A stretch of 49,776 bases of DNA from contig JASLXG010000059.1 of NCBI GenBank assembly GCA_030740435.1, forward strand, positions 1 through 49,776, in the 5' to 3' direction. Made by a program: the position numbers and the translations under genes. The first letter of the stretch is position 1. Every line of letters begins with the position of its first letter. Positions 1-49,776 of the stretch are shown in pieces. Source of the stretch: Alphaproteobacteria bacterium. GTDB lineage: Bacteria; Pseudomonadota; Alphaproteobacteria; UBA2966. A model generated the notes under the pieces. It searched no databases. It saw only the letters and a list, made by a program, of their open reading frames with translations, and was not told the DNA's origin.

Positions 1-96
1 CGCCACCCGCTACGACAAGACCGATACCAGCTACGCCGCAAACTTGAACCTCGCCGCCACCATCATTGCCATGCGCTAATTGTCAACAGGCCCTAG
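1..96 (+). mobile_element. 3' tip of an IS5-type transposase and element end
   Basis: The window opens inside a reading frame (positions 2-79, stop TAA at 77-79) whose last residues read ATRYDKTDTSYAANLNLAA followed by TIIAMR. This resembles the conserved C-terminus of IS5/IS4-superfamily DDE transposases, where an R-Y-x-K-T motif is followed by a hydrophobic A-A-x-I-I tail. The stop is followed by TTGTCAACAGGCCCTAG (80-96), which looks like the terminal inverted repeat of such elements. The rest of the element lies outside the window, so neither its integrity nor its target duplication can be judged. The family is inferred from about 25 residues only. Confidence 0.6.
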
Positions 97-136
97 TTCC
101 CGGTGGGAGACCATGTGGATAATTTTGCGTCTCCAA

Positions 137-586
137 TTAAGGGGGAGCTTGGAGCGTCAAACCCAGGGCACGCGAAAGTGAGCTACGGTTGTCGAGGACA
201 TCCTCCAAGGTGTAGCGGTCAAGCGCGGAAAGGAAGGTTTCGGTGGCCTCGGCGAAATAGCCCTTCAAGGCGCAAGCTCCATCGATTTGACATCGCTCCG
301 AAAGAGGCTCCAGGCATTGCACTATGGCCAGATTTTCCTCGACTTGCCGAACAACCTTACCGATCCGAATTTCTTTTGCTGGACAAGCAAGGCGTATCCC
401 CCCGTTCTTGCCGCGAACAGTTTGAATCAAGCCTTGTTTACCCAACAATCGAACGATCTTCATCAAATGGTTTTTTGAAATGCCATAGCGCTCGGCGATT
501 TCCTGAATTGTCGCGAGCCGATCTTCCTGGAGGCCGAGATAAACCAGAACCCGAAAGCTGTAGTCGGTGAATGCTGTCAGTCTCAA
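137..586 (-). CDS. Rrf2-family Fe-S transcriptional regulator (NsrR-like)
   Basis: A 149-residue protein starting at a TTG codon with GGAG upstream. The N-terminus MRLTAFTDYSFRVLVYLGL is typical of the Rrf2 winged-helix domain (about residues 1-80, with the recognition region ISKNHLMKIV and wing GGIRLA). Three cysteines in the arrangement C-x8-C-x5-C (IVQCLEPLSERC, then GAC) match the Fe-S cluster ligands of NsrR/IscR/RirA regulators. The C-rich loop and the TDYSFRVL start favour NsrR (nitric oxide sensing) over IscR, but no NO-detoxification gene is adjacent, so the signal sensed is inferred. It is divergent from the small gene at 784 and probably acts on the shared 200-bp spacer. Confidence 0.85.
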   Translation of the reverse strand: MRLTAFTDYSFRVLVYLGLQEDRLATIQEIAERYGISKNHLMKIVRLLGKQGLIQTVRGKNGGIRLACPAKEIRIGKVVRQVEENLAIVQCLEPLSERCQIDGACALKGYFAEATETFLSALDRYTLEDVLDNRSSLSRALGLTLQAPP

Positions 587-783
587 ACGACCCTGGCTCC
601 TTTTTTCGTCAAGCGGCTGCGTTGCCCTTTATCGCCCTTTTCGGGAGCTGGCTGCGCGCATGTGTAGCATGGCCCGCAGGCAGTGGCAATAAAAGAAGTA
701 TATATTCTGCATGTTTATGTTTAAGCTGTCCGCAGGCGAAAGTGCGGCGCGGTTTCACCGTGGCCTAGCATAGGGAAGAGATC
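587..783. promoter_or_regulatory. divergent promoter region with imperfect AT palindrome
   Basis: This spacer separates the Rrf2 regulator (leftward) from the small gene at 784 (rightward). It is locally AT-rich around 690-722. An imperfect inverted repeat, AGAAGTATATATTCT (694-708), contains a TATATT that could serve as a -10 element. Rrf2 regulators of the NsrR type bind AT-rich dyads of this kind, so this is a candidate operator for autoregulation. No textbook NsrR consensus is matched, and the assignment is tentative. Confidence 0.3.
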
Positions 784-957
784 ATGGCCCAACGCATCCT
801 GTTGAACGACGGCACCATTGCCGAACCCTATAAAGGGGACTTCAAGGAGTTCGATGGTCGAACCCGCATTTCTTGCCGGGTCACATCGCCTGAGGCCCTA
901 GGCGAAAAAACCCTCGAAGCCATCCGGATGACCTGGCTGGATGAGCGCGGCGACTAG
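784..957 (+). CDS. small hypothetical protein (57 aa)
   Basis: A short reading frame, ATG to TAG, encoding 57 residues beginning MAQRILLNDGTIAEPYKG and ending with MTWLDERGD. A good ribosome-binding site, GGGAAGAG, sits just upstream at 772-780, and the frame has the local GC-rich codon usage. It is soluble and slightly acidic, with no membrane segment or signal peptide. It lies between the Rrf2 regulator and the toxin-antitoxin pair and may belong to either unit. I do not recognise the family. Its size and the upstream promoter region make a real gene plausible. Confidence 0.5.
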   Translation: MAQRILLNDGTIAEPYKGDFKEFDGRTRISCRVTSPEALGEKTLEAIRMTWLDERGD

Positions 958-1026
958 CGGAAGCGAATTCCCGGACGGGCTATTTCCCGTTTGCGGGGTT
1001 CGCATGACGTGAAAATGAAGCGAAGC

Positions 1027-1308
1027 ATGACCAAACTGGATCGCGCAATCGCAACCCTGGAAAAGGCCCGAACCGAGCCGGAGCGCAAGCAGGACTTGGT
1101 AGCGGAAGCCGTCATGCTCACTGTGCGGCAAGTGCGGGAATACGACGACCTGGGACTTGAAGAGCTATCCCAGCGCCTGAGTGCCCAGGCCGAAGCCAAG
1201 GGTTTGAGCGAAGCCGAGGCCCAGGCCCAGGCCGAGGCCCAGGCCCAGGCCCAGGCCCAGGCCCAGGCCCAGGCCCAGGCCCAGGAGATTGCCTGGGGGA
1301 ATGGCTGA
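1027..1308 (+). CDS. putative antitoxin with C-terminal (Ala-Gln)n tract
   Basis: The protein begins MTKLDRAIATLEKARTEPER and is about 93 residues long; an in-frame ATG at 1015 would add four residues. The first 60 residues are predicted to be helical and charged, while the C-terminal third is a low-complexity run of Ala-Gln/Ala-Glu pairs encoded by the hexanucleotide array at 1213-1284. Its stop (TGA, 1306-1308) overlaps the ATG of the downstream PIN toxin by 8 nt, the layout expected for a translationally coupled toxin-antitoxin operon. The antitoxin role is inferred from this position and size. The sequence does not match an antitoxin family I know. Confidence 0.6.
   Translation: MTKLDRAIATLEKARTEPERKQDLVAEAVMLTVRQVREYDDLGLEELSQRLSAQAEAKGLSEAEAQAQAEAQAQAQAQAQAQAQAQEIAWGNG
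1213..1284 (+). repeat. hexanucleotide array (GCCCAG)n in the putative antitoxin
   Basis: Twelve consecutive 6-bp units: ten GCCCAG and two GCCGAG (the first and fourth), with the last eight units uninterrupted (1237-1284). Each unit encodes Ala-Gln or Ala-Glu, so changes in copy number keep the frame and alter only the tail length. The final unit runs into AGGAG (1283-1287), the likely ribosome-binding site of the toxin. Pure short repeats like this are prone to slipped-strand change. Confidence 0.95.
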
Positions 1309-1669
1309 AGTTCGGGTCGTTGTTGATACGAATGCGTGGATCAGCTACGCCTTTTTCCGCCAACGCCAAAGCAACCTTGTCAAAGTCATACAGGGATTTC
1401 TGACAGGCGAGTGGATATGCCTCGCCTCAGGCGAAACCCTGTCCGAACTTCACGAAGTCGTATCCCGCCCCGGTTGGGAGCGCTACACTATCCTTGCTGG
1501 CCGGCTGGCATTTGCTCGTCGCGTTGGCGAGCTTTGCGAAACCACACAGGTAGAAACCGCTCTTGCGGTCTGCCGCGACGCCAAGGACGACAAATTTCTC
1601 GCCCTTGCCATTGACGGACAGGCGGACTTCCTGGTTACCGGCGACAAGGATTTGCTGGCGTTGGCGTAG
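1301..1669 (+). CDS. PIN-domain toxin ribonuclease (VapC-like, COG1569 type)
   Basis: A 122-residue protein starting MAEVRVVVDTNAWISYAFF. The first metal-binding aspartate is in VVDTN. A conserved Glu follows in the LSELHEVV region, and the acidic C-terminal motif is CRDAKDDKFLALAIDGQADF followed by VTGDKDLL, as in the 'putative toxin component, PIN family' group. Such proteins are Mg-dependent endoribonucleases that cut tRNA or other RNA when released from their antitoxin. It overlaps the upstream putative antitoxin by 8 nt. Length is normal for the family and all acidic residues appear present, so it is probably active. A TTG at 1289 in the same frame is a less likely start. Confidence 0.85.
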   Translation: MAEVRVVVDTNAWISYAFFRQRQSNLVKVIQGFLTGEWICLASGETLSELHEVVSRPGWERYTILAGRLAFARRVGELCETTQVETALAVCRDAKDDKFLALAIDGQADFLVTGDKDLLALA

Positions 1670-1772
1670 CAGCCCGATCCCGCTTGGAAATTTAGGATTG
1701 TTTCCCCAAGGGAGTTCCTGCAAGCCGTGGGCGGCCCATAGGGAAAAAAGGGACCGGGGCGGGGGGGATGCT

Positions 1773-2615
1773 TTAGCCGCTTTCTGAAATTCCTTTGGCC
1801 GCCTCGGTCCGCTCTTTGAGCGACGTCGCAAAGGTATCGAATTCTCCCACGTAGGACATATGGGTAATGAGCCCGACGCCCGGTTTCCAGACATGAAGAT
1901 TGAGCGCCGGCGGCTCTAGCACCACGGTGACGTCGCCGTCGGGCCGGAGGTCGAGGCCGAGCTGGTGGGCCGGGCCCGGCGCCACGGTCACTACGGTGCC
2001 CTGCCAGGCCACGGTCACCGGCCGGTGCAAATGGCCGCAGGCGATGCGCACGATGTTGGCGTGGCTGGCGATGATGGCGCCCAGTTTGTCGCGGTCGGTG
2101 AGGTAGCCGTTGCGGTCCATCAGCTCGATGCCGCTTTCGAAGGGCGGGTGGTGCATGAAGATCAGGGTCGGCCGCTCGGGTGCTTCCGCCAAGCGGGCCG
2201 CCAGCCAGTCCAGGCGGTCGTCGCACAGACCACCGCCCACTTGGCCCGGCATGTGGGTATCGAGGGCGATGATGCGCAGCGGCCCATCGTCGATGACGTA
2301 GTGCAGGAAGGGCCCCGCCGCCGGCAGGTAGTCGTGATCGCTGAAGGTGCGGCGCAACTCTTCCGGCGCATCGTGATTTCCCGGCAGCAATCGCCAGGGC
2401 GGCTGCAGTTCGCCGAGAATGGCCGCCAGGCGCTGATATTCCTCGGCCGTTCCACGGTCCACCAGATCGCCGCTGGCCATGACCAGGTCGGGCCGCGGAT
2501 CAAGGGCGTTGAGGTGGGCGACGCAGCGGACCAGGTGGTCGGCCACGGCGTAATCGAGATCGGGCCGGCCCTCGGGGCCGGAGATGTGGAGGTCGCTGAT
2601 CTGGGCGATAATCAT
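1773..2615 (-). CDS. metallophosphoesterase, CpdA-like class III cyclic-nucleotide phosphodiesterase
   Basis: A 280-residue calcineurin-like phosphoesterase. All signature metal-binding motifs are visible: D-x-H near the N-terminus (AQISDLHIS), GD (MASGDLVDRG), GNHD (LLPGNHDAP), the HH pair (LIFMHHPPFE) and G-H-x-H (ACGHLHRPV). This pattern matches the CpdA/Icc family, which hydrolyses 3',5'-cyclic AMP or related phosphodiesters using a two-metal centre in the cytoplasm. Two nucleotide cyclases occur later in the window but are not linked in an operon. The ATG start is well placed at the conserved MIIAQISDLH. The substrate could also be another phosphodiester such as glycerophosphodiesters. 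Confidence 0.85.
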   Translation of the reverse strand: MIIAQISDLHISGPEGRPDLDYAVADHLVRCVAHLNALDPRPDLVMASGDLVDRGTAEEYQRLAAILGELQPPWRLLPGNHDAPEELRRTFSDHDYLPAAGPFLHYVIDDGPLRIIALDTHMPGQVGGGLCDDRLDWLAARLAEAPERPTLIFMHHPPFESGIELMDRNGYLTDRDKLGAIIASHANIVRIACGHLHRPVTVAWQGTVVTVAPGPAHQLGLDLRPDGDVTVVLEPPALNLHVWKPGVGLITHMSYVGEFDTFATSLKERTEAAKGISESG

Positions 2616-2680
2616 GGTGCTGGCGGTAGCTGTTTTCGTCAGGCAATCTAACAGATTCGGGCCTTTCCCCAGAGATACAG

Positions 2681-3046
2681 ATGATGCCGGTGAGCCGCGA
2701 ATACCAGGATTATGTGCTCGAGCTGCTGGCGCCGCTGCAGCCCATGCCGCGGCGTATGTTCGGCGGCCTGGGTATCTTTCTGGGCGATGCCATGCTGGGC
2801 CTGATCATCGACGACCGGCTCTATTTCAAAACCGACGGGCGCAACCGCGAGGCCTATCGGGCGGCCGGCATGGCAGCCTTTTCCTACCAAAGCAAGGGCC
2901 GTACGGGTAGCCTCAAGACGCTGTGGGAGGTGCCGCCCGAGGTCTTGGAAGATGCCGACGAGATCGTCGTCTGGGCTCGCGCTGCCGGCACTGCCGCGCT
3001 GGCGGCCCGCAAAGACAAGGACGCGAGGAAGGAAAAGACAAAATGA
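2681..3046 (+). CDS. TfoX/Sxy N-terminal domain protein
   Basis: A 121-residue protein with the TfoX_N fold signature: a short helix, then MPRRMFGGLGIFLGDAMLGL, then LYFKTDGRNREAYRAAGMA and F-S-Y. It lacks the C-terminal helical domain of full-length Sxy/TfoX, as is usual for alphaproteobacterial members. Full-length TfoX activates competence genes in gammaproteobacteria; the role of the short form is unknown. Its C-terminus is Lys-rich. The stop codon overlaps the ATG of the next gene (ATGA, 3043-3046), so the two are co-translated. The second ATG at 2684 is an equally possible start. Confidence 0.85.
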   Translation: MMPVSREYQDYVLELLAPLQPMPRRMFGGLGIFLGDAMLGLIIDDRLYFKTDGRNREAYRAAGMAAFSYQSKGRTGSLKTLWEVPPEVLEDADEIVVWARAAGTAALAARKDKDARKEKTK

Positions 3047-4017
3047 AAGCCATCCAGGTCCACGAATTCGGCGGCCCCGAGGTGCTGAAGCTGGGCGAGG
3101 TCCCCGACCCCCAGCCCGGGCCGGGCGAGTTGGTCATCAAGCTCGAGGCCATCGGCGTCAACCCGGTCGATACCTACATCCGGGCCGGCGTCCACGCCAT
3201 GCGGCCGGACTTCCCCTACGTGCCCGGCAGCGATGCCGCCGGTACGGTCGAGACGGTGGGCGAGGGCGTCGGTGATTTTTCGCCCGGCGACCGCGTCTAC
3301 GCCGCCGGCTCGTTGCGGGGATCGTGGAACGGCTGTTACGCCGAGCGGCTCTTGCGCCGGGCCGATCAGGTGATGGCGCTGCCCGACAACATAAGCTTCG
3401 CCCAGGGATCGGCGCTTGGCGTGCCTTACGGCACCGCCTACCGGGCGCTCTTCCAGCGCGCCGGGGCCCAGACCGGCGAGACCATCCTGGTGCATGGCGC
3501 CAGCGGCGCCGTCGGCTCGGCCGCCGTGCAACTGGCGGCCGGCCACGGCATGACGGCCATCGGCACGGCCGGCAGCCAACGCGGCCGCGACATGGTCAAG
3601 GCCCAGGGCGCCGCCCACGTCCTCGACCATACGGCGGCTGGCTATCTCGATGCCGTGGCCGAGCTCTCTAGCGGCCGGGGCCCCGACGTGGTCCTCGAGA
3701 TGCTGGCCGACGTCAACCTGGCCAACGACATGGAGGTAGCCGGCCACGGCGGCCGCATCGTCGTCATCGGCAACCGCGGCAGCATCGAGATCAACGCCCG
3801 CATGGCCATGATGAAGGACTTGGACATTCGCGGCATGGCGCTGCCCAACACCCCCGACGATGCCATGGCCGAGATCCACGCGGCGCTGGGCCGTGGTCTG
3901 GCGGCGGGAGATCTCAAACCGGTGATCGGCGCCGAAATGCCGCTGGCCGAAGCGGCGGCGGCCCACGTCAAGGTGCTGGAGCCGGGCGCCTGCGGCAAGA
4001 TCGTGCTGTTGCCGTAG
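3043..4017 (+). CDS. NADPH:quinone reductase-like MDR oxidoreductase
   Basis: A 324-residue zinc-independent medium-chain dehydrogenase. The N-terminal GroES-like domain opens MKAIQVHEFGGPEVLKL and contains VNPVDTYIRAG; the Rossmann domain carries the NADPH loop HGASGAVGSAAVQLA. These are hallmarks of the QOR/zeta-crystallin group, which reduces quinones or alkenals with NADPH. No structural zinc cysteines are seen. It is translationally coupled to the TfoX-like gene by a 4-nt overlap and followed after 18 bp by the dehydrogenase-like gene at 4036, so 2681-6451 reads as one operon. The physiological substrate is unknown. Confidence 0.9.
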   Translation: MKAIQVHEFGGPEVLKLGEVPDPQPGPGELVIKLEAIGVNPVDTYIRAGVHAMRPDFPYVPGSDAAGTVETVGEGVGDFSPGDRVYAAGSLRGSWNGCYAERLLRRADQVMALPDNISFAQGSALGVPYGTAYRALFQRAGAQTGETILVHGASGAVGSAAVQLAAGHGMTAIGTAGSQRGRDMVKAQGAAHVLDHTAAGYLDAVAELSSGRGPDVVLEMLADVNLANDMEVAGHGGRIVVIGNRGSIEINARMAMMKDLDIRGMALPNTPDDAMAEIHAALGRGLAAGDLKPVIGAEMPLAEAAAAHVKVLEPGACGKIVLLP

Positions 4018-4035
4018 GGCAGGGGAGGACACACC

Positions 4036-6451
4036 ATGAAATCGCAAGCGCGCGTCGTCGTCATCGGCGGCGGGGTGGTGGGCTGCAGCGTGCTCTACCA
4101 TCTCACCCGCTACGGCTGGACCGACGTCATGCTGATCGAGCGCTCGGAACTGACCTCGGGCTCGACCTGGCATGCCGCTGGCGGCTTCCATACCCCTCAA
4201 TGCCGATACCAACATTGCGGCCCTCCAGGGCTACACCATCCGGCTCTACCAGGAGCTGGAAGAGCTCAGCGACCAGTCCTGCGGTTTGCATCACGTCGGC
4301 GGCATCACCATCGCCGGCGATCCCGAACGCCTCGATTACCTCAAGGCGCAGCGCGCCAAGCACCGCCACATGGGCCTCGATACCCACATGATCGGGCCCG
4401 ACGAAATCAGCGAGATCTGCCCGGTGATCAGTACCGAGGGCGTGCTGGGGGCGCTTTACGATCCCCTCGACGGTCACCTCGACCCGGCCGGCACGACCCA
4501 GGCCTATGCCATCGCGGCACGCCGCCAAGGTGCCGAGATCGTGCTGCGCAATCGCGTCCTGGAGCTCAACCGGAAGCCCGACCAAAGCTGGGACGTGGTC
4601 AGCGAACAAGGCACGGTGAATGCCGAATACGTGGTCAACGCCGGCGGCCTGTGGGCCCGCGAGGTGGGCGAGATGGTGGGCGTCTACCATCCCTTGATGG
4701 CCATGGAGCACCAGTACCTTGTGACCGACGATATCCCCGAGGTCTATGAGCGCGAAGGCGAGTTGCCCCACGTCATGGACCCGGGCGCCATGACCTATTT
4801 CCGCCAGGAGGGCCGTGGCCTGGTGTTGGGCATATACGAACACGACTGCGATCCCTGGTCCGTCGACCGCACGCCCTGGGACTTCGGCCATGAACTTCTG
4901 CCCGACAACCTGGAGCGTATTTCGGGGCCTCTCGAGGCCGCTTTCAAACGCTATCCTTGTCTCGAAAACGCTGGCATCAAGCGGGTCATCAACGGCCCCT
5001 TCACCTTCGCCCCCGACGGCAATCCGCTGGTCGGGCCGGTGCCGGGCGTGCCGGGATATTGGTGCGCCTGCGCCGTGATGGCGGGCTTCAGCCAGGGCGG
5101 CGGGGTTGGCCGAACCGTGGCCGAATGGATGATCGAGGGCGAGCCCTCGTCCGACGTCTTCGCCATGGACGTGGCCCGCTTCGGCGACTGGGCCAGCCGC
5201 AAATACACCCAGGTCAAGGTGGTCGAGAACTACCAGCGCCGCTTCGCCGTCAGCTTTCCCAACGAGGAACTGCCGGCCGGCCGGCCGTTGCGTACGACTC
5301 CGGCCTACGGCATGTGGGCGGCCCAAAATGCCGTCTTCGGCACCGGCTACGGCCTCGAGCACGTCAACTACTTCGCCCTCCCGGGCGAGCAGCCCTTCGA
5401 GATCCCGTCCTTCCACCGCTCCAACGCCTTCGGCCCGGTGGGCGAGGAATGCCGGGCGGTACGCACGGCCGTGGGCATCAACGAGATCCACAACTTCGGC
5501 AAGTACGAGGTCAGCGGCCCGGGCGCCGAGGACTGGCTCGACTATTTGCTGGCCAACCGCATGCCGGCCGTGGGGCGTATCGTGCTCAGCCCCATGCTGG
5601 CGCCCAGCGGCCGGCTGATCGGCGATCTCACGGTCTCGCGGCTGGGGCCCGAGCGTTTCCAGATCATCGGCTCCAGCCTGGCCCAGGCCTTCCACATGCG
5701 CTGGTTCGAGAGCCACCTGCCCGAGACCGGCGTCAGCCTGCGCAACGTCTCGCTGGAACGCCCGGGCTTCCAGATCGCCGGGCCCCGGGCCCGTGACCTG
5801 TTGGCCGAACTCACCCGTTCCGACGTCTCCAACGCGAACCTACCGTTCCTCGGCGTGGCCGAGATGGAGGTTGGCCTGGCCCCGGCCATCGTCTGCCGCA
5901 TCAGCTACACCGGCGACATGGGCTACGAGATCTACGTCGCGGCGGAACAGCAGCTGGCGCTCTACCAGGCGCTCACCGGGGCCGGGGCGGAATTCGGCCT
6001 CAGGCCGTTTGGCATGCGGGCCATCATGTCGCTCAGGCTGGAGAAGGGCTTCGGCGCTTGGCTGCGCGAATACAAACCCGATTACACCCCCGCCGAGACC
6101 GGCCTCGATCGCTTCGTGCGCTTCCAAAAGCCCGACTTCATCGGCCTCGAGGCGGCCCTGGCCGAGCGCGAGAAGCCGCCGGCCCGGCGCCTGGTCAATC
6201 TGGTGGTGGATGCCGATGATGCCGACGTCTGGGCCGACGAGCCCATTTGGAAGGACGGCGAGGTGGTGGGATTCGTAACCTCGGGCGGCTATGCCCATTA
6301 CGTCGAGAAGAGCCTGGCACTGGGTTTCGTGCCCACCGAGACGATTGCCGAAGGTGCCGAGTTCGAGATCGAAATCCTGGGCGACAGGCGCCCGGCAACC
6401 CTGCTCGGCGAGCCGCTCTTTGATCCCGCCGGCGAGCGTCTGCGAAGCTAG
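4036..6451 (+). pseudogene. dimethylglycine/sarcosine dehydrogenase-like FAD + GcvT fusion, frameshifted
   Basis: Two overlapping frames together make one protein of about 804 residues. The first 53 codons (4036-4194) give the FAD-binding [15 protein letters not shown] and [13 protein letters not shown]; the sequence then continues in another frame from 4196 as [20 protein letters not shown] to the end. Between them is one extra C in the run CCCC (4193-4196). The N-terminal half is a DAO-type flavin domain. The C-terminal half is a GcvT-like folate-binding domain (SFHRSNAFGPVGEE, YTGDMGYEIYV, FGMRAIMSLRLEKGFGAWL). Relatives oxidatively demethylate dimethylglycine or sarcosine, passing the one-carbon unit to tetrahydrofolate. 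Everything downstream of the shift is intact, so a sequencing or assembly error is a serious alternative to a real mutation. Confidence 0.85.
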
Positions 6452-7332
6452 CTCTGCCGCCTCAAGCGGTGCTCGCGGTAGACGATGAAAAGTCCGCTGC
6501 CGACGATGATCAGGGTGCCCAACACGGTGAAGCGGTCGGGCAGGTCGGCGAAGAAGACAAATCCCGCCACCGTCACCCAGATGAGATTGACGTAGGCAAA
6601 GGGCGCCACCACGGCGGCCGGGGCGAACTCGAGCGCCTTGATCATGAAATAATGCCCGATGCCGCCGATCAGGCCCATCAGCACGAGGATCAGCCAGGCC
6701 TCGGTGCTCGGCGTTGTCCAGACCAGGGGCACCAACAGGCTGGCCACGATGGAGGCCACCAGGGCGGTATAGAAAAGCGTGGCATAAGGCGATTCGCCGG
6801 CCACCAGCATGCGCGTGAAGATCTGGTAGAAAGCCAAACAAGTCGCCATGCCCAGCGGCAACACGGCAGCCCAGTGCATGACGCCGAGGCCCGGCCTGAG
6901 CACCACGATGACGCCGACAAAGCCGACCAGTACGGCGGCCCAGCGCCTGAGCCCGACGCGTTCGCCCAGCAAGGGCACGGCCAGCGCCGTGACGATCAGG
7001 GGATTGACGAAGGCCACCGTGGTGGCCTCGGCCAGCGGGATGTGCTTGAGCGCCGTGAAAAAGAAGCCGGTGGCGTGCAGCAGCAAGAGCGAGCGCGTCA
7101 CCTGCAGGCCCAGCCGCCGCGTGCGCACCAGGCCCAGGCCGAAGCGCGGCCCCAGCAGCGCCAGCATGAAGAGGGCGTGAAAGGTGTAGCGCCCCCAGAT
7201 GATCTCGAGCACATGCAGCTCGTGCGTTAGGTACTTGGCGCAGACGTCGAGCATGACGAAGCAGAACCCCGCCGCGATCATCAGCGCGATGCCCCGCAGC
7301 CGGGTGGCTCCGGCTTCGCTCGTGTCGCTCAT
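6448..7332 (-). CDS. DMT-superfamily (EamA) transporter
   Basis: A 294-residue integral membrane protein with about ten hydrophobic segments arranged as two EamA repeats (first from residue 12, GIALMIAAGFCFVMLDVCAK; second from about residue 155). Both are typical of the RhaT/S-adenosylmethionine-uptake branch of drug/metabolite transporters. The C-terminus is Arg-rich and cytoplasmic. It is convergent with the preceding dehydrogenase gene and overlaps its stop by 4 nt. It is 16 bp downstream of the molybdoenzyme gene and probably co-transcribed with it. The substrate cannot be told from sequence. Confidence 0.88.
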   Translation of the reverse strand: MSDTSEAGATRLRGIALMIAAGFCFVMLDVCAKYLTHELHVLEIIWGRYTFHALFMLALLGPRFGLGLVRTRRLGLQVTRSLLLLHATGFFFTALKHIPLAEATTVAFVNPLIVTALAVPLLGERVGLRRWAAVLVGFVGVIVVLRPGLGVMHWAAVLPLGMATCLAFYQIFTRMLVAGESPYATLFYTALVASIVASLLVPLVWTTPSTEAWLILVLMGLIGGIGHYFMIKALEFAPAAVVAPFAYVNLIWVTVAGFVFFADLPDRFTVLGTLIIVGSGLFIVYREHRLRRQS

Positions 7333-7348
7333 GGGCGGGGCCTGGGGT

Positions 7349-9430
7349 CTATTCCGCCGCCAAGGCCGAGCGCGCCGTCTCGGCCTTGACCCAGACCGCG
7401 GCGTCGTGGAAGGCGGCGCCGCCGTTGGGGGCCACCGGATCGCCGCCGATCAGGAGATTGATGCCGAAACCATCGGCGAATTCGGTGCCGGGCCAGACGC
7501 CCTCGCTCACCAGCACACCGCGCTGTTGGCCGGCCGAGGGCCGCCAGGCCAACACCAGTTCGCCGCGGCCGTTGCCGAGTCGCGCCAGGCCGCCCTCGAT
7601 CAGGTTCAACTCGGCGGCATCGTCGGGGTGGACCATGACTACGGGCCGGCCCTCGCGCTGCCGCGAAGTCGGGGTCTCGCTGAACGAGGTATTGAGGTAG
7701 GTGCGGGCCGGCGGCGAGACCAGGCGAAAGGGGGTTTCCGCTCCGACCCCTTCGATGGCATCCCAATGGTCGGGCAAAGCCGGCAGCCCTTTGTGGTAGG
7801 GCCCGATGGCGGCCCAGTCGGGCTGGAAGCGGAAGCGGCCGTCGGGGTGGCCGAAGCCCTCCAGGAAATGGGCCTGGTTGAAATCGGGGGCGCGGTCGAT
7901 CCAACCCCGGACGGCCGCTTCCTCGGCCGATCCCAGGCCCGATTCCGCCACCATCAGGGTGATCAAATCCCAGGCCGAAAGCCCGAATCCAGCGTGTTCG
8001 GCGCCCAGCCAATTGGCCAACTCGCAGATCACTTCATGGTTGGAGCGGCACTCGCCATGGCGTTCCAACAGGCGCCGCCCCAGCACCAGCGAGATATGGC
8101 CCCAGCCCATGTAGATGTCGTTGAGTTCCAGGAACATGGCGGCCGGCAGCACGATATCGGCATAGCGCGCCGTTTCGGTCATGAACTGTTCGTGGACGCA
8201 AAGGAAAAGATCCTCGCGCGCCAAGCCGGCGCGCACGGCGGCGCTGTCAGGCGCCACGGTGGCCGAGTTGGCATTCTGCATCAGCATGGCGGTGACCGGC
8301 GGGCCGTTTTCTAGGGCGTCGGCATCGCCTTGCAGAACAGCGCCGATGCGCGACTGGTCAAGCACGCGGGTCTTGGGGTCGAGGGCGTCGAGGCCGTGGG
8401 CCAGGGTGGTGTCGAGGCCCCAGATGTCGAGGCTGACGAAAAAGGCGCCGCCGCCGGGCTGCTGCCAGGCACCGGTCAGGGCCGGCAGGCAGCTCACCGC
8501 ATGCATGTTGGCGGCACCGTTGCGCGAACGCGTGAAACCGAGCCCCAGGCGCAGGAAACTGCGTTTCGTTTGGCCCCAGAGGCGGGCGAAATCGACGATG
8601 GTTTGCTCGTCTAGGCCGGTCAGCTCGGCGGCCCAGGCCGGGGTGCGGCTTTCCAGATGGCGGCGAACGCCGTCGTCGAAGTCGGTATATCGTTTCAGGT
8701 ATTCGCTGTCAGCCAGGCCTTCGGCGATGATCACGTTCATCATGGCCGTGGCCAGCGCGCCGTCCGTGCCCGGGCGCAGGATTATCGGAATGTCGGCGGC
8801 CGCCACGGTGGGCGTCCGGTAGACGTCGACCACCGCCAGCTTGGCGCCGCGTTCCTTGCGGGCGCGCTGGATGTGGTGCATCAAATTGACCTGGGTATGC
8901 ACCGGGTTGCCGCCCCAGACCACGATCAGGTCGGCCTCGGCGATCTCGCAGGGATCGACGCCGCGCAAGGCGCCGACGCCGGCCTGCCAGCCCGACACCG
9001 CCGGTGTCACGCAGATGGAGCCGTGTTCGCGCGAATAGCCCATGACGTGGCGCAGCCGGTCCATGCCCCAGCGCTGAACCACACCCAGCGTGCCGCCGGA
9101 ATGGTAGGGCCAGACGCTTTCCGGGCCATGGCGGGCGGCGGCCCGCTTGAAGGCCTCGGCGGTCTCGGCCAGGGCATCGTCCCAGGAAATGGGCGCGAAA
9201 CGGCCCTCACCTTTGCCGCCGACGCGGCGCAGGGGCTGGCTCAGACGATCGGGGTGGTGCACGCGTTCGGCATAGCGCGCCATCTTTTCGCAGACCACGC
9301 CAGCGGTGTAGGCCAGATCCCGGGCGCCGCGGATGCGGCCGATGCGGTCGGGCGCCAGGCGCTCGACCTCGAGGGCACAGGCGCTGGGGCAGTCGTGCGG
9401 GCAGGCGGAACGGACGATCTCGACAGTCAT
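7349..9430 (-). CDS. molybdopterin oxidoreductase, DMSO-reductase family, with N-terminal [4Fe-4S]
   Basis: A 693-residue catalytic subunit. Cysteines 10, 14, 18 (CPHDCPSAC) and 47 (VVCEK) form the N-terminal [4Fe-4S] site. MGD-binding segments follow: VWGGNPVHTQVN, the LRPGTDGALATAMM region, and the C-terminal dinucleotide-binding domain beginning about residue 565. A cysteine in HGSICVTPAVSG lies where family members place the molybdenum-coordinating residue. There is no Tat signal, so the enzyme should be cytoplasmic. No electron-transfer or membrane subunit is adjacent, which is usual for this orphan alphaproteobacterial clade. Substrate unknown. It is followed by the DMT transporter in the same direction. 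Confidence 0.88.
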   Translation of the reverse strand: MTVEIVRSACPHDCPSACALEVERLAPDRIGRIRGARDLAYTAGVVCEKMARYAERVHHPDRLSQPLRRVGGKGEGRFAPISWDDALAETAEAFKRAAARHGPESVWPYHSGGTLGVVQRWGMDRLRHVMGYSREHGSICVTPAVSGWQAGVGALRGVDPCEIAEADLIVVWGGNPVHTQVNLMHHIQRARKERGAKLAVVDVYRTPTVAAADIPIILRPGTDGALATAMMNVIIAEGLADSEYLKRYTDFDDGVRRHLESRTPAWAAELTGLDEQTIVDFARLWGQTKRSFLRLGLGFTRSRNGAANMHAVSCLPALTGAWQQPGGGAFFVSLDIWGLDTTLAHGLDALDPKTRVLDQSRIGAVLQGDADALENGPPVTAMLMQNANSATVAPDSAAVRAGLAREDLFLCVHEQFMTETARYADIVLPAAMFLELNDIYMGWGHISLVLGRRLLERHGECRSNHEVICELANWLGAEHAGFGLSAWDLITLMVAESGLGSAEEAAVRGWIDRAPDFNQAHFLEGFGHPDGRFRFQPDWAAIGPYHKGLPALPDHWDAIEGVGAETPFRLVSPPARTYLNTSFSETPTSRQREGRPVVMVHPDDAAELNLIEGGLARLGNGRGELVLAWRPSAGQQRGVLVSEGVWPGTEFADGFGINLLIGGDPVAPNGGAAFHDAAVWVKAETARSALAAE

Positions 9431-9467
9431 GGCGCCACGATAGCCCGCCCGCCGCGTCGACCCAAGC

Positions 9468-10463
9468 TCAACCGCGTTCGACGTAGCAGATCAGCTTCAC
9501 CGTATAGGCCCGGGTGGCGTCGACCACGTCCTCGGTGCGAACATCGGCGCCGCGGGGGGCGGTGTGGTAGGGCACCTGCAAGAGGTCGAGGAACTGCATT
9601 GCCGTCTGGCCCTTGATGGCGAAGTTGACGTTCTGCGGCACTTCGCCTGAGCTGAGGTATGACCGCACCCAACTGGGATCGATACCCATGCGGCGCAGGC
9701 GCTCGGCATCGGCTGCGGTGGCGGCACCGCTGACTCCGAAGAGGCGAATGCTCTTGTTGAAAGTGGACACCGTTACCGCCGCCACTTGGCCCGATTGGTC
9801 GTATACGGGACCGCCGCTGTTACCCGAATTGATCGGTGCCGAGATCTGCAACATGCGCACGTCGTTCCTCAAACCCGCGGTGCTTGCGACCACGCCGGTG
9901 ACGGCCTTGATCTGGTCGGAAAGCCGGGTCGAGAAGGGATACCCCATGGCGATGACGGACTGGCCGATGCGCGGGGTGTCGGAGGTGAAGACGGCGTAGG
10001 GCCGGTTGGCGACGGCAGCCGCTGCCGGCCGTTTGTTCTCCTGGGCCCGGGCCGCCGGCCGCCCCGAGTTGTCGCTAAGTTCCTTCGAGAGGTTGCGCCA
10101 GCCGCCCTGCTTGGCCGGGCTTTTCTGGGCCGTCTTTTGGGCCGTCTGCCGGGCTTGGCCGGCAGTGGCTGCAACGGCTCCACCCGGCAGCTCAAGCTTG
10201 AGCACCGCCAGGTCGGCGCCGGGCTCGCGGCCGACGATGGCGGCGAAGCCCTTGTAGACTTGGCTCACCACCTCGACCTTGGGGCAGGGCAGCGAGCGCC
10301 GTTCGTCGGGCTCAAAGGTCACCACGTGGTTGTTGGTGACCAGGTGGCCGTGTTCGTTGATGACGAAGCCGGTGCCGGAACTGTAGGGCTGGGGCTCCGC
10401 CATCGCCGGGCCGGCCGCCGCCGCCAGGGTCGTGGCCACGATTGTCAGGATCTCTTTGCGCAT
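9468..10463 (-). CDS. periplasmic trypsin-like serine protease (S1C/Do-like)
   Basis: A 331-residue secreted protease. The start at MRKEILTIVATTLAAAAG is preferred because a strong GGGAGAGAGG site lies just upstream and a signal peptide (about residues 1-22, ending PAMA) follows directly. The trypsin triad is visible: His46 (LVTNNHVV), Asp84 (PGADLAVLKL) and the nucleophile Ser in SGNSGGPVYD. An unusual Ala/Gln/Lys-rich insert of about 60 residues (TAGQARQTAQKTAQKSPAKQ onward) sits between the Asp and Ser parts. A C-terminal domain of about 80 residues replaces a clear PDZ. It is divergent from the envelope gene cluster that starts at 10833 and may be functionally linked to it. Confidence 0.88.
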   Translation of the reverse strand: MRKEILTIVATTLAAAAGPAMAEPQPYSSGTGFVINEHGHLVTNNHVVTFEPDERRSLPCPKVEVVSQVYKGFAAIVGREPGADLAVLKLELPGGAVAATAGQARQTAQKTAQKSPAKQGGWRNLSKELSDNSGRPAARAQENKRPAAAAVANRPYAVFTSDTPRIGQSVIAMGYPFSTRLSDQIKAVTGVVASTAGLRNDVRMLQISAPINSGNSGGPVYDQSGQVAAVTVSTFNKSIRLFGVSGAATAADAERLRRMGIDPSWVRSYLSSGEVPQNVNFAIKGQTAMQFLDLLQVPYHTAPRGADVRTEDVVDATRAYTVKLICYVERG

Positions 10464-10832
10464 TGCCTCTCTCCCGCCGCCGGCCCGGCGCGCTGCCGGG
10501 CGGCCATTGTTGAAACAATTTTCACAAACATCCACCCGCAAAACAAGGTTGGCCGATGGGTTCCCCTCTCCCTATGGAAGGTTTAGAGGGATTTTCTCAA
10601 TCAGTTGGCAGAACTGGGCGTGGCAAAGCCCTGAATGCGGCGCTAGACTGGCCCGCACAGCGCCGCTTCCAGGCCGGTTTCGCTTTCAGCACGGGGGCTA
10701 AGTGTCTGAAAAACAACGAGAAGGCAAAAAAATTTCGCCGAAGCGCCGGAAAATCGCTCTAAACCCTTCATAGGATCGGGTACGAGACGCAATTTCCTTT
10801 TGAAACTTCCCTGTCAACCGGGAGGAAGGTCG
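10464..10832. promoter_or_regulatory. 369-bp divergent regulatory region with perfect 6-bp dyad
   Basis: This spacer lies between the protease (leftward) and the envelope cluster (rightward) and must hold both promoters. A perfect inverted repeat ATTGTT-GA-AACAAT (10506-10519) lies 43 bp upstream of the protease start and could be an operator. The rightward half is A-rich (10705-10745, AAAACAACGAGAAGG and AAAAAAATTTCGCCG). A GGAGGAAGG ribosome-binding site precedes the ATG at 10833. I found no convincing gene in it. Confidence 0.4.
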
Positions 10833-11744
10833 ATGAAAAAAGTTCTGTTGATACTGGCTTCGGGCCTACTCGCCGTGGCCGCCACCGCAACCGTCCCCGC
10901 CGCCAGCCAGGCGGCGGAAAAGCCCAACATCCTGATCATGGGCGAAGACGCCGATCAGGATACCGTGCCGCGCAACAGCCGGGTCTTTCGTCGCGTGTTG
11001 GACGGGCTGGCCAACCAGCTGCACGACGAAGGCTTCGATGTTTTCGACGAAACCGCGGTTTCGCTCGATGATTTCGCCCAGGGCCGCGCCCGACGCACCG
11101 ACGCCGAGATCATTGATGTGGCCAAGTCCATCAAGCGTCCACCCATCGATGTGGCGGTGATCTTCTCGATCTACGCAAGCGCCAACGAGACCAGCTACAC
11201 CACCAAGATCAAGACCCGCATCTCGGGCCGGCTGTTGCAGGTCAAGACCGGCCAGCGGCTGGGCAACTTCGAGGTCACCTCGCCCCGCACCTGGAACGCA
11301 CCGGCCGATTGCCCGCGCGAATGCATCCTCGAGGTGGTGGGCAAGTATTCCCGTATCCTGTCCAACGACCTGGGTTCGGTATTGGCCGAGAAACTGGCCG
11401 ACTTGCTCGATTCAGGCTCCGGTACAGCCGTCGCCAGCGGGCGCAAGATCTCCGACGCCTACAGCCTGGTGTTCGAGGGCTTCACGCCCGAGGACATCAT
11501 GGACCTGGAGGAATACCTGGTGGTGTTCCGCGGCTACAAGACCCATCGCCTGGTCTATTCGGGCCGGCGCCATCATGAGATCTGGTACGAATCCAACATC
11601 ACGGCCGGCCGTTTGGACCGTAACCTGAAGAAGATGCTGGATCGGCTGGACATCTCGGGCCGGGTCTCCTTCGCCGGTAACGAATACACCGTGCAGAAGA
11701 TCACCCGGCGTAAGACCCGGGCGCTCGATCCCGACAATTGGTAG
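10833..11744 (+). CDS. secreted protein of unknown function, envelope cluster
   Basis: A 303-residue exported protein. A classic signal peptide (MKKVLLILASGLLAVAATA..., cleavage near SQAAEK, about residue 28) follows a strong GGAGGAAGG site. The mature N-terminal part (NILIMGEDADQDTVP, then a helix and VDVAVIFSIYAS... RISGRLLQVKTGQRLGNFEV) has the strand-helix rhythm of FlgO/CsgG/TolB-type periplasmic domains. This is my reading of the pattern, not a firm match. A second domain (residues about 205-295, DAYSLVFEGFTPEDIMDLEE onward) carries many aromatic and basic residues. Two cysteines (DCPREC) may form a disulfide. It leads the cluster that continues with a lipoprotein, an OmpA-domain protein and a DUF4384 protein. 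Confidence 0.8.
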   Translation: MKKVLLILASGLLAVAATATVPAASQAAEKPNILIMGEDADQDTVPRNSRVFRRVLDGLANQLHDEGFDVFDETAVSLDDFAQGRARRTDAEIIDVAKSIKRPPIDVAVIFSIYASANETSYTTKIKTRISGRLLQVKTGQRLGNFEVTSPRTWNAPADCPRECILEVVGKYSRILSNDLGSVLAEKLADLLDSGSGTAVASGRKISDAYSLVFEGFTPEDIMDLEEYLVVFRGYKTHRLVYSGRRHHEIWYESNITAGRLDRNLKKMLDRLDISGRVSFAGNEYTVQKITRRKTRALDPDNW

Positions 11745-11750
11745 GAGCGG

Positions 11751-11773
11751 GGGCCGCCGCCCGGCGGCGGCCC
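11751..11773 (+). terminator. strong GC hairpin after the secreted-protein gene
   Basis: A perfect 10-bp stem, GGGCCGCCGC (11751-11760) with GCGGCGGCCC (11764-11773) and a 3-nt loop, begins 7 nt after the stop codon of the preceding gene. There is no U-tract, so it may be a Rho-dependent or RNA-stabilising hairpin that lowers expression of the downstream lipoprotein and OmpA genes relative to the first gene. Confidence 0.5.
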
Positions 11774-11838
11774 GCCGTTGTCCACCGGCCCCCGGGGTCC
11801 CCAGGGGTTTGATATGATCGAGAGACGGAGGCGGTTCC

Positions 11839-12384
11839 ATGAAAGCCCTTAGCGCCGTTCTGCTCGCCCTCTTCATCGCCGGCTGCAACGCCACCGCCGG
11901 CACAGACATAGGCTCCGGCACCGTCACACTGCGCCAGGCCAGCGCCAGCCCCTACCAGGGCAGCGGCAGCCGCGATGCCGAATTCGCCCTGCTGGGAAAA
12001 CCCTTTTCGCTGTCGCGCCTGATCGCGGCCCGGTTCGGCAAGAACCTCGATCCCTCCGACAAGGGCGCTCTCGACGGCGCTGCCAGCGCGGCCATCGCCG
12101 GCCTGATACGCGCCGACCACGACTGGTCGACCGGCCGCACCGGCAATTCCGGCCGGGTTACGCTGGCGCGGCGTGACAACCGCGGCAGCCGGGAATGCGC
12201 GCTGCTGCACCACACCCACGTCGTCGACAAGGCCCGCATCCGCGGCAGCTTGACCGCCTGTCGCCGCCCCGCTGGTCCCTGGATCCTCGACGACGCCCGC
12301 TGGACCCGTTCGGGCGACGATTTCGCCGAGCCCAGCGGCAAGCAAAAGCCGTCCAAGGGAAAGTGGCGGCCGGTAACGGAGTAG
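11839..12384 (+). CDS. outer-membrane lipoprotein, 17-kDa surface-antigen/RT0821-like
   Basis: A 181-residue lipoprotein. The signal ends in a lipobox LFIAGC, with Cys16 the lipidated residue followed by Asn, so outer-membrane sorting is expected. The mature part fits the RT0821/Lpp0805 '17 kDa antigen' pattern: LGKPFSLSRLIAARFGKNLD, a DKGALDGAASAAIAGL helix, the W-x-x-x-R-x-G-x-S-G turn (DWSTGRTGNSGRV), then two cysteines (SRECALLH and TACRRP) before a PWIL ending. A Lys/Arg-rich tail follows. Such proteins are surface or periplasm-facing lipoproteins with a structural role. It is 4 bp upstream of the OmpA-domain gene and co-transcribed with it. Confidence 0.82.
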   Translation: MKALSAVLLALFIAGCNATAGTDIGSGTVTLRQASASPYQGSGSRDAEFALLGKPFSLSRLIAARFGKNLDPSDKGALDGAASAAIAGLIRADHDWSTGRTGNSGRVTLARRDNRGSRECALLHHTHVVDKARIRGSLTACRRPAGPWILDDARWTRSGDDFAEPSGKQKPSKGKWRPVTE

Positions 12385-12388
12385 GGCG

Positions 12389-12922
12389 GTGCGATTCGTC
12401 GTTGCCTGTCTGCTGGCCGGTCTGACGTGGGCCTTGCCGGCGGCCGCCGAAGACGGCGTGCGGGATTTGAACTCCATCATCCGTTCGCTGGCGCCGCTGG
12501 AATATCTTCCCGAACATTCCGGCAAGCCCCGCGTCGATCTCGACGTGCGCTTCCAGGTGAACTCGGCGACGCTGACCAGGCAGGCCCGGCGCCAGCTCGA
12601 CGAGCTGGGCGGGGCCTTGAAATCCGAACGCCTGGCCGGCCAGCGCTTCCGCATCGTCGGACACACCGATGCCTCCGGCGGCGCCGCCTACAACAAACGC
12701 CTCTCCCAGCAGCGTGCCAAGGCCGTCAAGGCCTACCTGGTGGCGCGCCACCGCATCGATGCCGCCAGCCTGGAAAGCATCGGCATGGGCGAGGAGCAGC
12801 TCAAGAACCCGCTCAGGCCCAAGGCCGGCCTCAACCGCCGCGTCGAGGTGCTGGCCCTGGGCTCGCCGCCCGGGACCAAAGTCAAATCGAAACGCTCGGG
12901 CGAACGGAAGATCAAGTGGTGA
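12389..12922 (+). CDS. OmpA-family peptidoglycan-binding protein
   Basis: A 177-residue protein starting at GTG with a signal peptide (MRFVVACLLAGLTWALPAAA). The OmpA C-terminal domain occupies about residues 45-155: VDLDVRFQVNSATLT, then FRIVGHTDASGGAAYNKRLS and the NRRVEVLAL ending. The peptidoglycan-contacting Asp and Arg (GHTDASG and LNRRVEV) are present. There is no beta-barrel, so it is a periplasmic wall-anchoring domain. A Lys-rich tail (GTKVKSKRSGERKIKW) ends the protein. Its stop overlaps the ATG of the DUF4384 gene (TGATG), so the two should be made together, and it follows the lipoprotein by only 4 bp. Confidence 0.9.
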   Translation: MRFVVACLLAGLTWALPAAAEDGVRDLNSIIRSLAPLEYLPEHSGKPRVDLDVRFQVNSATLTRQARRQLDELGGALKSERLAGQRFRIVGHTDASGGAAYNKRLSQQRAKAVKAYLVARHRIDAASLESIGMGEEQLKNPLRPKAGLNRRVEVLALGSPPGTKVKSKRSGERKIKW

Positions 12923-14304
12923 TGGCGCGTGCAGTGGCCGCAGCCGTCCGGCTGGTTCTCTGTGCCGCTCTGGTGTTTTCCATCGTGATCCCTGTAGCCC
13001 AGGCGGCAAATTCCGAAAATGCCGTATTCGCTGGATTGGCCGACGAACTGCTGAGCGGTCTCGGTGCCTGGCGTAAGGGCAAGGGCCGCATCCGCATCGC
13101 GCTCTGGCCCTTCGGCCCGCGCGACGACATCCCGGTAACCCCCGAAGCCGCCAACGCCTTCAATGATGCCCTGCTGGCGGCGCTGCAGGCCAAAGCGCGT
13201 AAGCATTTCGAATTCGTCGGGCGGAGCGAGCTGCGCCAAGTGATCAAGGACCTCGACGAATCGGGGGGCGTCGACGACCCGGTGGCCCTGGTCAGCGACA
13301 ACGCCGCCGCTGACGTCCTGGTCGTCGGCACCATCCGCCTCGAGGGCGGCGCGGTGAGCCTGGTCTACAAGGCCATGGGGGCGGGCCGTTCCACCGGCAC
13401 CATCATCGCTTCGACCGAAGCCCGCAAACTGCCAGCAGCGGCGGCCGGCACCGTGCTCTCACTCAAGCAGGGAGTGGCCCGGGCAGCCAAGCACTTCCGC
13501 GACCATGCCGCCGACATGCGCGAGCTCAGGCTGGCCGGCGTGCGCTTCCAGTCGAGCCGCCAACAGACCGCCTTCAGCCGCTACGTCGAGGAGCAGATCG
13601 GTGCCGTGCTCAGCCAGCACTTCGCCAGTGTGCTGAGCGAGCGCAAGCTGGTGGTCAAGCGCTACAAAAAAGGCAGCGAGAAAGGCGAGGGCGTTTACGT
13701 CCTCGAAGGCACCTATTGGGATTTCGAATCCAGCGTCGATCTCCGCCTCAAGCTGCGCAACGCGGCCGGCGAAAGCGTCGCCTGGACCGGCCACGTGCGC
13801 CCGCCCCGGGGCCTTCAATTGCGGCCCGCCGGCAACTTCCCCACCGGGCTTTTGAACAACGACGGCCTGGGCGCCCACCGCCTCGAGCTTTCCAGCCCGC
13901 GTGGGCCCGACCCCAGCTACCGCGTCGGCGACAAGCTGGTGCTCGACATCCAGACCGACCGCGAGGCCTGGCTTTATTGCTTCTACCGCCAATCCGACCG
14001 CACCTGGTTCCGCATCTTCCCCAACCGCTATCACAAAGACGCCAAGATCCCCGGCGGCCGGGCGCTGAGCATCCCCGACGAGCGCTACGCCTTCGACTTG
14101 AACGTCACCGAACCGGCCGGCATCGACCTGGTCAAATGCTTCGCCACCAACCGCGACGTCATGCGGGAGCTGCCGCGGGCCTGGCGCAGCGAGGATTTCG
14201 CGCCGCTGCCCGCCGGCCTCGATTTCAAGCTCGTAGGGACGTTCCACGCCATTGCCGAGGCCACAGTCAGCGAGGCCAGCTTGGTGGTGACGGTGGTGAA
14301 GTAG
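12922..14304 (+). CDS. secreted FlgO/CsgG-like + DUF4384 protein
   Basis: A 460-residue exported protein with a hydrophobic signal segment (about residues 8-30, LVLCAALVFSIVIPVAQAA). The N-terminal domain (RIRIALWPFGPRDD... LLAALQAKARKHFEFVGRSE... AADVLVVGTIRLEGGAVSL) matches the FlgO/CsgG/TolB-N style fold found in outer-membrane secretion and assembly proteins. The C-terminal part (about residues 330-425: YRVGDKLVLDIQTDREAWLY, then CFYRQSDRTWFRIFPN and the DLVKCFAT region) is a DUF4384 domain. DUF4384 occurs with proteases and OmpA-like modules in envelope systems of unknown function. It is coupled to the OmpA gene. An 88-bp degenerate copy of its 3' end occurs at 17791. Confidence 0.82.
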   Translation: MARAVAAAVRLVLCAALVFSIVIPVAQAANSENAVFAGLADELLSGLGAWRKGKGRIRIALWPFGPRDDIPVTPEAANAFNDALLAALQAKARKHFEFVGRSELRQVIKDLDESGGVDDPVALVSDNAAADVLVVGTIRLEGGAVSLVYKAMGAGRSTGTIIASTEARKLPAAAAGTVLSLKQGVARAAKHFRDHAADMRELRLAGVRFQSSRQQTAFSRYVEEQIGAVLSQHFASVLSERKLVVKRYKKGSEKGEGVYVLEGTYWDFESSVDLRLKLRNAAGESVAWTGHVRPPRGLQLRPAGNFPTGLLNNDGLGAHRLELSSPRGPDPSYRVGDKLVLDIQTDREAWLYCFYRQSDRTWFRIFPNRYHKDAKIPGGRALSIPDERYAFDLNVTEPAGIDLVKCFATNRDVMRELPRAWRSEDFAPLPAGLDFKLVGTFHAIAEATVSEASLVVTVVK

Positions 14305-14568
14305 GGGGGCGATTCCAACTGTCTTGCGCAGGGAAGACGAGAGGCTGGGGCCGGGCCTGCGGCGTCGCCGGCAGGGTGAGGCGCTGTGGCAATGGCGGCG
14401 ACAGGTTGACTTCCAGAGTCCGGTGATGATCTACCCCGAGCATGGCTTGGCTGTCGCCGTCGGCGCCATCGCTGGCCTGGTAACCCGGATTTTTTGCCGG
14501 GTCACGGGCGGCAAAGCACCCAGGTGATTTTCCCAGGGGTGCGCGACCATTCAGGGGAAGACGGGCCC
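14305..14568. other. 264-bp spacer without a supported gene
   Basis: An open frame (14324-14527) exists but lacks a ribosome-binding site, has no recognisable residues and is not conserved in style. A tract of G residues follows the DUF4384 stop. AGGGGAAG (14553-14560) serves the MFS gene. I see no RNA gene or convincing terminator. Confidence 0.4.
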
Positions 14569-15831
14569 ATGGACCGGGATCGATGGTATTTCTTGTTGCT
14601 GAACATCGGTCATTTCCTGGACCACTTGTTCACCTTGGTTTTCGCCACGGTCGCGGCCCTGGTGCTGTATCGGGAATGGGGAATCGGCTACGCCGAACTT
14701 TTGGCCTATGCGACGCCCGGGTTCTTCGCATTTGGTGTCTTCTCGCTCCCGGCTGGTTGGCTCGCCGACAAATGGAGCCGCGACGGCATGATGTGTGTGT
14801 TTTTCATTGGCATCGGTCTGGCGTCCATCGCTACGGGTTTCACCGCCACGCCCTTGCAGATCGGCGCCGGTTTGTTCGTGATCGGCATGTTCGCGGCCAT
14901 CTACCATCCCGTGGGCCTGGCCATCGTCACCACGAAATGGCGCAACACGGGCCTGCGGATTGCCGCCAACGGTGTCTGGGGCAATCTCGGGGTGGCCTGC
15001 GCCGCGCTCATCACCGGATACCTGATCGACAATGGCGGTTGGCGCATGGCGTTTATCCTTCCGGGCCTCTTTTCCCTTGTCATGGGGCTGGCGTACTTGA
15101 TGCTGCGGCGGAAGAATATTCAGGCCGAGCGCCAGGCAACGGGGCCCAAGGAAATCGCTGTCGAGGTGAAGCCCTCGCCCTCGTACCGCGCCCTGCTGAT
15201 TCGCGTGTCGGCGATCGTCTTTCTGACCGCCGCCGTCTCCTCCGTGATCTTCCAGGCCACGACCTTCGCGTTGCCGAAGATCTTCGACGAACGTCTGCAA
15301 GGCCTGGCAGCCGAGCTGTCCCTCTGGACCGGCAGCACCGCTGCCGCCGGCCAGGGTGACGTGGCCACCGTGATCGGCTCCCTGGCTTTCATCGTATTCG
15401 CGGTGGCCTCGCTGGCTCAGCTGGTGGTCGGCAGCCTGCTCGACCGCTTGGGCCCACGCCTGGTATTCATGGCCGTGGCGCTGATCCAATTGGTCTTCTT
15501 CCTGGCCATGCCGGGTTTGACGGACGGGATGGCGCTGGCCGTGGCGCTGGGCTTCATGCTTGGCGCCTTTGGTCAAATTCCCATCAATGACTACATGATC
15601 GGCAAGACCGCCAGCGGCGCCTATCGGGCCCGCATCTACGGCGTTCGCTATGTCGTCAGTTTCACCGTCTTGGCGACAACCTTGCCCTTGATTGCTTTCG
15701 TCTATCAGAATTGGGGCTTCGACACCTTGTTTCGCATCCTTGCCGGTGCCGCCATCGTGATACTAGCCGCCGTGGCGATCCTGCCGAAAAAGCTGCCAAC
15801 TCCCGAGGCACAAGCCGCCGCGGCAGAGTAG
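14569..15831 (+). CDS. MFS transporter, fosmidomycin-resistance (FSR)-like
   Basis: A 420-residue permease with about 12 hydrophobic segments. The start at MDRDRWYFLLLNIGHFLDHL is preferred because of AGGGGAAG upstream and because membrane segment 1 follows at once. The motif A-like loop between segments 2 and 3 reads GWLADKWSRDGMM, and IYHPVGLAIVTTKWRNTGLR is characteristic of the Fsr group. A longer loop (QAERQATGPKEIAVEVKP) splits the two halves. Members export fosmidomycin or other small acids, though many have unknown substrates. The convergent TetR gene 6 bp downstream may control it. Confidence 0.85.
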   Translation: MDRDRWYFLLLNIGHFLDHLFTLVFATVAALVLYREWGIGYAELLAYATPGFFAFGVFSLPAGWLADKWSRDGMMCVFFIGIGLASIATGFTATPLQIGAGLFVIGMFAAIYHPVGLAIVTTKWRNTGLRIAANGVWGNLGVACAALITGYLIDNGGWRMAFILPGLFSLVMGLAYLMLRRKNIQAERQATGPKEIAVEVKPSPSYRALLIRVSAIVFLTAAVSSVIFQATTFALPKIFDERLQGLAAELSLWTGSTAAAGQGDVATVIGSLAFIVFAVASLAQLVVGSLLDRLGPRLVFMAVALIQLVFFLAMPGLTDGMALAVALGFMLGAFGQIPINDYMIGKTASGAYRARIYGVRYVVSFTVLATTLPLIAFVYQNWGFDTLFRILAGAAIVILAAVAILPKKLPTPEAQAAAAE

Positions 15832-15837
15832 CCGGCT

Positions 15838-16461
15838 TTACTTCGAAGCCCCGGGCCCATCAGGTTCGATCAGGCGCCGCATCAGCGCCATCGAGCGCCG
15901 GCCCTGCGTCACCAGATCATAAGGTGCCTGATAGAGCAGCCAGACGGAAACAAGGTGCGCCATGGTACCGAGAAGAATGGACATGATCAGATAGGGATCG
16001 TTGTTGGCCGACAGTTTGCCGTTCTCGATACCGCTGGCGACGATGCCAATGACGCGGTGTCCGAAGGCATCGACCGCCTGGCGGATTTCGGGCTCGCCGG
16101 CCACCACGGCCGGCCAAATCTCGAGAAAGAAGACCCTGGCCCAGTCCGGATGGCGTTCCATATATTCCAGCGTCCGGATGAAAAAGCATTCGAGCTTATC
16201 GACCGGGTCCGGCCGGGCCTCGAGGTCGGCATCGATTTGGGCGAAAAAGGCGGCGAAAATAGTCTCGGGCAGGGCGGCCAGCAGCGCCGTCTTGCTGTCG
16301 AAATAGTCGTAGATGCTGGTCAGCGGTACCCCTGCGGCGCGGCTGATGCCGGTCAAGGTGGCGGCGTGAACGCCATCCTTGCCGAAGACCTGGATGGCGG
16401 CGGCAACGATCGCCTCCCGGCGCGCGATACTGCGGGCCTGTCTGACCTTGAGGCGCGACAT
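15838..16461 (-). CDS. TetR/AcrR-family transcriptional repressor
   Basis: A 207-residue regulator. The N-terminal helix-turn-helix domain reads RREAIVAAAIQVFGKDGVHA, then LTGISRAAGVPLTSIYDYF and SKTALLAAL, the canonical TetR pattern. The C-terminal all-helical ligand-binding domain (residues 70-200) contains LECFFIRTLEYMERHPDWAR, resembling regulators of fatty-acid or acyl-CoA genes. It lies 33 bp downstream of the acyl-CoA dehydrogenase on the same strand and is convergent with the MFS gene, so either could be its target. It is likely to respond to an acyl-CoA or hydrophobic ligand. Confidence 0.92.
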   Translation of the reverse strand: MSRLKVRQARSIARREAIVAAAIQVFGKDGVHAATLTGISRAAGVPLTSIYDYFDSKTALLAALPETIFAAFFAQIDADLEARPDPVDKLECFFIRTLEYMERHPDWARVFFLEIWPAVVAGEPEIRQAVDAFGHRVIGIVASGIENGKLSANNDPYLIMSILLGTMAHLVSVWLLYQAPYDLVTQGRRSMALMRRLIEPDGPGASK

Positions 16462-16494
16462 CAGGGCCTCTTCAGGGGCGGCTTCAGGGCGGCT

Positions 16495-17661
16495 TCAGGT
16501 GCCGGCCGCGGAATGTTCCGCCATCAATCCCCGCGCCACGATGCTGCGCATGATCTCTGACGTGCCATCCAGAATGCGCACCACCCGCACTTCGCGCCAG
16601 ATCCTTTCAATCGGTGTGGAGCGGCTGTAACCGGAGCCGCCAAAAAGCTGCAGGGCGGTATCTGCGACCTTGAACACCATGTCGCCACCGATCAACTTGG
16701 ACATGGCACTGCGCACGGAGCGGTGCTGGGGATTGTGGTCATAGGTTCAGGCAGCCTCGGCGGCCACCAGCGTCGCTGCATGAAGGCTGCTTTTCATATC
16801 GGCAAGTTGCCAGGCGATGCCCTGGTTGGCTGCCAGCGGAGAGCCGAACTGTTGTCTTGTGCTGACTTGATCCAGGGTCAGATCCAGCAAACGTTCTGCG
16901 GCGCCGACGCAATAGGAGCCCCAGCATACGCGGCCCGCATCCAGACATTTCATCGCCGTGCGGAAGCCCTGGCCCTCCTGGCCGCCGAGCAAACAGTCTT
17001 CAGGAACACGGCAATCCTCGAAAATGACTTCGGCATGTGTCGAGCCATTGCCCCCCAGCATTTCCTGCAACTCACCGATGCGCAAACCAGGCGTGCCGGC
17101 TTCGACGATAAAGGCTGATATTCCGCCCGTGCCTTTGGTGTTCGAGGTTCTGGCGAACACTGTGAAAATACCGGCGATCGGCGCATTGGTGATGTAGATC
17201 TTGCGGCCGTTGAGAATGTAATGATTGCCGTCACGAACAGCCGTTGTCGCTATTGAAGCGGCGTTCGACCCGGCCCCCGGTTCGGTAAGGGCAAAGGCTG
17301 TAACCTGCCTTCCGGATGCCATTTCGGGAAGCCAACGCTGCTTCTGTTCCTCCGTCCCGTCGAGTTCCAGCCCTTTCGAACCAATGTGAAGATTGAGGCC
17401 CGAAATGTAGTAGTAGGCAATGTGTGCCTTGGCCAGCTCCCGCATGGCGATACAGGTCTCCACCATGGAAAGGCCCGATCCGCCATATTCGCTTGGCGTG
17501 TTCAGGCCGAACATGCCCATGCGCCGCAAACCCTCGAGGGCCGATTCGGGGACGATCCCCTGACGTTCGATCTGGTCGTCCCAAGGCTGCAGTTCGGTGC
17601 TGACAAAGGCCTCGCATTCTCGTTGCCAGGCCTGTTGCTCGGGGCTCGGGGAGAAATCCAT
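16495..17661 (-). pseudogene. acyl-CoA dehydrogenase interrupted by an in-frame TGA
   Basis: The frame from MDFSPSPEQQAWQRECEA to the C-terminus is continuous for 389 codons except for TGA at codon 305 (16747-16749 on the plus strand). The protein reads ...LVAAEAA-stop-TYDHNPQHRSVRSAMSKLIG, where relatives usually have Trp, so a TGG-to-TGA change fits. The three ACAD domains are otherwise present: EYGGSGLSMVETCIAM, FALTEPGAGSNAASIATTAV, and QLFGGSGYSRSTPIERIW followed by VRILDGTSEI. The usual catalytic Glu of the 'EGT' motif is Asp here. Other genes in the window use TGA as stop, so recoding is unlikely. Unless it is a sequencing error, the product lacks its flavin-binding C-terminal helical bundle. 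Confidence 0.85.
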
Positions 17662-17790
17662 TTCGCTGCCTCTTGTCGCTAAATAGTCGAAGAATATTCG
17701 AATAATATTGCACGCCTTCGCCCTGTCAACATCAGCGCCGCAGATCTCCCCCCCCCGCCAGGGATTTGTATGGCCCGGTCGACCACCCGC

Positions 17791-17880
17791 CGCCGGCCTC
17801 GATTTCAAGCTCGTGGGCACCTTCCGCTCCATCGCCGAGGCCACGATCAGCGAGGCGAGCTTGGTGGTGAAGTAGGGGGG
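17791..17880 (+). pseudogene. remnant of the 3' end of a DUF4384-protein gene
   Basis: About 85 bp here match the 3' end of the intact gene at 12922-14304 (its positions 14211-14310) with a 9-bp gap. In frame this reads GLDFKLVGTFRSIAEATISE and ASLVVK-stop, against GLDFKLVGTFHAIAEATVSE in the intact gene, followed in both by a G-run. Nothing upstream resembles the rest of the gene, so this is a truncated paralogue. It forms a direct repeat with the intact copy across the MFS-TetR-acyl-CoA dehydrogenase block. The remainder of 17662-18094 holds the dehydrogenase promoter (AT-rich, 17680-17712) and no other supported gene. Confidence 0.85.
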
Positions 17881-18094
17881 GAGGTCGGGTCGGTCGGTTT
17901 TCGGCGGCCTGCCACATCAGTTTTGACCCTAGCTTCGGACGATCCAGGCGGTGCCTCGAACTGTCGCGATTAGCCATGAGGAGACCTCGGCTGTCCTTGT
18001 TGGTCGCCAGGCCGATAGAAATTCCCACACGGATTCGCCACACGCTAAATGATCGAGTATAATTCTACCCCCAGGTTCGGACGAGTGTCGGCCC

Positions 18095-19714
18095 ATGAGC
18101 GATGGTGGCGACCAGAGGCGGCTCTCGGCAATTCTTGCGGCCGATATGGTCGGCTACACCCGGCGCATGGAGCAGGATGCGGACGGCACCGTCGCGGCCT
18201 GGAAAGCGGCCCGTTCAGACATCATCGATCCCACCATATCCGGTCACGCCGGCCACATCGTAAAGCACACCGGCGACGGCTTCCTCGCCGAGTTCCCGAC
18301 AGTGCAGGCGGCCGTTGAATGTGCTGTCGCAATGCAGGAGAGGCTGGCGGTAGGTCGGCTCGACTTCCGCATGGGTATCGATCTCGGAGACATCATCGAT
18401 GACGGCGAAGACATTCACGGGGAGGGCGTCAACATTGCCGCCCGCATCGAGGCACTGGCAGAACCTGGCGGCATCTGCATCTCCGGCGCGGTCCACAATC
18501 GGGTTCTCAATCGGTTGGACCACCAATTCGAGGACATGGGCGAAATCGAGGTCAAGAACGTCGCCAGGCCGGTACGGGTCTATCGCGTTCTGCTCGACGG
18601 CAAAGCGACCGAGACATCGCGCCGCCCCGTCATGGCATGGAAGTGGCCTGCCCTGGTCGCTGCTGCAATACTGCTGGCGATCGCCGCTGGTGGCACGTGG
18701 TGGTGGCAGCAGCCCGACTTCGAACCGGCGGACCGGAGCAAGTTCGCCTACAAGCTGCCCGAAAAACCTTCCATCGCCGTGCTGCCCTTCGACAACCTGA
18801 GCGGCGACCCGGAGCAGGACTACCTCGGCGACGGCCTGACGGAAAACATCATCGCCGTGCTCTCGGGCTCGCCCGACCTCTTCGTAATCGCCCGCAACTC
18901 GAGCTTCACCTACAAGAACAAGCCGGTGCAAGTCCAAGAGGTCGCCGAACGCTTCGGCGTGCGCTACGTGCTGGAAGGCAGCGTGCAACGGAGCGGCGAC
19001 AGAATTCGCTTGACGGCACAGTTGGTCGACGCTGTGGATGGCGGACACCTTTGGGCGGAACGCTATGATCGTGAGCTGGAGGGTCTCAATCTTTTTGATC
19101 TGCAAGACGATATTTCACAAAGAATTCTGGAAGAAATGCACGTCAAACTGACGCTCGGTGAGCAAGCCAGAGAGTGGCGTGAGTTGTCAGGCGATCACGA
19201 GAGTTATCGCTTGATGGTGCAGGGGCGGGCACATTTTCTGGAATGGAGCAAAAAAGGGCACCGAACTGCTGAGAAAATATGGTCGGATCTTTACAAGCGA
19301 AAACCTAACTCGGCCATAGCGAACTTTCTAATGGGATGGATACATTGGCAGAAAGTAGTGATAAACATTAGTAAGAATCGAAAAAAGGATATGCATCTTG
19401 CGCGAAAATTCGCAGAAAAATCTTTGTCTCTGATACCGAGCGTCAACCCCTATCTTATTCTGGCATCACTAGATGCCTACGAAAGGAAACATGACTCAGC
19501 GATCGCAAACGTCGACCGCGTTTTAGAACTCGCGCCGGCAGGCGGGGACGCTCATAATATCGGTGGCTCGACCAAGGTTGTGAGCGGTCAACCGGCTGAG
19601 GGTATCAGGCTCATGAAGCTGGGGATGTGTTATGAACCGGACTATCCCGAATATGTATCTCGCCATCTTGCCTACGCGTTGATACGTGACGGTATCAGGC
19701 AAATCACATATTGA
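18095..19714 (+). CDS. class III adenylate cyclase with TolB-like and TPR region (chimeric, probably truncated)
   Basis: A 539-residue protein. Residues 8-165 are a class III cyclase domain with both metal-binding aspartates (ILAADMVGYTRR and KHTGDGFLAEF) and the GVNIAARIEAL motif. A membrane helix follows (about 187-205, WPALVAAAILLAIAAGG). A TolB-N/FlgO-like domain begins at about 225 (SIAVLPFDNLSGDPEQDYLG and VRYVLEGSVQRSGDRIRLTA). Tetratricopeptide-like helices start at about 375. From about 19100 the base composition falls sharply in GC compared with the 5' half. The protein ends at DGIRQITY, shorter than the usual 550-650 residues with more TPRs, so the 3' part may be a replaced or truncated segment. 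Confidence 0.82.
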   Translation: MSDGGDQRRLSAILAADMVGYTRRMEQDADGTVAAWKAARSDIIDPTISGHAGHIVKHTGDGFLAEFPTVQAAVECAVAMQERLAVGRLDFRMGIDLGDIIDDGEDIHGEGVNIAARIEALAEPGGICISGAVHNRVLNRLDHQFEDMGEIEVKNVARPVRVYRVLLDGKATETSRRPVMAWKWPALVAAAILLAIAAGGTWWWQQPDFEPADRSKFAYKLPEKPSIAVLPFDNLSGDPEQDYLGDGLTENIIAVLSGSPDLFVIARNSSFTYKNKPVQVQEVAERFGVRYVLEGSVQRSGDRIRLTAQLVDAVDGGHLWAERYDRELEGLNLFDLQDDISQRILEEMHVKLTLGEQAREWRELSGDHESYRLMVQGRAHFLEWSKKGHRTAEKIWSDLYKRKPNSAIANFLMGWIHWQKVVINISKNRKKDMHLARKFAEKSLSLIPSVNPYLILASLDAYERKHDSAIANVDRVLELAPAGGDAHNIGGSTKVVSGQPAEGIRLMKLGMCYEPDYPEYVSRHLAYALIRDGIRQITY

Positions 19715-20265
19715 AGGAAATTTGAATTGCGTTATTTCTGAGGATCTATTGATCGGCCGCAAATTCTGTTTTCCGATCTATCGCAATCCTGGCGGAACGC
19801 GAGCCGAGAAGAATGAGTATGTTGAGGCCGATATGTTTGACCTCAAATATTTCTCCGTCGTTGAGTAATGCGTTAGCTGGGATCAAATCTATTCGCTAGG
19901 TCGGCGGCCTTTTTTGAGTCCAAGCAACGAAATCCCTCGATTTGTGGTTCCCGACCTGAAACCTCATTCGACTGCTGGTGTCCGGTGTGGGTCAATCGTG
20001 TCGCTTCGGCCCCGCTCCCGGCATGCTCACTGTACCCTCAGCAGCGGACGCCGAACCCACGAAAGTCGGGCGGCGCGATGCGGGGCATATCTGGCCTACG
20101 TGAAGGCCGTGAACAGCAGCGGCACCGTACCGGCCAGGACGAATCCAACCATCCATTTCAAAATCAGAAGATCCGCTTCGGTGCGGCTGAATCGATTGCC
20201 GTAGTTGGCCATCGCCTGGGCCGCCGCCTCAATGGCGGCTCATGCCGAAACCGAATTAATCACTC
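19715..20265. other. 551-bp low-GC to mixed spacer, probable remnant DNA
   Basis: An open frame at 19686-19868 (GTG start, ending EYVEADMFDLKYFSVVE) overlaps the cyclase end in the +1 frame, lacks a ribosome-binding site and is probably a relic of the AT-rich insert. From about 19900 the composition returns to the local norm. Apart from the small frame at 20096-20212, I see no gene or RNA. Confidence 0.4.
20096..20212 (-). CDS. 38-residue membrane peptide or C-terminal remnant of a coiled-coil/TM protein
   Basis: On the minus strand an ATG frame reads MANYGNRFSRTEADLLILKW followed by MVGFVLAGTVPLLFTAFT and a stop. A single membrane helix after a short polar stretch resembles the C-terminal tail of small bacterial coiled-coil plus TM proteins of the DUF1640 kind. 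A stop codon lies ten codons upstream of the ATG and the ribosome-binding site is weak. It could be the surviving end of a longer gene or a genuine micro-protein. Confidence 0.3.
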   Translation of the reverse strand: MANYGNRFSRTEADLLILKWMVGFVLAGTVPLLFTAFT

Positions 20266-21558
20266 CTATTCGGCCGTAGCCTCCTTCCAGCTATAGACCG
20301 AGGCCGGCCGCTCCCTGCCACGCACTTGCACGCGCCCCACCGGCCGCAGCGCCGAGGCGTCGCTGAGCGCCGCCACCGTTTCCTCGGCCAGCAGCAAGCG
20401 GGTGCCGGTCTCCTTGTTTTTTTCTTGCAGGCGTGCCGCCAGGTTCACCGCGTCGCCGTGCACGGTGAAGCCCACACGTTCCACGCCGCCGACGTTGCCC
20501 GCCACCACCTGGCCGGTGGCGATGCCGATGCGGGTGGTCAGCCTGTGGCCGGCAAACATTTGCTCCTGCGTCACCCGTTCGATGCCGCGGGCGGCGCCCA
20601 GCGCCCGGTCGGCATGGTCCGGCTGGTCCAGCGGCACGTTGAACACCGCCAGCACGGCGTCCCCCTGGAACTGGGTGATGATGCCGTGCTCGGTGCTTAT
20701 GGCCTTTTCCAGGGCGGCAAAGTAGGCGTTCAGCATGTCCACCACGGCCTGCGGGTCCGTGGCCTCGACCACCGAGGTGAAACCCTGGATGTCGGTATAG
20801 AGAATGGTGGCGGTGCACTGCATGGGTTGCAACATGCCCTGATCGGCGATGATGGCCTGGGCCACGGCCTCGGGCACGAATTTGCCGAAGGTGCGCTCGA
20901 CGAAATCGCGCTGCCGCCGCGCCGCCAAGGCACGAGCGAGAAAGCGGCGCGAGCGATAGGAACCGATGGCGGCAATCACGCCGGCAGCGATGATGATGGT
21001 GATGCGCAGCACATTGGTGCCGACCTGGAACAGAGGATGTTCGTTCAGTAGCGGCCAGGGCAGCTGATCGGCCAGATAGAGGCTGATAATGATACCGTCC
21101 ATCACCATGAAAGTGGCCAGCCCCGCCAGCATGGCGGTCGGTGTGAAGCGCAGGCCGGCCAGCCCGATGAAGATGAAGATGAACAGAAAGGGCGGCAACT
21201 CGATGAAGCGGGCCAGAGGAAGCTGCAGGAGATTCAGCCCGTTCAGCGTCACCGCATAGATCCAAAGCACGTCCAGAACGATGAACACCGGTGCCCAGAA
21301 CGGCCGGAACAGGCGTTTGCTGGAGAGCAGCAGAGACAACAGGGCCAGCGCCAGGTAGAGGCCCATGTGGGCCTCCAGCAGCCAGGTCCCGTGCAGGAAC
21401 TCGGGACCGATGAGCACGACGTTGGTGCTCAGCACCAGTCCCAGCGCCAGGCGTACGTAGGCCGTGAAACGCTGGGTGGAGCGGTCCGCCTCCAGCAGCA
21501 GTTGCCGCACCACCGGATCCTTTTCCGGGTCGATGTGATGGCTTTGGGGTTGGCTCAT
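20266..21558 (-). CDS. membrane-bound class III adenylate/guanylate cyclase
   Basis: A 430-residue protein starting MSQPQSHHIDPEKDPVVRQL; longer in-frame starts run into the oxidoreductase remnant upstream. The N-terminal half has about six hydrophobic segments (residues 35-235). The C-terminal half is a class III cyclase catalytic domain: ILYTDIQGFTSVVEATDPQA, QFQGDAVLAVFNVPLDQP and VHGDAVNLAARLQEKN supply the metal-binding Asp pair and the transition-state Asn/Arg. The FGKFVPEAVAQAII segment before it is the usual signalling helix. It would make cAMP at the inner membrane. It shares only the catalytic fold with the cyclase at 18095. Confidence 0.9.
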   Translation of the reverse strand: MSQPQSHHIDPEKDPVVRQLLLEADRSTQRFTAYVRLALGLVLSTNVVLIGPEFLHGTWLLEAHMGLYLALALLSLLLSSKRLFRPFWAPVFIVLDVLWIYAVTLNGLNLLQLPLARFIELPPFLFIFIFIGLAGLRFTPTAMLAGLATFMVMDGIIISLYLADQLPWPLLNEHPLFQVGTNVLRITIIIAAGVIAAIGSYRSRRFLARALAARRQRDFVERTFGKFVPEAVAQAIIADQGMLQPMQCTATILYTDIQGFTSVVEATDPQAVVDMLNAYFAALEKAISTEHGIITQFQGDAVLAVFNVPLDQPDHADRALGAARGIERVTQEQMFAGHRLTTRIGIATGQVVAGNVGGVERVGFTVHGDAVNLAARLQEKNKETGTRLLLAEETVAALSDASALRPVGRVQVRGRERPASVYSWKEATAE

Positions 21559-21629
21559 GCCGGCAGGATTGGACGAACCCGGCGGAGCGTCAAGGGAGCG
21601 GGGCGCTTTCTCCGCGAAATCCGCCTGGA

Positions 21630-22031
21630 TCAGTCCTCGGCCCGGAAGCGGGCAATGGAAAATGCCTCGATGGGCAGGTTGGAGCCGCCGTCCAGCGCCA
21701 GGTCGGCGATGATGCGGCCGACGATGGGGCCGAACTGAAAGCCGTGGCCGCAAAAACCGAAAGCATGGAAGATGCCGGGCGCCTTGCGCGACGGGCCGAC
21801 GACCGGGATGTCGTCAGGCAGCCGGTCTGGCCGATGCCGAGAAGCCGCACCCCCTCATCGAAGCGCACCCCCGCCGCCTCGCCGGCGTGCTTGAAGGCCA
21901 TTGTCATATGGTAGGGGCTGGCGGAACCGTCCTGGCGCACCACCAGGCCGCCGAGGCAATGATCGGCCAGTGCCGGCACCAGGCGGCGGAGCTCGGCCGA
22001 TGACGACGGCATCGGCTTCGATCACGGTCAC
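21630..22031 (-). pseudogene. deletion-riddled FAD-dependent oxidoreductase (HcnC/SoxB-like)
   Basis: Three blocks of a DAO-family flavoprotein survive in different frames. (a) A GTG start at 22031, overlapping the upstream stop by GTGA, gives VTVIEADAVVIG, the beginning of a Rossmann fold. (b) After a frame change, AELRRLVPALADHCLGGLVV and YHMTMAFKHAGEAAGVRF. (c) After another change, DDIPVVGPSRKAPGIFHAFG, GHGFQFGPIVGRIIADLALD and FRAED-stop. Only about 134 codons remain of an expected 370-390, so at least two internal deletions occurred. Its position as the last gene of the operon is where a third subunit of an HcnABC-type enzyme belongs. An intact relative lies at 23747. Confidence 0.85.
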
Positions 22032-23476
22032 GCTTCTTTGGGTGCCGCGGGCAGGCCGCCGCTGAGGCTGACGTCGTGGTCGACGCCCTGCATCTCGGCC
22101 AGTTGGCCGACGGTGATGGGCTTCAGCGGCGGCCGCACCCGGGCCTCGCCGATCCGGGCCACGGGCAGGCCGCGGGCCGCCGCGATGACGGCGGAAACCG
22201 TCTGGCCGCACATGCGGCCCTGGCAAGGCCCCATGCCGGCCCGGGTGAAGGCCTTGGCCTGGTTGGGTCCGGGGCAGCCCAGGTCGACGACTTGGCGCAG
22301 CTCGCCGGCCGTGACTTCCTCGCAGCGGCAGACCACTGTGTCGTCTTCGGGCGGCGCCAGCAGCCAGGCCGCGGGCCGGAAATAGGCGTCGAGGAAGCGC
22401 CTGAGGCCCATCTGGCGGGCCAATTCGTGGCGCTCGGGATAGCTGCGGCGGTCGCGTTCCTCCGCGCTTATGGCGCCAAGCCGGCAGGCAGCGTCGAGAC
22501 CGGCCAAGCGGCCCTGGCGTTCGGCCGCCAGGGCACCGCCGATGCCGACGCAGTCGCCGGCCACGGCGATGGCGGCGACATCGGTAGCCCCCCAGGCGTC
22601 GCTGGCGGTGCGCCAGCAGAGCTGGGTTTCGTCCCAGGCCTGGGCACAGCCGGCGGCGGCGGCGAGCTGGTGGTTGGGTATGACGCCCTGATGCAGCAGC
22701 GTGAGTTGACAATCGATGCGTGCCTCGTCCTGGCTGCCGATCCGGTAGGCCACGGACTCGAGGCGTCCCTGGCCGAGACAACGCAACGCCGAGACGCCGG
22801 ACAGAACCCGCACGCCATGGCTCCTGATCTCGCGCATCCAGCGCCAGCCCTTGACCAAGGTGGCGGCTTCCGGCCAGACCCCGGGCAGGTGGCGAAGCGC
22901 CCGCCAGGCATTGGCCCGCGGCGTGGTGTCGAGCACGGCTTGCACTGGCGCCCCGGCTTGCACCAGTTGCCAGGCCACGAGGTACAGCAGCGGCCCGCTG
23001 CCGGCCAGCACCAGCGGCACGTCGGGCACCTGGGCGGCCGACTTGAGCAGCGTCTGGGCGGCCCCCGCCGTCATCACGCCGGGCAGCGTCCAGCCCGGCA
23101 CCGGCATCGGCCGTTCCATGGCGCCGGCGCTTATCAGCACGCGCTGGGCGCCCAACAGCCGGGCCCCTTCGGGCCCCAGGATGCCAAGCTCGCCGTCCGG
23201 CGTGATCTCCCAGACGCTGGTTTGCGGCAGGTAACTGGCGGCACTGGCGCGGAAAGCGGCGACCAGCCCGTTGCCGCGGCCGTATTCCTCGCCAAGCAGG
23301 GCGTGATCGCCGGCCCGCTCCCGGGTGACCTCCTCGATGGATCGGTAGATCTGTCCCCCGGGCGCAGGCCCTTCGTCGAAAACCACCGTCTCGAGGCCGC
23401 AATCGGCCGCCACGGTGGCGGCGGCCAGGCCGGCCGGGCCGGCGCCGATCACCGCCAGGTGGTGAGCGGCATTCAT
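22028..23476 (-). CDS. FAD/NAD(P)-binding oxidoreductase with BFD-type [2Fe-2S] (HcnB/OoxA-like)
   Basis: A 482-residue flavoprotein subunit. The N-terminal dinucleotide-binding motif is VIGAGPAGLAAATVAADCGL followed by DEGPAPGGQIYRS, and a central pyridine-nucleotide-type domain follows. The C-terminal BFD-like [2Fe-2S] segment has cysteines in C-R-C-E-E-V-T (VVCRCEEVTAGEL) and GPCQGRMCGQTV. This architecture defines the alpha subunits of heterotrimeric dye-linked amine/amino-acid dehydrogenases: HcnB, opine oxidase OoxA and D-hydroxyproline dehydrogenase. It overlaps the small [2Fe-2S] gene by 4 nt, so the subunits are co-translated. Substrate is discussed under findings. Confidence 0.9.
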   Translation of the reverse strand: MNAAHHLAVIGAGPAGLAAATVAADCGLETVVFDEGPAPGGQIYRSIEEVTRERAGDHALLGEEYGRGNGLVAAFRASAASYLPQTSVWEITPDGELGILGPEGARLLGAQRVLISAGAMERPMPVPGWTLPGVMTAGAAQTLLKSAAQVPDVPLVLAGSGPLLYLVAWQLVQAGAPVQAVLDTTPRANAWRALRHLPGVWPEAATLVKGWRWMREIRSHGVRVLSGVSALRCLGQGRLESVAYRIGSQDEARIDCQLTLLHQGVIPNHQLAAAAGCAQAWDETQLCWRTASDAWGATDVAAIAVAGDCVGIGGALAAERQGRLAGLDAACRLGAISAEERDRRSYPERHELARQMGLRRFLDAYFRPAAWLLAPPEDDTVVCRCEEVTAGELRQVVDLGCPGPNQAKAFTRAGMGPCQGRMCGQTVSAVIAAARGLPVARIGEARVRPPLKPITVGQLAEMQGVDHDVSLSGGLPAAPKEA

Positions 23477-23766
23477 GGCGCCACCTCACGGGGGCCGGAC
23501 TGTCGCCGTACCGACATGCCCTCGCGTACCGGCTCCTGGCAGGCTTGGCGATTGGCCACGCCGTCGATCTCCACCAGGCAATCGAAGCAGACTCCGATCA
23601 GACAGTGCGCCGAGCGCGGCTCGCCCGAGACGGCGGATTTGTGCAAGTGACCGGCACCGGCCGCCAGCAGGGCGGCGGCCACACTTTCGCCTCGCGGCAC
23701 CGGCAGGCTCTCGCCCTCGAAAACGATGTTCACGAGGTCGCTGGTGTCATGCAGCCGTTTGAACAT
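23473..23766 (-). CDS. (2Fe-2S)-binding subunit, HcnA/SoxA-N-like
   Basis: A 97-residue ferredoxin-like protein (start MFKRLHDTSDLVNIVFEGES). It carries the beta-grasp fold pattern and a plant-type [2Fe-2S] cysteine set: AHCLIGVCFDCLVEIDG gives C-x4-C-x2-C, with a fourth Cys in RQACQEPV. In HcnABC-type enzymes this small subunit relays electrons between the two flavoproteins. Its start lies inside the 3' end of the preceding FAD gene (20-nt overlap), and its stop overlaps the next gene by 4 nt. Both are signs of a tightly coupled complex. Confidence 0.9.
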   Translation of the reverse strand: MFKRLHDTSDLVNIVFEGESLPVPRGESVAAALLAAGAGHLHKSAVSGEPRSAHCLIGVCFDCLVEIDGVANRQACQEPVREGMSVRRQSGPREVAP

Positions 23767-24865
23767 CGAAACGATCCGATCCGAAGCAGGTGAGGTTGCC
23801 GGGCAGCGGCTGGCCGGCGATCCAATCGGGGATCTCGAGGGCATGCACCGCGGCTAACGTCACGCCGCTGTGGCAGGCGGCCACGAAGGCCCCGGGATGC
23901 TTGGCCGATTCCTGATAGAGCGGAAAACCGTCCGGCGTCATGACGCGGAGCGCCGCCCAGGTGCGCACCACGCGCAAGTCGGAGATGAAGGGAAAGGCGA
24001 GGCGGGCGCGAAAGGCGATATCACGCGCGAGGTCGGGCCGGGTGCCGGTAACGAATCCCAGGTCGTCGGCGGTATAGCCCAGCATGAGGCTGCCCTCGCG
24101 GGTCTGGCGCACCAGGTTGGTGGGCATATGGAATCTCGGCGCGATGCGTTCGCTGACCAGCAACTGGCCGTGAGAGGGCACCAGCGGTGCATGGATGCCA
24201 AGCTGGGCGGCCATGCCTTGCGATCCCAAGCCGGCGGCGATTACGACTTTGTCCGAATTGACGACCTCGCGGGCAGTGGAGATGCGGAAACCGCTCCGCT
24301 TTGCCGGCTCGATCATGGCGACCTTTTGCTCCGCCCGGTATGCGCCGCCCCGGGCCAGGAACCCGGCATGCAGCGCTCGCAGCAACTTGAGGGGATTGGC
24401 GTGGCCGTCGTGGGGCGTGAGGCAGCCGCTCACCACCGTTTCGCCGAGGCCGGGGAGCCGCCCGGCGAGCTCCGGCCGGCCGAGGAATTCGTGATCATAG
24501 CCCGCGGCCCCCGCCTCTCGCGTCAGCCTCGCCATCAAGCCGCGATGGGCCGTGTCCTCGGCCTCCGAGAGACAGATGACCGCGATGCCGGATTGCTCGA
24601 AACCGACGTCGACGCCGGTGAGTTGCTTCAGTTCGTCGGCCAGGCCTTGCCAGAGCCCTGCCGAGTGCAGCGACCAGCGGGCGTACTCCGGCCGGCCGTC
24701 GCCCTTGCCCTGCACCGTCACCAGGCCGAAGTTGCCGCGCGAGGCCCTGAGCGCCACGTCGCCCTCGTCGAGGATCGTGGTCTTGAGGCCGCGCTTGGCC
24801 AGGCCGTAGGCGATGGCGCTGCCGACCAGGCCGCCGCCGATCACCGTGACATCGGGACCGCTCAC
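23747..24865 (-). CDS. FAD-dependent amino-acid oxidase/dehydrogenase (DAO family; HcnC/OoxB-like)
   Basis: A 372-residue DAO-type flavoprotein. A GTG start overlaps the permease stop (GTGA), and the Rossmann fold begins at once: VTVIGGGLVGSAIAYGLAKR followed by TTILDEGDVALRASRGNFG. Later motifs include SDKVVIAAGLGSQGMAAQLG, PLVPSHGQLLVSERI and the C-terminal ACHSGVTLAAVHALEIPDWI. The family oxidises the alpha-amine of D-amino acids, sarcosine, opines or hydroxyproline with FAD. With the [2Fe-2S] and FAD/NAD subunits downstream it completes an HcnABC-type enzyme, taking the place of the decayed homologue at 21630. It is intact and full-length. Confidence 0.88.
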   Translation of the reverse strand: MSGPDVTVIGGGLVGSAIAYGLAKRGLKTTILDEGDVALRASRGNFGLVTVQGKGDGRPEYARWSLHSAGLWQGLADELKQLTGVDVGFEQSGIAVICLSEAEDTAHRGLMARLTREAGAAGYDHEFLGRPELAGRLPGLGETVVSGCLTPHDGHANPLKLLRALHAGFLARGGAYRAEQKVAMIEPAKRSGFRISTAREVVNSDKVVIAAGLGSQGMAAQLGIHAPLVPSHGQLLVSERIAPRFHMPTNLVRQTREGSLMLGYTADDLGFVTGTRPDLARDIAFRARLAFPFISDLRVVRTWAALRVMTPDGFPLYQESAKHPGAFVAACHSGVTLAAVHALEIPDWIAGQPLPGNLTCFGSDRFDVQTAA

Positions 24866-25680
24866 GTCCGCCAACGCAAGAAATACCTCTCGGCCTTGCC
24901 GATCAGCCAGGCCACCGTCAGCCCCATGATGGAGAGCAGGGCGACCCCGGCGATCAACTGGTCCGTTGCCATCAGGCTGCCAGCCAGCAGGACGTAGGCG
25001 CCGACGCCGAATTCGGCGCCGATCATCTCGGCCGCCACGAGCAAAATTATGGCGATCGAGGCGGAGATGCGAAATCCCGCCAGGATGGCGGGGAGCGCGC
25101 CGGGCAAAACGATCTTGCGTACGATGGACCACCACGAGAGGCCGAAGGACTGGCCCATGCGGATCAGTGTGCGGTCGACGTTGTCGACGCCCGAGTAGGT
25201 GGCGATGACGGTAGGAAAAAAGGTCCCGAACAGGATGGTGGCGTTCTTGGAGCCCTCGTCGATGCCGAACCAGATGATGAAAAGCGGCAAAAGCGCGATC
25301 TTGGGGATGGGAAAGATGGCCGAAACCAGCGGCTGCAACGAAGCCCGGGCGAGGGAAAAGAGCGCAATCATCATGCCCACCGTGATGCCCAACAGGGTGC
25401 CGCTGGTCCAGCCGATGGCGAGACGTTGCAGCGAGGCACCGAGATGCTTCCATAGCAGGCCCGACGTGAGCAGTTGGCGAAAAGCCTCGAAGGCCTCGGA
25501 AGGTGCGGGCAGTACCAGCTGGCCGATCAGGCCAGTCTGCGAGCCGATCTCCCAAAACCCGATGACGCCCACGAAGACCAGGGGCGAGAGCAGCCCCAGC
25601 GGTACCGGCTGGAAGCCGCCGCCCCGAAAGCGCACCGGTTTGGCGGCCTCAGGCGGTAATTTCGTCACGGTGTCAGACAT
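24862..25680 (-). CDS. ABC transporter permease (SsuC/TauC/NitT type)
   Basis: A 272-residue inner-membrane permease starting MSDTVTKLPPEAAKPVRFRG. About six membrane segments follow, with the BPD permease motif around residue 180 (GLSWWSIVRKIVLPGALPAI; the EAA-loop G is in 'LPGALP'). This is typical of the COG0600 family that moves sulfonates, nitrate, pyrimidines or amino-acid-like compounds. Its 5' end overlaps the ATPase gene by 8 nt and its 3' end overlaps the FAD oxidase by 4 nt, so import and oxidation are encoded on one transcript. A broken copy of its last 40 codons lies at 30913. Confidence 0.92.
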   Translation of the reverse strand: MSDTVTKLPPEAAKPVRFRGGGFQPVPLGLLSPLVFVGVIGFWEIGSQTGLIGQLVLPAPSEAFEAFRQLLTSGLLWKHLGASLQRLAIGWTSGTLLGITVGMMIALFSLARASLQPLVSAIFPIPKIALLPLFIIWFGIDEGSKNATILFGTFFPTVIATYSGVDNVDRTLIRMGQSFGLSWWSIVRKIVLPGALPAILAGFRISASIAIILLVAAEMIGAEFGVGAYVLLAGSLMATDQLIAGVALLSIMGLTVAWLIGKAERYFLRWRT

Positions 25681-26440
25681 CGGCCAGTTCCCTATCTGCG
25701 GCCCGCGCTTCGTCGCGCAGCATTTGCCAAAGCCGGCGCTGGGTATCCTCGAGCTCGGCCTTGCCCACGGTGCGGGCGGCCAGCGGCAAGTCGATATCGA
25801 CGACCTCGCGGATGCGTCCGGGGCGGCGCGACAGCACGACGATGCGGTGGCCCAGCCGCACCGCCTCGGCCAGGTTGTGAGTGACATAGACGGCGGTGAA
25901 ATTTTCCCGCGTCCAGAGATCCACCAGATCGTCCATCAACAATTCGCGGGTCTGGCTGTCGAGCGCCGACAGCGGCTCGTCCATCAGCATGACGGCGGGG
26001 TTGACGCTCAGCGCCCGGGCGATGCCGACGCGCTGGCGCATGCCGCCCGAGAGCTGCCGGGGCAGCGCCTTTTTGAAATCGCTGAGCTTGGTGCGGCTGA
26101 GTACGTCCTCGACGATTGCCGCCTTCTGCGCCCGGCCCAGGCCGTGATCCTCGAGCACCAGGCTGACGTTGCCCTCGACGCTGCGCCAGGGCAACAGGGC
26201 AAAATCCTGGAAGATGTAGGTCAGCGGATTGAGCGAACTCGCCGGCGGCTCGCCGATCTGCAGAATGCGGCCGGCGCCGGGCAGCTCGAGACCGCCGATC
26301 AGCCGCAGCAGAGTCGACTTGCCGCAGCCCGAGGGGCCGATGATGCAGACGATCTCGCCGCTCTTGATGGTCAGCTCGAGGTCGTGCAGAACCTCCACGT
26401 CGCCATAGGAATGAGAGACGTGTTCGAGGCGAAGATCCAT
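25673..26440 (-). CDS. ABC transporter ATP-binding protein (SsuB/TauB type)
   Basis: A 255-residue nucleotide-binding subunit. Walker A (GPSGCGKSTLLRLIGGL), the Q-loop (TYIFQDFALLPWR), the ABC signature (LSGGMRQRVGIARALSVNP), Walker B (VMLMDEPLSALD) and the switch His (VYVTHNLAEAVRLGHRI) are all present. This is the COG1116 family that energises SsuC/TauC-type permeases. It sits between the binding protein and the permease, overlapping the latter by 8 nt. Confidence 0.95.
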   Translation of the reverse strand: MDLRLEHVSHSYGDVEVLHDLELTIKSGEIVCIIGPSGCGKSTLLRLIGGLELPGAGRILQIGEPPASSLNPLTYIFQDFALLPWRSVEGNVSLVLEDHGLGRAQKAAIVEDVLSRTKLSDFKKALPRQLSGGMRQRVGIARALSVNPAVMLMDEPLSALDSQTRELLMDDLVDLWTRENFTAVYVTHNLAEAVRLGHRIVVLSRRPGRIREVVDIDLPLAARTVGKAELEDTQRRLWQMLRDEARAADRELADV

Positions 26441-26460
26441 AGACCCCTTCTTGCCCGTGC

Positions 26461-27495
26461 TCAGAACGTCTCGACGTAGCTGGTGTCGACCAGCGTTTCG
26501 ATGGATATGCTGGCCGGCACTAAATTCTCGGACTTGAACCAGGCCAGTTGGTCCTTGACGTTGGTCAGGTTGAGCCGGGCATTCTGGTTGATGCGCATGG
26601 CGCCGTTACGGATCGAGGGCGCCGCTTTTTCGTAGGGCCGGCTGGCGTAAACGTACTTGTGAACCAGCTTGACCATGGCTTCGGCGGCCTCGGCACCGGC
26701 CGACTTGTCGACCAGGGCGGCGTTGAAATCGGCGGCGCCTTGCGAGAAGGCAGCGAGAAACCGCTTCACCAGGTCGCGCTTGTTGGCGGCGTTGTCGGCC
26801 GAGGTGAAGACGGTGGTCACCTGGTAGTCCGAGATATAGTCGGCCACCATGCCGATGGGCTTGACCGTGCCGCCCTTGGCCAGCGCCTTGGCGATGTGGG
26901 GCACGATGGACCAGGCATCGATCTGGCCCGACTTCAGGGCTCCGATGATGGCCCCGACCTTGTGCAAGGGCTTGAGCTTGATGTCCGAGGTGGCAAAGCC
27001 CTCCTTCTGGGCGATCTTGGCCGCCATGTAGTGGAACGAAGACCCGGTCTGGGTGATGCCGAAGCTGCGGCCCTTGAGCTTGGCCGGGCTGGTGATGCCA
27101 GCGTCATAGGCCGCTTTCGAGACCAGGATGATCTGGCCGTCGATGCCCTTCTCTTCCTGGAGCGCGCCGCCGACGATCTTGATGGCGCCCTTTTCGGCCA
27201 GGCGAATGAGGCCGCCGGAGATGGCGGTGACGCCGAAATCGACGTCGCCCGAGGCGATGGCCACGGCCATGGGCTGGGCCGCCTGGAAGAACTTGAACTC
27301 GACCTCCAGCCCGTGCTGCTTGAAATAGCCCCGTTCGAAAGCCACGAAACTGGCCGAATGGGAGGTGAAGCGCAAGGCGCCGACGGCGATCTTGTCGGCC
27401 GCGGCGGTGGTGCCCACAAAACTTGACAAAGCCGCGGCAACGATCAGGCCGGTAGCCGCCAGGCTGGCAATTTGTCTCTTGCTAACGGAAAGCAT
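26461..27495 (-). CDS. ABC transporter substrate-binding protein (SsuA/ThiY-like)
   Basis: A 344-residue periplasmic binding protein behind a strong GGGAGG site. A signal peptide (MLSVSKRQIASLAATGLIVA..., cleavage near TTAAADK) is followed by the NMT1/SsuA-like fold: FTSHSASFVAFERGYFKQHG, VAIASGDVDFGVTAISGGLI, GITQTGSSFHYMAAKIA and the domain crossover at about residue 190. The family binds small charged or polar molecules such as sulfonates, thiamine precursors or amino-acid derivatives. Its place directly after hutH suggests a histidine-related ligand. The ligand cannot be read from sequence alone. Confidence 0.9.
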   Translation of the reverse strand: MLSVSKRQIASLAATGLIVAAALSSFVGTTAAADKIAVGALRFTSHSASFVAFERGYFKQHGLEVEFKFFQAAQPMAVAIASGDVDFGVTAISGGLIRLAEKGAIKIVGGALQEEKGIDGQIILVSKAAYDAGITSPAKLKGRSFGITQTGSSFHYMAAKIAQKEGFATSDIKLKPLHKVGAIIGALKSGQIDAWSIVPHIAKALAKGGTVKPIGMVADYISDYQVTTVFTSADNAANKRDLVKRFLAAFSQGAADFNAALVDKSAGAEAAEAMVKLVHKYVYASRPYEKAAPSIRNGAMRINQNARLNLTNVKDQLAWFKSENLVPASISIETLVDTSYVETF

Positions 27496-27598
27496 GTTTT
27501 CCTCCCTTTGCTGCCGCGATGTTCGATATCGGCGCGGGTTCCAAGGCGTAGTGTTGGCCAGGCACGGGGCCGGGTCAATGGGCGGTTGCCGTGGCCGT

Positions 27599-29125
27599 TC
27601 AACTCAGGCGGCAGGCCACAACCAGATCGCGGCAAGGGCCGTTCTTGACGACTTCGTCCGCCACCCGGGCGATCTCGGGTGCCAGCCGGCGGTCGCTGGC
27701 GATGAAGGGCACGCGTTCGCGAACCGCTTGATAGGCCGGAAGCAGCGCCTCGCTGGTGACCAGCGGCGCGTGGAAATCGATGCCTTGGGCCGCCGCCATC
27801 AGCTCGATGGCGATGATGGTGGCGGCGTTGTCCACCATGTCGGCCAGGCGGCGGGCGGCAAACGTCGCCATGCTGACGTGGTCTTCCTGGTCGGCCGCCG
27901 TGGGAATGCTGTCGATGCCGGCGGGATGGGCCCGCGATTTGTTTTCGCTGGCCAGGGCCGCGGCGGCGATCTGCGGGGCCATGAAGCCCGAGTCGAGCCC
28001 GGGCTCGGCCACCAGGAAAGCCGGCAGGCCGCTCATGGCGGTGTTGGTCAAAAGGGCGATGCGTCGTTCCGCCAGGTTGCCGATCTCGGCAATTGCCAAA
28101 GCCAACGTGTCGGCCGCCAGGGCCACCGGTTGGGCGTGGAAATTACCGCCTGACAGCACCTCGCCCGAGGCGGCGAAGACCAGCGGATTGTCGCTGACGC
28201 CGTTAGCCTCGCGCTCCAGCAAGCCGGCGGCGAAGCGCATGGCATCGAGGCAGGAGCCCATGACTTGGGGCTGGCAGCGCAGCGAGTAGGGGTCCTGGAC
28301 CCGGTGACAGGTGAGGTGGGAGGCGCGAATGCCGCTGCCTGCCAGCAGGGTGCGCAGCGCCTCGGCCACGTCGGTCTGACCGATCTGTCCCCGCACCGCC
28401 TGGATGCGGGCATCGAAGGGCACGTCGCTGCCCAGCACGGCATCAACGCTGAGGGCACCGGCCACGATGGCGGCGGCGAAAACGTCATGGACGCCGAACA
28501 ATCCCACCAGCGCCAGCGCCGTCGAGACTTGCGTCCCGTTGAGCATGGCCAGGCCTTCTTTGGGGCCGAGCACGTAAGCGCCGATGCCGGCCGCAGCCAG
28601 GCCCTCGGCGGCCGGTGCGACGCGGCCCTCGATGCGCACCTCGCCCTCGCCGATAAGCGCCGCCGTCAGATGGGCCAGCGGCACCAGATCGCCCGAGGCA
28701 CCGACCGATCCCTTGCTCGGCACGCAAGGCAGGACATCGGCCGCGAGGAAGGCCAGCAACGCTTCCACCAGGCCCCGGGATACCCCGGAATGGCCGCGCC
28801 CCAGCGCCGCCAGCTTGAGCACCAGGATCAGCCGCACCACAGGGTCGGGCAGCAGTGGCCCGCTGCCCGCCGAATGGGAAAGCACCAGCCGGCGCTGCAA
28901 CTCGGCCAAGTCGTCGGCCCCGATGGCCTGGCTGGCCAAGGGGCCAAACCCCGTGTTGAGACCGTAGATCGTCTGCCCCGAGGCGATGACGTCGGCCACA
29001 GTCTGGTGCGCCGCTGCTATGGCGGACCAGGCGCTTTTCGGCATCTCCAGCGGGCCGGATCCCTGCATCAGCGCCCGGAGCTCGGCAAGGCGCAATTCGC
29101 CGGGAACCAGGGTGGTGGTTACCAC
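27599..29125 (-). CDS. hutH: histidine ammonia-lyase
   Basis: A 508-residue lyase starting at GTG. The Ala-Ser-Gly triad that cyclises into the MIO electrophile is in KGSVGASGDLVPLAHLTAAL. The active-site Tyr is in TIYGLNTGFGPLAS, and the C-terminal QEDHVSMATFAARRLADMV and GIDFHAP segments are characteristic of histidine rather than phenylalanine lyases. It removes ammonia from L-histidine to give urocanate in the cytoplasm. It lies 5 bp downstream of hutU and 103 bp upstream of the ABC binding-protein gene, all in one direction. The hutI and hutG genes for the next steps are not in the window. Confidence 0.95.
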   Translation of the reverse strand: MVTTTLVPGELRLAELRALMQGSGPLEMPKSAWSAIAAAHQTVADVIASGQTIYGLNTGFGPLASQAIGADDLAELQRRLVLSHSAGSGPLLPDPVVRLILVLKLAALGRGHSGVSRGLVEALLAFLAADVLPCVPSKGSVGASGDLVPLAHLTAALIGEGEVRIEGRVAPAAEGLAAAGIGAYVLGPKEGLAMLNGTQVSTALALVGLFGVHDVFAAAIVAGALSVDAVLGSDVPFDARIQAVRGQIGQTDVAEALRTLLAGSGIRASHLTCHRVQDPYSLRCQPQVMGSCLDAMRFAAGLLEREANGVSDNPLVFAASGEVLSGGNFHAQPVALAADTLALAIAEIGNLAERRIALLTNTAMSGLPAFLVAEPGLDSGFMAPQIAAAALASENKSRAHPAGIDSIPTAADQEDHVSMATFAARRLADMVDNAATIIAIELMAAAQGIDFHAPLVTSEALLPAYQAVRERVPFIASDRRLAPEIARVADEVVKNGPCRDLVVACRLS

Positions 29126-29130
29126 CGGCC

Positions 29131-30813
<1,683 letters not shown>

Positions 30814-30912
30814 AAGGCCCCCTTCGTGCCGCAGTCCTAGTCCCTAACCTAGCGCCCCCACCACCCCGCTTCCAGCCCCGCTTCTTTCGCTGTCCACGAG
30901 GCCGACGACCGC

Positions 30913-31044
30913 TCAGGACCGCCAACGCAGAAATTAGCGCTCGGCCATGCCGAACAGCCAGGCCACCACGAGCCCCATGACCGAGAGCAGCGCCACGCCT
31001 GCGATCAACTGGGCGGTTGCCCAGGTCGCTGCCGCTAAGCCTTC
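30913..31044 (-). pseudogene. remnant of the 3' end of an ABC permease gene
   Basis: The minus strand here reads ATAQLIAGVALLSVMGLVVA, then WLFGMAER-stop-FLRWRS-stop. It aligns with the C-terminus of the intact permease at 24862 (ATDQLIAGVALLSIMGLTVA, WLIGKAERYFLRWRT). The Tyr codon after AER has become TAA. No other part of the gene is present, because the 5' side is replaced by the upstream region of the plus-strand gene at 31074. The spacer 30814-30912 shows no other gene. Confidence 0.88.
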
Positions 31045-31073
31045 GTTAAGCGAAGTTGGGGCAGACTGGAGCC

Positions 31074-31487
31074 ATGAGAACGATAGCCGCACTTGCGATA
31101 TTTTTGTTGGCGCCCGCGCTGGCGCAGGCCGAGCAGAAAATCGTCATCAGCGAAAAGAATTGCCGCTACCTGGTGCGCCACACGCCCAGCGACGACGTGG
31201 CCTACAAGCCCGGCGTCGACGTGCGCGGCAAGCCCGTCAAGTCGGCCGATCTCGAGGGCGGCTATCAGCTCGATCTCCCAGAAGACTATTCCTTCGACAT
31301 CACCCACAAGGTTTTCGGCGCCCTCAAGCACAAGGCCGGCAAGCTGGGCGACAGCGCCATGACGCTGGGCCGGGTGACGGTGAGCCGGGGCGGCAGCGTC
31401 AAGTTCAACGGCAAGCGCCTCGGCCGCAAGGAAAAGCAGGCCGTGGCCGCCGCCTGCCGCGAGCGTAAGCCGAAAAAGAAGAAGTAG
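31074..31487 (+). CDS. periplasmic hypothetical protein
   Basis: A 137-residue exported protein: [19 protein letters not shown] is a signal peptide with likely cleavage before EQKIV. The mature part contains [40 protein letters not shown] and a Lys-rich C-terminus (RERKPKKKK). Two cysteines (NCRY and AACRER) could form a disulfide. I do not recognise a named family, but this layout, just ahead of proS, is seen often in alphaproteobacteria. GGAG precedes the ATG. A small hairpin CTTCG-TTAAG-CGAAG (31041-31055) lies in its leader. Confidence 0.75.
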
Positions 31488-31569
31488 CTGCCGTCGCGGT
31501 CGTTGCTATCGTCCCCCGCTTTTCCTAAAGTTTGGCCGGCCTGATATCGTCCCCTGGTCCGGAACCCCC

Positions 31570-32886
31570 ATGCGCCTATCGCAATACTTCCTGCCGACGC
31601 TCAAGGAGAACCCGAGCGAGGCCCAGATCGTTTCGCACCGGCTGATGCTGCGAGCCGGCATGGTGCGGCAATCGAGCGCCGGGATCTATTCCTGGCTGCC
31701 GCTGGGCTTTCGCGTGCTCAAGAAGATCGAAGCCATCGTGCGCCAGGAACAGGACCGGGCGGGCTGCCAGGAGCTCTTGATGCCGACCATCCAGCCGGCC
31801 GATCTGTGGCGCGAGAGCGGACGCTACGAGGATTATGGCCGCGAAATGCTGCGCATTACAGACCGCCATGAGCGCGACATGCTCTATGGCCCCACCAACG
31901 AGGAGCAGATCACCGACATCTTCCGCCAATCGGTGCGCAGCTACCGCGATCTGCCGCGCTTGCTCTACCACATCCAATGGAAGTTCCGCGACGAGGTCAG
32001 GCCGCGCTTCGGGGTCATGCGCGGCCGCGAGTTCCTGATGAAGGATTCCTATTCCTTCGACCTCGACTACGCCGGGGCCAAGCATTCCTACAACAAGATG
32101 TTTGTTTCCTATTTGCGCACCTTCGCCCGGCTCGGCCTGACAGCCATTCCCATGGCCGCCGACACCGGGCCCATCGGCGGCGACCTGAGCCACGAATTCA
32201 TCATCCTGGCCGATACCGGCGAAAGCGAGGTGCACTGCCACGCGGATTATTTGGATTTCGAACCCTTGGCCGCGGAGGTGGAATACGATTCGGACCTCGA
32301 GCCCTTCGTGGCCGAGCGCACGAAACTTTATGCCGCCACCGACGAAAAACACGACCCGGCCGCCTTCGAAGCGCAAGTGCCCGAGGCCAAACGCGTCAAC
32401 ACCCGCGGCATCGAGGTGGGGCATATCTTCTATTTCGGCAACAAATACTCGACCGCCATGGGCGCCACCGTGCAGGGCCCCGATGGCGAGGCCGTGGCCG
32501 TCGAGATGGGTTCCTACGGCATCGGCGTCTCGCGCCTGGTCGGTGCCATCATCGAAGCCAGCCACGACGAGGCCGGGATTATCTGGCCCCAAAGCGTGGC
32601 GCCCTTCGACGTCGGATTGGTCAACTTGAAGGCCGGCGACGCGGCCTGCGATGCCGCCTGTGCCGAGCTCGAGCAGAGCCTGTCCGGCCATTGCGAAGTG
32701 CTACTCGACGACACCGGCGAGCGCGCCGGGGCCAAGTTCGCCACCATGGACCTGATCGGCCTCCCGTGGCAGCTCGTGGTCGGGCCGCGGGGGCTCAAAT
32801 CCGGCACCGTCGAGCTCAAATCGCGGGCCACGGGCGAGCGTGAGGAGCTCTCGCCCGAATCGGCCCTGGCCCGCCTGACGGGATAA
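31570..32886 (+). CDS. proS: prolyl-tRNA synthetase
   Basis: A 438-residue class II aminoacyl-tRNA synthetase of the short alphaproteobacterial type, lacking the editing insertion of E. coli ProS (about 570 residues). Motif 1 is in the [20 protein letters not shown] region. Motif 2 reads [20 protein letters not shown] with DSYSFD, and motif 3 is [13 protein letters not shown]. The anticodon-binding domain occupies the last 100 residues. The next gene starts 4 bp after the stop, so they share a transcript. Confidence 0.97.
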
Positions 32887-32890
32887 CGGC

Positions 32891-34135
32891 ATGTTTTCCG
32901 CCTTCGAGTGGATGATAGCTGTGCGCTATCTGAGGCCGCGCCGCCAGGAGGGCTTCATTTCCGTCATTGCCGCCTTTTCGCTGCTCGGCACGGCGCTGGG
33001 GGTGGCCACGCTGATCGTCGTCATGGCGGTGATGAACGGCTTTCGGGTCGAGCTCCTCGACCGCATCCTGGGGCTGAATGGCCACATCGTGGTGCAGGAT
33101 GTCGAAGGCGGTGTGCGCAATTACGACGCGCTCTCCGACAAGCTGCGCCAAGTCGCGGGCGTGGTGGCGGTGACGCCGGTGCTCGAGGGCCAAGTCATGG
33201 CCATGGCCAAGAGTAACGCCAGCGGTGCCCTGGTGCGCGGCCTCAAGGCCGGTGACCTGCGCGCCCGCAGCGTCGTCGCCGGCAAGATCGTGGCCGGCTC
33301 GCTGAAGGATTTCGAGGGCCCCGACGCTGTCGTCGTGGGCAGCCGCCTGGCCCGCAAGCTGGGTCTCACCGTGGGCCGGCCCATCACCATCGTGGCGGCC
33401 AAGGGGCGTGCCAGTCCCATGGGCATGGTGCCGCGCATGCGGGCCTACCGCATCGTCGCCACCTTCGAAGTGGGCATGTACGAGTACGATTCGAGCTTCA
33501 TCTTCATGCCGCTGAAGGCGGCGCAAGTGTTCTTTCGCCGCGGCGCCAGCGTCAGCGGCATCGAGGTCATGGTCGAGGATCCCGACGACCTGGCGGCGGC
33601 CCGCCAGCGGCTCTTCGAAGCCGTGCCCGGCGGCCTCAGGCTCTATGACTGGCAGCAGGCCAATTCGCATTTCTTCACGGCGCTTCAGGTCGAGCGCAAC
33701 GTCATGTTCCTGATCCTCACCCTGATCATCATCGTCGCCGCCTTCAACATCATCTCCGGCCTCATCATGCTGGTGAAGGATAAGGGCAGCGACATCGCCA
33801 TCTTGCGCACCATGGGGGCGACGCGCGGCGCCATCATGCGCATCTTTTTGATCAGCGGCACCAGCATCGGCGTCAGCGGCACGCTGCTGGGCCTGGTGCT
33901 GGGGCTGCTGTTCGCCGACAACATCGACATCATCCGGGTTTGGTTCGAAGGCCTGACCGGGGCCGAGCTGTGGGCCGCCGAGATCCGCTTCCTGTCCAAC
34001 CTGCCGTCCCGCATCGACCCGACCGAGGTTTCGGCGGTGGCTGGCATGGGGCTCGGACTTTCCTTCCTGGCCACGCTTTATCCCTCGTGGCGGGCCTCGC
34101 GCATCGATCCGGTGGAGGCGCTGCGCTATGAGTGA
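32891..34135 (+). CDS. lipoprotein-releasing system permease, LolC/LolE family
   Basis: A 414-residue inner-membrane permease. The N-terminal [20 protein letters not shown] and [20 protein letters not shown] are signatures of the LolC/E family. A periplasmic MacB-like domain (residues about 50-270) and three C-terminal FtsX helices ([20 protein letters not shown], then a pair at 315-400) follow. With LolD it extracts lipoproteins from the inner membrane for LolA. Only one permease gene is present, so it probably works as a homodimer (LolF-like), as in many alphaproteobacteria. It overlaps lolD by 8 nt. Confidence 0.93.
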
Positions 34136-34808
34136 CGTGGCCCTGGAATTGCGCCAAATCGAACGCACCTTCGTGCAGGGTGGCGTCGAGCTCATGGTCC
34201 TGCGCGGGGCTACTCTGGAACTGGCGGCCGGCGAGATCGTGGCGCTGCTCGGTCCTTCGGGTTCGGGCAAGTCGACGCTTCTGCACGTTGCCGGCCTGCT
34301 GGAACGCGCCGACGGCGGCGAGGTCTCTATCGCCGGCCGGGCCTGCAACGCCATGTCCGAGGGCGAACGCACGCTGACGCGGCGCCACCGACTGGGGTTC
34401 GTCTACCAGCATCATCATTTGTTGCCCGAATTTTCGGCCCTGGAAAACGTCGTGCTGCCGCAGATGGTGAACGGCCGCAGCCGCCGCCAGGCCCGCCAAC
34501 GGGCCGGGGAGCTGCTGGCCCGTTTTGGCCTTGCCGAGCGTCTGAGCCACCGCCCGGGGCGGCTTTCGGGGGGCGAGCAGCAGCGCGTCGCCATCGCCCG
34601 CGCCGTGGCCAATGAGCCGTCCGTGCTGCTGGCCGACGAGCCCACCGGCAATCTCGACCACGACACCGCCGACGGCGTCTTCGCGGAGCTTCAGGAAGAG
34701 GTTCGCAAGCGCGGCCTGGCCGCCCTGGTTGCCACCCACAACACCGACCTGGCGCGCCGCATGGACCGCGTGGTGACGCTACGCGAAGGAATATTGGAAA
34801 CGGCATGA
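34128..34808 (+). CDS. lolD: lipoprotein-releasing system ATP-binding protein
   Basis: A 226-residue ABC ATPase. Walker A ([20 protein letters not shown]), the Q-loop ([19 protein letters not shown]), signature ([19 protein letters not shown]) and Walker B ([17 protein letters not shown]) match LolD, including the [10 protein letters not shown] loop typical of it. It overlaps the permease gene upstream by 8 nt and the methyltransferase gene downstream by 4 nt (ATGA), so all three are co-translated. Confidence 0.95.
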
Positions 34809-35827
34809 ACGAACCCCTGACCGACGTTCGCCAGATCTCGCACATCGCCTATGGCTTCATGGCCTCGAAGGCGCTGTTTGCCGCCCTCAACGTCGAGCTT
34901 TTCGGACACCTCGACAAAGGGGCGCGGGATATCGAGGCGCTGGCGGGCGCCACCGGGATGACGCCCCAGGGCCTGGAGACCTTGCTGGCAAGTTTGCTCA
35001 GCCTGGGCCTCCTGGTGCGCGACGGAGACGACTATGCCAACGCGCCGGCCACCGCCAGCTACCTGGTGCCCGGGGCCAAGGCTTATTTCGGCGATTACTA
35101 CCGCTTCCAGATCGACCGCCAAGTCTATCCCAACTTCATCCACCTGGACGCCGGATTGGCGGGTAACGAGGAAGGCCTGGCCCACGATTCCTTCAGCGGC
35201 TGGGTCGAGGACGCCCAAATGGCGGCGGATTTTTCCCGTGCCCAGCATGCCGGATCATTGGGGCCGGCGCTGATGATGTCCGATCGCATCGATCTTTCCG
35301 GCCGCCGCCGGCTGCTCGACGTGGCCGGCGGCACCGGCGCCTACAGCATCACGTTCTGCCGCCGCCAGGCCGAACTGGTTGCCACCATCATCGATTTTCC
35401 CAGCGTCATCGAAGTGGCCAAGGGCTACGTCACGGCGGCCGGCCTGGAAGACCGGATAACGCTGCAAGCGGGCGACGCCCTGGCCGAGGAATGGCCCGGC
35501 AACCAGGACGTCGTCCTGATGTCCTATTTCCTCAGTGCCGTCGGCGGCGGCGATATCGAGACCCTCTTGGGCCGGGCCTGGCAGGCCCTGGCGCCTGGCG
35601 GCCGGCTCATCGTGCACGACTTCATGCTCGACGACGACCGCGCCGGACCGGCCCAGGCGGCGGCCTGGTTCCTGGTCTACCTGCCGCTGCGCACCGACGC
35701 CGTCTCGTTCAGCGCCGCCGAGCTCGAGCCCCTGATCGCCGGCCACGGATTCGAGGGCATCCAGGACCAGGTGATGATCCCGGAGATCACCAAGGTGATC
35801 ACGGCAGAGAAGCCGGGTACCGGCTGA
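34805..35827 (+). CDS. SAM-dependent O-methyltransferase (acetylserotonin O-MT-like)
   Basis: A 340-residue methyltransferase. An N-terminal winged-helix dimerisation domain (residues 1-95: [20 protein letters not shown] and [20 protein letters not shown]) precedes the catalytic domain with the SAM-binding [18 protein letters not shown]. The acidic loop is followed by [20 protein letters not shown] and RLIVHDFML. This is the plant-type O-methyltransferase family that includes hydroxyneurosporene and acetylserotonin methyltransferases. Substrate unknown. Its 4-nt overlap with lolD is unusual and may be incidental, or may link it to envelope function. Confidence 0.88.
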
Positions 35828-35961
35828 TACCTGTACGGTGCCACCACATCAGGTGGTTTTCCCAAATCTATCCACAAGAAATTGGTTCGTTCCGCCGCTG
35901 TTCTCTTCAATCCGAGGAGGCGACGTGGCATCATCGCTGACGCTTCAGACGGGCCACCTTC

Positions 35962-38900
35962 ATGCCCCACGCCAACTTCGTTCACCTGCGCGTCCATACC
36001 GCCTATTCGCTGCTCGAGGGAGCGATTCGCAGCGACGTCCTGGTCGAGCTTTGCCAACGCCACGACATGCCGGCGGTGGCGCTGACCGACAGCGGCAACC
36101 TGTTCGGCGCGCTGGAATTCTCCGAGGCTCTGGTCAAGGGGGGTGTCCAACCCATCGTCGGCACGGCCCTGGGGCTGCTGCGCCAAGAAGGTTCGGCCGC
36201 CAGCGGCCATGCCGCGCCGGGCTCGGAGCAACACGAAGCCGATGCCATCGTGCTGCTGGCCCAGAACGAGGTCGGCTACGGCAATTTGATCCGGCTTTCC
36301 AGCCGCTCGTTCCTGGAATCCGAAGCCCATGTGGTGGCGCTGCCGCTGGCGGCGCTGGAGGGCCATTGCGAGGGGCTGATCGCACTCACCGGCGGGCCCG
36401 ACGGTCCCGTTGCCAGGCTGCTGACCGAGGGCCGCGAGGACCAGGCCAAGGCCTTGCTGGAACGCCTGGCGGGGCTCTTTCCCGGGCGTCTCTATGTCGA
36501 GCTGCAGCGCCACGGCCTGGCGGACGAGGACCGCGTTGAGGGGGCGCTGGTCGAGCTCGCCTATGGCCTGGATCTGCCACTGGTGGCGACCAACGAGGCC
36601 TACTTCACCGAAGCCGGAATGTTCGAAGCCCACGACGCCCTGATCTGCGTCGCCGAGGGTGCTTTCGTCAGCCAAAGCGAGCGCCGCCGGCTGACCCCCG
36701 AACACCGCTTCAAGTCGCCCGAGGAAATGACGGCGCTTTTCGAAGACCTGCCCGAGGCCGTCAATAACACCATCGTCATTGCCCGGCGCTGCGCCTACCG
36801 GCCGCCGCTGCGCCAGCCCATCCTGCCGCCCTACGAGAGCGCCGACGGCCGCGACGAAGGGCTCGAGCTCACGGCCCAGGCCGAGGCCGGGTTGGAGATC
36901 CGGCTGGAAGCCCAGGTATTCGCCGCCGAGATGAGCCCGGCCCAGCGCGTCGAGGCAGCGAGGCCTTACCGCGAGCGCCTGGCCTTCGAGCTTGGCGTCA
37001 TCATAGAGATGGGTTTTTCCGGCTATTTCCTGATCGTCGCCGATTTCATCAAGTGGGCCAAGGAACAGGGCATTCCGGTGGGTCCGGGCCGCGGCTCGGG
37101 GGCCGGTTCGGTGGTGGCCTGGGTGCTGACCATCACCGACCTCGATCCACTGCGCTTCGGTCTGCTGTTCGAGCGCTTTCTCAATCCCGACCGCGTCTCG
37201 ATGCCGGATTTCGACATCGACTTCTGCCAGGACCGGCGCGACGAGGTCATCCATTACGTGCAGCAAAAGTACGGCCGAGACCGGGTGGCCCAGATCATCA
37301 CCTTCGGCAAGCTGCAGGCCCGGGCCGTCTTGCGCGACGTGGGCCGGGTGCTGGAGATCCCCTACGGCCGCGTCGACGGCATCTGCAAGATGGTGCCCAA
37401 CAATCCGGCCAACCCGGTGTCGCTGGGCCAGGCCATCGCCGACGAGCCCCGGTTGCAGCAGGAACGCGACGGCGACCCGGCCATCGCGCGGCTATTGGAC
37501 ATCGGCCTCAAGCTGGAGGGGCTCTACCGCCACGCCTCGACCCACGCCGCCGGGGTGGTGATCGGCGACCGGCCGCTCGATACCCTGGTGCCGCTCTACC
37601 GCGATCCCCGTTCCGACATGCCGGTGACGCAGTTTTCCATGAAATACGTGGAAATGGCCGGCTTGGTGAAGTTCGACTTCCTCGGCCTCAAGACCCTGAC
37701 GGTGATCGACAAGACGTTGAAGCTGTTGCTGGCGCGGGGCGAAGAGATCGACATCGCGGCGATCCCGCTCGACGATCCCGGCACCTACGAGATGCTGGCC
37801 CGGGGCCACACCATCGGCGTCTTCCAGTTTGAAAGCCGTGGTATGCAGGACCTGCTCAAGGATGCCGTACCCAGCAACATCGAGGACCTGATCGCCCTGG
37901 TGGCGCTGTTTCGTCCCGGTCCCATGGAGAACATCCCCAAGTACGTCACCTGCAAGCACGGCAACGACACGCCCGAGTTCCTGCACGACACCATAACGCC
38001 GGTCACCAATGACACCTACGGCGTCATCATCTACCAGGAACAGGTGATGCAGATCGCCCAGGTTTTCGCCGGCTACAGCCTGGGCCAGGCCGACATCCTG
38101 CGCCGCGCCATGGGCAAGAAGATCAAGGCCGAGATGCGGGCCCAGCGCGACACCTTCGTGGCCGGCGCCGTCGAGCGCGGCGTCGAGCCCGACCGCGCGG
38201 CTTACGTCTTCGACCTGGTCGAGAAGTTCGCCGGCTACGGCTTCAACAAGGCGCATTCCGCAGGCTACGCCCTGGTGGCCTACCAGACGGCCTGGCTCAA
38301 GCAGAATTTCCCGGTCGAGTTCATGGCCGCCTCGATGACGCTGGACATGGGCAATACCGACAAGCTCGAGGTCTTCCAGCGCGAACTCGAGCGCCTCGGC
38401 ATCCCCCTGGAGCCGCCCGACATCAACCGCTCAGAGGTCGAGTTCGCCGTCGAATACCCGCAAAACGGCGGCAAGCCCGCCATCCGCTACGCCCTGGCGG
38501 CGATCAAGAACGTTGGCCGCCAGGCCATGGTCGCAGTGCTGGAGGAGCAGGGGCAAGGCGGTGCTTTCGCCGATCTTTTCGACTTCGCCGGGCGCATCGA
38601 TCCCCGCGCCGTCAACAAGCGCCAGGTCGAGAACCTGGCCCGCGCCGGCGCCTTCGACGGGCTCGATGACAACCGTGCCCGGGTCTTCGCGGCGGCCGAA
38701 CAGATCGTGCGTCATGCCCATTCGGCGGCCGAAACCCGCGAGAGCCAGCAGGAAAGCCTGTTCGGCGGCGAGGGCGGCGCCAGCTTGGCGGCACCGGCGC
38801 TGCCCGAGGTCGAGCCCTGGCTGCCCATGGAGAACCTGGAACATGAGCGCGAGGCGCTGGGGTTCTATCTTTCGGTCCACCCCCTCGACGCCTTCGCACC

Positions 38901-39453
38901 CGACCTCGAGCGCCTCGGCGTCATGTCCTATGGCGAACTGGCCGGCCGGCGCCACGGAGAGGTTGCTGGGGCACGGCTGGCCGGTACCGTGATGAGCGTG
39001 CGCGAGCGCAGCGGCAACGGCCGCGGCCGCTTTGCCTTCGTGCAACTCTCCGACGCCAGCGGCGGCTATGAGGTGGTGATCTTTGCCGAGCTTTATGCCG
39101 CCCAGCGCAAGTACATCGAGGCCGGTGCCAACCTTTTGCTGAGCGTCGAGATCAAGCCCGACGGCGAAGGGTTCCGACTGTCCGCCACCGACCTCAGGCC
39201 GCTGGACCAGGTCGTCGCCGCCGCTGCCGCCGGCCTTGCCATTGCCATCACCGACCCCGCTTCCGTGGACCGCCTGCGGCGCCTGATCGAATCCCAGGCC
39301 AAGCCGGGCAAGGGCCGGATCTGCCTGCTGGTGCGCTTCGACGAGGGCCGCCAGGAGGCCGAGATCGAGCTCAGCCAGCACTTCGCCATCTCGCCGCCCT
39401 TGCGTGAAGCCATCGCCCACGTTCCCGGGATCGGCACGGTCAAGAACATCTAA
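35962..39453 (+). CDS. dnaE: DNA polymerase III alpha subunit
   Basis: A 1163-residue replicative polymerase. An N-terminal PHP domain ([20 protein letters not shown]) has Arg where active PHP enzymes have the first His, as in E. coli DnaE, so it is unlikely to proofread by itself. The palm carries the catalytic aspartates in [20 protein letters not shown] and fingers contain [18 protein letters not shown]. The little finger and helix-hairpin region follow, then an OB fold at about 1000 ([20 protein letters not shown]). This is the DnaE1 type. It starts 134 bp after the methyltransferase, and that gap holds no supported gene. Confidence 0.97.
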
Positions 39454-39628
39454 TAGCCGCCCGAGGCGGGAATTCGCTTGCAAAGCCGGCCGAACGGCGT
39501 TACCTAGCGCGCTTCTGAAAAACCTCACGCGGGAACGCGGCGTTCAGGACAGACATCCCCTGCGTCGCTCCGGTGCCGGCACCGTCCGGCTCTCTCCCGC
39601 GGCGGACCAACCGGAAAAGGAATACAGC
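39454..39628 (+). promoter_or_regulatory. rpsB leader region
   Basis: These 175 bp between dnaE and rpsB hold the rpsB promoter and leader. A small GC hairpin CCGCC-CGA-GGCGG (39457-39469) just after the dnaE stop may end its transcript. GGAAAAGGAA (39612-39621) is the rpsB ribosome-binding site. rpsB leaders are often targets of S2 autoregulation, but I cannot show the binding structure here. Confidence 0.4.
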
Positions 39629-40624
39629 ATGGCGATGCCAACCTTCACCATGCGCCAGCTCCTGGAAGCTGGCGTTCATTTCGGCCACCAGACGCACCGT
39701 TGGAACCCCAAGATGTCGTCCTACATCTTCGGCGACCGCAACGGCGTCCACATCATCGATCTGCAGCAGACCGTGCCGCTTTTGTATCGCGCCCTGGAAA
39801 CCACCCGTGACTTGGTGGCGGCCGGCGGCCGGGTGCTCTTTGTCGGCACCAAGCGCCAGGCTTCGGAGCCGGTGACCGAGGCGGCCAGGCGCTGTGGTCA
39901 ATACTACGTCAACCACCGCTGGCTGGGCGGCATGCTGACCAATTGGAAGACCATTTCCAATTCCATCAAGCGCCTCAAGGACCTGGACGAGCAGCTATCC
40001 GAGGAAAACCTCGGCCTGACCAAGAAGGAAATGCTCAAGCTGACACGGGAGCGCGACAAGCTGGAACGCGCGCTCGGCGGCATCAAGGAGATGGGCGGTC
40101 TGCCCAACCTGATGGTGGTCATCGATACCAACAAGGAAGATATCGCGGTCAAGGAGGCGGTGAAGCTGGACATTCCCGTGGTGGCGGTTATCGATTCCAA
40201 TTCGGACCCGGCCAACATCACCCATCCCATTCCCGGAAACGACGATGCGCTGCGGGCCATCAACCTCTATTGCGAACTGTTTTCGCGGGCCGTGCTCGAC
40301 GGCATCCAGCAGGGGATGGCGGCCGACGGTGCCGATTTGGGCGAGGCCGAGGAACTGGCCGCCGAGGAATTGCCACAGGCTGCCGAGGATGCCGCCGAGG
40401 ATGCCACCGAGGATGCTGTCGAGGAGAAGCCCGACGCGCCCGCCGAGAAGCCCTCCGAGGCCTCTACCGAAGCGCCTGCCGAAGAGGCTACCGAAGCGCC
40501 TGCCGAAGCGCCTGCCGAGGAGGCTACCGAAGCGCCCGCCGAAGAGGCTGCTGACGCGCCTGCCGAGGCTGTGGTGGAAGCTCCAGCAGAGGCTCCCGAA
40601 GAGGTACCTGCGGCAGGGGTCTAA
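39629..40624 (+). CDS. rpsB: 30S ribosomal protein S2 with long acidic/proline-rich tail
   Basis: A 331-residue S2 protein beginning [20 protein letters not shown] followed by QTHRWNPKM. Core motifs include [13 protein letters not shown] and [20 protein letters not shown], ending with the [14 protein letters not shown] segment. The core is about 240 residues. The last 90 form an Ala-Pro-Glu-rich extension with a repeating EAPAEEAT unit, much longer than in E. coli (241 residues). Such tails are common in alphaproteobacteria, but this one is strongly repetitive. It is the first gene of the rpsB-tsf-pyrH-frr operon. Confidence 0.97.
40440..40610 (+). repeat. imperfect EAPAEEAT-coding repeats in the rpsB 3' end
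   Basis: The C-terminal tail of S2 is built from about nine imperfect copies of a short unit with the core GAAGCGCCTGCCGAAGAGGC, encoding the E-A-P-A-E-E-A-T motif with small variations. The first copies lie near 40470, and the array ends in [13 protein letters not shown]. Copy number may vary between strains. Confidence 0.75.
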
Positions 40625-40686
40625 CGCATGATAATATATGTATTTCCAACTCGTTATGAACAATTTCTTATATTCGAGGTGAAGTA
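40625..40686 (+). promoter_or_regulatory. AT-rich rpsB-tsf spacer
   Basis: These 62 bp are far richer in A/T than anything nearby: runs such as GATAATATATGTATTTCC and AACAATTTCTTATATTC precede GAGGTGA, the tsf ribosome-binding site (40676-40682). The TATATT and TATAAT-like elements could be a secondary promoter for tsf. There is no stable GC stem here to act as a terminator. Confidence 0.45.
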
Positions 40687-41613
40687 ATGGCTGACGTCAC
40701 CGCTGCCATGGTGAAGGATCTGCGCGAACGCACCGGCGCCGGCATGATGGATTGCAAGAAAGCCCTGGCCGAGAACGCCGGCGATACCGAGGCGGCCGTT
40801 GACTGGCTGCGCACCAAGGGCCTGGCGGCGGCTGCCAAAAAGGCCGGCCGGGTGGCTGCCGAGGGCCTGATCGGAATGGCCGGTAGCGGCGCCGCCGCGG
40901 CCCTGGTCGAGGTCAATTCGGAAACCGATTTCGTGGCCCGTAACGAGAGCTTCCAGGCTTTTGTCGCCGGCGTGGCCCAGGTCGCCCTGGCCCAGGGCGG
41001 TGATTTCGCGGCTGCGCAGGCGGCCGGCTATCCCGGAGAACAGCGCACCATCGACGAGCAGGTCAGCCAGATGGTGGGGACCATCGGCGAAAACATCCAG
41101 TTCCGCCGCAGTGCCGGACTGGCCGTCTCGGAGGGCGTGGTGGCGGCCTATATGCACAACGCCGTGAGCCCCGGTCTGGGCAAGATCGGCGTCATCATTG
41201 GCCTCGAATCGGCGGCTCCCGCGGCCGCTTTGGAGGCGCTGGGCAAACAGCTCGCGATGCACGTCGCGGCGGCCGCACCCCTGGCCGTCGAGGTCGCCGG
41301 TCTCGACCCGGCGGTGGTCGATCACGAGCGTTCCGTGCTCAGCGAACAAGCAAGGGAATCGGGCAAGCCCGACGAGGTGGTGGCCAAGATGGTCGAAGGC
41401 CGGCTGCGCAAGTTCTATGCTGAATCGGTGCTGTTGGAGCAGGTTTTCGTCATCGACGGCGAAACCAAGGTAGCCAGCGTGGTGGCACAGGCGGCCGCCG
41501 ATCTGGGCAGCGAGATCAAGGTCACGGGCTTTTACCGTTTCGCCTTGGGCGAGGGCATCGAAAAGCGCTCGGAGGATTTCGCGGCCGAGGTTGCCGCCGC
41601 CCAGGGCGGCTGA
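40687..41613 (+). CDS. tsf: translation elongation factor Ts
   Basis: A 308-residue EF-Ts. The N-terminal UBA-like domain and signature ([20 protein letters not shown]) and the nucleotide-exchange motif with TDFV ([20 protein letters not shown]) are present, with two dimerisation subdomains following. It releases GDP from EF-Tu. It starts with ATG after an excellent GAGGTGA site and lies in the usual order after rpsB. Length is normal for the family. Confidence 0.97.
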
Positions 41614-41620
41614 AGCGATT

Positions 41621-41634
41621 CGGCGTATTCGCCG
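41621..41634 (+). terminator. small hairpin after tsf
   Basis: A 5-bp inverted repeat CGGCG-TATT-CGCCG begins 7 nt after the tsf stop. It has no U-tract and could serve as an attenuator or processing site between tsf and pyrH, which are 123 bp apart. Confidence 0.3.
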
Positions 41635-41736
41635 CTACCGTCTACCGCCGCGACTACCCCTGGTGTAAGGTTGCGCCCGCCTGGTGCCGGGGCCCATTCG
41701 CTGGCGACCCCCCTTAGCCGGGCGATGGGAGTCGAC

Positions 41737-42492
41737 ATGGCGTCAGCGGCAACATATCGCCGGGTTTTGCTGAAAACCTCTGGCGAGGCCCTGATGGGCG
41801 ACGGCGAGTACGGCATCGACTACGACACCGTCGACAGCATCGCCCAGGATATCGCCGCGGTGCACGCGCTCGACGTCGAGGTCTGCCTGGTCATAGGCGC
41901 CGGCAACATCTTCCGCGGCATCGCCGGGGCGGCGGCCGGCATGGAGCGGGCCAGTGCCGACTACATGGGCATGCTGGCCACCGTGATCAACGCGCTGGCC
42001 ATGCAGAATGCGCTCGAGCGCCTCAATGTTACCACCCGGGTGCTGTCGGCCATTCCCATGGCCACGGTGTGCGAGCCCTACATCCGCCGCCGTGCCATCC
42101 GGCACCTGGAGCGCCGCCGCGTGGTGATCTTCGCGGCCGGCACCGGTAATCCCTTCTTCACCACCGACACCGCGGCGGCGCTGAGGGCGGCCGAGATGGG
42201 CTGCGATGCGCTGCTCAAGGGAACGCAAGTCGATGGCGTCTACGATGCCGATCCCAAGATCACGCCCGGGGCCCGGAGATATGATAGGCTCGACTATCTT
42301 GAGGTGCTGTCCCGCGACCTCAAGGTGATGGATGCTGCGGCGGTGTCGCTGGCCCGTGAGAACGGCATCCCGATTCTGGTATTTTCCTTGCGGGACAAGG
42401 GTGCCTTCGCCGAGGTGGTGTGCGGCCGGGGCGCTTGTACGATCATTTCCACCGATCCCGCCATTTCCGCTGGGGAGGAGAGCAGTGGCTGA
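41737..42492 (+). CDS. pyrH: uridylate kinase
   Basis: A 251-residue UMP kinase of the amino-acid kinase fold. Motifs include [20 protein letters not shown] (nucleotide loop), [20 protein letters not shown] and the phosphate-binding [20 protein letters not shown]. The ATG at 41737 is favoured by GGGAG five bases upstream; an upstream ATG at 41725 is possible. It phosphorylates UMP to UDP for nucleotide synthesis. The stop overlaps the frr GTG start. Confidence 0.96.
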
Positions 42493-43045
42493 CGAACCGG
42501 ATCTCGACGATATCGAACGCCGCATGAACGGTGCGCTGGAGGTGTTGAAGCAGGAATTTGGCGGGCTGCGTACCGGGCGCGCCTCGGCCAGCCTGCTCGA
42601 ACCCGTGCTGGTAGAGGCCTACGGCAGCCAGATGCCGCTCAACCAACTGGCCACCATCAGCGTTCCCGAATCCCGCCTGCTCACCGTGCAGGTCTGGGAC
42701 AAGGGCATGGTGAAGGCCATCGAGAAGGCCATCCAAAGCGCCGGCCTGGGCCTCAATCCCTCGGTCGAGGGGCAGCTCCTGCGAGTGCCGATCCCGGAGC
42801 TCAACGAGGAACGCCGCGTGGAAATGACCCGGGTCGCCGGCAAGTATGCCGAACAGGCCCGGGTAGCGGTGCGCAACGTGCGCCGCGATGGCATGGAAAA
42901 ACTCAAGAAGATGGAGAAGGAGGGCGATCTCTCACAGGACGACCAGCACCTCTATGGCGACGAGATCCAGAGCATGACCGATCGCATCATCGGCCTGCTC
43001 GACGAGGCGCTGGCGACCAAGGAAACGGAGATCATGCAGGTCTGA
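42485..43045 (+). CDS. frr: ribosome recycling factor
   Basis: A 186-residue protein starting at GTG inside the pyrH 3' end (8-nt overlap, GGGGAGGAG upstream). RRF hallmarks are [40 protein letters not shown], the long helix [20 protein letters not shown], and [20 protein letters not shown]. With EF-G it splits terminated ribosomes. Normal length for the family (about 185). Confidence 0.97.
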
Positions 43046-43048
43046 ACC

Positions 43049-43780
43049 ATGGAGGCCTTGACGTCCAGCCCACCGGGCCCCACGCCCCGTCACGTCGCCA
43101 TCATCATGGATGGCAATGGACGCTGGGCCAAGGCTCGCGGCCTGCCCCGGGCGGCTGGGCACCAGCGCGGGGCATCGGCGGTGCGCAAGGTCGTCGAGGG
43201 CTGTGTCGATCTCGGTATCTCTTATCTCACGCTCTATGCCTTTTCCTCGGAAAACTGGAAGCGCCCGCCGGCCGAGGTCGACGATCTGATGGGGCTGTTG
43301 CGGCTCTATCTGCGGCGCGAGATCAGCGACCTTAACGGCAACAACGTCCGTGTCCGCTTCATCGGCATGCGCCACGATTTGGCCAAGGACATCTGCGCGC
43401 TGATCGACGAGGCCGAGGGCGTCACCGCCGGCAACGACGGCATGACCCTGGTCATCGCCCTCAATTACGGCAGCCACAACGAAATATTGGCAGCTTGCCG
43501 GCGCCTGGCGGAACAGGCGGCAGCCGGAACCTTGGTGCCGGCGGATATCGACCAGGGGGCTTTCGAGCGCTGCCTCGATACCTCGGATATCCCCCATCCC
43601 GACCTGATCATCCGGACCAGCGGCGAGCAACGGCTGAGCAACTTTCTGCTCTGGCAGGCGGCCTACGCCGAGCTCATGTTCATCGACACGCTGTGGCCCG
43701 ATTTCTGTCTGGCCAACCTCGAACAGGCGATTGACGAGTACCAGCGCCGTGATCGCCGCTATGGGGCCGCGAGTGGCTGA
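43049..43780 (+). CDS. uppS: undecaprenyl diphosphate synthase
   Basis: A 243-residue cis-prenyltransferase. The substrate-binding motif HVAIIMDGNGRWAKARGLPR and GHQRGASAVRKVVEGC come first, then YLTLYAFSSENWKRPPAEVD, and near the end LIIRTSGEQRLSNFLLWQAA and Y-A-E-L. It makes the C55 lipid carrier for peptidoglycan. It starts three bases after frr, and cdsA begins within its last codons, so frr-uppS-cdsA is tightly packed. Confidence 0.97.
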   Translation: MEALTSSPPGPTPRHVAIIMDGNGRWAKARGLPRAAGHQRGASAVRKVVEGCVDLGISYLTLYAFSSENWKRPPAEVDDLMGLLRLYLRREISDLNGNNVRVRFIGMRHDLAKDICALIDEAEGVTAGNDGMTLVIALNYGSHNEILAACRRLAEQAAAGTLVPADIDQGAFERCLDTSDIPHPDLIIRTSGEQRLSNFLLWQAAYAELMFIDTLWPDFCLANLEQAIDEYQRRDRRYGAASG

Positions 43781-44591
43781 AGCGGCACTCGGCAGCCTGC
43801 GTCTGAGGCTTATTTCCGCCGCCGTGATGATCCCTCCGGCCCTGGTGCTGGCGCTGTTTGGCGGCTGGGCCTTCGCGGCCTTGGTTGGCCTGGCCGGGTT
43901 TTTCATGGTTGGGGAATGGGACCGGCTCAGCGCCGGCGGGGGCGGCGGGGGCTTTGTATTGGTCTGGCAACAACTGGTGGTGCTGGGCGCCATCGCCGTG
44001 ACGGCACTGGGGCGGGCGCCCGATGCCACCCTGGTGGTGGCCATGGGGGCGGTGTTGTCGCTGGTCATCGTCTCGCGCAGCCAGGCACGGCGGCACTGGC
44101 CGGCGCTGGGGATCGTGTACATCGGTCTGCCCTGCATCGCCATCGTTTGGCTGCGCCAGGGATCGGAACTGGGGCTCGAGACCCTGGTCTGGATGCTGGC
44201 CCTGGTTTGGGCCACCGATTCCGCGGCCTATGCCGCCGGGCGCCTGATCGGCGGGCCACGGCTGACGCCGCGGCTCAGCCCCAAAAAGACCTGGGCCGGG
44301 CTGGCCGGCGGGGCGCTCGGAGCGGCCTTGGTGGGAGCTTTGACGGCGGCGCTGCTGGGCCACGCGTCGCTCTGGTTCCTGGTCCTGCTGAGTGCCTTGT
44401 TGGCCCTTGTCTCGCAGGCCGGCGACATCTTCGAATCGGCTCTCAAACGCCACTTCGACGTCAAGGACAGCGGCACCTTGATCCCCGGCCACGGCGGCGC
44501 GCTCGACCGTCTCGATGGTTTGCTTTTCGTTGCCTTGGCGGTGGCCATGCTGACGCTGTTGCGTCAGCGCGAGGTCTTGGCTTGGCCGTGA
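43761..44591 (+). CDS. cdsA: phosphatidate cytidylyltransferase
   Basis: A 276-residue membrane enzyme with about seven hydrophobic segments. The C-terminal signature contains SPKKTWAGLAGGALGAALVG and SQAGDIFESALKRHFDVKDS with GTLIPGHGGALDRLDGLLF. It converts phosphatidate and CTP to CDP-diacylglycerol. I chose ATG at 43761; a GTG at 43749 is possible. It overlaps uppS by 20 nt, and its stop overlaps the dxr GTG (GTGA). Confidence 0.95.
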   Translation: MGPRVAEAALGSLRLRLISAAVMIPPALVLALFGGWAFAALVGLAGFFMVGEWDRLSAGGGGGGFVLVWQQLVVLGAIAVTALGRAPDATLVVAMGAVLSLVIVSRSQARRHWPALGIVYIGLPCIAIVWLRQGSELGLETLVWMLALVWATDSAAYAAGRLIGGPRLTPRLSPKKTWAGLAGGALGAALVGALTAALLGHASLWFLVLLSALLALVSQAGDIFESALKRHFDVKDSGTLIPGHGGALDRLDGLLFVALAVAMLTLLRQREVLAWP

Positions 44592-45802
44592 TCTTGCCCC
44601 AAGAAAAAACCCACGAACGCTCCGCGGCGCTGCCGGCGCCACGTCGCATCAGTATTCTCGGCTCGACCGGATCGGTGGGCTGCAACACCATCGACCTGAT
44701 CGAACGCCAGCCCGAGCGCTACAAGATCGAGGCCCTGACCGCCAACCGCAACGTCGCCTTGTTGGCGGAACAGGCCCGACGCCTACGGCCCCGCCTGGCG
44801 GTGATCGGCGACGAGGCGCGCTTTGGCGCGCTCAAGGAAGCCCTGGCCGGCAGTGGCATCGAGCTGGCCGCCGGTCCCGCCGCCCTGGTCGAGGCGGCCC
44901 AGCGGCCGGCCGAGTGGCTGATGGCCGCCATCGTGGGCGCAGCCGGCCTCGAGCCCACCCTGGCGGCGCTGCGCCGCGGCGCCATCGTGGCCTTGGCCAA
45001 CAAGGAATGCCTGGTCTGTGCCGGCGAATTGATGATGGAGGAGGTGAACCGGAACGGCGCCACGTTGCTGCCCGTCGATTCGGAGCACAACGCTATCTTC
45101 CAGGTCTTCGACTTCGCCCGGCGCGACGCCGTCGAGCGCATCATCCTGACCGCTTCCGGCGGCCCCTTCCGCACCCTCGACCGGGCCGTCATGGCGCACG
45201 TCACGCCGGCCCAGGCCGTGGCCCACCCGAACTGGAACATGGGGGCCAAGATCTCGGTCGATTCGGCGACCATGATGAACAAGGGGCTGGAGCTGATCGA
45301 GGCCCATCACCTGTTCGACCTGCCGGCCGAGAACATCGAGGTGCTGATCCACCCCCAATCGGTGGTACACAGCCTGGTGGCCTACGTCGACGGCTCGGTG
45401 CTGGCCCAGCTCGGCACGCCCGACATGCGCACGCCCATCGCCTATACCCTGGGCTGGCCCGAGCGCATGCCGGCCCCGGCCGAACGCCTCGATCTGGCGG
45501 CCCTGGGCCAGCTTTCCTTCGAGCCCCCCGATCTCGAGCGTTTTCCGGCGCTGCGCCTGGCCCGCCTAGCCTTGCAAAGCGGTGGGGCCGCCCCTACTAT
45601 CCTCAACGCCGCCAACGAGGTCGCGGTTGCCGGTTTCCTGGGAGGCGAGGTCGGGTTTCTCGAAATCGCCGGTATCGTCGAAGAGACCCTGGCAACCATG
45701 CCGCTGGATAAACCGGCCTCGCTCGATGCGGTGTTTGCCGTCGATAGCGAGGCCCGGAGGGTGGCTGAGGAGTTGATCGCCCGCGTTCGCGATCGGCTCT
45801 GA
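44588..45802 (+). CDS. dxr: 1-deoxy-D-xylulose 5-phosphate reductoisomerase
   Basis: A 404-residue MEP-pathway enzyme beginning at GTG inside the cdsA stop. NADPH loop RRISILGSTGSVGCNTIDLI, metal-binding VDSEHNAIFQVF and SVDSATMMNKGLELIEAHHL, substrate loop HPNWNMGAKI and HPQSVVHSLVAYVDGSVLAQ are all present. It makes MEP from DXP and is the target of fosmidomycin. The window also encodes an FSR-like transporter at 14569, but the two are 30 kb apart and linkage is not implied. Confidence 0.97.
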   Translation: MILPQEKTHERSAALPAPRRISILGSTGSVGCNTIDLIERQPERYKIEALTANRNVALLAEQARRLRPRLAVIGDEARFGALKEALAGSGIELAAGPAALVEAAQRPAEWLMAAIVGAAGLEPTLAALRRGAIVALANKECLVCAGELMMEEVNRNGATLLPVDSEHNAIFQVFDFARRDAVERIILTASGGPFRTLDRAVMAHVTPAQAVAHPNWNMGAKISVDSATMMNKGLELIEAHHLFDLPAENIEVLIHPQSVVHSLVAYVDGSVLAQLGTPDMRTPIAYTLGWPERMPAPAERLDLAALGQLSFEPPDLERFPALRLARLALQSGGAAPTILNAANEVAVAGFLGGEVGFLEIAGIVEETLATMPLDKPASLDAVFAVDSEARRVAEELIARVRDRL

Positions 45803-45851
45803 TCAAGAGCCCAGGTGGCCCCGCCCGCGACCAGCCCACGAGTTTGAGTGA

Positions 45852-46982
45852 ATGGACCTTATCAGCGGCATTCTCAATTACCCCGTCGCTTTCCTGTTCG
45901 TGCTGACCGTCGTGGTCTTCGTGCATGAATTCGGGCACTACATGGTGGCGCGTTGGTGCGGCATCCGGGTCGAGGTTTTCTCGATCGGCTTTGGGCCGGA
46001 AATCTTCGGTTGGGACGATTCTCGCCAGACGCGCTGGAAGGTGAGCTGGATTCCGCTCGGCGGCTACGTCAAGTTCTTCGGCGATGCCGATGCCACCTCG
46101 CAACCGGACCGTGACACCGAGCGCACGACGGAAGAGCAACGCCAGACCTTCCAGGCCCAGCCGCTGTGGGCGCGGGCGGCCGTGGTGGCGGCCGGGCCGG
46201 TGACCAACTTCATCGCCGCGGTAATCATTCTCAGCGGTCTTTTCGTCGTCGTCGGGCAACCCTTCACGCCGCCCGTGGTTGACAAGATCCTGCCCGGCAC
46301 GGCGGCGGAGGAGGCCGGTTTCGAGATCGGCGACCGTATCAAGGAGATCGATGGCCGGGCCATCATGCGCTTCGAGGAGTTGCAACAGATCATCATGGCC
46401 AGCCCCGGCCAGCGTCTCGACGTCGTGGTGCTGCGCGGCAATAAGCGCCTGGCACTGGGCGTGACACCGGGCACCCGGTTGCTGGAGGACCGATTTGGCA
46501 ACCAGCATAAGGTGGGATACCTGGGCATCCAGCGCAGCGCGCTGGATCACATCAAACACGGGCCCTTCGATGCCGTCTGGTATGCCACGCGGGAGACCTA
46601 TTATTTCACTACCCAAACGCTGCGGAATCTGGGCCAGATCATTACCGGCCTGAGGCCGGCCGACGACCTGCGCGGCCCCATCGGCATCATCAGGATGTCG
46701 GGCCAGGCGGCCCAGCTCGGCATTTCCTCGCTGCTGCAATTCACCGCCATCCTGTCGATCAGCCTGGGCCTGATCAATCTCTTCCCGGTGCCGCCCTTGG
46801 ATGGCGGGCATTTGCTCTATTACGGCTTCGAAGCGGTCCGCGGTCGGCCGCTGGGCCACCGGGCGCAGGATTTCGGCGTCGGAATTGGGCTTGCGCTGGT
46901 GGTCATGCTCATGGTCTTTGTCACGCGAAACGATCTTGTTGATCTTGAGGTTTTCGATTTCTTTGCTCGACTATTTTCCTAA
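45852..46982 (+). CDS. rseP: RseP site-2 zinc metalloprotease
   Basis: A 376-residue M50 intramembrane protease. The HExxH zinc motif is in VVVFVHEFGHYMVARWCGIR, with the further ligand in NLFPVPPLDGGHLLYYGFEA. A PDZ domain lies between membrane segments (about residues 120-200, ILPGTAAEEAGFEIGDRIKE). It cleaves anti-sigma factors and leftover signal peptides in the inner membrane. Its usual place is between dxr and bamA, as here; 49 bp separate it from dxr and 22 bp from bamA. Confidence 0.96.
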   Translation: MDLISGILNYPVAFLFVLTVVVFVHEFGHYMVARWCGIRVEVFSIGFGPEIFGWDDSRQTRWKVSWIPLGGYVKFFGDADATSQPDRDTERTTEEQRQTFQAQPLWARAAVVAAGPVTNFIAAVIILSGLFVVVGQPFTPPVVDKILPGTAAEEAGFEIGDRIKEIDGRAIMRFEELQQIIMASPGQRLDVVVLRGNKRLALGVTPGTRLLEDRFGNQHKVGYLGIQRSALDHIKHGPFDAVWYATRETYYFTTQTLRNLGQIITGLRPADDLRGPIGIIRMSGQAAQLGISSLLQFTAILSISLGLINLFPVPPLDGGHLLYYGFEAVRGRPLGHRAQDFGVGIGLALVVMLMVFVTRNDLVDLEVFDFFARLFS

Positions 46983-47004
46983 GGCCGCCGTGGGGGCCGG
47001 ATTG

Positions 47005-49332
47005 ATGCGCCGATGGGCGAGACAGGCAGGGATGGGGGCCATGCTTGTGGTCGTCTGCCTGATGCTGGCCACACCGCTGGCCGCCCAGACCCGATCGGCC
47101 GGCTCGATCAGCGACATCCTGGTCGAGGGCAACCAGCGCATCGAGGCGGCGACCATCAGTTCCTACATGACCATCGCCATCGGCGATGCCTTCGATGCCG
47201 GCAATATCGACCGCTCCCTCAAGGCCCTGTTCGCCACCGGCCTTTTCGCCGACGTCAGCATCGGCCAAAAGGGCGCGGCGCTGGTGGTGCGGGTGGTGGA
47301 AAACCCGGTCATCAACCGCATCGCCTTCGAAGGCAACAAGCGCCTCGACGACGAAACCCTGAATGCCGAGGTGCAGCTCAGGCAGCGGGTGGTCTACACC
47401 CGCTCGCGGGTGCAAAGCGACGTCCAGCGCATCGTCGAGCTCTATCGCCGCAGCGGCCGCTTTGCCGCCACCGTGGAGCCCAAGGTCATCCAGCTCGAGC
47501 AAAACCGTGTCGATCTGGTTTACGAGATCAACGAAGGCAAACTGACCGAGATCCGTAAGATTACCTTCATCGGCAACCATGTTTTCAGCGACCGCCAACT
47601 GCGCTCGGTCATCGCCACCAAGGAATCCCGCTGGTACCGCTTCTTGACCAGCGACGACACTTATGATCCCGACCGTCTCTCGTTCGACCGCGAACTCCTG
47701 CGCCGCCACTATCTGGCCAACGGCTACGCCGATTTCCGCGTGGTCACGGCCATGGCCGAGCTGAGCCGCGACCGGCGCGACTTTTTCGTTACCTTCACCA
47801 TCGAGGAGGGCGAGCCCTACCGCTTCGGCAAGATCGACATCGAATCGGGTATTCGCCGCCTCGATCCCGACAGCCTGCGCCATCTCGTCACCTCACCCAG
47901 CGGCGAGAGCTACAACGCCGAGCAGATCGAGGAAACCATCGACGCCCTGACTTTCGAGACCGGCCGTCGGGGCTATGCCTTCACCGAAATCCGTCCGCGT
48001 CCCAAGCGCAACCGTGAAGACCGCACCATCGACGTCACCTACGTCGTTGCCGAGGGGCCCAGGGTCTACGTCGATCGCATCAACATCGTCGGCAACGTTC
48101 GCACTTTGGACAAAGTGATTCGGCGCGAATTCGAGATCTCCGAGGGCGACGCCTTCAACACCGCCAAGCTGCGCCGCTCGCGCCGCCGCATCCGTGGGCT
48201 CGGCTTCTTCGACAAGGTGGAAATCAAAGACGACCGCGGCCTCTTGGACAGCAAGACGCTGGGCGCCGCCGAGGGCCAGTTTGCCGAGGACCGTACGGTC
48301 ATCACCGCCGAGGTCAAGGAGCATTCGACGGGCGAGCTCAGTTTCGGGGCCGGCTATTCGACTACCGAACAGTTCATCGGCGACATCAGCGTGCGCGAGC
48401 GCAACCTTTTGGGCCGCGGCCAGGACCTGCGCCTGGGCCTCAACCTTTCGACCCGGCGCCAGCAAGTGGACCTCTCTTTCACCGAGCCGCACTTCCTGGA
48501 GCGCAATGTGGCCGCCGGCTTCGATATCTTCAACATCCGCCGCGATCGCCAGCGCACCTCGTCATTCGACGAGAGCACCAGTGGCCTGACACTGCGGGCG
48601 GGCTATCCCATCGCGCTGAATTTGCGCCAGAGCGTGCGCTATTCGATCCGTCACGACGTCATCGACAACTTCGGCAGCAACGCTTCGCGCTTCGTTCTCG
48701 AACAGTCCGGCGGCCGGGTGTCGTCGACGCTGGGCTACACCTTGATCTACGACCTGCGCGACGACCGGCTGGTGCCCACCGAGGGATACGTGGTGCGTTT
48801 CGGCCAGGACCTGGCCGGTTTCGGCGGCAACGTCCGTTATCTGAGGAACGCCCTCTCCTACGCCTACTATCAGCCGCTGTGGGATGACTGGGTGGGCTCG
48901 CTCTCGTTCAGCGAGGGCTTCATCCAGGGCCTGGGCCAGCGCGTCGGCATTTCCGATCGTTTCTTCCTGGGCGGCAACAACTTCCGTGGCTTCGCGCCGT
49001 CGGGCGTCGGGCCACGGGACAAGGTGTCGCTCGATTCGCTGGGCGGAAAGCTCTACTATGTGGGCACGGCGGAATTAACGGCACCAATCGAGATGCTACA
49101 GGATTATGGCATTTTCGGTCGCATCTTCACCGAGATGGGCAGCCTCTCGGACGCCGACGTGGCGAGCAAGGAAAACCTCTTCGACGTCGGCTCGGTGCGT
49201 GTTTCGTCGGGTGTCGGATTGTCGTGGCGTTCGCCGCTGGGGCCCATTCGCCTCGATTTCTCTAGTGCCTTGCGCCGCGAGCGCTTCGACGAGACCGAAA
49301 CCTTCCGCTTCAGCTTTGGCACCCGGTTTTGA
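47005..49332 (+). CDS. bamA: outer membrane protein assembly factor BamA
   Basis: A 775-residue Omp85 protein. A signal peptide (MLVVVCLMLATPLAAQ) follows a short N-terminal stretch. Five POTRA domains (residues about 35-430, first ISDILVEGNQRIEAATISSY) precede a 16-strand barrel. The loop-6 motif appears as FLGGNNFRGFAPSGVGPRD (VRGF-type) and the protein ends in Phe after RFSFGTRF, the beta-signal. It inserts outer-membrane barrels. The start at 47005 was chosen because the long open frame upstream overlaps rseP. It is 3 bp upstream of skp. Confidence 0.96.
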   Translation: MRRWARQAGMGAMLVVVCLMLATPLAAQTRSAGSISDILVEGNQRIEAATISSYMTIAIGDAFDAGNIDRSLKALFATGLFADVSIGQKGAALVVRVVENPVINRIAFEGNKRLDDETLNAEVQLRQRVVYTRSRVQSDVQRIVELYRRSGRFAATVEPKVIQLEQNRVDLVYEINEGKLTEIRKITFIGNHVFSDRQLRSVIATKESRWYRFLTSDDTYDPDRLSFDRELLRRHYLANGYADFRVVTAMAELSRDRRDFFVTFTIEEGEPYRFGKIDIESGIRRLDPDSLRHLVTSPSGESYNAEQIEETIDALTFETGRRGYAFTEIRPRPKRNREDRTIDVTYVVAEGPRVYVDRINIVGNVRTLDKVIRREFEISEGDAFNTAKLRRSRRRIRGLGFFDKVEIKDDRGLLDSKTLGAAEGQFAEDRTVITAEVKEHSTGELSFGAGYSTTEQFIGDISVRERNLLGRGQDLRLGLNLSTRRQQVDLSFTEPHFLERNVAAGFDIFNIRRDRQRTSSFDESTSGLTLRAGYPIALNLRQSVRYSIRHDVIDNFGSNASRFVLEQSGGRVSSTLGYTLIYDLRDDRLVPTEGYVVRFGQDLAGFGGNVRYLRNALSYAYYQPLWDDWVGSLSFSEGFIQGLGQRVGISDRFFLGGNNFRGFAPSGVGPRDKVSLDSLGGKLYYVGTAELTAPIEMLQDYGIFGRIFTEMGSLSDADVASKENLFDVGSVRVSSGVGLSWRSPLGPIRLDFSSALRRERFDETETFRFSFGTRF

Positions 49333-49335
49333 GCA

Positions 49336-49776
49336 ATGACTTTTCCGTCCCAGACCATCCGCAACAGCCTGATCCTTATCGGCCTTTGTGCAGCCATTGT
49401 GGTCGCCGGCCCATCGGCGCAGACGGCCGAGAAGGCAGCAGACAAGCAAAAGCTGCCATCGGCGGTAATCGCCGTTATCGATCTCAAGCTCATCCTGCGT
49501 GAGGCCCAGGCTACCAAGAGCGTGCGGGCCCAAATAGAGAAGTTCCGGGCCGTCTATCTGGCCGAAATGAAAAAAACGGAAGCCGCGCTGAATACCGAAC
49601 AGGAGGAACTCAAGCGGCAACGGACCCTGCTCTCGCCCGAAGCCTTCGGACAACGCCGGCGCAAATTCGAGGACAAGGTGGCCGCCGTTCAGCGCCAGGC
49701 CCAGGACCGCTCGCGGCGCCTCGAGCGGAGCTATTCCAGCGCCATGAACCAGCTGCGCCGCGCCATGCTGCCCATC
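49336..49776 (+). CDS. OmpH/Skp-family periplasmic chaperone (partial, runs off the window)
   Basis: The first 147 codons are visible; the frame is still open at the right edge. After a signal-like segment (SLILIGLCAAIVVAGPSAQT) the mature part begins with AVIAVIDLKLILREAQATKS, the usual Skp opening, then becomes a long charged coiled coil (EKFRAVYLAEMKKTEAALNT, QEELKRQRTLLSPEAFGQRR). Skp holds unfolded outer-membrane proteins for BamA. Its position directly after bamA is standard. Confidence 0.9.
   Translation, partial: MTFPSQTIRNSLILIGLCAAIVVAGPSAQTAEKAADKQKLPSAVIAVIDLKLILREAQATKSVRAQIEKFRAVYLAEMKKTEAALNTEQEELKRQRTLLSPEAFGQRRRKFEDKVAAVQRQAQDRSRRLERSYSSAMNQLRRAMLPI

Follow-up and report, generated by a model that had tools for sequence, protein, structure and literature searches.

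Does the divergent block of five genes at positions 9468 to 14304 encode an envelope system of its own, and what might such a system do? The block lies in a stretch of 49,776 nucleotides (hereafter the window) on contig JASLXG010000059.1 of a marine alphaproteobacterium. The sequence-only reading had proposed an undescribed envelope system, possibly an outer-membrane assembly or stress-sensing apparatus. Searches of Pfam, NCBIfam, PADLOC and the literature (mostly outside subscription journals) found no named complex that matches, and the system is indeed an unrecognised one. The five-gene block is nevertheless not the whole unit; core components are encoded elsewhere in the genome.

The five genes of the window

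The trypsin-like protease gene occupies 9468..10463 on the reverse strand (331 aa), with an ATG at 10463; the listed TTG start at 10541 lies upstream of it. An intergenic region of 369 bp (10464..10832) separates it from four forward-strand genes. These encode B (or 'sec'), a secreted two-domain protein (10833..11744, 303 aa); a lipoprotein (11839..12384, 181 aa); C, an exported protein with an OmpA-type peptidoglycan-binding domain (12389..12922, 177 aa, GTG start); and D, an exported protein with an LpoB/CsgG-like N-terminal region and a C-terminal DUF4384 (12922..14304, 460 aa). The genes of C and D had been described as overlapping, and they share one base (TGATG). Export signals had been claimed for all five products, which holds: B, C and D each have a hydrophobic N-terminus, the lipoprotein has a lipobox (IAGC16), and the N-terminus of the protease is signal-peptide-like, although below the hydrophobicity threshold of our script. 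All five genes are real and under purifying selection. In a second genome of the same genus (G009), their order and orientation are unchanged, including the divergent protease/sec arrangement, and dN/dS ranges from 0.10 to 0.41 at dS of 0.42–0.69.

The protease was correctly called trypsin-like, with a Pfam Trypsin_2 match (3.3e-21) and a catalytic triad (H46, D84 and S216) aligned across homologues. Homologues were found in G009, in the distant genome G173 (39%) and at locus L116 (29%), and trypsins occupy the corresponding place in the clusters of Actibacterium and Methylobacterium. Its closest PDB relatives are Deg/HtrA/DegS proteases. Pfam gives Trypsin_2/Trypsin only, with no PDZ domain, and its score with the NCBIfam profile degP_htrA_DO is 59.9 bits, where the cut-off is 416.2. 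The protease is HtrA-like but lacks PDZ. Such a protease with an export signal recalls DegS/HtrA envelope-stress proteolysis, from which it differs in its domain content and in that no RseA/RseP/sigmaE-like partner was recognised in the set, which also has no conserved regulator or sigma factor. The Ala/Gln/Lys-rich stretch, previously noted as an odd insert, is present (approximately residues 98–152), but it is a variable low-complexity linker between the catalytic Asp and Ser, diverged in G009 and shortened or missing elsewhere.

B has no Pfam match. Structure prediction, which had been suggested for this product, gave an AF2 model of moderate confidence (pLDDT 77), whose Foldseek matches were FlgT (5e-6 and 1.6e-5), CsgG (2.2e-5), PelC and LptE. 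B is thus predicted to have a FlgT/CsgG/PelC/LptE-like fold. Two of its cysteines, Cys160 and Cys164, are conserved in an alignment of 19 members.

D had been read as a FlgO/CsgG-like protein with DUF4384. The DUF4384 domain (PF14326, 5.1e-19) is found in 9/9 members, and the best credible fold match of the moderately confident AF2 model (pLDDT 76) is LpoB (Foldseek, 8e-5, TMt 0.63); KaiC, also among the Foldseek matches, is an artefact (prob 0.15–0.54, TM about 0.1). The DUF4384 and the LpoB/CsgG-like fold therefore stand, whereas membership of the FlgO family (PF17680) does not, as D scores 14 bits (E 0.046) against a Pfam cut-off of 22.6. A FlgO match occurs in two of the nine D members, again sub-threshold (best E 0.037). 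The FlgO likeness of D holds only at the level of the predicted fold, and the modelled folds of B and D are both of an outer-membrane-associated ring/regulator type.

The OmpA domain of C is unambiguous (PF00691, 4.7e-20; alignment of four sequences). The lipobox bears out the lipoprotein call, but the 17-kDa antigen assignment is unsupported: 11839..12384 yielded a chance match only in Pfam and none in NCBIfam, and the reading as a Rickettsia 17-kDa surface antigen was set aside. Cys120 and Cys141 are invariant among six homologues; in both G173 and clusters of the Terasakiella type, the gene separating sec from ompA encodes a homologue.

A larger gene system

Within a larger gene system that is conserved, accessory and unnamed, the five window genes make up the outer-envelope half. 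As the conserved unit extends beyond the five genes, a self-contained five-gene system was rejected. Members that recur in the larger system are a caspase (A) and/or a trypsin-like protease with export signals, together with B, C, D, G, H and I. Expanded forms add F (a lytic transglycosylase, SLT), the lipoproteins J, P and that of the window, the exported proteins K and O, the three-helix membrane protein L, E (one helix, with an invariant Glu) and N (proline-rich, TonB-like). The system thus ranges from a compact form of 8 genes to expanded forms of at least 15 and up to about 17.

The compact order A-D-G-H-I-trypsin-OmpA-B is found in Actibacterium (L126) and on the Methylobacterium plasmid pMaq22A_2p (L146, with an extra small gene after D), so that four of the five window families recur in the same order in both. 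In G173 a single cluster reads A-B-lipo-C-D-E-F-G-H-I-J-K-O-L-M-N-P-trypsin-A; it holds all five window families, with sec-lipo-ompA-flgO contiguous and the trypsin further along. Conserved co-occurrence, proposed as a check on the block, was therefore observed both in G009 (all five together) and in G173, and neither outcome named beforehand as refuting the system was seen. The sec-ompA-flgO run is also present in G010, G011, G173 and G362. In the window's own genome the system is divided, with the complement E-F-G-H-I-caspase-J-K-O-L-N-P on a different contig, C24 (L107); the window proteins thus need not be co-produced with the core.

Distribution

B and G were both present in 14/385 alphaproteobacterial genomes, against 0.99 expected (P 3e-17), or in 11 genera against 0.76. 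Of 388 genomes in a further sample, 9 contained B together with I, against 0.40 expected (P 2e-13), and in all 8 besides the window's own the two lay 3.1–8.9 kb apart. In both surveys B and the core proteins were mostly less than 10 kb apart. A rival view is that exported proteins with no relation to each other simply lie side by side, whether by chance or through recent descent. It would agree with DUF4384, OmpA and trypsin being common domains and with the conservation of the whole neighbourhood, flanks included, within the window's own genus. The conserved linkage extends, with differing flanks and far over expectation, to distant families and orders; barring strong survey bias, such an origin is thereby refuted, and we regard it as very improbable.

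The system is sporadic, being present in about 3–5% of genomes, in alphaproteobacteria and some gammaproteobacteria. It is located on chromosomes, on a plasmid and on an integrase-bearing island; a plasmid search retrieved one plasmid with B and none with G. The plasmid- and integrase-linked copies and the sporadic presence fit an accessory system.

Core and expanded-form partners

The core components G, H and the Lon-like I are cytoplasmic or inner-membrane proteins. G and H have neither a signal nor a membrane helix and appear cytoplasmic. An anti-sigma factor role for H, suggested by appearance alone, was discarded, as no link to anti-sigma factors was detectable. I has one transmembrane helix, two conserved outer cysteines, and the Ser-Lys dyad of Lon (S16) proteases, with both residues invariant in 27/27 sequences. 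It has no Pfam match; its top PDB matches in profile searches are Lon proteases (best E 0.0035), and PADLOC CARF_LON matches at 6.6e-5. I thus resembles Lon, with modest sequence similarity. The caspase His-Cys dyad is preserved in 8/8. A fusion protein of Alteromonadaceae BrNp21-10 joins I to a Ser/Thr kinase (3.8e-35) and TonB_C (2.5e-18), and a protein encoded nearby has a weak FHA match; together, these point to signalling.

The expanded-form partners raise the possibility of a machine that maintains or moves the envelope and is powered by protons, as in Tol-Pal, ExbBD, MotAB and Zorya. L would be the TolQ/MotA-like channel, E a TolR/ExbD/MotB-like protein whose Glu carries the proton, N the arm corresponding to TolA/TonB and C the Pal-like anchor, with B and D as outer parts. 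L is a three-helix protein with the motif TLLGISLGI...AFMTTVVGLP, E contains AMTEIALALAMAFF, whose Glu is invariant in 20/20, N is proline-rich, and the hhalign alignment of L to MotA/TolQ/ExbB falls in the expected register. However, the hhalign P is 0.06 for L and 0.18 for E, MotA_ExbB (PF01618) weakly matches two of nine L members (best E 2.1), and PDB searches gave no relevant match (a neutrophil elastase match of L was due to chance). The TolQ/MotA likeness of L and the TolR/ExbD likeness of E are possible at the motif level only. The likeness to Tol-Pal, ExbBD-TonB and Zorya ZorAB extends to a possible TolQ-like L, TolR-like E, TonB-like N and OmpA anchor; profile tests did not establish homology, and no ZorC/D or TolB was recognised. 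Compact systems also lack L, E and N, and we consider a proton-driven machine improbable.

Assembly or surveillance

The alternatives of outer-membrane assembly and stress sensing can now be weighed. B shares its predicted fold with the FlgT/FlgO/FlgP and CsgG/PelC ring systems (Vibrio flagellar rings, curli and Pel), and D, with its LpoB-like domain and sub-threshold FlgO match, and the OmpA-domain partner C add to the likeness. MotY is the OmpA-domain partner in flagellar ring systems. As CsgG/PelC/FlgT-type proteins are mostly found in secretion or appendage rings, their presence favours assembly over surveillance. In a secretion or surface-assembly machine, a ring of B and D would be fitted into the peptidoglycan by C and F and energised by L-E-N, with the trypsin and caspase processing cargo or being cargo themselves. 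The top fold matches of B (FlgT, CsgG and PelC), the OmpA anchor, the adjacent SLT transglycosylase, the TonB-like N and the TonB_C fusion would agree with this, as would an RTX-like protein, which was observed adjoining the SAT42 cluster. Against it, the conserved set includes no recognised family of outer-membrane barrels, secretins or cargo, the constant G-H core appears cytoplasmic, and the compact form dispenses with F, E, L and N yet retains the caspase, trypsin and Lon-like protease. Unlike flagellar, curli and Pel systems, the present loci associate with these proteases, and inspection and family HMMs recognised no flagellar, curli (csg) or Pel genes in the neighbourhoods read. Overall, such a machine seems somewhat unlikely.

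The caspase, trypsin and Lon-like proteases, the one natural fusion to a kinase and a distribution that is sporadic and mobile lead us to favour sensing with proteolytic output over outer-membrane assembly, with neither proven. We tentatively propose, at slightly less than an even chance, a trans-envelope surveillance and response system with an inferred trigger and output. B, D, C and the lipoproteins would form a sensor at the outer membrane and peptidoglycan, and envelope damage or attack would activate the exported trypsin or caspase. The signal would travel through the outer domain of I, where the cysteines lie, and switch the cytoplasmic Lon-like domain of this protein, which might then cleave H or G and set off a protective or self-limiting response. 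Several observations speak against surveillance: the set conserves neither a regulator nor a sigma factor, H shows no detectable relation to anti-sigma factors, the similarity of I to Lon is modest, PADLOC identifies no known defence system, and the window genes are separated from the core in their own genome.

Among the closest known systems, CalpL/CalpT/CalpS (CRISPR-associated Lon protease; PMC11417357) likewise joins a stand-alone Lon-like domain to a sensor part, and the way it cleaves a small partner may find a parallel in I and H. By contrast, I is anchored in the membrane, carries an outer domain and has shown no SAVED or CARF domain, and no CRISPR or sigma factor was found. The vWA-MoxR/iSTAND and VMAP conflict systems (PMC7159879) combine protease effectors, some with transmembrane and OmpA/PEGA parts, whereas no vWA, MoxR or STAND component was recognised here. 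PMC7159879 mentions neither CsgG nor Lon-like proteins and reports neither ring-type outer-membrane proteins nor a Lon-like protease. PADLOC detected no whole known defence system, only partial or generic matches (the trypsin part of RT-Protease, caspase and CARF_LON), and literature on DUF4384 (mostly outside subscription journals) held nothing on the present system. Immunity of a new class, directed against phage or other attack and spanning the whole Gram-negative envelope, with a protease cascade reprogramming or killing the cell, is unlikely but conceivable. An outer-membrane and peptidoglycan sensor of FlgT-, LpoB- and OmpA-type proteins would there act on the trypsin and caspase outside and on the membrane Lon-like protease inside, at times joined by a Ser/Thr kinase.

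No Pfam or NCBIfam entry covers most core families (B, G, H, I, J, K, O and L), yet they travel together. Cultured hosts exist in Actibacterium, Terasakiella, Aestuariibacter and Methylobacterium aquaticum, which makes the system testable now. Should the surveillance mechanism hold, proteolytic signals would cross every layer of the envelope by way of a caspase, a trypsin and a Lon-like protease anchored in the membrane, and both DUF4384 and the secreted caspases of bacteria would gain a suggested role.

The divergent gene block

A sequence-only reading had proposed five divergent envelope genes at 9468-14304 as a possible outer-membrane assembly or stress-sensing apparatus. By gene call, a trypsin-like protease gene on the minus strand (9468-10463) diverges from the plus-strand sec gene (10833-11744), which is followed on the same strand by a lipoprotein gene (11839-12384), an OmpA gene (12389-12922) and a FlgO/DUF4384 gene (12922-14304). 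A single base is shared by the last two, and the OmpA protein's terminal IKW, tied to this overlap, is retained in an alignment of relatives. All five products have leaders with a hydrophobic region or lipobox, that of the protease being weaker on our script's measure. Compared with a same-genus genome, dN/dS values of 0.27, 0.10, 0.41, 0.13 and 0.17 (dS 0.42-0.69) indicate that purifying selection acts on all five, and the proposed block holds as a set of real genes with leader signals. Close to where an acyl-CoA dehydrogenase-like gene begins, 82 bp (17790-17871) match the 3' end of the FlgO/DUF4384 gene (14210-14291) at 89% identity and look like what is left of a partial duplication.

The window protease is of the HtrA/DegS type (triad H46-D84-S216) and lacks a PDZ domain. 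Its supposedly odd Ala/Gln/Lys insert is present, but forms a linker between the catalytic Asp and Ser that differs among relatives. Sec has no Pfam match; its predicted structure, suggested earlier as a check, is a model of moderate confidence (pLDDT 77) whose fold matches FlgT first, followed by CsgG, GNA1162, PelC and LptE. Sec is, on this model, a CsgG/FlgT-type protein, more clearly so than the 12922 product originally given that label. The latter does contain DUF4384 (5e-19), but its FlgO match falls under the Pfam cut-off, and its N-terminal part contains an LpoB-like domain, as judged from a fold match to a predicted model, also of moderate confidence. The lipoprotein matches no Pfam or NCBIfam family, and its Cys120 and Cys141 are invariant across six homologues. 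The OmpA domain of the 12389-12922 product is unremarkable.

A larger gene set

In two family relatives (G010 and G011), sec, ompA and flgO form a run that lacks both the protease and the lipoprotein; shortly beyond it, separated by a few genes, comes a series of unfamiliar genes from the families that we call E to P. This series recurs in the window's own genome, where E, F (an SLT transglycosylase), G, H, I, a caspase, J, K, O, L, N and P lie on a separate contig, C24. The secreted caspase there (L107:7725-9740) is fused to SH3 and formylglycine-generating-enzyme-type (FGE-sulfatase) domains. A genome from a different family (G173) unites both parts in a single cluster: caspase, sec, lipoprotein, ompA, flgO, E, F, G, H, I, J, K, O, L, M, N, P, trypsin, caspase. 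For the relatives, gene limits were set by a simple script, and several loci are MAG contigs. The genes belong to one system; the five families do cluster in G173, but by gene content the window block is only half of the larger set.

A compact operon of eight genes (caspase-D-G-H-I-trypsin-OmpA-sec, D being the FlgO/DUF4384 protein) is found in Actibacterium sp. 188UL27-1. Plasmid pMaq22A_2p of Methylobacterium aquaticum keeps this order except for one small extra gene that follows D; the plasmid's D is a distant homologue (hhalign E 1.7e-5). Related sets also occur in the gammaproteobacteria Aestuariibacter A3R04 and Alteromonadaceae BrNp21-10, the latter near an integrase-like gene.

Of 385 alphaproteobacterial genomes, 19 have sec and 20 have G; the two occur together in 14 (0.99 expected, P 3e-17). 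P values are overstated because genomes are non-independent and because a few genomes belong to both this sample and a second one. Counted by genus, the pair occurs in 11 against 0.76 expected. The second sample (388 Pseudomonadota genomes) gave 14 genomes with a strong I match and 11 with sec, nine of them having both (0.40 expected), with I and sec 3.1-8.9 kb apart in all eight co-occurring genomes other than the window's own. Weak I matches (E ~1e-4) were excluded from this count; several fall in apparent open frames of ~800 codons, about as long as Lon. Genus counts and linkage leave little doubt that the sec/G and sec/I associations are real.

Other relatives of these families occur elsewhere. 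On contig C19 of G011 (L021/L022), an island that also encodes a recombinase-like protein and large proteins of no known kind carries a second, diverged sec copy (L021:8818-9675); a sec-like 376-aa protein is encoded there too. Single-domain proteins related to the N-terminal half of sec occur in family f2 of the same order (L005-L009, L011-L016); they are membrane-anchored, often duplicated and found without the rest of the system. In other alphaproteobacteria (L069, L070, L073, L075 and L076), DUF4384 proteins occur with OmpA and sometimes caspase genes, which is a different, wider association.

Novelty and proposed function

Beyond partial matches (e.g. CARF_LON for I), the families G, H, I, J, K, O and L have no entry in Pfam, NCBIfam or PADLOC. 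A literature search whose scope excluded most subscription journals and bioRxiv found no description of the system. The nearest concepts are Calp, in which a Lon-like protease serves as a signalling enzyme (PMC11417357), and membrane-linked conflict systems (PMC7159879); on the features seen, the system is neither Calp nor a member of the latter.

Protein I has a predicted N-terminal domain on the cytoplasmic side, followed by a single membrane helix and an outer domain in which two Cys are conserved. All 27 N-terminal domains compared share an invariant Ser (G.SW) and an invariant Lys, and the profile matches of I are Lon proteases (best E 0.0035; PADLOC CARF_LON 6.6e-5). The caspase His-Cys dyad is retained in 8/8. 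Alteromonadaceae BrNp21-10 encodes a fusion of I with a Ser/Thr protein kinase and a TonB C-terminal domain (L120:13078-15699), and the product of the next gene has TPRs as well as a weak FHA match. The Lon-like residues and matches, the caspase dyad and the I-kinase-TonB fusion point to signalling with proteolysis. Motifs liken L to TolQ/MotA and E to TolR/ExbD, and N resembles TonB; formal tests gave weak Pfam and hhalign scores and no relevant PDB hit for L and E, so a part driven by protons is no more than possible.

The strongest competing reading is a machine for assembly or secretion, of whose rings the folds of sec and D are typical; yet the compact operon drops F, E, L and N and keeps three proteases, which favours surveillance over assembly. 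A trans-envelope surveillance and response system is the best-supported reading, for which we infer the signal's direction, trigger and outcome. Sec, OmpA, D and the lipoproteins would be sensors at the outer membrane and bound to peptidoglycan, the exported trypsin and caspase would be further parts, and the membrane Lon-like protease I would relay the signal inward to G and H.
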